From positions 1 through 42,649 of IMG/VR virus record IMGVR_UViG_3300020473_000052: a DNA stretch of 42,649 bases; one strand, 5' to 3'. Under the pieces are notes generated by a model that saw only the letters and a list, made by a program, of their open reading frames with translations, was not told where the DNA came from and searched no databases. This document shows positions 1 to 42,649 of the stretch, one piece after another; position 1 is the stretch's first letter, and each line of letters opens with the position of its first letter. The stretch is from a virus. The position numbers were made by a program, and so were the translations under genes.

Positions 1-1573
1 TCGTAGTACCATTTCTGTTCCATGCAAAATGAACCCAAGTATTTAAACTGTATAAACCAGATTCTTGATATTTTTGCGAATAACCACCACCAGTTCTATT
101 AAATATTTTAAGTCCACCATTATCATGTGCATAGAAACTAAAAGCATTACTATTACTACCATCACCATAAGCAGATAATGCAAATAGTGTATCATGAGTT
201 CCAGGACTTCCTGATGTTTGAGCTTTGAACCAACATTCTATAGTAAAATCATTATCTGCCAAATCCATTGCACCAGATCCATTACCAACAATTAGACTAT
301 CATCACCATCAAAAACAACCGCACCAGTAGCAAATCCATTTACAGTTTCAGATGATGCTGTAGGATCTCCTTGAGCATCAACAGAACCAGGAGTAACAGT
401 TGAACCTGTTACAGAATCTTTATTGCAGCATAATACCTTAGTATTTGTTATATTTGTAAGTGGTTCTAGAATAGGTGTAAAGTCATTAGTATAAACTGCT
501 GTTCCTTTTACAATACGGAAATTACTTATTCTACATTGAGCATATTGAGTAGAACTTGGATGGGCATTACCTCCTAACGCAGAAATTTGAGTAAGATTCC
601 AATTAGTAGAATCTGTTCCTGTTTTTACTAATCTTCCATTCATAAAAATGTAAGTTTTATTAGCTGCGGTAGTTTCTCTAACAAAAGCATAATGTACCCA
701 TTCTCCTGAAGGAGCATGAGTAGTATATTTCAAGATATCTCCTACACCAAATTTATTAATAGCAACTCCAGTAGTAGTAAAATTAATGACAAAACCACCA
801 TTTTGATTAGTATACTGATAGAATACACCACTAGCATCTGTAATATGATCAAAATTTACCCAGAATTCAACAGTATAAGCACCTAATCCAAAAGTAAAAT
901 CATCAGTAGCAGCCCAGACAAGTTTATCATCTACCCCATCAAATGCTACACTATAATCCTGAATAGCAGGTGTTGTAGAAGTATCAACAATAGTTACTGT
1001 TACTGTATTACCAACTTGAGTTGATCTTCCAGAATCACTATACAATTTAATTGTAACAGTCTCATCTCCTTCGGTAAAACTATCTTGAGCAGCAGTATGA
1101 GAGAAACTAAATGAATTGTTAGATACAGACGCTGTTCCTGTTAATGCTCCTGATGAGAAATCAGCAGCAGTTAAATTATTACCTGTTAACTCCCAGTATA
1201 GATTAGTTCCATCAGCAACATTAGTTGTTGTACAAGTAGTTGTAAAACTTCCACCTTCATCTACAGAAGTAGCAGATACTGAATAAGTATATGTTGGTAC
1301 AGGATCGGCAGTTTGACTAACAAAAGACATCATAGGTGAAAAAGCAACCCGTGCTGCTTGAAGATTCACATTGCCCTCCAAAGTATCTGTATAATCCTTT
1401 TCACAATATACAACTTCACCTGCAGGAACCATAAAAGTACCTACAGTAGTACCACCAGAAGTTTTTCTAGTTACAAGTAAATTGGAAGAATCACCATTAA
1501 AGACTCTTACAACTCTAGCACTACCAACGCTAATAGGAGCGTTTAGATTTGTTTCTCCACCTAATATTTTCAT
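1..1573 (-). CDS. LamG/Calx-beta adhesin-like structural protein (C-terminus outside window)
   Basis: This open frame runs from an ATG at 1573 to the window edge without a stop, so about 524 N-terminal residues are visible. It starts MKILGGETNLNAP. Residues about 90-196 resemble a Calx-beta strand domain (SVDEGGSF, then FTEGDETVTIKLYSD). Residues about 200-373 look like a LamG/concanavalin-A fold (YSVAFDGVDDKLVW, AYTVEFWVNF, EWVHYAFVR, SNFRIVKGTAVY). A second LamG copy starts near residue 405 (GAVVFDGDDSLIV, FTIECWFKA) and is cut by the edge. Proteins built this way in cyanophages are thought to be virion-surface adhesins or tail-fibre parts that bind host glycans; that role is inferred. Its ATG overlaps the TAA of the upstream gene by one base (TAATG), so the two are probably translated together. 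Confidence 0.85.
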   Translation of the reverse strand, partial: MKILGGETNLNAPISVGSARVVRVFNGDSSNLLVTRKTSGGTTVGTFMVPAGEVVYCEKDYTDTLEGNVNLQAARVAFSPMMSFVSQTADPVPTYTYSVSATSVDEGGSFTTTCTTTNVADGTNLYWELTGNNLTAADFSSGALTGTASVSNNSFSFSHTAAQDSFTEGDETVTIKLYSDSGRSTQVGNTVTVTIVDTSTTPAIQDYSVAFDGVDDKLVWAATDDFTFGLGAYTVEFWVNFDHITDASGVFYQYTNQNGGFVINFTTTGVAINKFGVGDILKYTTHAPSGEWVHYAFVRETTAANKTYIFMNGRLVKTGTDSTNWNLTQISALGGNAHPSSTQYAQCRISNFRIVKGTAVYTNDFTPILEPLTNITNTKVLCCNKDSVTGSTVTPGSVDAQGDPTASSETVNGFATGAVVFDGDDSLIVGNGSGAMDLADNDFTIECWFKAQTSGSPGTHDTLFALSAYGDGSNSNAFSFYAHDNGGLKIFNRTGGGYSQKYQESGLYSLNTWVHFAWNRNGTT

Positions 1574-2487
1574 TACTTCTTACCACCTTTTCTATACTTT
1601 TTCGCTGCATCTTTTAATCTTTCAATTTTATCTTCATTAGATAAATTCTTTTTACCTTTTCGGTAAGCTTTCATTTCCTTATCAAAACCTTTATTTTTTG
1701 CAGCATCCTTTGCCTGACCTTGTCGAACATTAAGTTCTTGATCTATTTTATCTTTAGGATTTTTATCCCAATCAGTAGCCTTTGGTTTACCTGGTGTTCC
1801 AAGTAATCTTTTAAGAATTTCTTCACCACTTTTAGCAGCAAGAACTGCTCCACCAACTTTAGCTATTGTCTTTTTAACTCCTGGAACTTTTAAAACTGCA
1901 CCAGCAACACCTTCATCAACTTTCACACAATTATCAACTGTTTTACCATCTTTCTTTTTAGTACCATCAAGTTTATATCCTTTCCAACATGCCTTACCAT
2001 CAATACCTTTCTTTTTTCCTTCAGATACTAATGGTTCTGGTTTAATTATGTCAAAAGATTCAATTTCTGTTGGTATAAAATCATCTCTCCAATTATAATG
2101 ATTATATGAAGCAGAAAGAACTTCTTTCTCTTTATTATTCTTTGCCATTATCACTCTATAATCTACAGAACAAGGTTCATTTGGTCCTTTAGACATATCT
2201 TTCTTATTACCTGATCCAGATAAAGATACTCCGTGGCATTTGGTTCTATTACCTTCTAACTGAGTAGTTAAATTCTTCAATGTACTAAGTGCAGCACTTT
2301 TCCCATGCTTTTTAAAATCTTTCATTAAAGGTTCACCAAGACTAGCAAAATCTTTTACATTAAACTTTCCAGTCTTTCCAAATTTAGTAGCTCTGTTTTT
2401 AAATTTCTTAAACGATTTACTATTAGATAAATTATCTGTAAACTGTTTAACACCACTTTTTATAGTGTTACTAACTTCTTCAGACAT
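1573..2487 (-). CDS. lysine-rich hypothetical protein with CWKGYK...NCVK motif
   Basis: 304 residues, strongly basic, family not recognised. The N-terminal half is rich in K, F and T. Around residues 167-190 it carries a C-W-K-G-Y-K...G-T-K-K-K...N-C-V-K motif that is nearly the same as one in the protein encoded at 2942-3331, two genes upstream. A short alanine/glycine/valine-rich stretch follows at about 193-215, then a highly charged C-terminus. It lies between the small terminase and the LamG protein, inside the virion operon, so a virion or internal-head role is a reasonable guess but unproven. It starts 5 bases after the stop of gp16. The shared Cys-flanked motif may bind a ligand or metal, or be a packaging signal; the sequence does not decide this. 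Confidence 0.75.
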   Translation of the reverse strand: MSEEVSNTIKSGVKQFTDNLSNSKSFKKFKNRATKFGKTGKFNVKDFASLGEPLMKDFKKHGKSAALSTLKNLTTQLEGNRTKCHGVSLSGSGNKKDMSKGPNEPCSVDYRVIMAKNNKEKEVLSASYNHYNWRDDFIPTEIESFDIIKPEPLVSEGKKKGIDGKACWKGYKLDGTKKKDGKTVDNCVKVDEGVAGAVLKVPGVKKTIAKVGGAVLAAKSGEEILKRLLGTPGKPKATDWDKNPKDKIDQELNVRQGQAKDAAKNKGFDKEMKAYRKGKKNLSNEDKIERLKDAAKKYRKGGKK

Positions 2488-2492
2488 GACTT

Positions 2493-2939
2493 CTAAGTAT
2501 CTTCTTTATTATTTAGAATCTCTTGCTTCAGCATCTTTTGAAGTTCTGATGTACTACCAACAAAAACCGCATTATTAGTAACAGTACTTGGTCCTTTAGG
2601 TTTATCTTCATCCAAATCTTTCATCTTCTTCTGAAGATCTGCTAATTTATCTGTAATATCTGCAGTTGACTTTAATACTTGACCAGCAACTTCATATGCT
2701 CTTGGACTTGCACTTTCACCAGCAAGTTCCATAACTCCATTTAAAGTTTCCTGTCCTTTCTCTATTAGTGAATATAACTGTGCTCTTGCATACTTATAAT
2801 CTTTATCAGCATCATCAGTAATATCGGGCAGTGTATCCTTTCTTCGGACACAACCAGCTTCTGGTGTGTTGCTAACTTCTACATCAACAGCATCTGATGT
2901 ATTAAAAGTATCATTCAAATCGTCATAATTATTTTTCAT
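2493..2939 (-). CDS. 16: small terminase subunit gp16
   Basis: 148 residues from the chosen ATG at 2939. A TTG at 2954 would add five residues but overlaps the upstream stop. In T4 the small terminase recognises DNA and regulates the large ATPase-nuclease gp17 during packaging. The recognisable features are an acidic N-terminus, a central helical segment (about residues 50-110; YARAQLYSLIEKGQ, then SPRAYEVAGQVLKS) that fits the coiled-coil oligomerisation region, and the C-terminal signature NNAVFVGSTSELQKML, which parallels the T4 gp16 tail. T4 gp16 is 164 residues. Its place just after gp13-gp14-gp15 matches T4 order. gp17 would be expected further left, beyond the inserted accessory genes and outside the window. 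Confidence 0.88.
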   Translation of the reverse strand: MKNNYDDLNDTFNTSDAVDVEVSNTPEAGCVRRKDTLPDITDDADKDYKYARAQLYSLIEKGQETLNGVMELAGESASPRAYEVAGQVLKSTADITDKLADLQKKMKDLDEDKPKGPSTVTNNAVFVGSTSELQKMLKQEILNNKEDT

Positions 2940-2941
2940 GA

Positions 2942-3331
2942 TTAACAGTTCCAAGCTCTTAATGATTTAGATAATCTATCATCTCCAGTATTGTTGGAAG
3001 GTTTCTGTCTCTTCCTCATACCTTTCATCCTCGCACAAAAGCTCTTTCTACGAGGGTTCCCAACTTTCTTTGAAGGAGCTTTAAGGTCACTGCCTGGATT
3101 CTCTCTTTCGTAGGATTTTCTTCCTTTTTCATTTAAACCACCTTTTTCATTTTTACCCGATTTTTTTGTCCAAGCAGCACCTTCTTTCACGCAATTAGGA
3201 ACTTCCTTACCACCTTTCTTCTTAGTTCCCTTTGCTTTATATCCTTTCCAACAGGAAGGTTTATCAGGATCCATCCCGATATTTTTACGTGCTTGCTTTA
3301 AACTTTCAGAAAATTCATTAAAACTTTTCAT
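2942..3331 (-). CDS. basic DUF6321-like protein with capsid-targeting-like N-terminus
   Basis: 129 residues, very basic. It opens with MKSFNEFSESLKQA, which resembles the T4 capsid-targeting sequence (MKTYQEFIAEA) that sends internal proteins into the prohead core. Residues about 26-49 hold the CWKGYK...GTKKKGGK...NCVKE motif shared with the 1573-2487 protein. The C-terminal part (from about residue 54: WTKKSGKNEKGGLNEKGR, then KAPSKKVGNPRRKSFCARM, ending LSKSLRAWNC) matches my memory of the phage domain DUF6321, whose function is unknown. It starts exactly at the last base of gp15 (ATG overlaps TAA) and ends two bases before gp16. A role as an internal, possibly DNA-associated head protein is inferred. 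Confidence 0.82.
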   Translation of the reverse strand: MKSFNEFSESLKQARKNIGMDPDKPSCWKGYKAKGTKKKGGKEVPNCVKEGAAWTKKSGKNEKGGLNEKGRKSYERENPGSDLKAPSKKVGNPRRKSFCARMKGMRKRQKPSNNTGDDRLSKSLRAWNC

Positions 3332-4176
3332 TAGATGTCTACCTTACGAGTGGGACTGTAATCTTTATTATCATTACCAAAGAATGTTCTTTCTTCAGTA
3401 AATCCAAAATCATCACCTGGTGGAATTAATGGATCGTCATATTGATCAATAACTGTATCTTCATTATAATCTTTCTTCGCTTTTGCTTTCACACTATACC
3501 TCATCTCACGAGTAGCAGTTCTCGTATTAGTATCTGTATAGTAATCCAACTGAACCTTACGAATAAGACCATCTGTAGAATCTGCAATAGGTCCGAACAT
3601 ATAGGTCTTTGCTGTAAATCGTAAAGTATAAATCAATGCTCTTCTAGTTTCAAAATTACCTTCATAATCATCTGTAAAACTAATGTCCTCAAGAACCATT
3701 GGAACATCTCTTTTCTCACCAATTTGATCTGCTAGATCAATAGTTAAAGTAAAACCTGGTTGAAAGAATGGTAATATTTGCTCTATTATCTGTAGGGAAT
3801 CATCTTGTAACTTAGTAAGAATATTTAATTCAAATCCCAAATTATATGGAACAGGCATAAAAACTTTTTTAATTTTCTCACCATCTTTTGCTTTAAATGT
3901 TTGTGTAATTCCAGACTTCCTTGATGGATCATATGTAATACTATTCATCTCAAAAGACATTCTAGGTAATGTCAATTGAACTGCTTTATTTAATTCTGGT
4001 TGTTGCTGTATTCTTGCTAAAAACTTTTGTCTAGGTCCATATGATACAGGAACTTTAAATTCTCCAATATCCTTACCTGCAGAATCATGATGGCGAATAT
4101 AGACATCATTAAAAAGTGTGCCAAAAGCAATAACAGTTTTTCTTATTATTTCGTGATAAAAATAGGTTCCTAACAT
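3331..4176 (-). CDS. 15: tail completion / sheath stabiliser protein gp15
   Basis: 281 residues, close to T4 gp15 (272). In T4, gp15 forms the hexameric cap on the tail that joins the tail to the neck (gp13-gp14) and stabilises the sheath. Recognisable text includes the start LGTYFYHEIIRKTVIAFGTLFN, with the conserved F-x-Y-H-E and IAFGTLFND patterns, VPVSYGPRQKFLARI near residue 45, and LPRMSFEMNSITYDPSRK near 70. The C-terminal 50 residues are acidic and look variable. It overlaps gp14 by one base upstream (TAATG) and the DUF6321-like gene downstream, so it is part of a tightly coupled virion operon. The order gp13-gp14-gp15-gp16 is as in T4. Confidence 0.93.
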   Translation of the reverse strand: MLGTYFYHEIIRKTVIAFGTLFNDVYIRHHDSAGKDIGEFKVPVSYGPRQKFLARIQQQPELNKAVQLTLPRMSFEMNSITYDPSRKSGITQTFKAKDGEKIKKVFMPVPYNLGFELNILTKLQDDSLQIIEQILPFFQPGFTLTIDLADQIGEKRDVPMVLEDISFTDDYEGNFETRRALIYTLRFTAKTYMFGPIADSTDGLIRKVQLDYYTDTNTRTATREMRYSVKAKAKKDYNEDTVIDQYDDPLIPPGDDFGFTEERTFFGNDNKDYSPTRKVDI

Positions 4177-5585
4177 CAGTAAACACCAAAAGGATTTGAC
4201 TCAGTGAAGTCTAAAATATCGTCACCAAAGGTTTCAAACTCGTCACCATCACTATATTTATCATTAGCATCATCTGAATTGTATGATCCCAAACTATAAG
4301 ATGCTCCAGATTCTAGACCCATAATACTTTCACCTCTAAAGAATCCAGAAATAGTAGATCCAATTCCAACATTACTTACTAATAATATATTAGTATCTGC
4401 ATCCCAATTCTTAACTCTTGCTTGTGCTTGTGATCTAGATCCTTGAACAATTTCATTAAATTGGAATGTACCAATACCAGACATAGATGGAGGTGGTGCA
4501 ATTGATACATCTGGTACTGATGCATAACCACGACCAGGATTACTTACATATACACTCTTAACAACTTGATTAGAACCTGCACTTCCTATAGATGCAATTC
4601 CAATTGCAGTAGTTCCTGCACCTGGTTGAGCAACTGTTACTGTAGGTACAGTACTGTATCCAACTCCACCATCTATTAATGTAAATCTAATTACACCATC
4701 ATAAACAGTCTCAATTGAACAAGTAGCTGCTGCACCTATACCACCACCACCTGATATGGTAATAGTGGGTTCAACTGTATAACCAGCACCAGCATTTGTC
4801 ATCAATATCTCTTTAAGTGATGTTATATTTCCTACAGTTGTTAATATACCAACTCCTCTTGCATCATCTCCTGCAGGTGATGGACTAAATGTAATTATTG
4901 GTGGAGATGAGTAATTATATCCATCATTATTCAAAAATATCTCTCTAACATATCCAGTACCTAATATTGCTTGTGCTGTTGCTGTTCTTCCAACACCTAT
5001 CAAATTGAGTGTACTAATATATCCCTCATCTTGTACTTGAGTGTCAATAGCATCAATAGAAGTATCAATGATCTCATCCTCATATTCAAAGAGTTCACAT
5101 TTTAATTGAAAGACATAATTCTTTCCTAACTGATAGAATGGGTCTTCATGCTCTACAAATTTTACTTCAAATAATCTTTGTCCTAAAGGAAAATAAACAA
5201 GATCACCTTCTCTTGGTCTAGTTGATAATGTTACTTCACTAGTATCTGTTCCATCATCATTAGCAGAAAGAAACGGTGATATAAAATCTTCATACCTTTC
5301 TTTGGAAATAGTAAGGATTACTTCATCCTTTAAACTCATTCCAAATTTTGTTAAAACATCACCAGCTCCACCATATCCATCATAGTTATTAACATATGCT
5401 TCTATAGCAAAGTTATCATCAAATTTAGATGATTGAATTTCATTAAAAATATTGTCATTACCTACAAACTTTCTTGGAATATATGTTATTTCAACACCAT
5501 AAATTTTTAGATGTTCATTTATTAAATCTTGAGCTAATCTTTGCTCTGAAGATGTACCTTGTAGAAAAAACGGATTGAGTGCCAT
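4176..5585 (-). CDS. 14: neck protein gp14 with inserted GxGY repeats
   Basis: 469 residues, much longer than T4 gp14 (256). gp14 with gp13 forms the neck that closes the filled head and receives the tail. The N-terminal core is clear: NPFFLQGTSSEQRLAQDLIN, then KIYGVEITYIPRKFV and the acidic GDLVYFPL...LFEVKFVEHEDPFYQLGK segment. The extra length is an insertion at about residues 195-385 with four repeats of a G-x-G-Y-x3-P-x-[VI]-x-[VI] motif (for example AGAGYTVEPTITIS, GGVGYSTVPTVTVA, PGRGYASVPDVSIA). The C-terminal region returns to an acidic gp14-like tail (NPFGVY at the end). The repeats occur in other virion proteins of this window, so the insertion probably forms an exposed beta structure; this is inference. 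Confidence 0.93.
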   Translation of the reverse strand: MALNPFFLQGTSSEQRLAQDLINEHLKIYGVEITYIPRKFVGNDNIFNEIQSSKFDDNFAIEAYVNNYDGYGGAGDVLTKFGMSLKDEVILTISKERYEDFISPFLSANDDGTDTSEVTLSTRPREGDLVYFPLGQRLFEVKFVEHEDPFYQLGKNYVFQLKCELFEYEDEIIDTSIDAIDTQVQDEGYISTLNLIGVGRTATAQAILGTGYVREIFLNNDGYNYSSPPIITFSPSPAGDDARGVGILTTVGNITSLKEILMTNAGAGYTVEPTITISGGGGIGAAATCSIETVYDGVIRFTLIDGGVGYSTVPTVTVAQPGAGTTAIGIASIGSAGSNQVVKSVYVSNPGRGYASVPDVSIAPPPSMSGIGTFQFNEIVQGSRSQAQARVKNWDADTNILLVSNVGIGSTISGFFRGESIMGLESGASYSLGSYNSDDANDKYSDGDEFETFGDDILDFTESNPFGVY

Positions 5586-5591
5586 ATCTTA

Positions 5592-6440
5592 TCACCCAAT
5601 ACAATCATACGGTGGTATTTCGTATTCTGAAGACATTCTTGATCTAAGTCCTTCTATTTCTCTTTCAGCATCATCAAAAATTTCTCTACCATTAAGTTCT
5701 ATACCACCTGGTAACTTAACTCCACGGAATTTGATTAAATTCTGTCCCCATTGTCTCTTCATGAGAGCAGTGAGATACAATTTAAGAAAAGGATCATTAT
5801 ATACTTGGGTAAATGATGTTGGATCTAATGCTCTATAACAATCAAGAACCAACCAATTATCAACAGACTCAACACCCCAATCAATATCAATATACAATCT
5901 ATCTTGTCTCTTATTAAATCTTACTTGTTTATCAGTTGTAAGTAAAAAATCAATATCCTCAAGATATGATTTAGTCATTGAATACTGTAATAAGTTAATA
6001 GAATTAAACTGATACAGATCATTTAAAAATAACTGATATTTGATACTAAACATTCCACCTGATATAGTGCTACTATCAAACTTAAATATTTTTTCTATAC
6101 CAACTACAGAATCTGGAACCTGCAAGAAATTAGAAGTTTCATACCAATCACTTGTTATTGTTGTTCCAATACCAGGAACTGAGGTTGCAGTTGCAGTAGT
6201 AGTTACAATTCCTACACCATCAGTATTTTTTGCCGTCCCTCTATCTATTTCTTCTTGAGTAAGTTTATGCTTGAGATACATTCTCTCAACACCATCAAAG
6301 TGCCTTTCATTGAAGAGTTGAATGGCATCATCGACTAGATCATCTATTTGATCATCATCAAGGTTAATCTCCAATACAGGAGCACCCAGCTTCCTTAAAC
6401 AGTAATCTATTAATTGTGTTCTACTTGCTGGTTTTGCCAT
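5592..6440 (-). CDS. 13: neck protein gp13
   Basis: 282 residues, near the T4 gp13 size (309). It builds the head-completion neck ring together with gp14, which follows after six bases. The N-terminus SRTQLIDYCLRKLGAPVLEI followed by DDQIDDLVDDAIQLFNERHFDG is the clearest mark of the family. Further along are FKFDSSTISGGMFSIKYQLFLNDLY near residue 120-140 and the C-terminal LTALMKRQWGQNLIKF, LPGGIELNGREIF and a final helical region ending YDCIG. No unusual features; the gene starts three bases after the coiled-coil ORF ends. Confidence 0.93.
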   Translation of the reverse strand: MAKPASRTQLIDYCLRKLGAPVLEINLDDDQIDDLVDDAIQLFNERHFDGVERMYLKHKLTQEEIDRGTAKNTDGVGIVTTTATATSVPGIGTTITSDWYETSNFLQVPDSVVGIEKIFKFDSSTISGGMFSIKYQLFLNDLYQFNSINLLQYSMTKSYLEDIDFLLTTDKQVRFNKRQDRLYIDIDWGVESVDNWLVLDCYRALDPTSFTQVYNDPFLKLYLTALMKRQWGQNLIKFRGVKLPGGIELNGREIFDDAEREIEGLRSRMSSEYEIPPYDCIG

Positions 6441-6443
6441 CTT

Positions 6444-6662
6444 TTAAGTATCAGTTTTCTTGGTCTTTTTTAGTTTCAATAGTTCTTCTTGTAGAGAAAT
6501 AATTTCTTGTTGAAGATTTCTTTCTTCTTCCTCAAAATCTTTTTTCATTGTTTGTAACTTAGCTTCAAGAAGAATTACTTGATTTGATGCTTGTGCAAGT
6601 TTTTGATTATATAAACCCACTAAGACATTGACATCAACATCACCATTATTTTGTTGTTGCAT
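6444..6662 (-). CDS. small coiled-coil protein
   Basis: 72 residues from the ATG at 6662 (MQQQNNGDVDVNVL). A TTG at 6692 is also open and would add ten residues but would overlap the upstream gene by 20 bases, so I prefer the ATG. After an N-terminal DVDVNVLVGLYNQKL segment, residues about 25-70 are a leucine/isoleucine heptad pattern rich in E and K (ILLEAKLQTMKKDFEEEER, LQQEIISLQEELLKLKK), which is a convincing coiled coil. Lying between a tail-fibre-like protein and gp13, it could be an assembly chaperone or a small fibritin-like part. In T4, wac (fibritin) sits just before gene 13, but there is no real sequence similarity to claim. Function unknown. Confidence 0.78.
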   Translation of the reverse strand: MQQQNNGDVDVNVLVGLYNQKLAQASNQVILLEAKLQTMKKDFEEEERNLQQEIISLQEELLKLKKTKKTDT

Positions 6663-6672
6663 TGTATTAAAA

Positions 6673-8247
6673 TCAGAAAGTTCCACCGTCAAGGGTTGAA
6701 GACCAATGAGGCTTATTAGTATATATCACAGAAACTGTAGCAGGTATAACGGCAAGATCTTGTATAGCACCATTGTTACCTTCTTTTCTAATATTGTAAG
6801 TATTAGTAAATGTTCCTTCAACACCAACTAAATCAATTGAATTTCCATTAGTTACACTAGATTCAACTATACCATATGCACCACTAGTGTCTTGTCTTAC
6901 AATATCACCAACAACAACTGTTACATTAGAAGGTAATGCAAGAGTGTTTTTGGTAACAGCAGTTAATATCTGCTTAGATGTAATTATTGGTGATGTTGGA
7001 TTATTAGTTGAAGTCTGTAATCCATTCTCATCAAAGTATACAGCACCGTGTGTGTTATAATCAGCAGTCTGATAATAGATACCTTTAATATCTAAGTATC
7101 CTCTTGTTCCTGTTACAGTATTACCAGCTACTGAAGCATCTGGAACATAAGTCCAAGATCTAGCAACAGCACTACTATCAGGATTTGAATCTGTATCTAC
7201 ATAACCAAAATAACCTGTTTTACTATTCGCAGTACCAACACCAATATTGTAATTAAATGCAATACCACGATCAGTATTAGTATCAAAAGCGTGTGTAATT
7301 GTTAAAGATGATGTGGTTGTTATACCAGCACTAGTATTACCCTGAATGGTAATCATCTTTGCATTTACATCATAATTAGTAACTGTAGTTAAACCACTAT
7401 TTGGAAGTGAAGAATGTCCACTTACAATATCACCAGTATTAATACCAACAACAGAATCAAGACTAATTGTATTGATACCAGTAGCAACGGATTGCATAAC
7501 CGTTCTTTCACTAGTAACATCACCGATTGTGAATATGGGATCGTTAACTGTTACGTTAGTTGAGTTAACAGCAGTTGTTGTACCATCAACTTGTAAGTTA
7601 CCTTTAATAATAACATCACCCTGATTACTTAGTCCATCGGGGAATGGATCAATAAACAGTTTGTCACCAGCACCACTTACAGTAGAAAGTACATTCTCTT
7701 CTAACTTAAGTTTACCAAATATAGAATGAGTAGATACGTTCAACGGGGTATTGAACATAACCTCCTTACCAGAGATTATTAATCTATCAGTTCCATCTTC
7801 ATCATACTCAAACTTAACATCCTGATCTGTACCAAATGATAAGAAAGTATCATCAACAATATTAACTTCACCTGTTCCATTTGGATCAAATATAATATCT
7901 CCATCAGTATTTGTAGATGATATTACATTACCATCTAACCTAAGATTATCTACATTCCACTGATCAACTTTTCTATTATTATCAAGAACAGCGACTATAC
8001 CACCGTCAGTGTTTCTTGTATTTTGTACACCATTAATAGCACCTGGTGCATGCTCCATCATAGAGGTATAATAATGTCCACCAATCGGGAAAACATTACT
8101 ACCATCATCTCCAACAAATATTCTATCTTTATATTGATTAGTACCACCGTAACTGCCGATTCCAGTTACATAACCCATCTCACCCCAATTTAGGCTGGCA
8201 GGTTTATTAGTACCAGAGGATCTTTTGATCCTAATAATGCTAGCCAT
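6673..8247 (-). CDS. tail-fibre-like virion structural protein with Mtd-like N-terminus
   Basis: 524 residues. The N-terminus IIRIKRSSGTNKPASLNWGE, followed by MGYV and KDRIFVGDDG, resembles the short beta domain at the start of the phage major tropism determinant and many tail fibres. Residues about 95-190 are repetitive beta segments (VDNLRLDGNVISSTNTDGDI, DPNGTGEVNI, FSFGTDQDVKFEYDEDG), and near 215-240 a GNLQVDGTTTAVNSTNVTVND motif typical of phage fibre and structural proteins. The C-terminus ends HWSSTLDGGTF, echoing the LDINGGNF end of the small protein just upstream. It starts directly after that protein's stop, so both share the late promoter at 8505. Likely a baseplate-attached fibre or receptor-contact protein in the place of T4 gp12; that is inference from position and composition. 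Confidence 0.8.
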   Translation of the reverse strand: MASIIRIKRSSGTNKPASLNWGEMGYVTGIGSYGGTNQYKDRIFVGDDGSNVFPIGGHYYTSMMEHAPGAINGVQNTRNTDGGIVAVLDNNRKVDQWNVDNLRLDGNVISSTNTDGDIIFDPNGTGEVNIVDDTFLSFGTDQDVKFEYDEDGTDRLIISGKEVMFNTPLNVSTHSIFGKLKLEENVLSTVSGAGDKLFIDPFPDGLSNQGDVIIKGNLQVDGTTTAVNSTNVTVNDPIFTIGDVTSERTVMQSVATGINTISLDSVVGINTGDIVSGHSSLPNSGLTTVTNYDVNAKMITIQGNTSAGITTTSSLTITHAFDTNTDRGIAFNYNIGVGTANSKTGYFGYVDTDSNPDSSAVARSWTYVPDASVAGNTVTGTRGYLDIKGIYYQTADYNTHGAVYFDENGLQTSTNNPTSPIITSKQILTAVTKNTLALPSNVTVVVGDIVRQDTSGAYGIVESSVTNGNSIDLVGVEGTFTNTYNIRKEGNNGAIQDLAVIPATVSVIYTNKPHWSSTLDGGTF

Positions 8248-8475
8248 TTAGAAATTTCCCCCGTTGATGTCCAAATTCTGTTCTGTACCAGGCGTTAAAG
8301 TTAACGTTGCGTCCCATTTTTGTGTTGTTGCATTATAAACCAAAACCATTCCATTAAGTAAATTCGTGGCATTAACATCGCTGAGTTCAGCTAAGGACAG
8401 TCCTTGGGCTCCAGCAAGTGAAGAAATGACTTTTACGGCATTTTGTTGCCCTACTCTGACCTTAATATCTGCCAT
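8248..8475 (-). CDS. short fibre-associated structural protein
   Basis: 75 residues starting MADIKVRVGQQNAVKVISSL. I associate this opening with much longer cyanophage structural proteins, so this may be a reduced form. The rest includes LSLAELSDVNATNLLNGMVL and YNATTQKWDATL, which resembles the fibre motif in which a described object is 'available' in a trimer coil. It ends LDINGGNF, similar to the end of the following 524-residue protein. It has its own exact late promoter about 30 bases upstream (8505-8512) and its stop touches the next start. Likely a virion protein; precise role unknown. Confidence 0.75.
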   Translation of the reverse strand: MADIKVRVGQQNAVKVISSLAGAQGLSLAELSDVNATNLLNGMVLVYNATTQKWDATLTLTPGTEQNLDINGGNF

Positions 8476-8504
8476 TTATGTAAGCAATTCAAGAATCTAT
8501 CTAT

Positions 8505-8512
8505 TATTTATA
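8505..8512 (-). promoter_or_regulatory. T4-type late promoter TATAAATA
   Basis: An exact TATAAATA on the minus strand, 30 bases upstream of the ATG at 8475. T4-like phages use this octamer as the whole late promoter, recognised by the phage sigma factor gp55. It overlaps the TAA stop of the 66-residue ORF (8508-8510), so the promoter is partly built from the end of the previous gene. Confidence 0.85.
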
Positions 8513-8708
8513 TTTTATTATTAACTAACTGTTGCAATAAAGATTTGATCTCATCAATATCTTTTTTCATCTCATCAAGTTCTGCTTTCTGATCAGCACT
8601 TCTAGTTTTTTTAGTGTTGTATTGGGCATATCCCTTTGAATCATAATTTAAAATCGCACCTGTTTCTGGATCACGAAACAGATTTTTATGTCCTTCAACT
8701 GGTATCAT
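8508..8708 (-). CDS. small conserved virion-cluster protein (MIPVEGH)
   Basis: 66 residues, opening MIPVEGHKNLFRDPETGAIL. The first 35 residues look like a compact beta motif; the last 28 (KAELDEMKKDIDEIKSLLQQ) form a short coiled coil. I associate similar small proteins with the same position in other T4-like cyanophages, but I know no assigned function. Its ATG overlaps the TGA of the upstream 57-residue ORF by four bases (ATGA), a sign of translational coupling. Confidence 0.78.
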   Translation of the reverse strand: MIPVEGHKNLFRDPETGAILNYDSKGYAQYNTKKTRSADQKAELDEMKKDIDEIKSLLQQLVNNKI

Positions 8709-8878
8709 GTTACTTTTGATTTTGATTTTGCTTGTACTTTTTTAAATAATCTTAAAAATGCAGGATAAACAAATTTACCATCCTTCACTCCACCCATTTT
8801 CATAGTTTTGAAAGGATGTAACCTTTCAATACTATTCTTTGCGTCTAATTCAGTTATGAATTGCTTAAATGTTTTCAT
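8705..8878 (-). CDS. 57-residue protein with capsid-targeting-like N-terminus
   Basis: A short ORF of 57 residues. It opens MKTFKQFITELDAKNSIE, the closest match in this window to the T4 capsid-targeting sequence MKTYQEFIAEA, including an I-x-E site after which the T4 prohead protease gp21 would cut. The remainder is basic and aromatic (LHPFKTMKMGGVKDG, FLRLFKKVQAKSKSKVT). It begins one base after the upstream gene's stop and overlaps the next gene by four bases (ATGA), so it fits the operon exactly. A head-internal location is inferred from the N-terminus only. Confidence 0.75.
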   Translation of the reverse strand: MKTFKQFITELDAKNSIERLHPFKTMKMGGVKDGKFVYPAFLRLFKKVQAKSKSKVT

Positions 8879-8879
8879 A

Positions 8880-9389
8880 TTAACTCGCTATTCTACCACT
8901 TGCTAATCTAAGTTTACCAGCAGCAGTTTTAGCAGGACCCTTTACTTTAGAAGGAGTGGTTGTGTTAGTCTTAGTATTTGTATTTGTATTGGTCTTAGTA
9001 TTAGTCTTATTATTTGCTTTAGCAGTATCTCCTCCCAATCCAAGCATTTTAGCTCCTGTATCCCATACTTTTCCATATGCTCTACTAAAGGCATTATCTG
9101 TTCCGTGCCTTGTAAGACTATGACCTACTGAACCTGCTTGTGCTAATCTTTTTCCAGCACCCAATGTTTTAAGACCTCTGAATACCCTACCAGCTGGTAT
9201 TGCACCAACAACATCAAGTCCTGCTTTTCCCCATTTACCTTTTCTAGCATTGTTTATTGCTGAACCAGCAGAATACGCTGTCAATGCTGCACTACCAAAC
9301 TTAACTAGTGCTGGTATTGCTGCTGCTAAAGGCAATGCTTCATCAAGTTTTTGCTTTGACTCTTCGTTAAATTGTCTAAAAGTTTTCAT
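8880..9389 (-). CDS. glycine-rich, hydrophobic protein with capsid-targeting-like N-terminus
   Basis: 169 residues. It starts MKTFRQFNEESKQKLDEAL, again like the T4 capsid-targeting peptide. Residues about 19-65 are hydrophobic and small-residue rich (LPLAAAIPALVKFGSAALTA, then ARKGKWGKAGLDVVGAIPAG), which could be one or two membrane-active helices. Residues about 126-145 are a low-complexity K-T-N-T repeat, and the C-terminus is basic (KVKGPAKTAAGKLRLASGR). Start overlaps the upstream TGA (ATGA). Possible roles: an internal head protein injected with DNA, perhaps acting on a membrane. This is inference from composition; no family recognised. Confidence 0.75.
   Translation of the reverse strand: MKTFRQFNEESKQKLDEALPLAAAIPALVKFGSAALTAYSAGSAINNARKGKWGKAGLDVVGAIPAGRVFRGLKTLGAGKRLAQAGSVGHSLTRHGTDNAFSRAYGKVWDTGAKMLGLGGDTAKANNKTNTKTNTNTNTKTNTTTPSKVKGPAKTAAGKLRLASGRIAS
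8955..9014 (-). repeat. low-complexity KTNT coding repeat
   Basis: Inside the 169-residue protein, a run of Lys/Asn/Thr codons gives short tandem repeats of the type KTNTNT. Such tracts usually change length by slippage, so this region is probably variable between close relatives. Confidence 0.75.
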
Positions 9390-9895
9390 GAGTAGTGGAA
9401 ATCCCTATCTTTTTTCTTGTCTTTTAATTTAGAACCTCTCTGGCGTTTTTCACCAGTTTCCCCATAACCATCTGGATGTTTACCTGCTTTTGCCTTTCCT
9501 ATATCATCAGGTTTTCTTCCACTCTTATCAGTGTAGTGCAATTTAGCACTCTTACCTGCTTTTTTAGTAATAATAGACTCCTGACCATATTTATTACCAA
9601 ACTTCCTCATAGTCTTGCCAAACTTTCGTTTTGACATTCCTTCTGGTCTTGTTGTATGGTAAGAAACTTCACGAGCATCAGAACCATCATCATACTTATA
9701 CTTACCAGTAGATTTTTTAAATCCAATACCTTTTCTTCTTAAATCACTTTCAAGTTTTTTTCTTTTTTTGCGATTTTCACTCTCATCATCTCCACGATCT
9801 GGAGATATATGTCCAGTATCATGGGTTTCTGATTTACTAAGTGATCTTGATAAACCACCCTCACATAATATTAAAAATTCTTGAAAAGTTATCAT
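9386..9895 (-). CDS. highly basic protein with degenerate capsid-targeting-like N-terminus
   Basis: 169 residues starting MITFQEFLILCEGG, a more divergent version of the M-K-T-F-x-x-F pattern, with a possible L-C-E cleavage site. The rest is extremely charged: ENRKKRKKLESDLRRKG, GMSKRKFGKTMRKFGNKYG, and a lysine/arginine-rich C-terminus ending KDRDFHYS. There are no clear folded-domain motifs. The basic composition fits binding to packaged DNA in the head, as for T4 internal proteins. Its ATG... TAATG overlap with the upstream 2564-residue gene, and ATGA overlap with the next, make it part of the same coupled block. Function is inferred. Confidence 0.75.
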   Translation of the reverse strand: MITFQEFLILCEGGLSRSLSKSETHDTGHISPDRGDDESENRKKRKKLESDLRRKGIGFKKSTGKYKYDDGSDAREVSYHTTRPEGMSKRKFGKTMRKFGNKYGQESIITKKAGKSAKLHYTDKSGRKPDDIGKAKAGKHPDGYGETGEKRQRGSKLKDKKKDRDFHYS

Positions 9896-12800
9896 TACGC
9901 TAAGGCAATTGCTCTAAAGTCTTTTAATCTAACAGGAACACATTCGTTAGTAGATGCCATTACTATCTTAATAGTAAATCCACTAAATTGTTCTAAATTA
10001 TCTATACTGAATTGATATTCTGAGAAATCATTCAATCCATTTGGTTTAACATAAGCATCTGGTCTACCATCACTCATATTTGGATCAATAATTTCATCAC
10101 CAAAACCATCACCATCAGTATCAATTAGATTGTTATATCCAGGGAATGGTCTATATGATTGAGATACTTCAGTTGAATCTGCAGTAAACAATCTATAATA
10201 TGCTCTGAAATCTGCTTCTGGTTGACGATTAGCACCAACTAAAACTTTTATTGAAGTTGCAGGTTGTTTAAGATTAACTCTGTTAGAAACGAATATTGAT
10301 CCATGACGATCACCATTTAATTCCGTAGTTCCAACATCAGATGAGTATCCATCCTGTCCAACTGGATTGTTAATCTTATTTCTACCTAAAATAAAGTTTG
10401 CATTTTTAATATCCAATATTGGAGATAAATTCTTATCTGTTGAAGTCATATCAACTTTTAAAGTCAAAGATTTATTCTTAGGTAAAGTTTCTAATCTTTG
10501 AGACTCATTAACTTTAGATGCAACTAATCTAGGTGTTGGGAAGAATGTTGTTTCGTTCAAAATAGTTGGTTCAAATCCCTGATCAATGAATGATACTTCA
10601 TTTCCATCAGCACTTGTTCCACTTACTGTTCTGACAGAAGCACTTGCACGAGTTCCTTTTCCAGGTGTAACAATATTAAATTGTGGTGATAATGTACTAA
10701 ACTGATGATTTTGAGAAACATCTACGGTTAATCCACCTATTGCTTTCTCATCAGTAAAGCATAACATATTCTTACCACTAACTCTATCACTTGTTCCTCT
10801 ATCAATTTCTAAGTAATAATTGTCTATATTAGATGAAGATTTTAGAGTTGTATTTGTAGGTAAATTAAATGTAGTATTAATACCTGCTAATGGGAATCCA
10901 TTTATTTCATATGGTTGAATCTTTGTATCTTCTGGATGTTCAACTGCGGAAGAACCTTCAATTCCTCTAGTAATATTAAGTTGACCTTCCCCAATAACAT
11001 ATCCAACAACCTCCGATCCTAATAAAGCTTCTCCCCTATCAGTAGTAACTCCAGCAAATCTAGCAAATGATGATGTACTTGCAACTGATACAAGAGTTGC
11101 ATCTTTTGCCAAATCTGATTTTGTTAATGTAGATATAGTGTCTGGTTCTATACCTTTAATACTAACAATATTGTTTGCACCGTGATGTGCGTGATTAGGT
11201 TGAATTACTTCTATAACATTACCAGCATTAATATCACTTGTAGGAACTGAATCTGATGCTGCAGTTACACCAGTAAGAACGGTTCTAGTATCATTATTTG
11301 AATTTCCATAATGTACTATAGTTTCACCAGTAATGAAATTCTCACCCTGAACATCTGTTAGATATAGAGTGTCTGGTTTTGCTACTACATCATCAACAGT
11401 GAATTTTGCACCGATACCAGTTGTATACTTACTATCAGTTTCATCTATAGTAAGAACATCACCAACAGAGTATCCTGTACCAGCATTACCAGAAGAAGCA
11501 TCAATACCAGTAATTACTCCATCAGTTAATGTTAGTGTTGCGGTAATACCACTACCACCACCAGTTAATGTCTTTAACTTAACACCATTTAAATTACTAA
11601 ATGCATATCCAGATCCTCCATTAATAAGAGTAACTGCGTCAACACCAAGTGCAAGAGGAGCAGATACTTTTTCAACAATACCTGTAATACTATCATCCTC
11701 TCTATCACCAACAGCACCAGTACTAATCTTTCTTCCAACTCCAACAAAAGCTTCTTGACCTGCAGTGTATGATGCACCTGGCCAATTTAATTCAAGTTTT
11801 AATTTTCTTGGAAGTGTTCTAATAGGATTATCTGATAATATCTGAGTATTTTCGTTACCTGCCTCAACTGGAGTATTATAAAATGTAACTGTACCAGAAG
11901 GAACAAATGCTGCTTTGTAAAGAGTAAATGTTAGGTCTTGATACTGACTTGGAGTCCAGATACTTCCATTTTGAGATTTAAATAGACTTCCACCAATATA
12001 TTGCTTAGTAACAACAACACTTTCAACATCAGGTAAATTGGATGTTTTAACAGTCTTTTTGCCCATTGTTGCACACCACATCTCATATAGATCAGATCCT
12101 GGTGATAAGAATACTAGAGCATATTCTTTACCTCCTTCCAAATAAACTGGAGATGGGAATTTAATTCTAGTAGCAATAGAAGCATCATCTGAAGTTACTA
12201 TATCATTAGGATTAATTGATACTTGAGCATAATCTTGCACAAGCCAAGTTGTTGGTGTTCCTAATTCTACAGTTCTAAGTTCTACAAATACTTTAGCATT
12301 TGGATCCTTCTTAGCAAAGTAAACATCAAATGATGTCAAGAATGCACCAGATTCATCAACAGTAAATGACTGTGCTAGAGGATCTCTATAAGGTGCTTCT
12401 ATTCTTTCAGTATCAGATTCGCTATTAACACTAATACTAGTATTGATTTCATTTGGTCTCTGTGCAGGTGCTGGTGGATTTCTAACACCAACAGTATTTG
12501 TTACTTGAGTTAGAATAGTTCCAGTAGCATGATAACTTGCAGAAGCATCACTAGCTAATGCAGTGCTTCCTGGAAGCACAGTTGTTCCTACAGGAGCAGC
12601 AGTTAATCTAAAAGTCTTTGTTCCAGTTCTAAACAATGTTGCTGGTCTTGGATTTACATTTGCATTTCTAAAATGCATTGCACCTAAACAATCCCCCCAA
12701 TTATCAGAGAATAATCCAGCATTTGTTACTTCTGCTGATGCACCACTAGTTTCACCCACAAGAATACATCCTTCAGTTATATACCCATATAAGTTTGATC

Positions 12801-15800
12801 TATTAGCAAGTTCATTTACATCACAATTAAATAATTTAGATGTAGCAGAATATGAATTTGATGGTGCTGGTCTTGTACTGTCGAATATATCTACCATATA
12901 TGTTTCAGTTGTTCCACCAACAACACTTGTTCCACTTGAAGTTAAGGAAGTATTAACTTGCTCAGATGCAGCTGCTTGTACTGTTCCAGATGCTAATAGT
13001 GCGGCTGCTCCCATTTCAGTAGCATCCTTCAAATGTGGTATCTGTCCACTAGCATTAGCATCTCCAGAACTTACTGTAGCTGGATCATAAGTTTCAAATG
13101 GGATTACAATAGGAAGTCTAATAACACTAGCATCACCATACTTATGATTAGGTGGTAATGCCATAACTTGACCTATTTCTACATCTCCTTTCAATATTTT
13201 AACTGTTTCATAAACTTGGAAAGATCCAGATTTCATAGAAATCTCTGTTACTTTAGGTGTTATATCAGGAGATTGACTATCAAGATATGCATAATGCCTT
13301 GTACTTGGTTTCAATCCATTTGCACTAAATGCAACATTTCTAGTACGCATAAATGGATCACTTTGACCACTTATTTTAATACTTTCAACATAATCAAACT
13401 CTCTACCTGCATTCTCTAATGTATTAGTGAATGAAGTTTCTACAGTTCTTGTTGTAGTTGTTGTTCTAGTTGTAGTAATGTCTCTATGATTACCTTCAAA
13501 TATATCTTGATCCGCTTCAATATCTTCCTCAGTTACTGTTACATCAGTATTTGATGTACTCGTATCAGAAACAATATTTTGATGTTCAGCCCAAGTTGCA
13601 CCTGTAGATTCTATTCTATGAGTTCCCTCAACATAGATTGTTCTAGTCCAATTATCTGATGGTGGATCAAGAATAATACCACCAACATATACTATAACTT
13701 CAAATGGATTAATATTTTCAACATCAGATGCTTGTGGTTGTTCAATCCAAGTTACTTCATTATAATTTAATGTTAATATATCTCCAGTTTTTTTACAATT
13801 AGAATCTAAAAGTTTTAAATTAGATGAAATATCTACAACATTTTGATCTACAGAAGGATCAAATGCCAATTCAGCAGGAAGTGACCAAAAATCAACAGCA
13901 CTGATTAATTCTTTATTGACAACATCAACTTCACATCTAGATCCTTGCTCACGATTGAAGTTAATAAAATCTCTATTTTTGAAATCATTTACAACAAATC
14001 CAGTCTTGAATCTATCTAATCCATCAGCATCAGTAACTGATAGTGATTTAGTATCTAATTCAAGAGCAGTAAGAGAAGTCATTACTTCTAAATTAGAAAC
14101 TCTTTTTTCAATTTTACCAATATCTCTCATGGTAAATCTTCTATTATCATATAACTTGATCTTAGGCTCAGTTATTGGATCATAGAGATATGGTGGAAGT
14201 GTAATTTGAGCAACTTCCATAGAATCACCAACCTCAGTAGGTGGTGCTGGATCTTCAGCAGAAACTCCTTTAATAAGTTTTACTTGTTCAAACTTATTAA
14301 TTACTAGTTTATCAATTCTTGGTAGATAATAAGTATATCCAACAATTGATGCTTCATCTGGAGCAACAACATATCTGGTTGTCGTTTCAAAACTTCTTGA
14401 TGAAAATGCAAATGGAGATGCATTAGTTGTTGATGGATCAAATTCATTAACTCTTGGTCTGAAATCAAGAATATCAGTAGTTCTAGTTCTTCCTATACTT
14501 GGCACATCATTAGTGTACCTATCTTTATTATATGAATTTGCAGTAAATAAATCACCATTATTTCCGCTTTGAACTTTATACTTATCAAATATAATAAGTA
14601 ATCTCTTAGAAGGAGCACCTGCATTTGCCCTTCTAACTATCTTAGAATAATCAGAATACTGTTTCTTATGTCCCTTATCTAATCTATAATTAGATGTTCT
14701 ATTCACATAGTTTCCAGCAATTACTTTTTGAATATTTGCCTCTATATTGGACTCTTTAAAATTAACTGTTTCACCAGGTGAAAATGTATCTCCATTAAGA
14801 TATACAAAATCAATCGTATTAGTAGCAGGTCTATTTACAATCTGACCTATCGCTCTACTCTTCTTACCAATAATCTTTTCACCAACAATTGAATTTGTAT
14901 TCAATGCCAATCCTTCTACAAATGTTAATGAGTCTAAACTTGCAATATTTGCATCTTTGGACTCATAAACTGCTAAGATCTTTACTACATCAGGAACATT
15001 TAATGATATTTCCTTATCTTCAACTCTTAAACCATAAAACTTACTTTGAGTTAGTTGTGCATTAGTTGACACACCTACAGTTCTTGTTACTTCTACTTTA
15101 CTACTTCTAATATAATCTTTAGATTTACTCTTAAGACCTATTTTCTTTAATGTTGTGTTAATAGTTACATTTGCACTATTTCTAGAAAGACCTGTAAATA
15201 CTAAATCATTACCATCATTAGTAATAGTAACTTTATCTGAACTTAATTTCTCTGGTACTCCATCAACATCATAAACAACAGAATATCTTTCTTGATCAAA
15301 TGTCTCAAAGAAAGCACTAGTAATACCAATTGCACCACCATCTGAAGATCCATCTAAAGCATCTTGAGTTGTTAATGTTATACTACCACTAGCAGATGTT
15401 GATTTTCCTGTTATCTGACGAGATATTGATAATGTTGAGTTTGATAAATCTACCGTAGAAACATTTTTCTTAGGTAATTTAGCATATAATCCAGAATTAT
15501 TGAAATTTAGAATTTTGGGTGATTTAACACGGAATATTGCTGAAGTTGTTACTCCAGACACAACTTCACCATTTATTAAACCAGTTACAATACCAACTGG
15601 TTGAAGTCCTAGTGAACCACCATCAGGAGCTATTGAATTTACTCTATTATATGTTGGAAATTTAACACCATCAGTATTTGTTGAATATCCAACGATAGAA
15701 TCAGTTTTTAACCCAACTTGACCAGCAAATCTTCTATTTGCTACTGTAGCAGATCCATTATCTCCAGTCGAATCTCCAACAATTACTAAGTTATCAAAAG

Positions 15801-17589
15801 CAGAGAAATTTGGTAGAATCCTATCATATAGAACAGAATCAGCAGCAAATGGGGTTAATAGTTTATTACTTGAAAGTGTCTTAGCATCTTGATATACAGA
15901 TTTAATATCATCAGTAGTATAAGATGTAACTTTAATTACTGAAGAATTAGAAGCTATATCTTGCTCATTAAATCTTAACTGTTCTCCTTGAATAAATGTT
16001 CCAGATGTTTGTGACAATACTAACTCATTTGCATTTGTCGCAGCAACATATCCAGTAGCACCACTACTTAAACCACGAATATATGTTGATGCTGGTGCAA
16101 TATTAGTAATTGTACCTGGATTACTTATTTCAAGATAAGTATAAGTTTGTATATCATACAAATATAAATCCCACTGAGTTGCTGCATCACTGTAAGAATC
16201 ATCAGTAAGACCATACCAATAAACACGAGCCTCACCAACTTTTGCACCTAATTCATCAGTAGTTTGACTTTTTGCTTCAATTGCTCTTATTCTTCTACTA
16301 TAAAGATGAATAACATTAGCACCACCACTCTCAGCAGAACCAATATTAATATAAGGAGATCCTTGAGCGTTATTTACTTTCAATAAACTACCCATTGCAA
16401 ATGGGATAGGTGATCTTTTAACACTCTTCGTATCTCTTGGTTTATCTACATCTAAAACAGTTGTTCCTGGTAGATTTACATCAAAACCTCTAACATATGC
16501 TGTGCCTGGTGACAGCTTAACACACATTGTGTCTTCTGAAGGATCATTACCTTCATCAGTTTTTTGACCTTCTACATATAATCCATCAGAACCAATCTCA
16601 TCATTCAATGAATTTTGAATATTTACTCTAAATGGATTTACTGCATAGTTACCAGATTCATCATATGTTCTTTTAGCAAAATATTTTTTAATCTCTGAAT
16701 ATACAGACTTATCCTCTAATTTCTTTATTTCACCATCTCGTACTCTTACTAACTCTACGAAATTAGTATCATTATAATCTAATAGTGCTTTTTTAGTTAA
16801 TTTAACAGATATTTTAAATCTATCTGCACCTGGTGCAGCAAAATTAGTAAATCCCTTAGCATTATCATTTAAAGAAGGTTCATCATTTGCATTAATAACT
16901 TGTTCTAATACTTCAAACCCAACCCTATATGATGGTTTATTATTATATGGTTCTAAAACAACAAGAGATTTATTTACATCTACAAATGTACCTCTTATAA
17001 AATATACACCTTTATCAACACCAACAGCAGATCCAATAGCAGTTGCATCTTCAGATACCAATGTTAAGACAGATTCTCCTGCATTTAATGTAGTATTTCC
17101 ATAAGTAATATTTTCTTCAAGTGTCAATATTTCTTTATTGGGAAATGCTTGACTTTCTTTACTATCTCCAGAAGATTTGTATTTAACAAATATAGTAATA
17201 TCATCAACACCTTCGGATGGTGGAAGAATATAATTTTTAATAGTTCCTACTATTTGGGAGTTTTGTCCACGAACTAAAGTTCCCTTACCATCATTATTAT
17301 TAATGATTGCATCAAGATATACAGTAACATCAATACCTAAATGATCTGGATTTATTTTTACTGCAAAATATGTACTATCATAGGTTACTCCACCAGGAAT
17401 AACCATTGAACCTTCTTTAAAAATATGACTTCCAAACGATTCTAATTGGTTTTGCAATATTGATTGCAAACCTGTTAATTCTCTTGCTTGAACTGGATAT
17501 CCAGGTTTAAACAGTACCTTATAAAAGTTATCTGCCTTATCAAAATCATCATAATAAGGACTTATATTTAAGTTAGTCTTTTGTGGCAT
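9895..17589 (-). CDS. 2564-residue DUF4815-type virion structural protein
   Basis: Very large virion protein in the slot where T4 has baseplate proteins gp9-gp10. The N-terminus (LNISPYYDDFDKADNFYKVL, then FKPGYPVQARELTGLQSILQ) is the recognisable DUF4815 region. Later features: TRTTDILDFRPRVNEF near residue 1035; a DPLAQSFTVDESGAFLTSFD block at about 1738 running to GTVTFYN near 1900, which I remember as a conserved cyanophage structural segment; GxGY-type repeats near 1990-2050 (GGSGYAFSNLNGV, GTGYSVGDVLTI); and an ITRG...A-x-H motif near 2220. The C-terminus ends LKDFRAIALA. A thread of Thr-rich repeats (TTTRTTTTTRT) occurs near residue 1380. Likely a baseplate or peripheral fibre-anchoring component; identity with gp9 or gp10 cannot be shown from sequence. 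Confidence 0.88.
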   Translation of the reverse strand: MPQKTNLNISPYYDDFDKADNFYKVLFKPGYPVQARELTGLQSILQNQLESFGSHIFKEGSMVIPGGVTYDSTYFAVKINPDHLGIDVTVYLDAIINNNDGKGTLVRGQNSQIVGTIKNYILPPSEGVDDITIFVKYKSSGDSKESQAFPNKEILTLEENITYGNTTLNAGESVLTLVSEDATAIGSAVGVDKGVYFIRGTFVDVNKSLVVLEPYNNKPSYRVGFEVLEQVINANDEPSLNDNAKGFTNFAAPGADRFKISVKLTKKALLDYNDTNFVELVRVRDGEIKKLEDKSVYSEIKKYFAKRTYDESGNYAVNPFRVNIQNSLNDEIGSDGLYVEGQKTDEGNDPSEDTMCVKLSPGTAYVRGFDVNLPGTTVLDVDKPRDTKSVKRSPIPFAMGSLLKVNNAQGSPYINIGSAESGGANVIHLYSRRIRAIEAKSQTTDELGAKVGEARVYWYGLTDDSYSDAATQWDLYLYDIQTYTYLEISNPGTITNIAPASTYIRGLSSGATGYVAATNANELVLSQTSGTFIQGEQLRFNEQDIASNSSVIKVTSYTTDDIKSVYQDAKTLSSNKLLTPFAADSVLYDRILPNFSAFDNLVIVGDSTGDNGSATVANRRFAGQVGLKTDSIVGYSTNTDGVKFPTYNRVNSIAPDGGSLGLQPVGIVTGLINGEVVSGVTTSAIFRVKSPKILNFNNSGLYAKLPKKNVSTVDLSNSTLSISRQITGKSTSASGSITLTTQDALDGSSDGGAIGITSAFFETFDQERYSVVYDVDGVPEKLSSDKVTITNDGNDLVFTGLSRNSANVTINTTLKKIGLKSKSKDYIRSSKVEVTRTVGVSTNAQLTQSKFYGLRVEDKEISLNVPDVVKILAVYESKDANIASLDSLTFVEGLALNTNSIVGEKIIGKKSRAIGQIVNRPATNTIDFVYLNGDTFSPGETVNFKESNIEANIQKVIAGNYVNRTSNYRLDKGHKKQYSDYSKIVRRANAGAPSKRLLIIFDKYKVQSGNNGDLFTANSYNKDRYTNDVPSIGRTRTTDILDFRPRVNEFDPSTTNASPFAFSSRSFETTTRYVVAPDEASIVGYTYYLPRIDKLVINKFEQVKLIKGVSAEDPAPPTEVGDSMEVAQITLPPYLYDPITEPKIKLYDNRRFTMRDIGKIEKRVSNLEVMTSLTALELDTKSLSVTDADGLDRFKTGFVVNDFKNRDFINFNREQGSRCEVDVVNKELISAVDFWSLPAELAFDPSVDQNVVDISSNLKLLDSNCKKTGDILTLNYNEVTWIEQPQASDVENINPFEVIVYVGGIILDPPSDNWTRTIYVEGTHRIESTGATWAEHQNIVSDTSTSNTDVTVTEEDIEADQDIFEGNHRDITTTRTTTTTRTVETSFTNTLENAGREFDYVESIKISGQSDPFMRTRNVAFSANGLKPSTRHYAYLDSQSPDITPKVTEISMKSGSFQVYETVKILKGDVEIGQVMALPPNHKYGDASVIRLPIVIPFETYDPATVSSGDANASGQIPHLKDATEMGAAALLASGTVQAAASEQVNTSLTSSGTSVVGGTTETYMVDIFDSTRPAPSNSYSATSKLFNCDVNELANRSNLYGYITEGCILVGETSGASAEVTNAGLFSDNWGDCLGAMHFRNANVNPRPATLFRTGTKTFRLTAAPVGTTVLPGSTALASDASASYHATGTILTQVTNTVGVRNPPAPAQRPNEINTSISVNSESDTERIEAPYRDPLAQSFTVDESGAFLTSFDVYFAKKDPNAKVFVELRTVELGTPTTWLVQDYAQVSINPNDIVTSDDASIATRIKFPSPVYLEGGKEYALVFLSPGSDLYEMWCATMGKKTVKTSNLPDVESVVVTKQYIGGSLFKSQNGSIWTPSQYQDLTFTLYKAAFVPSGTVTFYNTPVEAGNENTQILSDNPIRTLPRKLKLELNWPGASYTAGQEAFVGVGRKISTGAVGDREDDSITGIVEKVSAPLALGVDAVTLINGGSGYAFSNLNGVKLKTLTGGGSGITATLTLTDGVITGIDASSGNAGTGYSVGDVLTIDETDSKYTTGIGAKFTVDDVVAKPDTLYLTDVQGENFITGETIVHYGNSNNDTRTVLTGVTAASDSVPTSDINAGNVIEVIQPNHAHHGANNIVSIKGIEPDTISTLTKSDLAKDATLVSVASTSSFARFAGVTTDRGEALLGSEVVGYVIGEGQLNITRGIEGSSAVEHPEDTKIQPYEINGFPLAGINTTFNLPTNTTLKSSSNIDNYYLEIDRGTSDRVSGKNMLCFTDEKAIGGLTVDVSQNHQFSTLSPQFNIVTPGKGTRASASVRTVSGTSADGNEVSFIDQGFEPTILNETTFFPTPRLVASKVNESQRLETLPKNKSLTLKVDMTSTDKNLSPILDIKNANFILGRNKINNPVGQDGYSSDVGTTELNGDRHGSIFVSNRVNLKQPATSIKVLVGANRQPEADFRAYYRLFTADSTEVSQSYRPFPGYNNLIDTDGDGFGDEIIDPNMSDGRPDAYVKPNGLNDFSEYQFSIDNLEQFSGFTIKIVMASTNECVPVRLKDFRAIALA

Positions 17590-17595
17590 TTTTCT

Positions 17596-19167
17596 TTAGA
17601 ATTCCAGGATGATTTTAACGTCTTCTTTTTGTCGAGTATTTCGAGCAATCGAAGGTCTATTATCAAGATAAACAATTTCCCCCGATCCTTTATTTATCTC
17701 AGGTTTAGATAACCCCTTATTAAAGGTGGTTTCTAAATTAATTAACTTTGTTCCAGAGGGATTTGTACTAATTCCAGTAAACGCTGTATCAATAGTTCCT
17801 GAGAAAGTGGAACTTACACCTTTAATAGCATTAGCAGTAGACTCAAATGGATATATCTGACCACTAGTTGAAATACCAGCATAATCAGTTTGATCATTTG
17901 TAGTAGTATAATTTAGAGATCTATCTCTAAAATACTTCATAACTTGAGTCTCTTTATCATATGAAGCAACATAAGCACGGGCTTTTTGAGGATCACCATT
18001 AGAATCCGCAATATCCTGTGTTATTTCCTCACCAATGGTTGGAGTACCACTAACATTTTTAAATTTAAAAGCGTGTAAAGATGAGAAAGTTGTTCCAGTA
18101 AAAGTATTGGCAGTTCCAACTTCAGTTGGATTCTTTACAATACCTACTTGTGCAAACTTTGTATCTGTTGGAAAATCTTTTGTGGAATCATCAAATCTAG
18201 CATATATCAATACCTTATCTGTTCCCAATTCAGTGTAGATATCGTAACCATGACCAAGAGATGGTGGAATTATAGGAACTAATTTTGCCCGTTGGTTTGA
18301 TGGATGTTGGGTATCTTGTAAAGCACCTAAATCCACAACACCATAACTATAACCTTTACCACCAGAACTTACAGTAACATCCTTAACTACACCAGAGACA
18401 ATATCAACTCTTGCTTTTCCATCTTCACCATCACCAATAATTTTAACCTCTTGTCCTAATCCATCAGCATATTTACCACCTGCATTATCAATATAGATAT
18501 GCTTAATTTGATTATTATTTACAGTGGAATCACCATTTTCTCGTATACTTCTAATCTGAGCATCAGTACTAGTTGCCCAACCATTAGGAACAGTAATATA
18601 CTCTGTAGAATCAAATTTAAGTATATCTGATGGAGATACTGTATACATATATTTCCAAATATAACCATCTCCACTAGTACCAGCTCTAGAAGGTTCTAAA
18701 TCGGTAAATGTTGGTTCGTCTTGAGAAATATTACCTTTTGGATTTTCACCAGTTGATCCGTTAGAAATACAAAGATAAACTTTGAAATCTGAGTTCATTA
18801 CATAATAATTTGCACCATATAATCGACTAGATTCTTTTATAGGACTTGGATTACTTACACTGTAATCATCCCTATAAATTTCATATCTATTTCCAGCAGT
18901 CCAGTCAATTCTTCTAATAATTCTTCTGATATTTGCAGAAGAAATTTTCTTACCATACATCATAGTGTCGCCAACATGAGCATGTCTAGAAAAATTATCT
19001 ACAGGATCTGGTGTATCTGTATTCCAATTTGTATCTCTTCCAAACCCAACAACAGTTGGATTGGGTAGTCCAATGAAAACGTAATAAGAATTGTTATCAG
19101 ACTCTACTGATTCTACAAAATTATTCGCATTCAGAATTCTAAACTGATCAGTAACAATTGCCGACAT
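17596..19167 (-). CDS. 8: baseplate wedge protein gp8
   Basis: 523 residues against 334 in T4. gp8 is a dimeric wedge component that connects gp10, gp7 and gp6. Recognisable parts: VTDQFRILNANNFVESV at the start, NNSYYVFIGLPNP, ANIRRIIRRIDWTAGNRYEI near residue 80-100, YVMNSDFKVYLCISNG, and GDGYIWKYMYTVSPSDILKF near 170. The extra length in the second half includes GxGY-like segments (NAGGKYADGLG, SGGKGYSYGVVDLG) like those in other virion proteins here. It has an exact late promoter (19194-19201) 27 bases upstream of its ATG. The next gene begins seven bases after its stop. Confidence 0.9.
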   Translation of the reverse strand: MSAIVTDQFRILNANNFVESVESDNNSYYVFIGLPNPTVVGFGRDTNWNTDTPDPVDNFSRHAHVGDTMMYGKKISSANIRRIIRRIDWTAGNRYEIYRDDYSVSNPSPIKESSRLYGANYYVMNSDFKVYLCISNGSTGENPKGNISQDEPTFTDLEPSRAGTSGDGYIWKYMYTVSPSDILKFDSTEYITVPNGWATSTDAQIRSIRENGDSTVNNNQIKHIYIDNAGGKYADGLGQEVKIIGDGEDGKARVDIVSGVVKDVTVSSGGKGYSYGVVDLGALQDTQHPSNQRAKLVPIIPPSLGHGYDIYTELGTDKVLIYARFDDSTKDFPTDTKFAQVGIVKNPTEVGTANTFTGTTFSSLHAFKFKNVSGTPTIGEEITQDIADSNGDPQKARAYVASYDKETQVMKYFRDRSLNYTTTNDQTDYAGISTSGQIYPFESTANAIKGVSSTFSGTIDTAFTGISTNPSGTKLINLETTFNKGLSKPEINKGSGEIVYLDNRPSIARNTRQKEDVKIILEF

Positions 19168-19193
19168 TTTTATTAACTAAGACTTTTTTTCTT

Positions 19194-19201
19194 TATTTAT
19201 A
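19194..19201 (-). promoter_or_regulatory. T4-type late promoter TATAAATA
   Basis: Exact TATAAATA on the minus strand in the 48-base gap between the giant gene and gp8, 27 bases before the gp8 ATG. It gives gp8 and the genes after it an independent late start, separate from read-through of the 14.6 kb gene upstream. Confidence 0.85.
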
Positions 19202-19215
19202 GTCGTTATTATTGA

Positions 19216-22200
19216 TTAACTTATTTGAATCCTAATAGCACCAGTATTCCTCAAACCTTTTAAAGAAGATCTAGCATAACTTCTTCTTTGAATTGTTGGG
19301 AATGTGCTTAATCCAGAGTCAACAGTTAATCCAGTAACACCTATAGAGATTGGTGATTCTGCTCTAGTAGCATTATATAATCTACCCCATGATATCTTTC
19401 CATAAGTGGTAGTTAAACCAATATTCGTTGGTTCGTCTATATTAACTCCACCAGCGTCATGGAATCCAGTAGCAGCTAATCCAGTAATAACATCATTTGT
19501 ATTTTTTATGTTACAAACTATCTCACCATTTTCACCAGATGTATATGCAATTTCAGAAACCTTATAGATGTTATCCATAAATCCTGATCCAATTGCAATA
19601 ATTTCATTGTCATTCTTATCAACAGATGTAGTTGGATCTCCACCTATACCAGCAATGAATCTATTATTATTTGGTTGAATAGATCCATCATTGAATGGTA
19701 AGTATTCAGCATCAGTTTTTGCTCCACCAACAGTAAATGGTGTATCTGAAATATAAACATAATGTCCTGTTTTCAAGTCAGTTGTTGGTTTATCTGCACG
19801 GAAGGCAAATCTTAATGCCAATGGATGACCATTTGTTCCTGCTGATGTGGAGATACCAGTAATGATACCAGCAAATCCTTGTACATTCTTTATCTCCAAT
19901 ATCTTTTCAGATCCATAATATGCATCTGGTATTACAACTTGTGGAGGATTGGAATGAGTATAACCTAAACCAATATTTGTTATGTTATATCCAGTGATTT
20001 GTCCACCTGTTACTGTAGCATTTGCTTCTGCAAAAGTTGAAACTCCAATAACTGCATACTTATCTCTTTCGGTAGTTCCAATACCAACTCCAACTGGAGC
20101 AGAAATTGATAATGTAATAGCAGCACCAACATATCCACTACCTGGTTCGTTGATTACTAATGACTCAATATCACCCTTATTACTTACTATTGCAGTAATT
20201 GCAGCACCCACAAAGTTGGCAGGTGGTAGTAATAATGCGTCAACAGATTCAATAGAAACTCCATATCTATCTTCTACTTTAAGATGTAGTGGTGCTTCTT
20301 CATAGAAAAATGCTTCTGCATCATCTACAAAAATTCCATCAATTTCTGATGTAGTAGATCCTGTAGTAGATCCTACACTTGCAATAATTTTTGCTGTTGG
20401 ATAAATTTGGGGTTCTAATTGTTCTCTTGCCTTTGAAATTAAATCACCTTTAATCCAGAAATCAGTTTTTTGCTTAGTCCAATCTAGAGGTTTAGCATAG
20501 AATTCTGTTATTCCAATACCAGTATAAACTGTTGTTTCAACTAAGTCAGATCCTAATATAGATTTAACTGGTCTATCTTTTTCTTGAGTTTCTGTAAATG
20601 GTTGTACATTTGGATCTAAGAAATCTGGATGCTTAATAATATGAATATCATCTCCAATTTTTATAGTTTCATTTACATCAACTATCTCAATATCAACTCC
20701 CTCTTCTCCCTTATAGAAGAATACATCAACCTTATCACTTGCCATTGGTGCTTCAGTGAAGGTAAATGTAGTTCCACCTTCAAATTGATATGAAACATTA
20801 GGTGTCTGTAAAACTCCATTTACGAATATCAACAATACTGCATTCAAATCTATCTGATCTGATAGTGCAGATTCTTCATCAATCTCAAATGATAGTAATT
20901 GACCATTAAAGAATAATGGGAATCTTCTTCTAGATCCAGTCTGCATTAATTCAATACTATCGATAAAGTCTAATTCACCAAATTGCCAAGCAGAGAAGAA
21001 ATCACTAAATGTTTCTACAACTTCAAGTTCAAACTCTTGTATTGGTTTTTGTAATCTCTTATCAATAACCAATCCTTGTGGTTTAAACTTATCACCAATT
21101 TTAAACGAATGTCCTGGTCTTGCAATTTCAAATTCTGAAATTTCAAACATACTTCTAGCAATACCAACACTAGTTCTAGCAGCACCAACTGCCATATTCA
21201 TAAGAAGATTATTACCAGTATCTGTAGTCTTACCTACACCTAATCTAGAAATACCTACAATAGGAACATTTTCATAAATTGGATCTGGAAATTCAATTTC
21301 TGGGTTAACATACTTTCCACCAGGATCTTTAATAACTAAATCTAACGCACCGCCTGTTCCTGCAGGTGATTTTCCTACCATTATCCTGAAGGTATCAGCA
21401 GTTGCTTTTCCTACTGGTAATGATACACCAAACGCAGGGTCAGTTGTTCTTGGATATGAGTGTAAAGTCTGATGTAAATCATGCTCACAAGTAAACACTA
21501 ATGAATTTGAAGCAATTGTGACAGTTTCATTAGATTTCTGAATACATCCATTTATTGCTGGTTGTATAAAGGTATGTGGATATTTTTCTGATGATGGATT
21601 TGGATTTACATTAACTGTAAATTCATTAAGTGAAGCATTCGTAATGAATAACCATCTTCCACTAGCATAATCAGTAGGTCTTGGATAATGATGTCTAGTT
21701 ACATTTCCATCTTTAGTACAAGTGAATGTTAATGAATTATCTTCAATAAGAATTGTATCAAACTGAGCAAATCCATGATTATTTTTAGTAATTGTTAGAT
21801 CACCTGTTATTTCATTATATGAAACATTTGAAGGTGTCATTGTAGTTGCACCACCAACACCGTGACTAGTTTTTATTACTGTTAATTCACCAGTTGCTGG
21901 ATTATACTTAGCATTAGTTGGTGTTAAAACACCACCAGAACCTATAGTAAAACTACCTGCACTAGAACTTACAAATTTATGTTTATTTGTAGCAACTTTA
22001 GCCTCAACTATAGCTCCTCTACCACCTCCACCACCAGTACCAACATTAACAGTGAAACTATTATTAGCAATTCTCTCAACACCTAATGTTTGTCCTGATG
22101 CTGGATCAGTTGTTCTTGGATAAGTATGAGGGCTTCTATGACTATCTCTAGAACAAGTAAATGTTAGTGAATTATCTACAATAGTAACTGTATTAGATGC

Positions 22201-25200
22201 CTTTAAAATGCCTCCTGGTACCACTGAATCGAACTGATGGGTATAATTTCCACCTGTGCTTATACAATTCGGTACAGCACTGACAAATGTATGACGAGCA
22301 GTGTTTGTAGAGGGTTGAACTGATAATACTTGTACAGTAATAGTAGTATCTGTTACAGATTCAATCTTGATTGCAGTATCATTATATGGATCAGAAGATC
22401 TTGGATAAGTCTTAGTTGATGTGTTATTATCAACATCACAAGTAAATCCTAAAGAATTAGTTGCAATTTTAATACTTGTACCTGGTCTTAATGTATGTGA
22501 TCCGATGTGTAATTCCATCAAACCAGTTACAGGATCATAATCAGCATCAGATGGTGTAAATGTTACTGTTGGTGATGTTCCTACATCAATTTTGAAGGTA
22601 TTTGTAGTCTTATTCTGAACAGCAACCCATTTTCCACTTATTGGATCTGAAGGACGAGGATATTTGTGAACAGATCCATAATTATCCATCTCACACTTAA
22701 GTGCTATAGAATGATCCTTAATTTTAATTAAATCACCATTAACAAATGGATGACCAGCCATTGTAACTGTTATCTTACCAGTAGATGCACTATAAGTAAC
22801 ACTATCTGGAGTGTGTTCTGTTGCTGCCTGTAAATTATGTGTTCCGACAGTCAATACCAATTCACCGTTTTCTGAATGATAATCAACAGTTGATGGTGTG
22901 TATTGTGTTCCTGTATTTGCAGTAACTGAATCATTATCAGAACTTACAAACTTATGATGATATAGTATATCAGTAACTCCAATAGCAACTGGTTCACGAT
23001 AACCAGATCCCATAGTTAAATCATTCCAGAATTCATATGCCCATCCACCACCATGATAGATATGTGCTATGGAGGTTAATCCAACTTTTACTTCAAAACT
23101 TCTTTCAGATACAATACCAACTAATTGTAATGCTCTTTCTTTATCTTTTGCATTCAATCTTTCATCTTGGAAGAATGAAGTTGTAACTCCAACATAATTT
23201 AAAGAACGAATACAATCAGGAGATGCACCTACAAAAGTATGAGTATCAGTATTAGTTGGTGATATTCCTAGTAAAACATTAACAGTAAATGTATCAGCAT
23301 CTACAACAGTAACAGTTAGATACTTATCATAAGCAGGATCAGTAGTCCTTGGATAAGAATCATTACCACCACTACCATAAGTACAACTAAAGGTTAATCC
23401 TTCTTTATCAATCTTGATTGAATCTCCAGTTGTAAGATTATGGTCGACAATCTTAATTGTTAGAAGTCCTGTTGCAGGATTATATGATGTACCTGTAGTT
23501 GGTGTACCAACAACATAAGTCGGACACTTGAATTCTAATCCCTTTAACTTAACAGTATTGGGAGATCCTAAACTAAATCCGTGTACTTTATTAGTAGTAA
23601 CTGTAATAATACCAGTTGTATTATCGTATGCAGCAGTTTGAATACCAATAGTAAGACCAGATGAAGTACCTAAACCAACAATACCATTAATTGACCTATT
23701 GGCAAATCTATTTGTATTTTCAAAAGATTCAACTTTAACTTTAGCACCAACTAGAGGAGCGTATCCAAGACCAGGTGTTGATCCCATAGAAACTATCAAA
23801 CCACCTCTTGGAAGTTGATTCTGGTTAATATCAAACTCAGATTGCATCATTTGACCATTTTCTGAGCTAATACCAGTGAATACTACACTTGATACGCCAA
23901 CATTAGTATCCTGTTCAAACTCATAGTTATTTCCAGCATTATTAACTGTTAATGGTGTCTGGAATACTCCATTGATGAATAGAATTCCATTACCAATACC
24001 AACACCAGTTTCTGTGTTAGCACCACCAACTGTCATAGTATATGTTCTTCCTATTCCAGTAAAATTATCTGAAATATCATCAAATACCATATTGGTTGTA
24101 TAATTTTGTCTTAGGAAGGTTCTTCCACTAAATTCTGCTCTTACATATGGAAGATTAGTTTCATTCCTTCTTTCTCTAGTATTTCCTTTTGGTGGATCTA
24201 AGAACCAAGCAGTACTATCAACAATATTAAATGATCCCCTATGAACTCTAGCAGCAGCACCATCTGCGTGTTCTGTTGCTCCAATACCTAAAGATCCTCT
24301 TCTTACTTTAACAACAGGTAGAGTACATATTCCAAGAGCAACATCTTCTGCTTTATTGATAATTCCTTCAGGAAGACTTGAGAATCCAATTTGCTCAACC
24401 TTCATATATTCTGGTCCAATCTTCAACACATCTCTAGGTTGAACAGAACTTATTCCACTAAGAACAAATTGTGAATTTCCAATACCAATACCACCCTCTT
24501 GATCAATATTATGTTCAATTGCAGTAAATGTAATTGGTTGCTGTACAATTCCATCTAAACCAATAACTGTTTTAGATAACTTCTTAGTCATCTCAAACTT
24601 ATGAGCATTACCTTCACCAACTCCAGTTATTTTAACAGGAAGACCTGAAGTGATATATTCTTTTTGAGTATAGAGTTCTATATTATTAGAATCAATTGCC
24701 TTAACAAATAATGTAGAAGGTAGTATATCAGTAACAACACCAACATTATTAGCAGTTGAACCAATTGAAACTGCAGTAGATCCAATACCTACAAAAGTAG
24801 ATCCTGGAATATACTTAATCTCTTCATTATTGTTAAAGAAATGATTGGGTATATTAAATCCAGTTTGTTCTAATACTAAATCTGCAGGATTGAATATCTT
24901 ACTATAAATTGGAGTTCCTTCAAATGTTAAATCAAAATTAACTTTGTTTGCTCTAGTTCCATTTACACCATCATATGCAGATAAGATTATACTCTTCTCT
25001 AAAGGTCCATATTTTAAGGATAATGGTTCATTTGCAAAATCATTAATAGTATTAAGAACTTCATTGTATGCCTGAACTTCAATTAGAGTTGTTTGTGAAG
25101 TATCTGGATAGAAATTAAGTTCATTATAGTCACCAACAGTAACTGTTCCAAATGTACCCAAACCACTGCTAGTAGCACCTGTAAATGGATATTGAATAGT

Positions 25201-28200
25201 TGTTGTATCAGAACCATCTTGAATAGAAACAATCTGGTGCATAGCAGAACCACCAGTTTCGTTAGATACCCTAACAAATGATTTAACTGCAGAATCAATA
25301 TCTTTATGTGTTCTAGTAACCAATATTGGAGTAGAAGTTCCAGTATCATATGTTGATTCTAATCTACCACTTCTTTCTGCACCTATAGGTTGTCCAGGAA
25401 CTGCAAATCTATAAGTTCCAATTCCAGCAGTTGTAGTACCTAAACCAACAACATTTGTACTTACATTAATTACTCTCTTAGTTTGATTTTCACATTCAAA
25501 GTAAATTGTTCCAGCATCAAATCTAGCAGTTAGAACTCCAACTTGAGATGAACTATAACTTATGTTTAAAGTATCAATATAAGATTCTGTATAGTAAAGA
25601 TTTGTTCCATCAAAGTCTACAACAATTTCACCATAGTTAAGATCTTTAGTAATATCATCCTGTAGAACAACAGATGCATAGAATCCATTGAAATCAGTAT
25701 GATCAAATGTTTCTAAAGTTGTTGTTGTAAATCCAGAAACATTATTGTTACTATCAGTATCAGCAATAGCAACTTTAACATTAGATGCCTTAAAATCAAG
25801 AGATCCTATAGTATTTGTTCCATCAGTAATTCTATTAGTAGTGAAATCTGTCTTATAGACTTTAATATCGTGATCTCTATCATATCTCTCAATAGGATTG
25901 AAGTTTAAAGTCTTTCTTTGGAATGAATCAGAAAGTGCTTCAAAATTACCCAATTTATGCTTTGTCCAATCAGTAGTCTTTTCTACCAAGAAAGCATCAT
26001 TTGTTGTAGTTAATACAACCATATCTGACAACTGAGCATCCTGTGTGTCTGCATCTACTACCTGTACGAGATATCTTGCAAAATTACTATCAATTTCTTC
26101 AATTTCTGTAAATAAATCTTGTAATCCTTTACTTGAAAACTTATTACTAATATCATCATGAAGAAGAACTCTATTTGTCTTACATTTTGTATAATCAGTT
26201 AATTTTAAATTTTCAAAAGTAACAAATTTAGATTTATTTCCTCTAGTATCATAATCTTTTGCTAAATCAAAATTGTTAATTGTATCAACTCTTCTTTCAC
26301 CTAAAACATCAACAACAATAACTGGTACTGATGAAACACTAGTTCCTACACCAACATTTCCAACAACAGTCTCAATTGATGTATCAGCAAAATTCTTTAA
26401 TCCAGATGGATGTACTAATCTGTTTACTGGATCAACAAACTTATCCCAAGTTATTGGACTCTTAACAGAATATGAAAGATTCTGGAAATAATCATTATTT
26501 GGAATTACCTGAATATCTTCATTTAACTTACCACTATTATCATTCCATCCATACTCTTGACGATTTGCATAATCAACTTCAAATCTTGCTTTATTTTCAA
26601 CTATAGATGTTATGGTTGCAGAAACATTGCTAGTTTCACCTTTTATTCTATGACCAACCTTAAGTCTAAATGTTCCATCAATTTTAATGAAGTCTTCCCT
26701 TGTGTCAGAAATTTTTAGATCCTTAGATAAGAATATATCATTTTCCTCTACAAGTATTGGTTCGTTTATAATAAATCTACCTCTTTCCTGAACAGAGTCA
26801 AGAATTGGATAATTTCTCTTATTAACAATATTTGCATATCCAGATTGGAATGTTTTTGCAATACCTGGATTAGTTGTTAATCCAGATACACTATATTTTA
26901 ATACTGCTGGATCTGAGTTAACAAAATCTTCAACCTTAAAGAATCTAAACTGATAGTTTGCTGAGTTATAACCATCTCCACCAGTAGCAACACCAGCAGA
27001 AACATTACTTTGTGTTCCAATACCTGATTCACCAAATAATTCAACACCTTCAACAAATACTTCATCTCCAGTTTCAAATGGAGCAACACTAAATCCACCA
27101 ATAGGTGTTTCTAAGGTACAAGTAACAATACCTGGACCACCAACCATAGAGTTAATTCCAATACCATTTGAATTATTAATGGTAATAATTCTATGATTTA
27201 TTGAATTTAATCCCTGAATAGGTGCAATTACTTTAACTTCAGATATAGTCTGATATGGTACTTCTGCTAATAATGAAGTATCATCAATAATCTCATCCTT
27301 CTCAGGATCATATACGATAATATCAGGAGCACTTAGATACTCATTACCACCATCAGTAACTGTTACTGAAACAATACTATCTAAATCATCAATTCTAACT
27401 ACTGGAGAAACAAATGCTTCAGGACTTAATGTTTTATCTGATGAATATTCATACCCATAATCAACAATTCTTACACTATTAATTCTACCTATAGAAGTTG
27501 ATAATGCTACAACATTAGCATTTTTTCCATTAAGACTAACAATTGATGAGAATTTTGGAAGTCGCTTATAATCAAATCCTTTTGATATTACTCTAATCTC
27601 TTTTACAGCACCAACAACCGACCTAGATTCGGTAGCATATTCAATAGTATCACATTGATCTTCTTTATAAGAGAAAAGTTCTGGAATTGATCTTGGAGAA
27701 ACTTTGAATGTATCAGAACTTATACCAAAAATCTTATAATCTCCACTGTAAACACTATCAACAAAATTAATTTCAGAATAATTTTGAATTGTAGTGTCTG
27801 CTGTACTAATATATCCTGCTTTCTCTAAGGAATAATATAATCTAGAAGGTGTTGTTTTTGAAAATGCAAGTGATACTGTTGATTCAGTTCCAACACCAAC
27901 TGTACCTACACCACTTACATTGAAATTATTATTATCTTGAGAACTAATAAATTCGTTTTTAAATTCCTTATCATAGAATAATTTTAATTGGTATCCAAGT
28001 AAAGAAGAATCAGAAACATTAAAGGTTAACTTAGAATTCTTGATTACATCTATTTGTGGATTAATTGCAGCAACTGTATGGTCAACAGCACCAGTAGAAG
28101 AAATACCAATTAATAATGGTGGATCTACTTGAACATCTTTTAGAGTTTGAGCTACACTAAATTGATTTCTATTTAACTCATAAACAAAGTAACTAGAAGA

Positions 28201-31200
28201 AATTGGCAATCCACCAACAGAACTAGTATCTTCGTCTGCATCATAGAAGATTTTATCTCCAGTTTTAAATCCATGACTTGGAATTGTAATACTATTTGTT
28301 ATCGTATTAATTCCTGCAGAAGTAAATCCAACTCTATTAATTAATATAATCTCATGATCTTCATTGTATATCATTGAAAGTGGAGCAGTACTTCCTACAC
28401 CAACAACAGTATTCGGAACTACATTTAAAGAAACTACATCACCATTTGATAAATTATGAGATTCTGTATTTGCAACTGAGATTTTTGTAGCAACTGTTGA
28501 TACAATTTTATCAATATCACCAGTAACTTGTTCAAAAGTAGATTCTAAAAGATATTCATAATCATCTGATTCATTACCTTTAAAGAATAATCCCTCACTA
28601 GTAGTTGCAGCACCAACCTGAGTAACTAAACCAACATAGTTTTGACCTTTATTAATTGCATAAACAATTGAACGATCAGTGGTTACATTAGGTAGAGTGA
28701 AGTTAAGGACTGCTTCCTCAGTATCACCAACGATTAAAGAGTTTGCAGTTCCTCTCTTACTAAAGATTAACTTCTGACCAGTTTTGAATGGATGATTTGG
28801 CAGATAAATTGATCGAGTTGGAATAGAAACTTCAGATATAGTATCACCAATTCTATATTCCTTAGTAATACCACCACCAACAGTAACACCAGTTCCTACT
28901 GCTTGACTTGCGTTGAAATATACCTTATCGTTTATTTTTGATTCAAATTGCTTAGTTCTAACTGGTATACTGATATGACTATTCAATATATCAATATTAG
29001 ATCCATAAGTATGTGCAATTCCAGGTCCAAATCTCTTGACTCTAAGAATTGATCCCATATTAAAGATATTCAATACTTTAAGTAATTCATCTTGATCTAT
29101 TTTTAAAGTGGATCCGATAGAAACAGTATTTGGTATAATATTTACATAGATGTCATCAACTCTACCATCAACAACTGCATTAGCAGTCATTGATTTTGCT
29201 AATCCTATCGTATTAGTACTTACACCAATTTGGAAAGAATCTGTTAAATTTACAATAGAACTACTAAGTCCAGATACAGATATTGTATCTCTATCATTTA
29301 ATTCAATAAATGGCAAATAATGTGCTTGTACTTCAGTATTATTCTTCCAAGTAAATACTGCATTCTCATAAGATTCTAATTCAGTCTCAATAGAAGAAAC
29401 TCCTAAACCAGCAATACTCTTAACTTGTCCACGAAGACCAGAACCCCAAGTTCCAGAATTATCAAAAACAGTAAAATCACCAACTTGATATCCAGTACCA
29501 CCATCTAAAACCTCTAATCCATCAATTTCACCAACAGTTACAGATTCTATTGTACTTAACTGTCTTACACGCTCATTAGACTCTATAATAAAATCATTAT
29601 TTGCATCAGAATCACCGACTTTATATGGGAAGGTATTTCTAGCAAATGATGTACTATTAAAGTCAAAGGAATGTGATAAAGTAGTGTTTGATGATATGAA
29701 AGGTGAACGATAAGTATTACCAATAAAATATGGATACTTAGGTTCTAATTTTCCAATATTTGGACCAGACATTGCAGTTGTAACACCTGCAAAATATGCA
29801 TACACTCCATTTGGAAACTCTGGAGTTTTACAGAATCTTCCATTATGAACATCTAAATCACCTGAAGAATCGAAATAGTAATCATCTGTAAAGAATCCCT
29901 CATCAAAAACATTTGGTCTGTTATCAACTTTTGACATATCCAGTTTATAACCTGGATTCATCAATCTAACTCCTGGACCTAATTCATCAGATTTAGAGAA
30001 ACCAAAAGGACCATATATTGGATTTCCATCATATGCCCATCCAATAATAGGAGAGTGTGATGTTCCATCATCACCAAAAGTATTTGCTATATCTTCATTA
30101 TATCCATATAAACCAAAATGCAACTCTTCATCAGTACCTTCTATACCAAATGCACCAAGTCTCTTTCTATTGTCAACAGTTAACCTTCTAACTCTAGGTT
30201 CAAGAAGCCCATTTATTCCTGTTGATTTTACATATAAGTTTGTTTTATTAACATCATAACCAATACCACCATTAATAACTACAATACTAGTTAATTTTCC
30301 ATCAGTAATAACAGGTCTTAAAATAGCACCATTACCAGTAACACCAGTAGTTGTAATTCCAGTAGTTTCAACTTCAATTTCTGGTAATGAAAAATAATCT
30401 TTACCTCTATCCAAGACAACAGCATCAACTATCTTACCTTCTACTATAATTGGTTTTATTTCAGCATCTTTTCCTACTTTTATTTCCACAACAGGATTTT
30501 TTTCATGATTAAGGATTTGAGATCCATAATTATCTCCTTCCTCATACAAATATGCCTGAGATATTTCACCAGTAATGACAGGAGTGAAATTAAACGATCC
30601 TGTAACTGTTGAAGCATAGGAAACCTCACAATTTACAGAAATATCAGGATATTTAAATGTCTGATATCCAATTCCTGTAGTTGTTAAATTAACATATTCT
30701 CCTCTATCATAATTTACTTTTGATGGTGTAGTAGTAATTCCTGCATTTGCTAATTTAAAGGAATCATCATCAATCTTCATTATATAATATCCAGTAGTGG
30801 TGCTTAATCCACCAATTGAATTTGGATTTGGATCACCAGTACCTGTATTATGATATTGTACTAAATCACCATCACTAAAACCATGATTTTTAAAGTTTAT
30901 AGTATCAAATGCTACAGAAACTCCTGATGGTTTTACATTTAATTTTCTATATGTGTATCCAGAACCAGAATTTAATACTTTAACTGATTGTAATACATTC
31001 TTAGTAGATGTTCTAAACTTATGAATACCACTTGCATTAGTAGCAGTAGATAATCCAATAGTATTAATACCTGTCATTGCATCTTCATAAGAATTATAAA
31101 GACGAACAGTTCTTGTATTGACAACACTAACATTGTATGGAGCACCAGTTGCTAATGTTCCATCTGAAGTATTTGTAGTATCAAATGCAGGACCTATACC

Positions 31201-33801
31201 AAGATTAGCATTACCGTTGCTATTATAGTAAACTACCTCACCATTTGATAGATTATGCTCTGTAGTAAAGGTAATTGTTTCTTGTTCAATAGATAAACCA
31301 CCAGAAAAGAATATATCTCTACTATCAAAAGATAATTCACGAACTCTTTTACTTACAACAGGTTCTAATTGACATCCAATACCATTACCACCAGTAATAG
31401 AAACTGAAATTACATCATTTATATCAAATTCGTGTGGATCTACATAAACCTTTTTAACTGAACCAGTTATTACTGGTTCTAATAAAGCAGTCGTACCTGC
31501 ACTATCATCTATGATAAGTTTAGGTGGATTAATAATATCATAACCAGATCCACCATTATAAACTTCAACAGAAGTTAATGGACCATAATAAATGTAATCT
31601 TCAGATATTGGTGTTTTTATTTGAACACCATCAATCATCATACCAATATCATTAAGTGGTGTCTCACCTTTTCCAGAAACAAATAAGTTTTGATATAATG
31701 GGAATTTTCTTAAAACTTTATTTGTTGCTAATTTTTTATTATTATGAGATAATTTTGTGAAATTATGATTACCTTCTAATGGTTGTAAATCTAATTTAAC
31801 ATTAGTTTCAGTACCAATTAAACCTCTTGAAAGATATAATTTAATTTTTCCTGGATCTCTAACTAAAACTTCAACATAATAAGTTTGACCTGATACTAAT
31901 CCTGGAATTGCTGTTCCATCTGTAGTGTATACAATAGAATCTCCTGTAATAAATTCAATAGGATTATCAAAAACTACATTATTGTATTCTTCAGTGTTTA
32001 CATCATAACCTGTAATATGAATAGAATCTGCTGTTGAAATACCAGATTTTATAATATTGGTAGTAATTTCATAACTTGGTAATGAGTTTGAAGCAACATA
32101 ACCATCAATATCACCATCAACATAAACATTCAATACATCAGAAAGAATCTGATTATTACCATCTTGCAGTTCAGCACCAGAACTAGTAGATTTCTTTAAC
32201 TTTCTTACTAAATCATATTCCTTTAAAGGATCTTCAATAAATGCATTAATACCAGATAATACTACATTTTTTGTAAAAGGATCTATTGAATTTACAATAG
32301 CATTAGAAAATACAGCAACAGATTCGTTTCTTTCTAAAATATCAACAATATCACCCCTTTTTAAACTTGATTTATCAATTTCTGTAGATAATACAAAGTT
32401 TGGTTTGTTGACATCTTTTACTGGGAACCTACAAGATGTGTTGTATATCCAAGAATTGGCAAATATCTGCTTATATGAGGGATCAGATTGTGGGTTTAGT
32501 ATTGACTCACCAACATTCTTAACATATACATTCTCACCTTCATGAACTAATGAAATATCTGAAACTGGTACAAAATTAGATAAAACCCCAGTTATTCTTA
32601 ATTCTACTTTTTTCTCTAAATCTCCATCTTCGTAACCAAATATAACCTCATCTGATCTTAAATCAGCACCCATAGGTATATCACTAGTATTACCAGTACA
32701 TCCAAGGAATTGATTAATAGTCTTTGAAGTATAGGAAATAATATTATCACCACATAAAACTGTTCCAGTTTCATGAAAACCGACTGTTGAATCAACAGAA
32801 ATAATAGTTGAATTTGCTCCTATTGCTTCTAAAACTCTAGTTTTGCCAGGAATTGTAAATGTTCCTTCAATTAGATCCCTATCATTAAATCCAATAAACA
32901 AAGAAAGTTTGTAATATACATTATTTTCTCTTGTTAATATCTCAACTTCCGAGACAGAAGCATTTGTTCTTAAATCAGTAGATTTGTAGATGGTTTGACC
33001 TACTAACTTTGCTGGATCACCACTAATAGGATCTGCAATAACAACTTCTCTACGAATGAACTCCGCATCAGAAGGTTTAATTAAACGCTCTTCTAAATCT
33101 AATACCTGAGATTCTACACCATAAAGAACTTTAAATAATATTTTTATAGACTCTTCAATACCTTTTGATTGATAAAAAGTTCTTGCATGCTTTATAAAAT
33201 TACCAACATCAAGGTCTGGAGTAAAATCGTTATCCTCTAAACCAGGTAAAAATGTTCTTTTTAACTTTTTATAGAACTCTTGAATGAAAAGTACACTTAG
33301 ATTAGTAACTGATTGTGTACCAGTAACATCTGCAGTATGATTTGCAGCAGTTGTATTCTCAAAAACTAGACTTTCTTTATTAACATCATCAATAAAAGAG
33401 GAAATACCTACATTATAACCAGTAATACCACTAAATCCACGAATACATCCTGTAAATGATGTATCAGTCTTACCAGTATATGTGATAATTTCATCGTCAA
33501 TCTTTAAAAGACCATATTCAGCAGGATATCCCTTTGTTGAAGAAACTTCAATAGTGGTATCTGTAGTACTAACATCTGCTAAAAGAGTAGTGACACCAAC
33601 TACAACCTCTGGAACTAGGTTATCAACCTTAATATACTGATCAAAGTTACTAATTAGGTCAGATGGAGCACCTTGTGCCTCTTGTGAAATATAATATTGC
33701 TTAAAAAATTCAGTTGCCTTGGGAAAGTCACTAATTAAAAACTCAGGTAACTGACTTTCAATTATTTTATTGACTTTTATTCTATTATCTACATTTAACA
33801 T
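19216..33801 (-). CDS. giant 4861-residue baseplate-region protein with YHYH domain
   Basis: One uninterrupted 14.6 kb frame between gp6 and gp8, the position of T4 gp7 (1032 residues). The N-terminus (LNVDNRIKVNKIIESQLPEF, then FPKATEFFKQYY) is the form I associate with large cyanophage baseplate proteins. A YTGKTDTSFTGCIRG motif follows near residue 110. Many GxGY-type segments occur throughout (for example NGGSGYDIINPPKL, DGGTGYQVGDFTVF, PGSGYVGAAITLSI). Residues about 1245-1340 are a YHYH domain (IIGWAYDGNPIYGPFGF, then DLDVHNGRFCKTPEF and NGVYAYF). Residues about 3440-4140 hold six repeats with an SLxFTC...YPR-x-x-D-P core. The C-terminus is RRSYARSSLKGLRNTGAIRI. It may replace gp7 and add receptor-facing arms; that is inference. 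Confidence 0.9.
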   Translation of the reverse strand: MLNVDNRIKVNKIIESQLPEFLISDFPKATEFFKQYYISQEAQGAPSDLISNFDQYIKVDNLVPEVVVGVTTLLADVSTTDTTIEVSSTKGYPAEYGLLKIDDEIITYTGKTDTSFTGCIRGFSGITGYNVGISSFIDDVNKESLVFENTTAANHTADVTGTQSVTNLSVLFIQEFYKKLKRTFLPGLEDNDFTPDLDVGNFIKHARTFYQSKGIEESIKILFKVLYGVESQVLDLEERLIKPSDAEFIRREVVIADPISGDPAKLVGQTIYKSTDLRTNASVSEVEILTRENNVYYKLSLFIGFNDRDLIEGTFTIPGKTRVLEAIGANSTIISVDSTVGFHETGTVLCGDNIISYTSKTINQFLGCTGNTSDIPMGADLRSDEVIFGYEDGDLEKKVELRITGVLSNFVPVSDISLVHEGENVYVKNVGESILNPQSDPSYKQIFANSWIYNTSCRFPVKDVNKPNFVLSTEIDKSSLKRGDIVDILERNESVAVFSNAIVNSIDPFTKNVVLSGINAFIEDPLKEYDLVRKLKKSTSSGAELQDGNNQILSDVLNVYVDGDIDGYVASNSLPSYEITTNIIKSGISTADSIHITGYDVNTEEYNNVVFDNPIEFITGDSIVYTTDGTAIPGLVSGQTYYVEVLVRDPGKIKLYLSRGLIGTETNVKLDLQPLEGNHNFTKLSHNNKKLATNKVLRKFPLYQNLFVSGKGETPLNDIGMMIDGVQIKTPISEDYIYYGPLTSVEVYNGGSGYDIINPPKLIIDDSAGTTALLEPVITGSVKKVYVDPHEFDINDVISVSITGGNGIGCQLEPVVSKRVRELSFDSRDIFFSGGLSIEQETITFTTEHNLSNGEVVYYNSNGNANLGIGPAFDTTNTSDGTLATGAPYNVSVVNTRTVRLYNSYEDAMTGINTIGLSTATNASGIHKFRTSTKNVLQSVKVLNSGSGYTYRKLNVKPSGVSVAFDTINFKNHGFSDGDLVQYHNTGTGDPNPNSIGGLSTTTGYYIMKIDDDSFKLANAGITTTPSKVNYDRGEYVNLTTTGIGYQTFKYPDISVNCEVSYASTVTGSFNFTPVITGEISQAYLYEEGDNYGSQILNHEKNPVVEIKVGKDAEIKPIIVEGKIVDAVVLDRGKDYFSLPEIEVETTGITTTGVTGNGAILRPVITDGKLTSIVVINGGIGYDVNKTNLYVKSTGINGLLEPRVRRLTVDNRKRLGAFGIEGTDEELHFGLYGYNEDIANTFGDDGTSHSPIIGWAYDGNPIYGPFGFSKSDELGPGVRLMNPGYKLDMSKVDNRPNVFDEGFFTDDYYFDSSGDLDVHNGRFCKTPEFPNGVYAYFAGVTTAMSGPNIGKLEPKYPYFIGNTYRSPFISSNTTLSHSFDFNSTSFARNTFPYKVGDSDANNDFIIESNERVRQLSTIESVTVGEIDGLEVLDGGTGYQVGDFTVFDNSGTWGSGLRGQVKSIAGLGVSSIETELESYENAVFTWKNNTEVQAHYLPFIELNDRDTISVSGLSSSIVNLTDSFQIGVSTNTIGLAKSMTANAVVDGRVDDIYVNIIPNTVSIGSTLKIDQDELLKVLNIFNMGSILRVKRFGPGIAHTYGSNIDILNSHISIPVRTKQFESKINDKVYFNASQAVGTGVTVGGGITKEYRIGDTISEVSIPTRSIYLPNHPFKTGQKLIFSKRGTANSLIVGDTEEAVLNFTLPNVTTDRSIVYAINKGQNYVGLVTQVGAATTSEGLFFKGNESDDYEYLLESTFEQVTGDIDKIVSTVATKISVANTESHNLSNGDVVSLNVVPNTVVGVGSTAPLSMIYNEDHEIILINRVGFTSAGINTITNSITIPSHGFKTGDKIFYDADEDTSSVGGLPISSSYFVYELNRNQFSVAQTLKDVQVDPPLLIGISSTGAVDHTVAAINPQIDVIKNSKLTFNVSDSSLLGYQLKLFYDKEFKNEFISSQDNNNFNVSGVGTVGVGTESTVSLAFSKTTPSRLYYSLEKAGYISTADTTIQNYSEINFVDSVYSGDYKIFGISSDTFKVSPRSIPELFSYKEDQCDTIEYATESRSVVGAVKEIRVISKGFDYKRLPKFSSIVSLNGKNANVVALSTSIGRINSVRIVDYGYEYSSDKTLSPEAFVSPVVRIDDLDSIVSVTVTDGGNEYLSAPDIIVYDPEKDEIIDDTSLLAEVPYQTISEVKVIAPIQGLNSINHRIITINNSNGIGINSMVGGPGIVTCTLETPIGGFSVAPFETGDEVFVEGVELFGESGIGTQSNVSAGVATGGDGYNSANYQFRFFKVEDFVNSDPAVLKYSVSGLTTNPGIAKTFQSGYANIVNKRNYPILDSVQERGRFIINEPILVEENDIFLSKDLKISDTREDFIKIDGTFRLKVGHRIKGETSNVSATITSIVENKARFEVDYANRQEYGWNDNSGKLNEDIQVIPNNDYFQNLSYSVKSPITWDKFVDPVNRLVHPSGLKNFADTSIETVVGNVGVGTSVSSVPVIVVDVLGERRVDTINNFDLAKDYDTRGNKSKFVTFENLKLTDYTKCKTNRVLLHDDISNKFSSKGLQDLFTEIEEIDSNFARYLVQVVDADTQDAQLSDMVVLTTTNDAFLVEKTTDWTKHKLGNFEALSDSFQRKTLNFNPIERYDRDHDIKVYKTDFTTNRITDGTNTIGSLDFKASNVKVAIADTDSNNNVSGFTTTTLETFDHTDFNGFYASVVLQDDITKDLNYGEIVVDFDGTNLYYTESYIDTLNISYSSSQVGVLTARFDAGTIYFECENQTKRVINVSTNVVGLGTTTAGIGTYRFAVPGQPIGAERSGRLESTYDTGTSTPILVTRTHKDIDSAVKSFVRVSNETGGSAMHQIVSIQDGSDTTTIQYPFTGATSSGLGTFGTVTVGDYNELNFYPDTSQTTLIEVQAYNEVLNTINDFANEPLSLKYGPLEKSIILSAYDGVNGTRANKVNFDLTFEGTPIYSKIFNPADLVLEQTGFNIPNHFFNNNEEIKYIPGSTFVGIGSTAVSIGSTANNVGVVTDILPSTLFVKAIDSNNIELYTQKEYITSGLPVKITGVGEGNAHKFEMTKKLSKTVIGLDGIVQQPITFTAIEHNIDQEGGIGIGNSQFVLSGISSVQPRDVLKIGPEYMKVEQIGFSSLPEGIINKAEDVALGICTLPVVKVRRGSLGIGATEHADGAAARVHRGSFNIVDSTAWFLDPPKGNTRERRNETNLPYVRAEFSGRTFLRQNYTTNMVFDDISDNFTGIGRTYTMTVGGANTETGVGIGNGILFINGVFQTPLTVNNAGNNYEFEQDTNVGVSSVVFTGISSENGQMMQSEFDINQNQLPRGGLIVSMGSTPGLGYAPLVGAKVKVESFENTNRFANRSINGIVGLGTSSGLTIGIQTAAYDNTTGIITVTTNKVHGFSLGSPNTVKLKGLEFKCPTYVVGTPTTGTSYNPATGLLTIKIVDHNLTTGDSIKIDKEGLTFSCTYGSGGNDSYPRTTDPAYDKYLTVTVVDADTFTVNVLLGISPTNTDTHTFVGASPDCIRSLNYVGVTTSFFQDERLNAKDKERALQLVGIVSERSFEVKVGLTSIAHIYHGGGWAYEFWNDLTMGSGYREPVAIGVTDILYHHKFVSSDNDSVTANTGTQYTPSTVDYHSENGELVLTVGTHNLQAATEHTPDSVTYSASTGKITVTMAGHPFVNGDLIKIKDHSIALKCEMDNYGSVHKYPRPSDPISGKWVAVQNKTTNTFKIDVGTSPTVTFTPSDADYDPVTGLMELHIGSHTLRPGTSIKIATNSLGFTCDVDNNTSTKTYPRSSDPYNDTAIKIESVTDTTITVQVLSVQPSTNTARHTFVSAVPNCISTGGNYTHQFDSVVPGGILKASNTVTIVDNSLTFTCSRDSHRSPHTYPRTTDPASGQTLGVERIANNSFTVNVGTGGGGGRGAIVEAKVATNKHKFVSSSAGSFTIGSGGVLTPTNAKYNPATGELTVIKTSHGVGGATTMTPSNVSYNEITGDLTITKNNHGFAQFDTILIEDNSLTFTCTKDGNVTRHHYPRPTDYASGRWLFITNASLNEFTVNVNPNPSSEKYPHTFIQPAINGCIQKSNETVTIASNSLVFTCEHDLHQTLHSYPRTTDPAFGVSLPVGKATADTFRIMVGKSPAGTGGALDLVIKDPGGKYVNPEIEFPDPIYENVPIVGISRLGVGKTTDTGNNLLMNMAVGAARTSVGIARSMFEISEFEIARPGHSFKIGDKFKPQGLVIDKRLQKPIQEFELEVVETFSDFFSAWQFGELDFIDSIELMQTGSRRRFPLFFNGQLLSFEIDEESALSDQIDLNAVLLIFVNGVLQTPNVSYQFEGGTTFTFTEAPMASDKVDVFFYKGEEGVDIEIVDVNETIKIGDDIHIIKHPDFLDPNVQPFTETQEKDRPVKSILGSDLVETTVYTGIGITEFYAKPLDWTKQKTDFWIKGDLISKAREQLEPQIYPTAKIIASVGSTTGSTTSEIDGIFVDDAEAFFYEEAPLHLKVEDRYGVSIESVDALLLPPANFVGAAITAIVSNKGDIESLVINEPGSGYVGAAITLSISAPVGVGIGTTERDKYAVIGVSTFAEANATVTGGQITGYNITNIGLGYTHSNPPQVVIPDAYYGSEKILEIKNVQGFAGIITGISTSAGTNGHPLALRFAFRADKPTTDLKTGHYVYISDTPFTVGGAKTDAEYLPFNDGSIQPNNNRFIAGIGGDPTTSVDKNDNEIIAIGSGFMDNIYKVSEIAYTSGENGEIVCNIKNTNDVITGLAATGFHDAGGVNIDEPTNIGLTTTYGKISWGRLYNATRAESPISIGVTGLTVDSGLSTFPTIQRRSYARSSLKGLRNTGAIRIQIS
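21340..23480 (-). repeat. six SLxFTC...YPRxxDP repeats in the giant protein
   Basis: Coding repeats, each with a cycle of PxTGxLxxTxxxH, an S-L-x-F-T-C or similar strand, a Y-P-R-x-[TS]-D-[PY] turn and a TFxVxV strand. The YPR turns lie near 23,340, 22,655, 22,400, 22,115, 21,680 and 21,447. Several copies add a H-[TK]-F-V-[SG]-A...C-I segment. The DNA of the copies has diverged, so the duplications are not recent. Confidence 0.8.
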
Positions 33802-33804
33802 ATT

Positions 33805-35754
33805 TTATTCCCTTTCCAATTTCCCATTTGAGTAACTTGAAGTGTAATAATCTCTAGAGAACACAACGCCCGATACATCTTCGCCCGAAGCAATTACATC
33901 CTTAACCATATTTATCTTAGTATTTGAAACATCAAAACTTAGGTATAAATCCTTTAACCCAATAACATCATTGGAATCTGGGAATGCTTGTATCTCAACT
34001 ATATCGTTAGGAGCGTTTGTTTCTGTTATGTTAATAGTATTTAATAGTATTTCACCTTTCTTATAATCAACTGTTCCAATTGATTTAACTATAACTCGTA
34101 ATTCATTCTTCTTATCTCTTGAAATTGCACTCAATACTCCTTTATGGCTGCCATCAAGCTCACCCTTATCATTCTTATTTGGAACATCAGTCAAGAAAAC
34201 AATATTATCTGAACCAGCAACCTTAAATCCAGTACTCTTAATATTAAATCCTTCAGGATTAATATGGAATTTATTACCAAAACACAATTCATACTGTGCA
34301 AATTGATTCACTAACACTTTCATATCCCTTCTAATCTTAACCTTAGTAATATTAGAAGTAATTGCAGAATCAACTCTATCAATTAATTGAAGTGCCTTAC
34401 TATACTTAAACCTACCACCAAACTTATTAATATCAATATTTTTGGAATAATCAGACAAAGTATTAGTAATATTTGATTTCAATTGATTTGAATTAGATAC
34501 TTGAGCAGAGTTATAATAGATTGTACTATCTAACTCAACATAAAGAACTTTAAGGTCAATAATGTCTGCATTAATACCAGCAATTGAATAACTCTTAAGT
34601 TTGTTTTTTATCTGTTGTTTGTCAAAATCTGATACATAAGTACCATTTTTGGGTTTGATACTGATCTGAACCTTACCAAATTGTGGGGGATCTAATTCTT
34701 CACCACCAACAACTGCAACTGACTCTGTTCTACTGTAAATGGAAGCAATAATTGCCTCATAATCCCTTCCTGTAACTGCTCTATATTGTGCTGAGTACAG
34801 TCTAGGTGCGAAATACTTAATAGAGGAAAGGTCTTCTTGTTCAGCACCGTTAGAGGCATTCTGAACGGTAGTTACTAAGATGCCACCATCAGGAATTACT
34901 GTTAATGCACCTATATCATTAGGGGTTTTATCTGTAAAAACACCTGCAAAGTCAAATTCTCCTATAGAACCTGATTTACCACCTGCACCATTACCTTCTT
35001 CACCATCAGTAATGAGGAATCTAACAGTAATTCTTGACCCGTTTTCCACCTTTTTACCAAAATAACCATCACCAAAGAGTATTTCATACTTTTCATCTTG
35101 TACTTCTTGTATAAAGAAGATCTCAGAGTTCTTATTAATGTTTAAAATGTTGTCTATTTTAGAAAATTCCCTTCCCATACCAGTATCAGAAGGTCCAGCA
35201 ACATAAACCTTGATGGTATTAGCATCAATGTCTGCATTTGATAGAATAAATCTCTGATCTTTTGATTGATTGATGATAAATTGCTTCTCTAATAGTGTTC
35301 CTTGTAGGACTTCAATGTCATTAAAGGTTGCTACACCATTAATTAAGGATGCAGTATGAGTTTCAAGTGTTGAGAACCTATATGTTGTTTCATTTGCCTC
35401 TCCAATACACACTAAACCAGGTTTTAAGTACAGTGTTTGTGCAGAATTGGAACTTGTAACAGGAAATGAGACTGTTGCCTTTGCAGCAGTTTTTGAACGG
35501 GGTACATAACCTATGTTACGAGCAAGAGAAACTACATTTTCTCTGATAACTGCAGAGTCTAGGAAGGTTTCATTCGCAACTAGGTTAGCATTGAAGGCAT
35601 TAATATAGGTATTATAGGCAAGTGTATCAATTAGGACACTAAAGTTAGATCCTTCAAAGTCAAAATCAGAAAAATTACTATTTGAACGAAGATAATCTCT
35701 TATTTGAGCCTTAATTTCGGTAAAATCTAAATTGGCAAACTGAGTAAATGGCAT
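33805..35754 (-). CDS. 6: baseplate wedge protein gp6
   Basis: 649 residues, close to T4 gp6 (660). gp6 forms the inner iris ring of the baseplate and belongs to the Baseplate-J superfamily. The N-terminus is diagnostic: FTQFANLDFTEIKAQIRDYL, then the DTLAYNTYINAFNANLVANE and ETFLDSAVIRENVVSLARN segments and the GYVPRSKTAAKATV stretch. Further on, KYFAPRLYSAQYRAVTGRDY near residue 310-330 and VVGGEELDPPQFGKVQISIK near 345-370 are typical. The C-terminus ends SYSNGKLERE. It starts four bases after gp25 and is followed at three bases by the giant gene. Confidence 0.95.
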   Translation of the reverse strand: MPFTQFANLDFTEIKAQIRDYLRSNSNFSDFDFEGSNFSVLIDTLAYNTYINAFNANLVANETFLDSAVIRENVVSLARNIGYVPRSKTAAKATVSFPVTSSNSAQTLYLKPGLVCIGEANETTYRFSTLETHTASLINGVATFNDIEVLQGTLLEKQFIINQSKDQRFILSNADIDANTIKVYVAGPSDTGMGREFSKIDNILNINKNSEIFFIQEVQDEKYEILFGDGYFGKKVENGSRITVRFLITDGEEGNGAGGKSGSIGEFDFAGVFTDKTPNDIGALTVIPDGGILVTTVQNASNGAEQEDLSSIKYFAPRLYSAQYRAVTGRDYEAIIASIYSRTESVAVVGGEELDPPQFGKVQISIKPKNGTYVSDFDKQQIKNKLKSYSIAGINADIIDLKVLYVELDSTIYYNSAQVSNSNQLKSNITNTLSDYSKNIDINKFGGRFKYSKALQLIDRVDSAITSNITKVKIRRDMKVLVNQFAQYELCFGNKFHINPEGFNIKSTGFKVAGSDNIVFLTDVPNKNDKGELDGSHKGVLSAISRDKKNELRVIVKSIGTVDYKKGEILLNTINITETNAPNDIVEIQAFPDSNDVIGLKDLYLSFDVSNTKINMVKDVIASGEDVSGVVFSRDYYTSSYSNGKLERE

Positions 35755-35758
35755 ATTA

Positions 35759-36160
35759 TTATCTGGTTGGTTCTAATAGGAATGAAAATGACTGAGTTGG
35801 AATTTGTAATCCAATAATATCGAATAAAACAACTACATTAAAAGCATTCATGTCTGGATAAGGGTCTATTTCACATCTTAAGTTAGTTACCCTTGGTTCA
35901 TAACGCATTACTGTCTCATTTATCTGATCTTCAATCACCATTGTGAGTGTAGGTGTAAAGTTTTCAAATAAACTTGCACGAATATCAGTTCCTATATTTG
36001 GATTAAAAAATCTTTCGTTAGGAATAGTTTCTACTAAATTCCTTACCGATCTTACAATCGCACGTTCATTTTTTAATATTGGTAGATCTTTGGTCACAGG
36101 ATGTGGTTCAAAAGAAAAACTAATATCTTTAAATGCTCTAGACTTTCGTGTTATTGACAT
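35759..36160 (-). CDS. 25: baseplate wedge protein gp25
   Basis: 133 residues, the same size as T4 gp25 (132). GPW/gp25 family proteins hold the inner baseplate together and connect to the sheath initiation; they were once called lysozyme-like. Signature text: FKDISFSFEPHPVTKDLPIL at the start, NERAIVRSVRNLVETIPNER, FFNPNIGTDIRASLFENF and the YEPRVTNLRCEIDPYPD segment. It is preceded by an exact TATAAATA at 36195-36202 and is the first gene of the leftward virion operon. Confidence 0.95.
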   Translation of the reverse strand: MSITRKSRAFKDISFSFEPHPVTKDLPILKNERAIVRSVRNLVETIPNERFFNPNIGTDIRASLFENFTPTLTMVIEDQINETVMRYEPRVTNLRCEIDPYPDMNAFNVVVLFDIIGLQIPTQSFSFLLEPTR

Positions 36161-36193
36161 CGAAAAGGCAATATTTAGTACTATTTACATCTT

Positions 36194-36784
36194 TTATTTA
36201 TACTGAATTCTTGGAAACGGTATTAATCCTATATTATGTGATAATCTATAACGGTCAAAACTACTACCACTAGATGGATCAATTTCAATATCAAACCCAA
36301 GTGTAATACGATTTAGATCAAATTGTTCTTCAGAATTTAATTTAACACAATGTTCTCTATATCCCTTACCAATATAAACATTACCAACTTCGTTTATAAT
36401 CTCAACATCTCTAAAAATTGTTGTTGTATCGTGAGGTCTGATTGTAATATATCCGTGATATGGCCACTTATGATCGTGCCAGTCAAGTAATTGAGAAGGA
36501 CTATGGTAATTTAACCATGATTGCATCCATATTTGATTATACTCTACTTTCTGATCATCTAGAAAGTCATATACGATTGCATTTAATTCACAATACAGAT
36601 CAAAAATATCCTTATTCGTACTTAATAAACCAAATACATTGTATCTTGAATAGTTCCAAGTAAAATCATCATTTAAGAATACATCTTTTTGGGGAGGATT
36701 ATTTGCAACCATATCAATAAATCCCGACATATCACTATGACGAGATTTAATAATTTCTGATTCGTATATTTGAAAATCGGACAT
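36194..36784 (-). CDS. putative 2OG-Fe(II) oxygenase-like protein
   Basis: 196 residues. The candidate iron ligands are H103 and H105 in DWHDHKWPYHGYITI, with distal H145 (GYREHCV) and R159 (NRITLGFDIEI) in the usual place for binding 2-oxoglutarate. This arrangement fits the double-stranded beta-helix oxygenases that are common in cyanophages, though the first motif is H-D-H, so assignment of ligands is uncertain. It sits directly upstream of gp25, whose late promoter overlaps its stop codon. Substrate unknown: protein side chains, nucleic acid or a sugar are all possible. Its ATG shares its last base with the TAA of the upstream 49-residue ORF. Confidence 0.75.
   Translation of the reverse strand: MSDFQIYESEIIKSRHSDMSGFIDMVANNPPQKDVFLNDDFTWNYSRYNVFGLLSTNKDIFDLYCELNAIVYDFLDDQKVEYNQIWMQSWLNYHSPSQLLDWHDHKWPYHGYITIRPHDTTTIFRDVEIINEVGNVYIGKGYREHCVKLNSEEQFDLNRITLGFDIEIDPSSGSSFDRYRLSHNIGLIPFPRIQYK
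36195..36202 (-). promoter_or_regulatory. T4-type late promoter TATAAATA for gp25
   Basis: Exact TATAAATA on the minus strand, about 35 bases upstream of the gp25 ATG. Its last bases merge with the TAA stop of the oxygenase-like gene (36194-36196). This is probably the main late promoter of the baseplate operon. Confidence 0.85.
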
Positions 36785-36933
36785 TAGCGACCTTGTCCTC
36801 TATACTTTTTCTTTGCTTTGTTTCGAGACGAAGCGGAGTACTTAGTATGTTTTCCGTTTCCTTGTCGAGTCTTCTTCGGGATTGATTCTAACTCAACACT
36901 TCCCCATGCACCTGTTTTAGTTCTTACTGCCAT
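36784..36933 (-). CDS. 49-residue basic conserved-type protein
   Basis: A short ORF with sequence opening MAVRTKTGAWGSVELESIPK and ending KKKYRGQGR. It is strongly basic with no membrane segment. I associate this G-A-W-G-x-x-E-L-E-S...KKTRQG pattern with a small conserved cyanophage protein of unknown function. Base composition is richer in G+C than the oxygenase genes nearby. Its stop overlaps the start of the next gene. Confidence 0.75.
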   Translation of the reverse strand: MAVRTKTGAWGSVELESIPKKTRQGNGKHTKYSASSRNKAKKKYRGQGR

Positions 36934-36935
36934 GA

Positions 36936-37106
36936 TTAGTCTTCTTTAATAATAATTTCAGTTCTTAGACCTTGTGGGTTATGAGATCCATTATCATAGA
37001 ACTCATAGGCAAGGTCTTCCATTGCGTTAAAGTATTCATCTTGGGTGAGGTTCTCAAAGAGAATCTTTTCACCCTCATAGATGTTATATAACTCTTGTTT
37101 TTTCAT
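36936..37106 (-). CDS. 56-residue acidic conserved-type protein
   Basis: Opens MKKQELYNIYEGEKILFENL and continues TQDEYFNAMEDLAYEFYDNG, ending EIIIKED. I recognise the I-Y-E-G-E-K-I-L-F-E-N-L pattern as that of a small conserved protein of T4-like cyanophages; its function is not known to me. An AGGA lies one base before the ATG. It overlaps the end of the glycosyltransferase gene by 23 bases and ends two bases before the 49-residue gene, so the three form one transcription unit. Confidence 0.78.
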   Translation of the reverse strand: MKKQELYNIYEGEKILFENLTQDEYFNAMEDLAYEFYDNGSHNPQGLRTEIIIKED

Positions 37107-37839
37107 GTCCTACACGAACACGAGGATCGCACCAGATTTCAAAACCTGCTTCTTTCGCATCTAAACAGAACGAGACGTCTTCGCCACACATATCCTGAAC
37201 TTCACCAGATTCAAAGACTTGCATCTTTGGAGCGAACCAAGGGTATGGAAGACCTTCGTGCTCAAATACTCCTTTCTTAATAAGTAACCATCCGAATCCT
37301 GCGTAGTCGACAGTAAATGGTTTCTTTCTTTTCGAGATGCTTTCGATGGTTTCGTGATTCATAACGCCCCCATTAGATCTAAAGTCATCTTCTTCCATCC
37401 AGTGTGCAACCGAGGTGGTTTTGCCGTCCTCAGTACAATACCAACCAGACGCTATGTCCTTATCCATAAGAACAATCTGCCAGAACTTCTCTGTGTTAAA
37501 CACAATGTCGCTATCAATCCATAACTGATAATCATAGTTTAACTTACCGTCCCAAGGTAACTGATCAGGTCCCCGAAGAACATTAGCACCTAAGCACTTG
37601 CATCGTGCAAAGTTGACCATTGATGAGTAATCCTGTGAGATTTGGATACTTGCTCCACTTTGAACCAGATCAAAACATAGCTGTACAAAACTCTTCAAAA
37701 ATGCATATGATACTCCTCTACCAGGTAAGCAGAATACAACTGTCTTACCTTTCACCATCTCCCTTGCTTTATCATAGTCAAAATCTGGTTCTTTTTTGAC
37801 AACGGGAGATTTAGCTTTAACTGTAAATCCTTTCGCCAT
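37084..37839 (-). CDS. GT-A type glycosyltransferase
   Basis: 251 residues. The clearest mark is QLWIDSDIVFN with a D109-x-D111 motif that would hold the metal-nucleotide-sugar in GT-A enzymes. Upstream, TVVFCLPGRGVSYAFLKSFV fits the first strand and helix of the fold; downstream, AGFGWLLIKKGVFE and the CGEDVSFCLDAKEAGFEIW segment (E-D near residue 220) fit the acceptor and catalytic part. A near-late promoter (TATAAATT) and a hairpin precede it. In cyanophages such enzymes are common and may glycosylate virion proteins or modify a host surface; the target here is unknown. Its G+C looks higher than in the oxygenase genes just upstream. Confidence 0.82.
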   Translation of the reverse strand: MAKGFTVKAKSPVVKKEPDFDYDKAREMVKGKTVVFCLPGRGVSYAFLKSFVQLCFDLVQSGASIQISQDYSSMVNFARCKCLGANVLRGPDQLPWDGKLNYDYQLWIDSDIVFNTEKFWQIVLMDKDIASGWYCTEDGKTTSVAHWMEEDDFRSNGGVMNHETIESISKRKKPFTVDYAGFGWLLIKKGVFEHEGLPYPWFAPKMQVFESGEVQDMCGEDVSFCLDAKEAGFEIWCDPRVRVGHEKTRVI

Positions 37840-37842
37840 AAC

Positions 37843-37873
37843 TTAGTGTAATTACCTTCACATATTACACTAA
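37843..37873 (-). promoter_or_regulatory. perfect 10-bp hairpin before the glycosyltransferase
   Basis: TTAGTGTAAT and ATTACACTAA form an exact 10-bp stem with an 11-base loop in the 40-base gap between the oxygenase-like gene and the glycosyltransferase. Read on the minus strand, the loop holds GAAGG, a possible ribosome-binding site. It could be an attenuator or terminator, or a protein operator. Confidence 0.65.
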
Positions 37874-37879
37874 TTTATA
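37872..37879 (-). promoter_or_regulatory. candidate late promoter TATAAATT
   Basis: Seven of eight bases match TATAAATA on the minus strand, immediately after the TAG stop of the upstream gene and 33 bases before the glycosyltransferase ATG. The spacing is like that of the three exact late promoters in this window. Confidence 0.5.
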
Positions 37880-38416
37880 CTATTTGTCAATGATGATCAT
37901 ACTCTGATCTACAAAATCAAAGTTTAGATTAATAGAGATTATTGTTTTTCTTTTACCTATTAATGGTGCAGAACGATGTATTATATTCGATGGAAAGGTA
38001 ACAATATCTCCTTCATTCATATCTAACTGTACAATCTGCTTGTTTTTTCTATCATAAAACTCTGTACTACTCTGACTATTCTCCAATTCTAAGTTATAGA
38101 CAAAAGAAACATTAGAATGTGGATGTATATGCCAACCGTGTGTATCCTTCTTTATATACTGCTGATACCAACAAGATTCTACTTCACTATCTTCCATACA
38201 ATAATAATTTAATAACTCATTAAAGTATTCCTGTGCATTCTCTGCAAATAGCATATAATACTCAGGGGCAATATCTCTGTCCGAAAAGAAATCAGTTCTA
38301 TCAATATGATCTAAGGATGCAATATATTTCTTTCCGTGAATATCATTTTTAATGATATCTAATAACTTATCCTTAATTAAACTATGTGTTTTTAATTGAT
38401 ACTTCCAGATATCCAT
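37880..38416 (-). CDS. 2OG-Fe(II) oxygenase-like protein (HxHxH type)
   Basis: 178 residues. The motif GWHIHPHSNVSFVYNLE (H96, H98, H100) followed by GDIVTFPSNIIHRSAP (H147) and GKRKTIISINLNFDF (R156) fits the phage/cyanobacterial 2OG-Fe(II) oxygenase group in which the first ligands are H-x-H and the last strand ends in N-F. It is the third gene of a leftward unit, starting at the final base of the upstream oxygenase-like gene. Target unknown. The low G+C and unlike neighbours suggest acquisition separate from the glycosyltransferase. Confidence 0.75.
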   Translation of the reverse strand: MDIWKYQLKTHSLIKDKLLDIIKNDIHGKKYIASLDHIDRTDFFSDRDIAPEYYMLFAENAQEYFNELLNYYCMEDSEVESCWYQQYIKKDTHGWHIHPHSNVSFVYNLELENSQSSTEFYDRKNKQIVQLDMNEGDIVTFPSNIIHRSAPLIGKRKTIISINLNFDFVDQSMIIIDK

Positions 38417-38973
38417 TAGAAATAATTGACTGCTAATACTATTCTCTTACAAGTATCAGTACAAGTTGTACTGTGATGAGGTATACTACCATCATGTAAT
38501 AATATTCTATTTGCTACACTCTCTACCTTATTACCATCACTGAATATACCTTCTTCACTAAATCTTTCTTCTGGAGTAAACGAATCATTCTGTACCCAAT
38601 CATCATTAATCATACCAGTATAACCATTATTCGTATTCATATAGAGTAATGCTGCATTATGTGGATAATCATAATCTATATGGGGTTTATGTTTAATTAT
38701 CTTTCCTTGATTCATATACATTATTGCTCTTGCTCTGAGTACTGCTTTGACATCTAATGAATTAAACAATGGAAAGAGTTCATAATAAAAATCATCCTCT
38801 ATCTTACAGTTGTTATAAAAACTACTAATAAAATAAAACTGCTCACTATTTGGATCATCTTCAAGTGTTGCTACTCTTTCTTGAAGCGACCATCTAAAAC
38901 TTCCACTATACAATATTGCTCTGTTTAAGTGATCAAAGTACTCTTGATCTAAAGCATCATCAATAACTTGCAT
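38416..38973 (-). CDS. 2OG-Fe(II) oxygenase, prolyl-4-hydroxylase-like
   Basis: 185 residues with the classic layout: KPHIDYDYPHNAALLYMN (H98-x-D100 ligands), then NRILLHDGSIPHHST (distal His at 166 or 167) and CKRIVLAVNYF (R177, the 2-oxoglutarate-binding Arg). This is a double-stranded beta-helix dioxygenase of the prolyl hydroxylase type, as found widely in T4-like cyanophages. It overlaps the preceding small ORF by 14 bases and the next gene by one base (TAATG). Substrate is not determinable from sequence. Confidence 0.85.
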   Translation of the reverse strand: MQVIDDALDQEYFDHLNRAILYSGSFRWSLQERVATLEDDPNSEQFYFISSFYNNCKIEDDFYYELFPLFNSLDVKAVLRARAIMYMNQGKIIKHKPHIDYDYPHNAALLYMNTNNGYTGMINDDWVQNDSFTPEERFSEEGIFSDGNKVESVANRILLHDGSIPHHSTTCTDTCKRIVLAVNYF

Positions 38974-39130
38974 CAGCTAATATACTACTATCAAATACAA
39001 TCGACTCATAACTAAGTTCTTCTTTATAATACGAATGATATAACCTTCCCCATATAAGATCAAACTCTGATTGATCCAAATCTTTAAACAATACCTCTCC
39101 TCTTAAGTATATGTGAAAGGTATTAGGCAT
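38960..39130 (-). CDS. 56-residue conserved-type small protein (MPNTFH)
   Basis: Chosen start is the ATG at 39130, giving MPNTFHIYLRGEVLFKDLDQ. An in-frame ATG at 39157 would add nine residues but lies well inside the preceding gene, and I remember related cyanophage proteins as beginning near MPNT. The protein continues FDLIWGRLYHSYYKEELSYE and ends ILADASY. Function unknown. It overlaps the preceding 56-residue gene by eight bases. Confidence 0.72.
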   Translation of the reverse strand: MPNTFHIYLRGEVLFKDLDQSEFDLIWGRLYHSYYKEELSYESIVFDSSILADASY

Positions 39131-39293
39131 CTTCTGTAATAATAAGTTCTTCACCATCTGTCTTAAAATTTACTTCCGTATCTTCAAACCATCCTTGATC
39201 ATTTACTACCCATTCAGGTATTCTAACAAAATATTCACCAGATACTGTATCGACTTCTATGGGGCGTTTATCTTCTGGGTTATTTTTTAGCAT
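39123..39293 (-). CDS. 56-residue acidic hypothetical protein
   Basis: A short ORF: MLKNNPEDKRPIEVDTVSGE, then YFVRIPEWVVNDQGWFED and an acidic end (ELIITEDA). Not recognised. It is the first gene of a unit that runs through the oxygenases. A TTGCAA-17-TATAAT promoter lies at 39314-39342, 21 bases upstream, which supports it as a real gene. It overlaps the next gene by eight bases. Confidence 0.7.
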   Translation of the reverse strand: MLKNNPEDKRPIEVDTVSGEYFVRIPEWVVNDQGWFEDTEVNFKTDGEELIITEDA

Positions 39294-39313
39294 TACAAGT
39301 ATTTTCTTTTTGC

Positions 39314-39342
39314 ATTATATATCAATTGCGAATCTTTTGCAA
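39314..39342 (-). promoter_or_regulatory. sigma70-like promoter for the oxygenase unit
   Basis: On the minus strand TTGCAA (39337-39342), a 17-base spacer and an exact TATAAT (39314-39319). Host-type promoters like this suit early or middle transcription, in contrast with the late promoters to the left. Confidence 0.7.
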
Positions 39343-39512
39343 GTGCGACCTTATAGGCATTTTTTAACAGCGAAAAAAAATTTGGATTGCTTCTAATATT
39401 GTTCTCGCTTTCGTAACACTTTGTAGGTTAGGGTCTCTATACTTTTTTATAACGGGGCACGGGGCGGCAACCCCCAACACGGGGGCACTGCCGATACACG
39501 AACGACTACCCC
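39343..39512. other. gap between early and accessory modules
   Basis: No ORF I can support. It contains a G/C-rich stretch (CGGGGCACGGGGCGG at about 39453-39467) and the hairpin at 39466-39492, standing out from the AT-rich DNA to the left. Confidence 0.6.
39466..39492 (-). terminator. strong GC hairpin after the 61-residue gene
   Basis: CCCCC-AACAC-GGGGG with an outer GGCA/TGCC pair, 21 bases after the stop codon at 39513. The 3' side has no U-tract, so it may be a terminator that needs a factor, or a structured 3' end that separates the early region from the oxygenase unit. Confidence 0.6.
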
Positions 39513-39698
39513 TTAACGCACATCACCCAACGCAGTTGCTACAGTGTTAGCGGTGATACCATTATTAGAAGCACAACGCACTCTGCTGCTGCCTCCCTTA
39601 ATCTGATTCACCCACTTATTAGTCTTTGCACCGTGTGCAGTTCTAAGGCGGGTCACCTTCCATACTCTTCCATTCAGTTCAACAGTTGAAGATGTCAT
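39513..39698 (-). CDS. 61-residue hypothetical early protein
   Basis: Opens MTSSTVELNGRVWKVTRLRT and ends TANTVATALGDVR; basic, no recognised family. The start is supported by AAAGG five bases upstream of the ATG and by a TATAAT box at 39722-39727. It is the leftmost early cassette and, unlike the others, its stop is not followed by the ACTGGCACAC repeat. Confidence 0.65.
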   Translation of the reverse strand: MTSSTVELNGRVWKVTRLRTAHGAKTNKWVNQIKGGSSRVRCASNNGITANTVATALGDVR

Positions 39699-39721
39699 AA
39701 TGCCTTTGTGTGTATGTTAAT

Positions 39722-39757
39722 ATTATAAACCCCTCACCCCACGAATGGGGCAAGGGT
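39722..39757 (-). terminator. terminator fused to a -10 box
   Basis: On the minus strand: a CCCT..CCCCA-TTCG-TGGGG..AGGG stem with a stable TTCG tetraloop, followed by GGGGTTTATAAT. The T-rich end of the terminator of the 39770 gene is also the TATAAT -10 box (39722-39727) of the 39698 gene. Confidence 0.75.
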
Positions 39758-39769
39758 GGACCAGTTTGT

Positions 39770-39952
39770 TTACTGGCATCTATCCTCAAACATTTGCTGT
39801 GCCTTACGCTCTATTGCAACTAATGTGCCCGATTCTTGCCTCCAGCATAACTCATTTAATTCATCATCAGTTAACTGGTTATGAACACGGAACTCTTCCC
39901 ACGCTTGATCGTGGCATACTTCCATTAGTGCTTCGTGATTTGCAGTGCTCAT
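39770..39952 (-). CDS. 60-residue acidic hypothetical early protein
   Basis: Sequence opens MSTANHEALMEVCHDQAWEE, is acidic and helical in appearance, and ends MFEDRCQ. No family recognised. TATAAT is at 39978-39983 and the stop codon lies inside a variant of the repeated hairpin (CCAGTTTGTTTACTGG). The opposite-strand ORF over this area is a shadow. Confidence 0.65.
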   Translation of the reverse strand: MSTANHEALMEVCHDQAWEEFRVHNQLTDDELNELCWRQESGTLVAIERKAQQMFEDRCQ

Positions 39953-39977
39953 TTGAATGGTTGCTTATTACTCTCTT

Positions 39978-39983
39978 ATTATA
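39978..39983 (-). promoter_or_regulatory. TATAAT box for the 60-residue gene
   Basis: Exact TATAAT, followed by AAGAGAGTAATAAG. A closely similar TATAAGAGAGTAAA follows the -10 box of the gene at 41627-41884, so part of the untranslated leader is shared. No clear -35 box. Confidence 0.6.
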
Positions 39984-39989
39984 AGCAAT

Positions 39990-40011
39990 AAAAAACCCCC
40001 TGTGAAGGGGG
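39990..40011 (-). terminator. rho-independent terminator after the three-ORF unit
   Basis: CCCCC-TTCACA-GGGGG stem followed by TTTTTTATT on the minus strand, 12 bases after the stop at 40023. The most textbook terminator in the window. Confidence 0.85.
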
Positions 40012-40022
40012 TGTGTGCCAGT

Positions 40023-40163
40023 TTAGTAATCGGATAGAATTGAAATTCTTCTCAGAGGTTGGGCGTATGCTTTCCTATGATGTCCGTCAATCAATACTAA
40101 CTGTTGCTGTCTACGCTCATTCTCTTTGAGTGCTGCGTAGATTTCATCTGTTAGAGGTTGCAT
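40023..40163 (-). CDS. 46-residue basic hypothetical protein
   Basis: MQPLTDEIYAALKENERRQQ, then LVLIDGHHRKAYAQPLRRIS to LSDY. No recognised family. It is the last of three small ORFs separated by one and three bases, and its stop is followed by ACTGGCACAC and a good terminator, which supports it as real. No strong Shine-Dalgarno; it may depend on coupled translation. Confidence 0.55.
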   Translation of the reverse strand: MQPLTDEIYAALKENERRQQQLVLIDGHHRKAYAQPLRRISILSDY

Positions 40164-40164
40164 T

Positions 40165-40299
40165 TTAAAAAAGGCAGGTAGTGGTGAATAGTATTATACT
40201 AAGGATTGCAAGAGCGTTTCTCTCTTCTCTCACATCTTTAACACTTTGTAATGCGTCAAAGATCTGTGCCTTAGTGTTTTTCAAAGTGACTTGAGTCAT
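40165..40299 (-). CDS. 44-residue protein with hydrophobic C-terminus
   Basis: MTQVTLKNTKAQIFDALQSV, then a charged segment and a hydrophobic end (LAILSIILFTTTCLF) long enough for a short transmembrane helix. Middle gene of the three-ORF unit, three bases after the previous stop. No recognised family and no clear ribosome-binding site, so it is less certain. Confidence 0.45.
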   Translation of the reverse strand: MTQVTLKNTKAQIFDALQSVKDVREERNALAILSIILFTTTCLF

Positions 40300-40302
40300 T
40301 TG

Positions 40303-40440
40303 TTAGAAATCGTTTTTAGAATTCAGAAAAGATTCAAGATCCTGCTTTGTCTCTTCCGTGAGTGATTCGGAAATGGCATCCTCCATGAGTGCTTCGATAG
40401 CATCATCTGTGAGGTAGTCGTCAAAGCGGTTGAAAGTCAT
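40303..40440 (-). CDS. 45-residue acidic hypothetical protein
   Basis: MTFNRFDDYLTDDAIEALME, then DAISESLTEETKQDLESFL. Strongly acidic and helical, and reminiscent of small cyanophage ORFs, but with no named family. First gene of the three-ORF unit, with TATTAT at 40462-40467 and AAAGA before the ATG. Confidence 0.6.
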   Translation of the reverse strand: MTFNRFDDYLTDDAIEALMEDAISESLTEETKQDLESFLNSKNDF

Positions 40441-40461
40441 TGATCTTTGTCTGATAGGTTA

Positions 40462-40487
40462 ATAATAGCACCTGAGAGAGCAGGTGC
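40462..40487 (-). terminator. hairpin fused to a -10 box
   Basis: GCACCTG-CTCTCT-CAGGTGC, an exact 7-bp stem (40468-40487), runs directly into TATTATTAACC, giving the TATTAT -10 box (40462-40467) of the next unit. It follows the stop codon and repeat at 40496-40508. Confidence 0.7.
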
Positions 40488-40505
40488 AACTCATGGTGTG
40501 CCAGT

Positions 40506-40736
40506 TTAGTTACTGGTTAGATTATCAAAGAAGTCCTGTGGCAATATCTTAGCATTAACCCCGTCTAACCATTTGTTGATGTGGCGACTGGTGGTTACGC
40601 TCCACTTACGCTCTGTTCTGTAATACTCATAGTCTGGAGTCCTAGCAGCGACAGGCGTGTTGTAAGAAAAGAAAACTTGGTGTCCGTCGGCAAGGTTAAT
40701 CTGAGTTTGATTAGTGCCGAGTTTGAGGAGTTGCAT
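40506..40736 (-). CDS. 76-residue conserved-type small protein (DUF8033-like)
   Basis: The start at 40736 is preferred over a TTG at 40760 because AAAGGA lies seven bases before the ATG. Sequence: MQLLKLGTNQTQINLADGHQ, VFFSYNTPVAARTPDYEYYR, then a WSVTTSRHINKWLDG segment and FFDNLTSN. The L-G-T-N-Q-T-Q...V-F-F-S-Y-x-T-P-V-A and H-I-N-K-W-L pattern recalls a small domain of cyanobacterial and cyanophage proteins that I know as DUF8033; I am moderately sure of that name. Function unknown. TACAAT at 40765-40770 is the likely -10 box. Confidence 0.75.
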   Translation of the reverse strand: MQLLKLGTNQTQINLADGHQVFFSYNTPVAARTPDYEYYRTERKWSVTTSRHINKWLDGVNAKILPQDFFDNLTSN

Positions 40737-40764
40737 TGATGAATCCTTTGTTGTGAACAATTTA

Positions 40765-40798
40765 ATTGTAGCAGTTTTGAGGGGGTCTGCTAACCCCA
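40765..40798 (-). terminator. GGGGT/ACCCC hairpin and TACAAT box
   Basis: A 5-bp GGGGT-TAGCAG-ACCCC stem (about 40782-40797) after the nuclease-like gene, followed by the TACAAT -10 box at 40765-40770 for the next gene. No U-tract, so termination is uncertain. Confidence 0.5.
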
Positions 40799-40807
40799 GT
40801 GTGCCAG

Positions 40808-41311
40808 TTAAAGAACCTGCACACCGTACTGATGTATTTCCTTCTGAGATATGGTAATACCTATTCGGGGGTCTTTGGCATTGCCTGACCTCTTCTTAGG
40901 GTATTGCTTCTTTGCCTTTGGCAATGCGATTTTAAGCACATCCAGGCAATGTAACCTCCACACCTCCGCAATTTTTCCTCCCACATACCGTGCATAGTAG
41001 TGATGAGTGTATTTGCCTATCTTATCCTCTATGAGGTATCTCTCCTGCTCTTCCCATGTGTCTTGGACTGAGATGCCATTGTATGTGGCATTAATTGATT
41101 TGGCAATAGTGCTTTTATACTCACACCCTCCCTCTTCGTCAAAGGCATCTGCTCCAGAGTAGTCATCTGCAATGCGATGCCCCAAAATACCTGCCATATG
41201 AATCTCACGGGAACGGGCATAACTGAAAGGATCGCCCCACCCCTGATCTGCACACAGGGTATAGAGTTGCTCATAGAGGTTTTGATACTGAATTTCTGGT
41301 GTGGTGTTCAT
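40808..41311 (-). CDS. putative PD-(D/E)XK-like nuclease
   Basis: 167 residues. At residues 53-66 the sequence SGADAFDEEGGCEYKST has a D55...E64-x-K66 arrangement, and E36 in SREIHMAGIL could be the helix Glu of the PD-(D/E)XK nuclease fold. Further on are ATYNGISVQDTWEEQE and YTHHYYARYVGGKIAEVWRL, which resembles the sheet of restriction-type endonucleases. The protein ends YGVQVL. This is a motif-level assignment only. Such an enzyme early in infection could cut host or rival DNA, or act in recombination. GGA lies directly next to the ATG (unusually close), with TATAAT at 41338-41343. Confidence 0.6.
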   Translation of the reverse strand: MNTTPEIQYQNLYEQLYTLCADQGWGDPFSYARSREIHMAGILGHRIADDYSGADAFDEEGGCEYKSTIAKSINATYNGISVQDTWEEQERYLIEDKIGKYTHHYYARYVGGKIAEVWRLHCLDVLKIALPKAKKQYPKKRSGNAKDPRIGITISQKEIHQYGVQVL

Positions 41312-41337
41312 TCCTTTAGGTTGAAACTTATAAGACT

Positions 41338-41372
41338 ATTATAAACCCCCACCCCAGAGAATAGGGTGAGGG
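41338..41372 (-). terminator. 9-bp terminator fused to a TATAAT box
   Basis: CCCTCACCC pairs with GGGGTGGGG (one G-U pair) across 41347-41372, followed on the minus strand by GGGGGTTTATAAT, so the U-tract is again the -10 box of the next gene (41338-41343). Confidence 0.75.
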
Positions 41373-41381
41373 TGTGCCAGT

Positions 41382-41558
41382 TTAGATACTGGATGAGATG
41401 CGATCCCATACTTCAGAAAATCGAGTAGATGTGAAGTTGGTTTCCTCTTCTCCATCATACTCCTCTGCCTCCTCATCCCATTTCTCAGGGAGATCGAAGC
41501 AGTATGCTTGGCAGAAAACTTCGTTGATAATCTGAAGATCTTCTTTGGAGAGATTCAT
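41382..41558 (-). CDS. 58-residue acidic hypothetical protein
   Basis: Start taken at 41558 (MNLSKEDLQIINEVFCQAYC). An ORF from 41657 is open but would read through the terminator and end of the previous gene. The protein is very acidic in the middle (EKWDEEAEEYDGEEE) and ends FSEVWDRISSSI. No recognised family; highly acidic small early proteins can be DNA mimics, but nothing here proves that. Confidence 0.6.
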   Translation of the reverse strand: MNLSKEDLQIINEVFCQAYCFDLPEKWDEEAEEYDGEEETNFTSTRFSEVWDRISSSI

Positions 41559-41582
41559 TTCTATGATTTGTGAACTATTAAT

Positions 41583-41612
41583 ATAATAACCCCATCCAGT
41601 TAAGAATGGGGT
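41583..41612 (-). terminator. ACCCCAT/ATGGGGT hairpin with TATTAT box
   Basis: A perfect 7-bp stem (41589-41612) after the stop of the 85-residue gene, followed by TTATTATAT, whose TATTAT (41583-41588) is the likely -10 box of the 58-residue gene. Confidence 0.7.
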
Positions 41613-41626
41613 CAGAGTGTGCCAGT

Positions 41627-41884
41627 TTAAAGATTGGCACAGAAGTTGTGTACCCAATCAGGTAATCCCCATCCTCCCAAGGCAAACTCTTTGCGATGCA
41701 CAAGGCGTTGATAGATCTTTACAATCTCATTCAATTCCTCTATCTTGAGATCATCACCCTCCCAACACTCAAGGTAATCGGTGTTAGCAACATCAGGGTT
41801 TCCATCTGCAAAAGTTGGGCAACTGCAAAAATCTCCATCAGGTGAGATCCAGAAGTGCCTTCCTAAAAGTTCTGATTGAATCAT
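41627..41884 (-). CDS. 85-residue acidic hypothetical early protein
   Basis: MIQSELLGRHFWISPDGDFC, then FADGNPDVANTDYLECWEGD, a charged helix (LKIEELNEIVKIYQRLVHRK) and GGWGLPDWVHNFCANL. Cysteines at 20, 22 and further on are not in a clear metal-site pattern. No family recognised. -10 box TATTAT at 41914-41919 with the leader TATAAGAGAGTAAA; the stop is followed directly by ACTGGCACAC. Confidence 0.65.
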   Translation of the reverse strand: MIQSELLGRHFWISPDGDFCSCPTFADGNPDVANTDYLECWEGDDLKIEELNEIVKIYQRLVHRKEFALGGWGLPDWVHNFCANL

Positions 41885-42108
41885 TTAAATGTTCATTTGT
41901 GATTTACTCTCTTATAATACATCAGATTGCAGCGAATAGTCCAGAGAGTGTGCCAGTTTAATAAGTGGCATAAGACTGGTAGACTTTATGCTGTGATGAA
42001 TTATAATAAGAATAACAAAAGAGGAAGGTAGCAGAGATGTATCTGCTTGAACAATGATCGACACTCCCCCTGCAATGAATTATTATTAGTAACAAATATT
42101 AATGCCTA

Positions 42109-42132
42109 TGTGCCAGTTCATAAAGTGGCACA
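42109..42132. repeat. perfect TGTGCCA/TGGCACA inverted repeat
   Basis: TGTGCCA and TGGCACA flank a 10-base loop. It is the most complete hairpin form of the repeat family and is not at the end of a recognisable gene. Confidence 0.7.
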
Positions 42133-42139
42133 ACCTATG

Positions 42140-42168
42140 TTGACAATTCTCATGAGAAATCGTTATAG
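42140..42168 (+). promoter_or_regulatory. candidate plus-strand promoter with operator-like palindrome
   Basis: TTGACA (42140-42145), a 17-base spacer and TTATAG (42163-42168). The spacer contains the perfect palindrome TTCTCATGAGAA (42147-42158), well placed for a repressor. No plus-strand gene follows that I can support. Confidence 0.4.
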
Positions 42169-42289
42169 GATATGATTAAGTGATAAGACCTGTGTCAGTC
42201 TTGCAACTGTCACATATGCTGTGCCACATGCATAACCTACACATATGTGGGTGCAATGTATGTGTGCATATGCTATGATGTGTTATGCC

Positions 42290-42430
42290 TTATACATGAT
42301 GCCTAGATGCAAGTGCGTCATATGATGTGTCTTGCCTGTATTCGTCATCTAGGTCATGATGATCATGACATGATGTAAAATCTAGTTCATAATATGATGA
42401 TGTGAAATCTCGATCAAATTCTGAGAACAT
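42290..42430 (-). CDS. 46-residue acidic hypothetical protein
   Basis: A short ORF: MFSEFDRDFTSSYYELDFTS, then CHDHHDLDDEYRQDTSYDAL and a short tail. It has an internal repeat of [DE]-x-D-F-T-S written in similar DNA. It is the first frame below two very strong promoters (TATAAT at 42454 is 24 bases upstream), which supports it, but there is no Shine-Dalgarno, it lacks the usual stop-codon element, and it is built of local repeat DNA, so it could be chance. Confidence 0.4.
   Translation of the reverse strand: MFSEFDRDFTSSYYELDFTSCHDHHDLDDEYRQDTSYDALASRHHV
42353..42369. repeat. 17-bp perfect palindrome
   Basis: GTCATGAT-G-ATCATGAC, two 8-base arms around a central G, within the 46-residue ORF. 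Possible binding site for a dimeric regulator. Confidence 0.6.
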
Positions 42431-42497
42431 AAAATCTAGTTGACTATATGAGTATTATATCATGATCTCGAACAGATGTCAACACGAAAATCTAGTT
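42377..42497. repeat. three AAAATCTAGTT direct repeats
   Basis: Exact copies at 42377-42387, 42431-42441 and 42487-42497, 54 and 56 bases apart. The third lies directly upstream of the -35 box of the promoter at 42454-42482. Confidence 0.75.
42454..42482 (-). promoter_or_regulatory. consensus sigma70 promoter (TTGACA-17-TATAAT)
   Basis: Minus strand: TTGACA at 42477-42482, a 17-base spacer and TATAAT at 42454-42459, a full consensus match. The spacer holds one TTCGAG repeat and another (TTCGTG) abuts the -35 box. Likely a very strong early promoter for the leftward region. Confidence 0.8.
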
Positions 42498-42624
42498 GAA
42501 AAAACACGAACAAGAACACGAAGATCTCGAACAGATCTCGAAGACATTATAACACGAAACACGCACGAAGTCAACACGAATGAAACACGAAGATCTCGAA
42601 GAGTTTTATGTGTGGATTCACGAA
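42467..42624. repeat. iteron-like array of twelve C(A/T)CGAA repeats
   Basis: CACGAA begins at 42483, 42505, 42517, 42553, 42564, 42575, 42586 and 42619; CTCGAA at 42467, 42526, 42537 and 42595. Four copies are exactly 11 bases apart (42553-42586), which places them on one face of the helix. The longer words GATCTCGAA and AACACGAA recur. Confidence 0.8.
42546..42574 (-). promoter_or_regulatory. near-consensus sigma70 promoter (TTGACT-17-TATAAT)
   Basis: Minus strand: TTGACT at 42569-42574, a 17-base spacer and TATAAT at 42546-42551. It shares the word TTCGTGTTGAC with the promoter at 42454-42482, so both were probably made by duplication or are under the same control. Confidence 0.75.
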
Positions 42625-42649
42625 AATTTCGCCCCTGTGACTTGACAAC

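Follow-up and report, generated by a model that had tools for sequence, protein, structure and literature searches.

Host-type early promoters of the form TTGACA-17-TATAAT, expected to be read by unmodified host polymerase and situated by small early genes, are known from S-PM2 and Syn9 (PMC2984593). The cyanophage locus described here shares these features and adds a conserved site cluster, a divergent promoter and a specific small gene. Cyanomyoviruses lack motA and asi; how they time the transcription of early and middle genes has been described as not yet clear, and a single theta origin has been predicted in Syn9 (PMC2984593). In T4, oriE likewise has direct repeats, the 12-nt iterons, beside an early promoter (PMC3016281). 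The repeats of the cyanophage locus differ in being often palindromic, in overlapping the promoter itself and in varying by lineage, and the skew test at the locus was negative. T4 oriE also lies upstream of gene 6, as the cyanophage locus does. The stoperators of mycobacteriophage L5 are many copies of a repressor-type site, some of them over a -35 box, as at our locus; they are asymmetric and scattered through the genome, whereas the cyanophage sites are clustered, mostly palindromic in relatives and attributed to a repressor that is only putative. The PeSL cassettes of T4-like phages, as they are described where PMC4503421 cites them, combine early promoters and palindromes in the gaps between small early genes; measured against that description, the CTCG(A/T)CGAG array of the cyanophage locus is neither a stem-loop nor spread out among genes. 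Promoter-operator regions and iterons are familiar kinds of element, and the present architecture, together with its new small-gene family, appears to be undescribed in the sources searched; no paper on the locus was found in the literature searched, a coverage from which subscription journals are mostly excluded.

The window, that is, the whole stretch of DNA analysed, is a complete contig of 42,649 bases from IMG/VR that is classed as linear, so that the array sits at a contig end. It is a whole contig of a P-SSM2-like cyanophage, with the Prochlorococcus phages P-SSM2 and P-SSM5 (Salacisavirus) and the single-cell contig AG-345-F15 as its nearest annotated relatives. The majority of its long open reading frames lie on the minus strand, as do the promoters P1 and P2, for which downstream therefore means leftwards. 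The features on which the analysis rests are as follows.

42642-42649, plus strand: -35 box of promoter P3 (TTGACA at 42642-42647), the rest being lost at the contig end.
42546-42574, minus strand: promoter P2, TTGACT-17-TATAAT, 11/12 consensus, with TTCGTG copies in the spacer.
42467-42624, plus strand: twelve C[AT]CGAA half-sites in the same orientation.
42454-42482, minus strand: promoter P1, TTGACA-17-TATAAT, 12/12 consensus, with the half-site TTCGAGAT in the spacer.
42376-42451, no strand assigned: additional repeat units ATCTAGTT and ATCTCGAT, spread over leader and small gene (family D3).
42290-42430, minus strand: small acidic-protein gene of 46 aa, homologous to PSSM2_098; the P1 -35 box is 52 nt upstream.
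39123-39293, minus strand: homolog of PSSM2_102 with a weak likeness to AbrB/MazE, on the same strand as P1 and 3 kb downstream of it.
35759-36160, minus strand: baseplate gene gp25, which serves as a synteny landmark and lies 6 kb downstream.
33805-35754: gp6, after gp25.

Pattern and protein searches of viral contigs yielded about 100 related loci. Among named phages the locus is present in P-SSM2 (Salacisavirus; at about 65.8-66.3 kb, with P1 at about 66.09 kb), S-SRM01 (Serangoonvirus), S-SKS1 (Llyrvirus) and S-T4 (Tamkungvirus), and in all of these, as in the window, gp25-gp6 follow it about 5-10 kb downstream. An apparent second array in S-T4 (MH412654) was discarded as a duplicate, the locus and its neighbouring genes being present near both record ends, which is probably a matter of terminal redundancy or assembly overlap. 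Searches against Rfam returned nothing credible for the window region, and in four relatives nothing reached the gathering score.

The array is genuine, and models of the whole window or of the region alike put it far beyond chance. Twelve C[AT]CGAA hexamers in about 160 bp had been reported from first inspection, and the count stands at 12 copies in 158 bp, with 0 inverted copies within 42440-42649. The whole window holds 32 such hexamers against 11.3 expected, a number that no shuffle attained, and a first-order Markov model of the array region produced on average 0.65 hexamers per 210 bp, and never more than 5, in 2000 draws. Neighbouring copies are separated by 16, 22, 12, 9, 11, 16, 11, 11, 11, 9 and 24 bp; the four steps of 11 bp, the two of 9 and the one of 22 bear out the reported spacing, from which only the 33-bp step is missing between neighbours. 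The helical phasing that the earlier note ascribed to the whole array, and the even, phased spacing to be expected of iterons in an origin, did not emerge from the comparison with random placement (P = 0.28), the best Rayleigh R being 0.625 at 11.6 bp and R at 11.0 bp being 0.33.

The promoters proved to be as first described, two near-consensus host-type promoters under the array, both with a 17-bp spacer and each with TTCGTG abutting the -35 box. Hexamers near the consensus at a spacing of 16-18 bp, as expected of sigma-70 promoters, are found in P1 and P2 and are conserved among relatives, P2 being common to close relatives only. Among 78 distinct loci, 29 have a 12/12 promoter at 17 bp, in a survey whose script chose a promoter other than P1 in a few loci. 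By a strict pattern, at least 64 of the 78 carry a repeat unit inside the spacer of P1, so that conserved sites overlap promoter elements as in an operator array, and further copies occur in relatives upstream of P1, in the leader and inside the downstream gene. Sites in the spacer and next to the -35 box of consensus promoters are placed where a repressor would use them. We consider it somewhat probable, on this comparative evidence, that the locus is a divergent early control region at which a phage protein occupies the sites and shuts the early promoters off.

The same geometry bears on a different role, in which the bound protein would activate by recruiting polymerase, or would bundle the region into a centromere-like or packaging-related nucleoprotein through which the promoters merely pass. 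That the sites span promoter, leader and gene fits such a role, as do the clusters in S-SRM01 that lack a strong promoter; an activator would be poorly served by positions in the spacer and beside the -35 box of consensus promoters, and we regard this explanation as improbable. The S-SRM01 clusters (MW015081, locus L106) lie at 88143-88252 and 90908-91005, within 6 kb, and are clusters of four CTCGACGAG-type sites.

The repeat itself varies by lineage. It takes the form C[AT]CGAA and ATCTAGTTGA in the window, ATCT(A/C)GTCGAGAT palindromes in P-SSM2, ATCTCGTA in locus L051, and CTCGACGAG in S-SRM01 and many other loci. The geometry, by contrast, stays constant while the repeat changes: a strong P1, a repeat unit in its spacer and copies around it. 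The earlier note had proposed looking for the array in related phages; its repeat spacing is conserved in part, an 11-11-9 bp block being common to close relatives, and farther out the repeat becomes palindromes. The same-orientation half-sites of the window resemble degenerated versions of the CTCG(A/T)CGAG-type palindromes of its relatives. From such comparisons, we take the window array to be the form taken in one lineage by a single-copy control region common to a large group of T4-like cyanophages. A site that differs by lineage within an unchanged geometry suggests that a regulator and the DNA it recognises have evolved together. Hardly any sites lie outside the locus in P-SSM2 and S-SKS1. 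A search for the small gene turned up no homolog in the cyanophages P-SSM4, P-HM1 and S-SSM7; these have no array, and CT(A/C)G(A/T)CGAG occurs in each of them at just two scattered places.

The small gene at 42290-42430 falls under the size cut-off of the list of open reading frames used. In relatives the P1 -35 box is mostly 50-70 nt upstream of an open reading frame of 42-69 aa, whose product is rich in Asp, Glu and Tyr and carries a C-terminal YARDxxDYxALAYRHYA pattern. With a pN/pS of 0.14 over 31 close pairs, which are partly non-independent, the family is under purifying selection. Its protein has no significant family in Pfam or PHROGs, an AlphaFold model was uninformative (pLDDT 60), and no paper naming PSSM2_098 turned up in the literature search. 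Leu-Asp-Glu is spelled CTCGACGAG in 73 of 97 cases within the family, compared with 0 of 25 in other P-SSM2 open reading frames. These codons run counter to genome usage, and the DNA site itself is most simply read as being under selection inside the gene.

This codon usage also weighs on the idea that the repeats have no function as DNA and are a drifting tandem or a coding by-product of a repetitive small gene. The repeat type does vary by lineage as though homogenised, and some repeats are coding; the site codons are nevertheless retained, the position in the spacer is kept across genera, and loci L022 and L065 have palindromes upstream and none in the gene. In the L010/L011 sublineage, moreover, the small gene is broken (read by eye; no open reading frame found), and array, P1 and P3 are kept, so that the array cannot serve the small gene alone. 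We judge a by-product of this kind very improbable.

A TTGACA at the right-hand edge had been taken as a hint of divergent transcription beyond the window, and relatives do carry a conserved TTGACA-17-(TGn)-TAnnnT promoter there. By hand count, TTGAC(A/G) stands 17 bp before the -10 position in 65 of 65 loci with enough sequence, and the same loci have an extended -10 TG in 64 cases and TAnnnT in 57. A conserved stretch follows P3, most often CGCTAAACTTGCATAAG or CGCTAAACTCACAAG. In relatives, P3 aims at the end of the upstream gene on the opposite strand and has no evident gene downstream, for which reason a short, noncoding transcript is probable. Past P3, several lineages (L014, L088, L105 and L108) have recurring copies of a further repeat, TTATTGAGAAT with its complement.

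A conserved divergent promoter without an evident downstream gene is also what a replication origin might contain. Here the sites would be iterons for a phage initiator, RNA from P3 (or P1) would prime the leading strand through an R-loop in the manner of T4 origins, and the overlap with the promoters would provide autoregulation. We hold this to be rather unlikely, and find slightly less plausible still the fuller proposal of an origin of this cyanophage group with lineage-specific iterons, a co-evolving initiator, an antisense noncoding P3 RNA as primer and an oriE-like position. A cluster of direct repeats does lie beside an early promoter, as in T4 oriE (PMC3016281), many sites are almost confined to one locus in P-SSM2 and S-SKS1, and the locus is upstream of gp25-gp6. 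Against this, the link between iterons and oriE activity is not established even for T4 (PMC3016281), and S-SRM01 has its extra site clusters. The GC skew at fourfold sites, furthermore, shows no switch in strand composition and no pole at the locus in P-SSM2, S-SRM01, S-SKS1 or S-T4. Such a switch is true of several T4 origins, not of all. DnaA boxes point both ways: S-SKS1 has three exact ones at the locus, in 21-bp steps, and there are none in P-SSM2, S-SRM01 or S-T4, so that we dropped them as a general feature of the locus. The earlier note had left the choice between a switch and an iteron origin, and it is the switch that gains from the P1-spacer geometry, its conservation and the co-occurrence of array and small gene, the origin having drawn no support from GC skew in the four genomes.

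Some observations on composition stand apart from this comparison. The three TTWTCCACA boxes of S-SKS1 (HQ633071, 151414-151464; locus L107), at exact 21-bp steps, lie beside tandem repeats next to the locus. In P-SSM2, a maximum of the all-base cumulative skew at 65,744 was rejected as support for an origin, as it marks the edge of a noncoding gap and vanishes at fourfold sites. The fourfold-site GC skew of this phage (L016, L018) is bipolar, with poles near 51 kb and 180 kb that are separated by roughly half the genome, though nearly all genes share one strand; these poles hint at replication direction and are unrelated to the array locus.

For the early control region that we favour, we infer transcription, a binding protein, repression and its timing as follows. 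Just after infection, host RNA polymerase would use the near-consensus P1, and here also P2, leftwards, giving transcripts that would cover the gene of the tiny acidic protein and the early genes past it, and P3 would yield a short noncoding RNA rightwards. Later, a phage protein, perhaps the AbrB/MazE-like one encoded 3 kb downstream, would bind the cluster of CTCG(A/T)CGAG-type sites, which in the sublineage of the window would have turned into same-orientation C[AT]CGAA half-sites. Since the sites extend from the upstream side over the -35 box and the spacer to the leader and the gene, occupancy should block polymerase and silence the promoters, perhaps through spreading across the region. 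The absence of the array from the three cyanophages in which the search found no small-gene homolog speaks for this scheme; against it, 10-16 sites in about 350 bp exceed what a simple operator needs, the two extra clusters of S-SRM01 lie away from strong promoters, and the candidate binder is only weakly AbrB/MazE-like.

That candidate came from a comparison of the small P-SSM2 open reading frames shared by all four array phages; few plausible genes among them are absent from all three controls. Possible DNA-binding proteins among these are PSSM2_164, with a helix-turn-helix-like stretch judged by eye, and PSSM2_102. The top Pfam match of the PSSM2_102 family is MazE/AbrB (PF04014), in 4 of 8 members with a best E of 0.013; the homolog in the window scores 13.5 bits against PF04014, below the cut-off of 24.7. 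Its structural model is of low confidence (pLDDT 65), and a fold search with it was not significant, AbrB, MazE and VapB being the main small-domain matches. The S-SRM01 homolog is annotated as 'DNA-binding domain-containing protein'. We treat the PSSM2_102 homolog as a candidate binder of the array and no more. A reading frame at 38960-39157, at one point taken for this homolog, is a different gene.

Two further kinds of element occur nearby. GTGCCAnTT...AAnTGGCAC palindromes are found at 41618-41640, 41949-41973 and 42109-42133 of the window and at 55-69 kb of P-SSM2; they recur by gene ends and ahead of plus-strand promoter-like sites, and a stretch resembling them has 14 match places, weak ones, in Microcystis phage Mic1. 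By analogy with the cassettes as cited in PMC4503421, they may be of PeSL type. The plus strand at 42030-42047 holds a hairpin, its loop GATGTA/RGGGTA, in which strong compensatory change is seen across 8 relatives, with 14 doubly changed cells against 0 of 500 shuffles on stems aligned by eye. Upstream of the hairpin is a plus-strand TATAAT (42002-42007), and a conserved CACTCCCCCTGCRATGAA stretch comes after it; the hairpin matched no Rfam family and is possibly an unreported small structured RNA.

A replication origin has so far only been predicted, in Syn9 (PMC2984593), and the locus makes the questions of origin and of transcription timing directly testable. In P-SSM2, a cultured model phage, it offers one defined place with candidate promoters, sites, a small-gene family and regulators. 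As such, the locus is a good place to study early-gene shut-off or the start of replication in these viruses.
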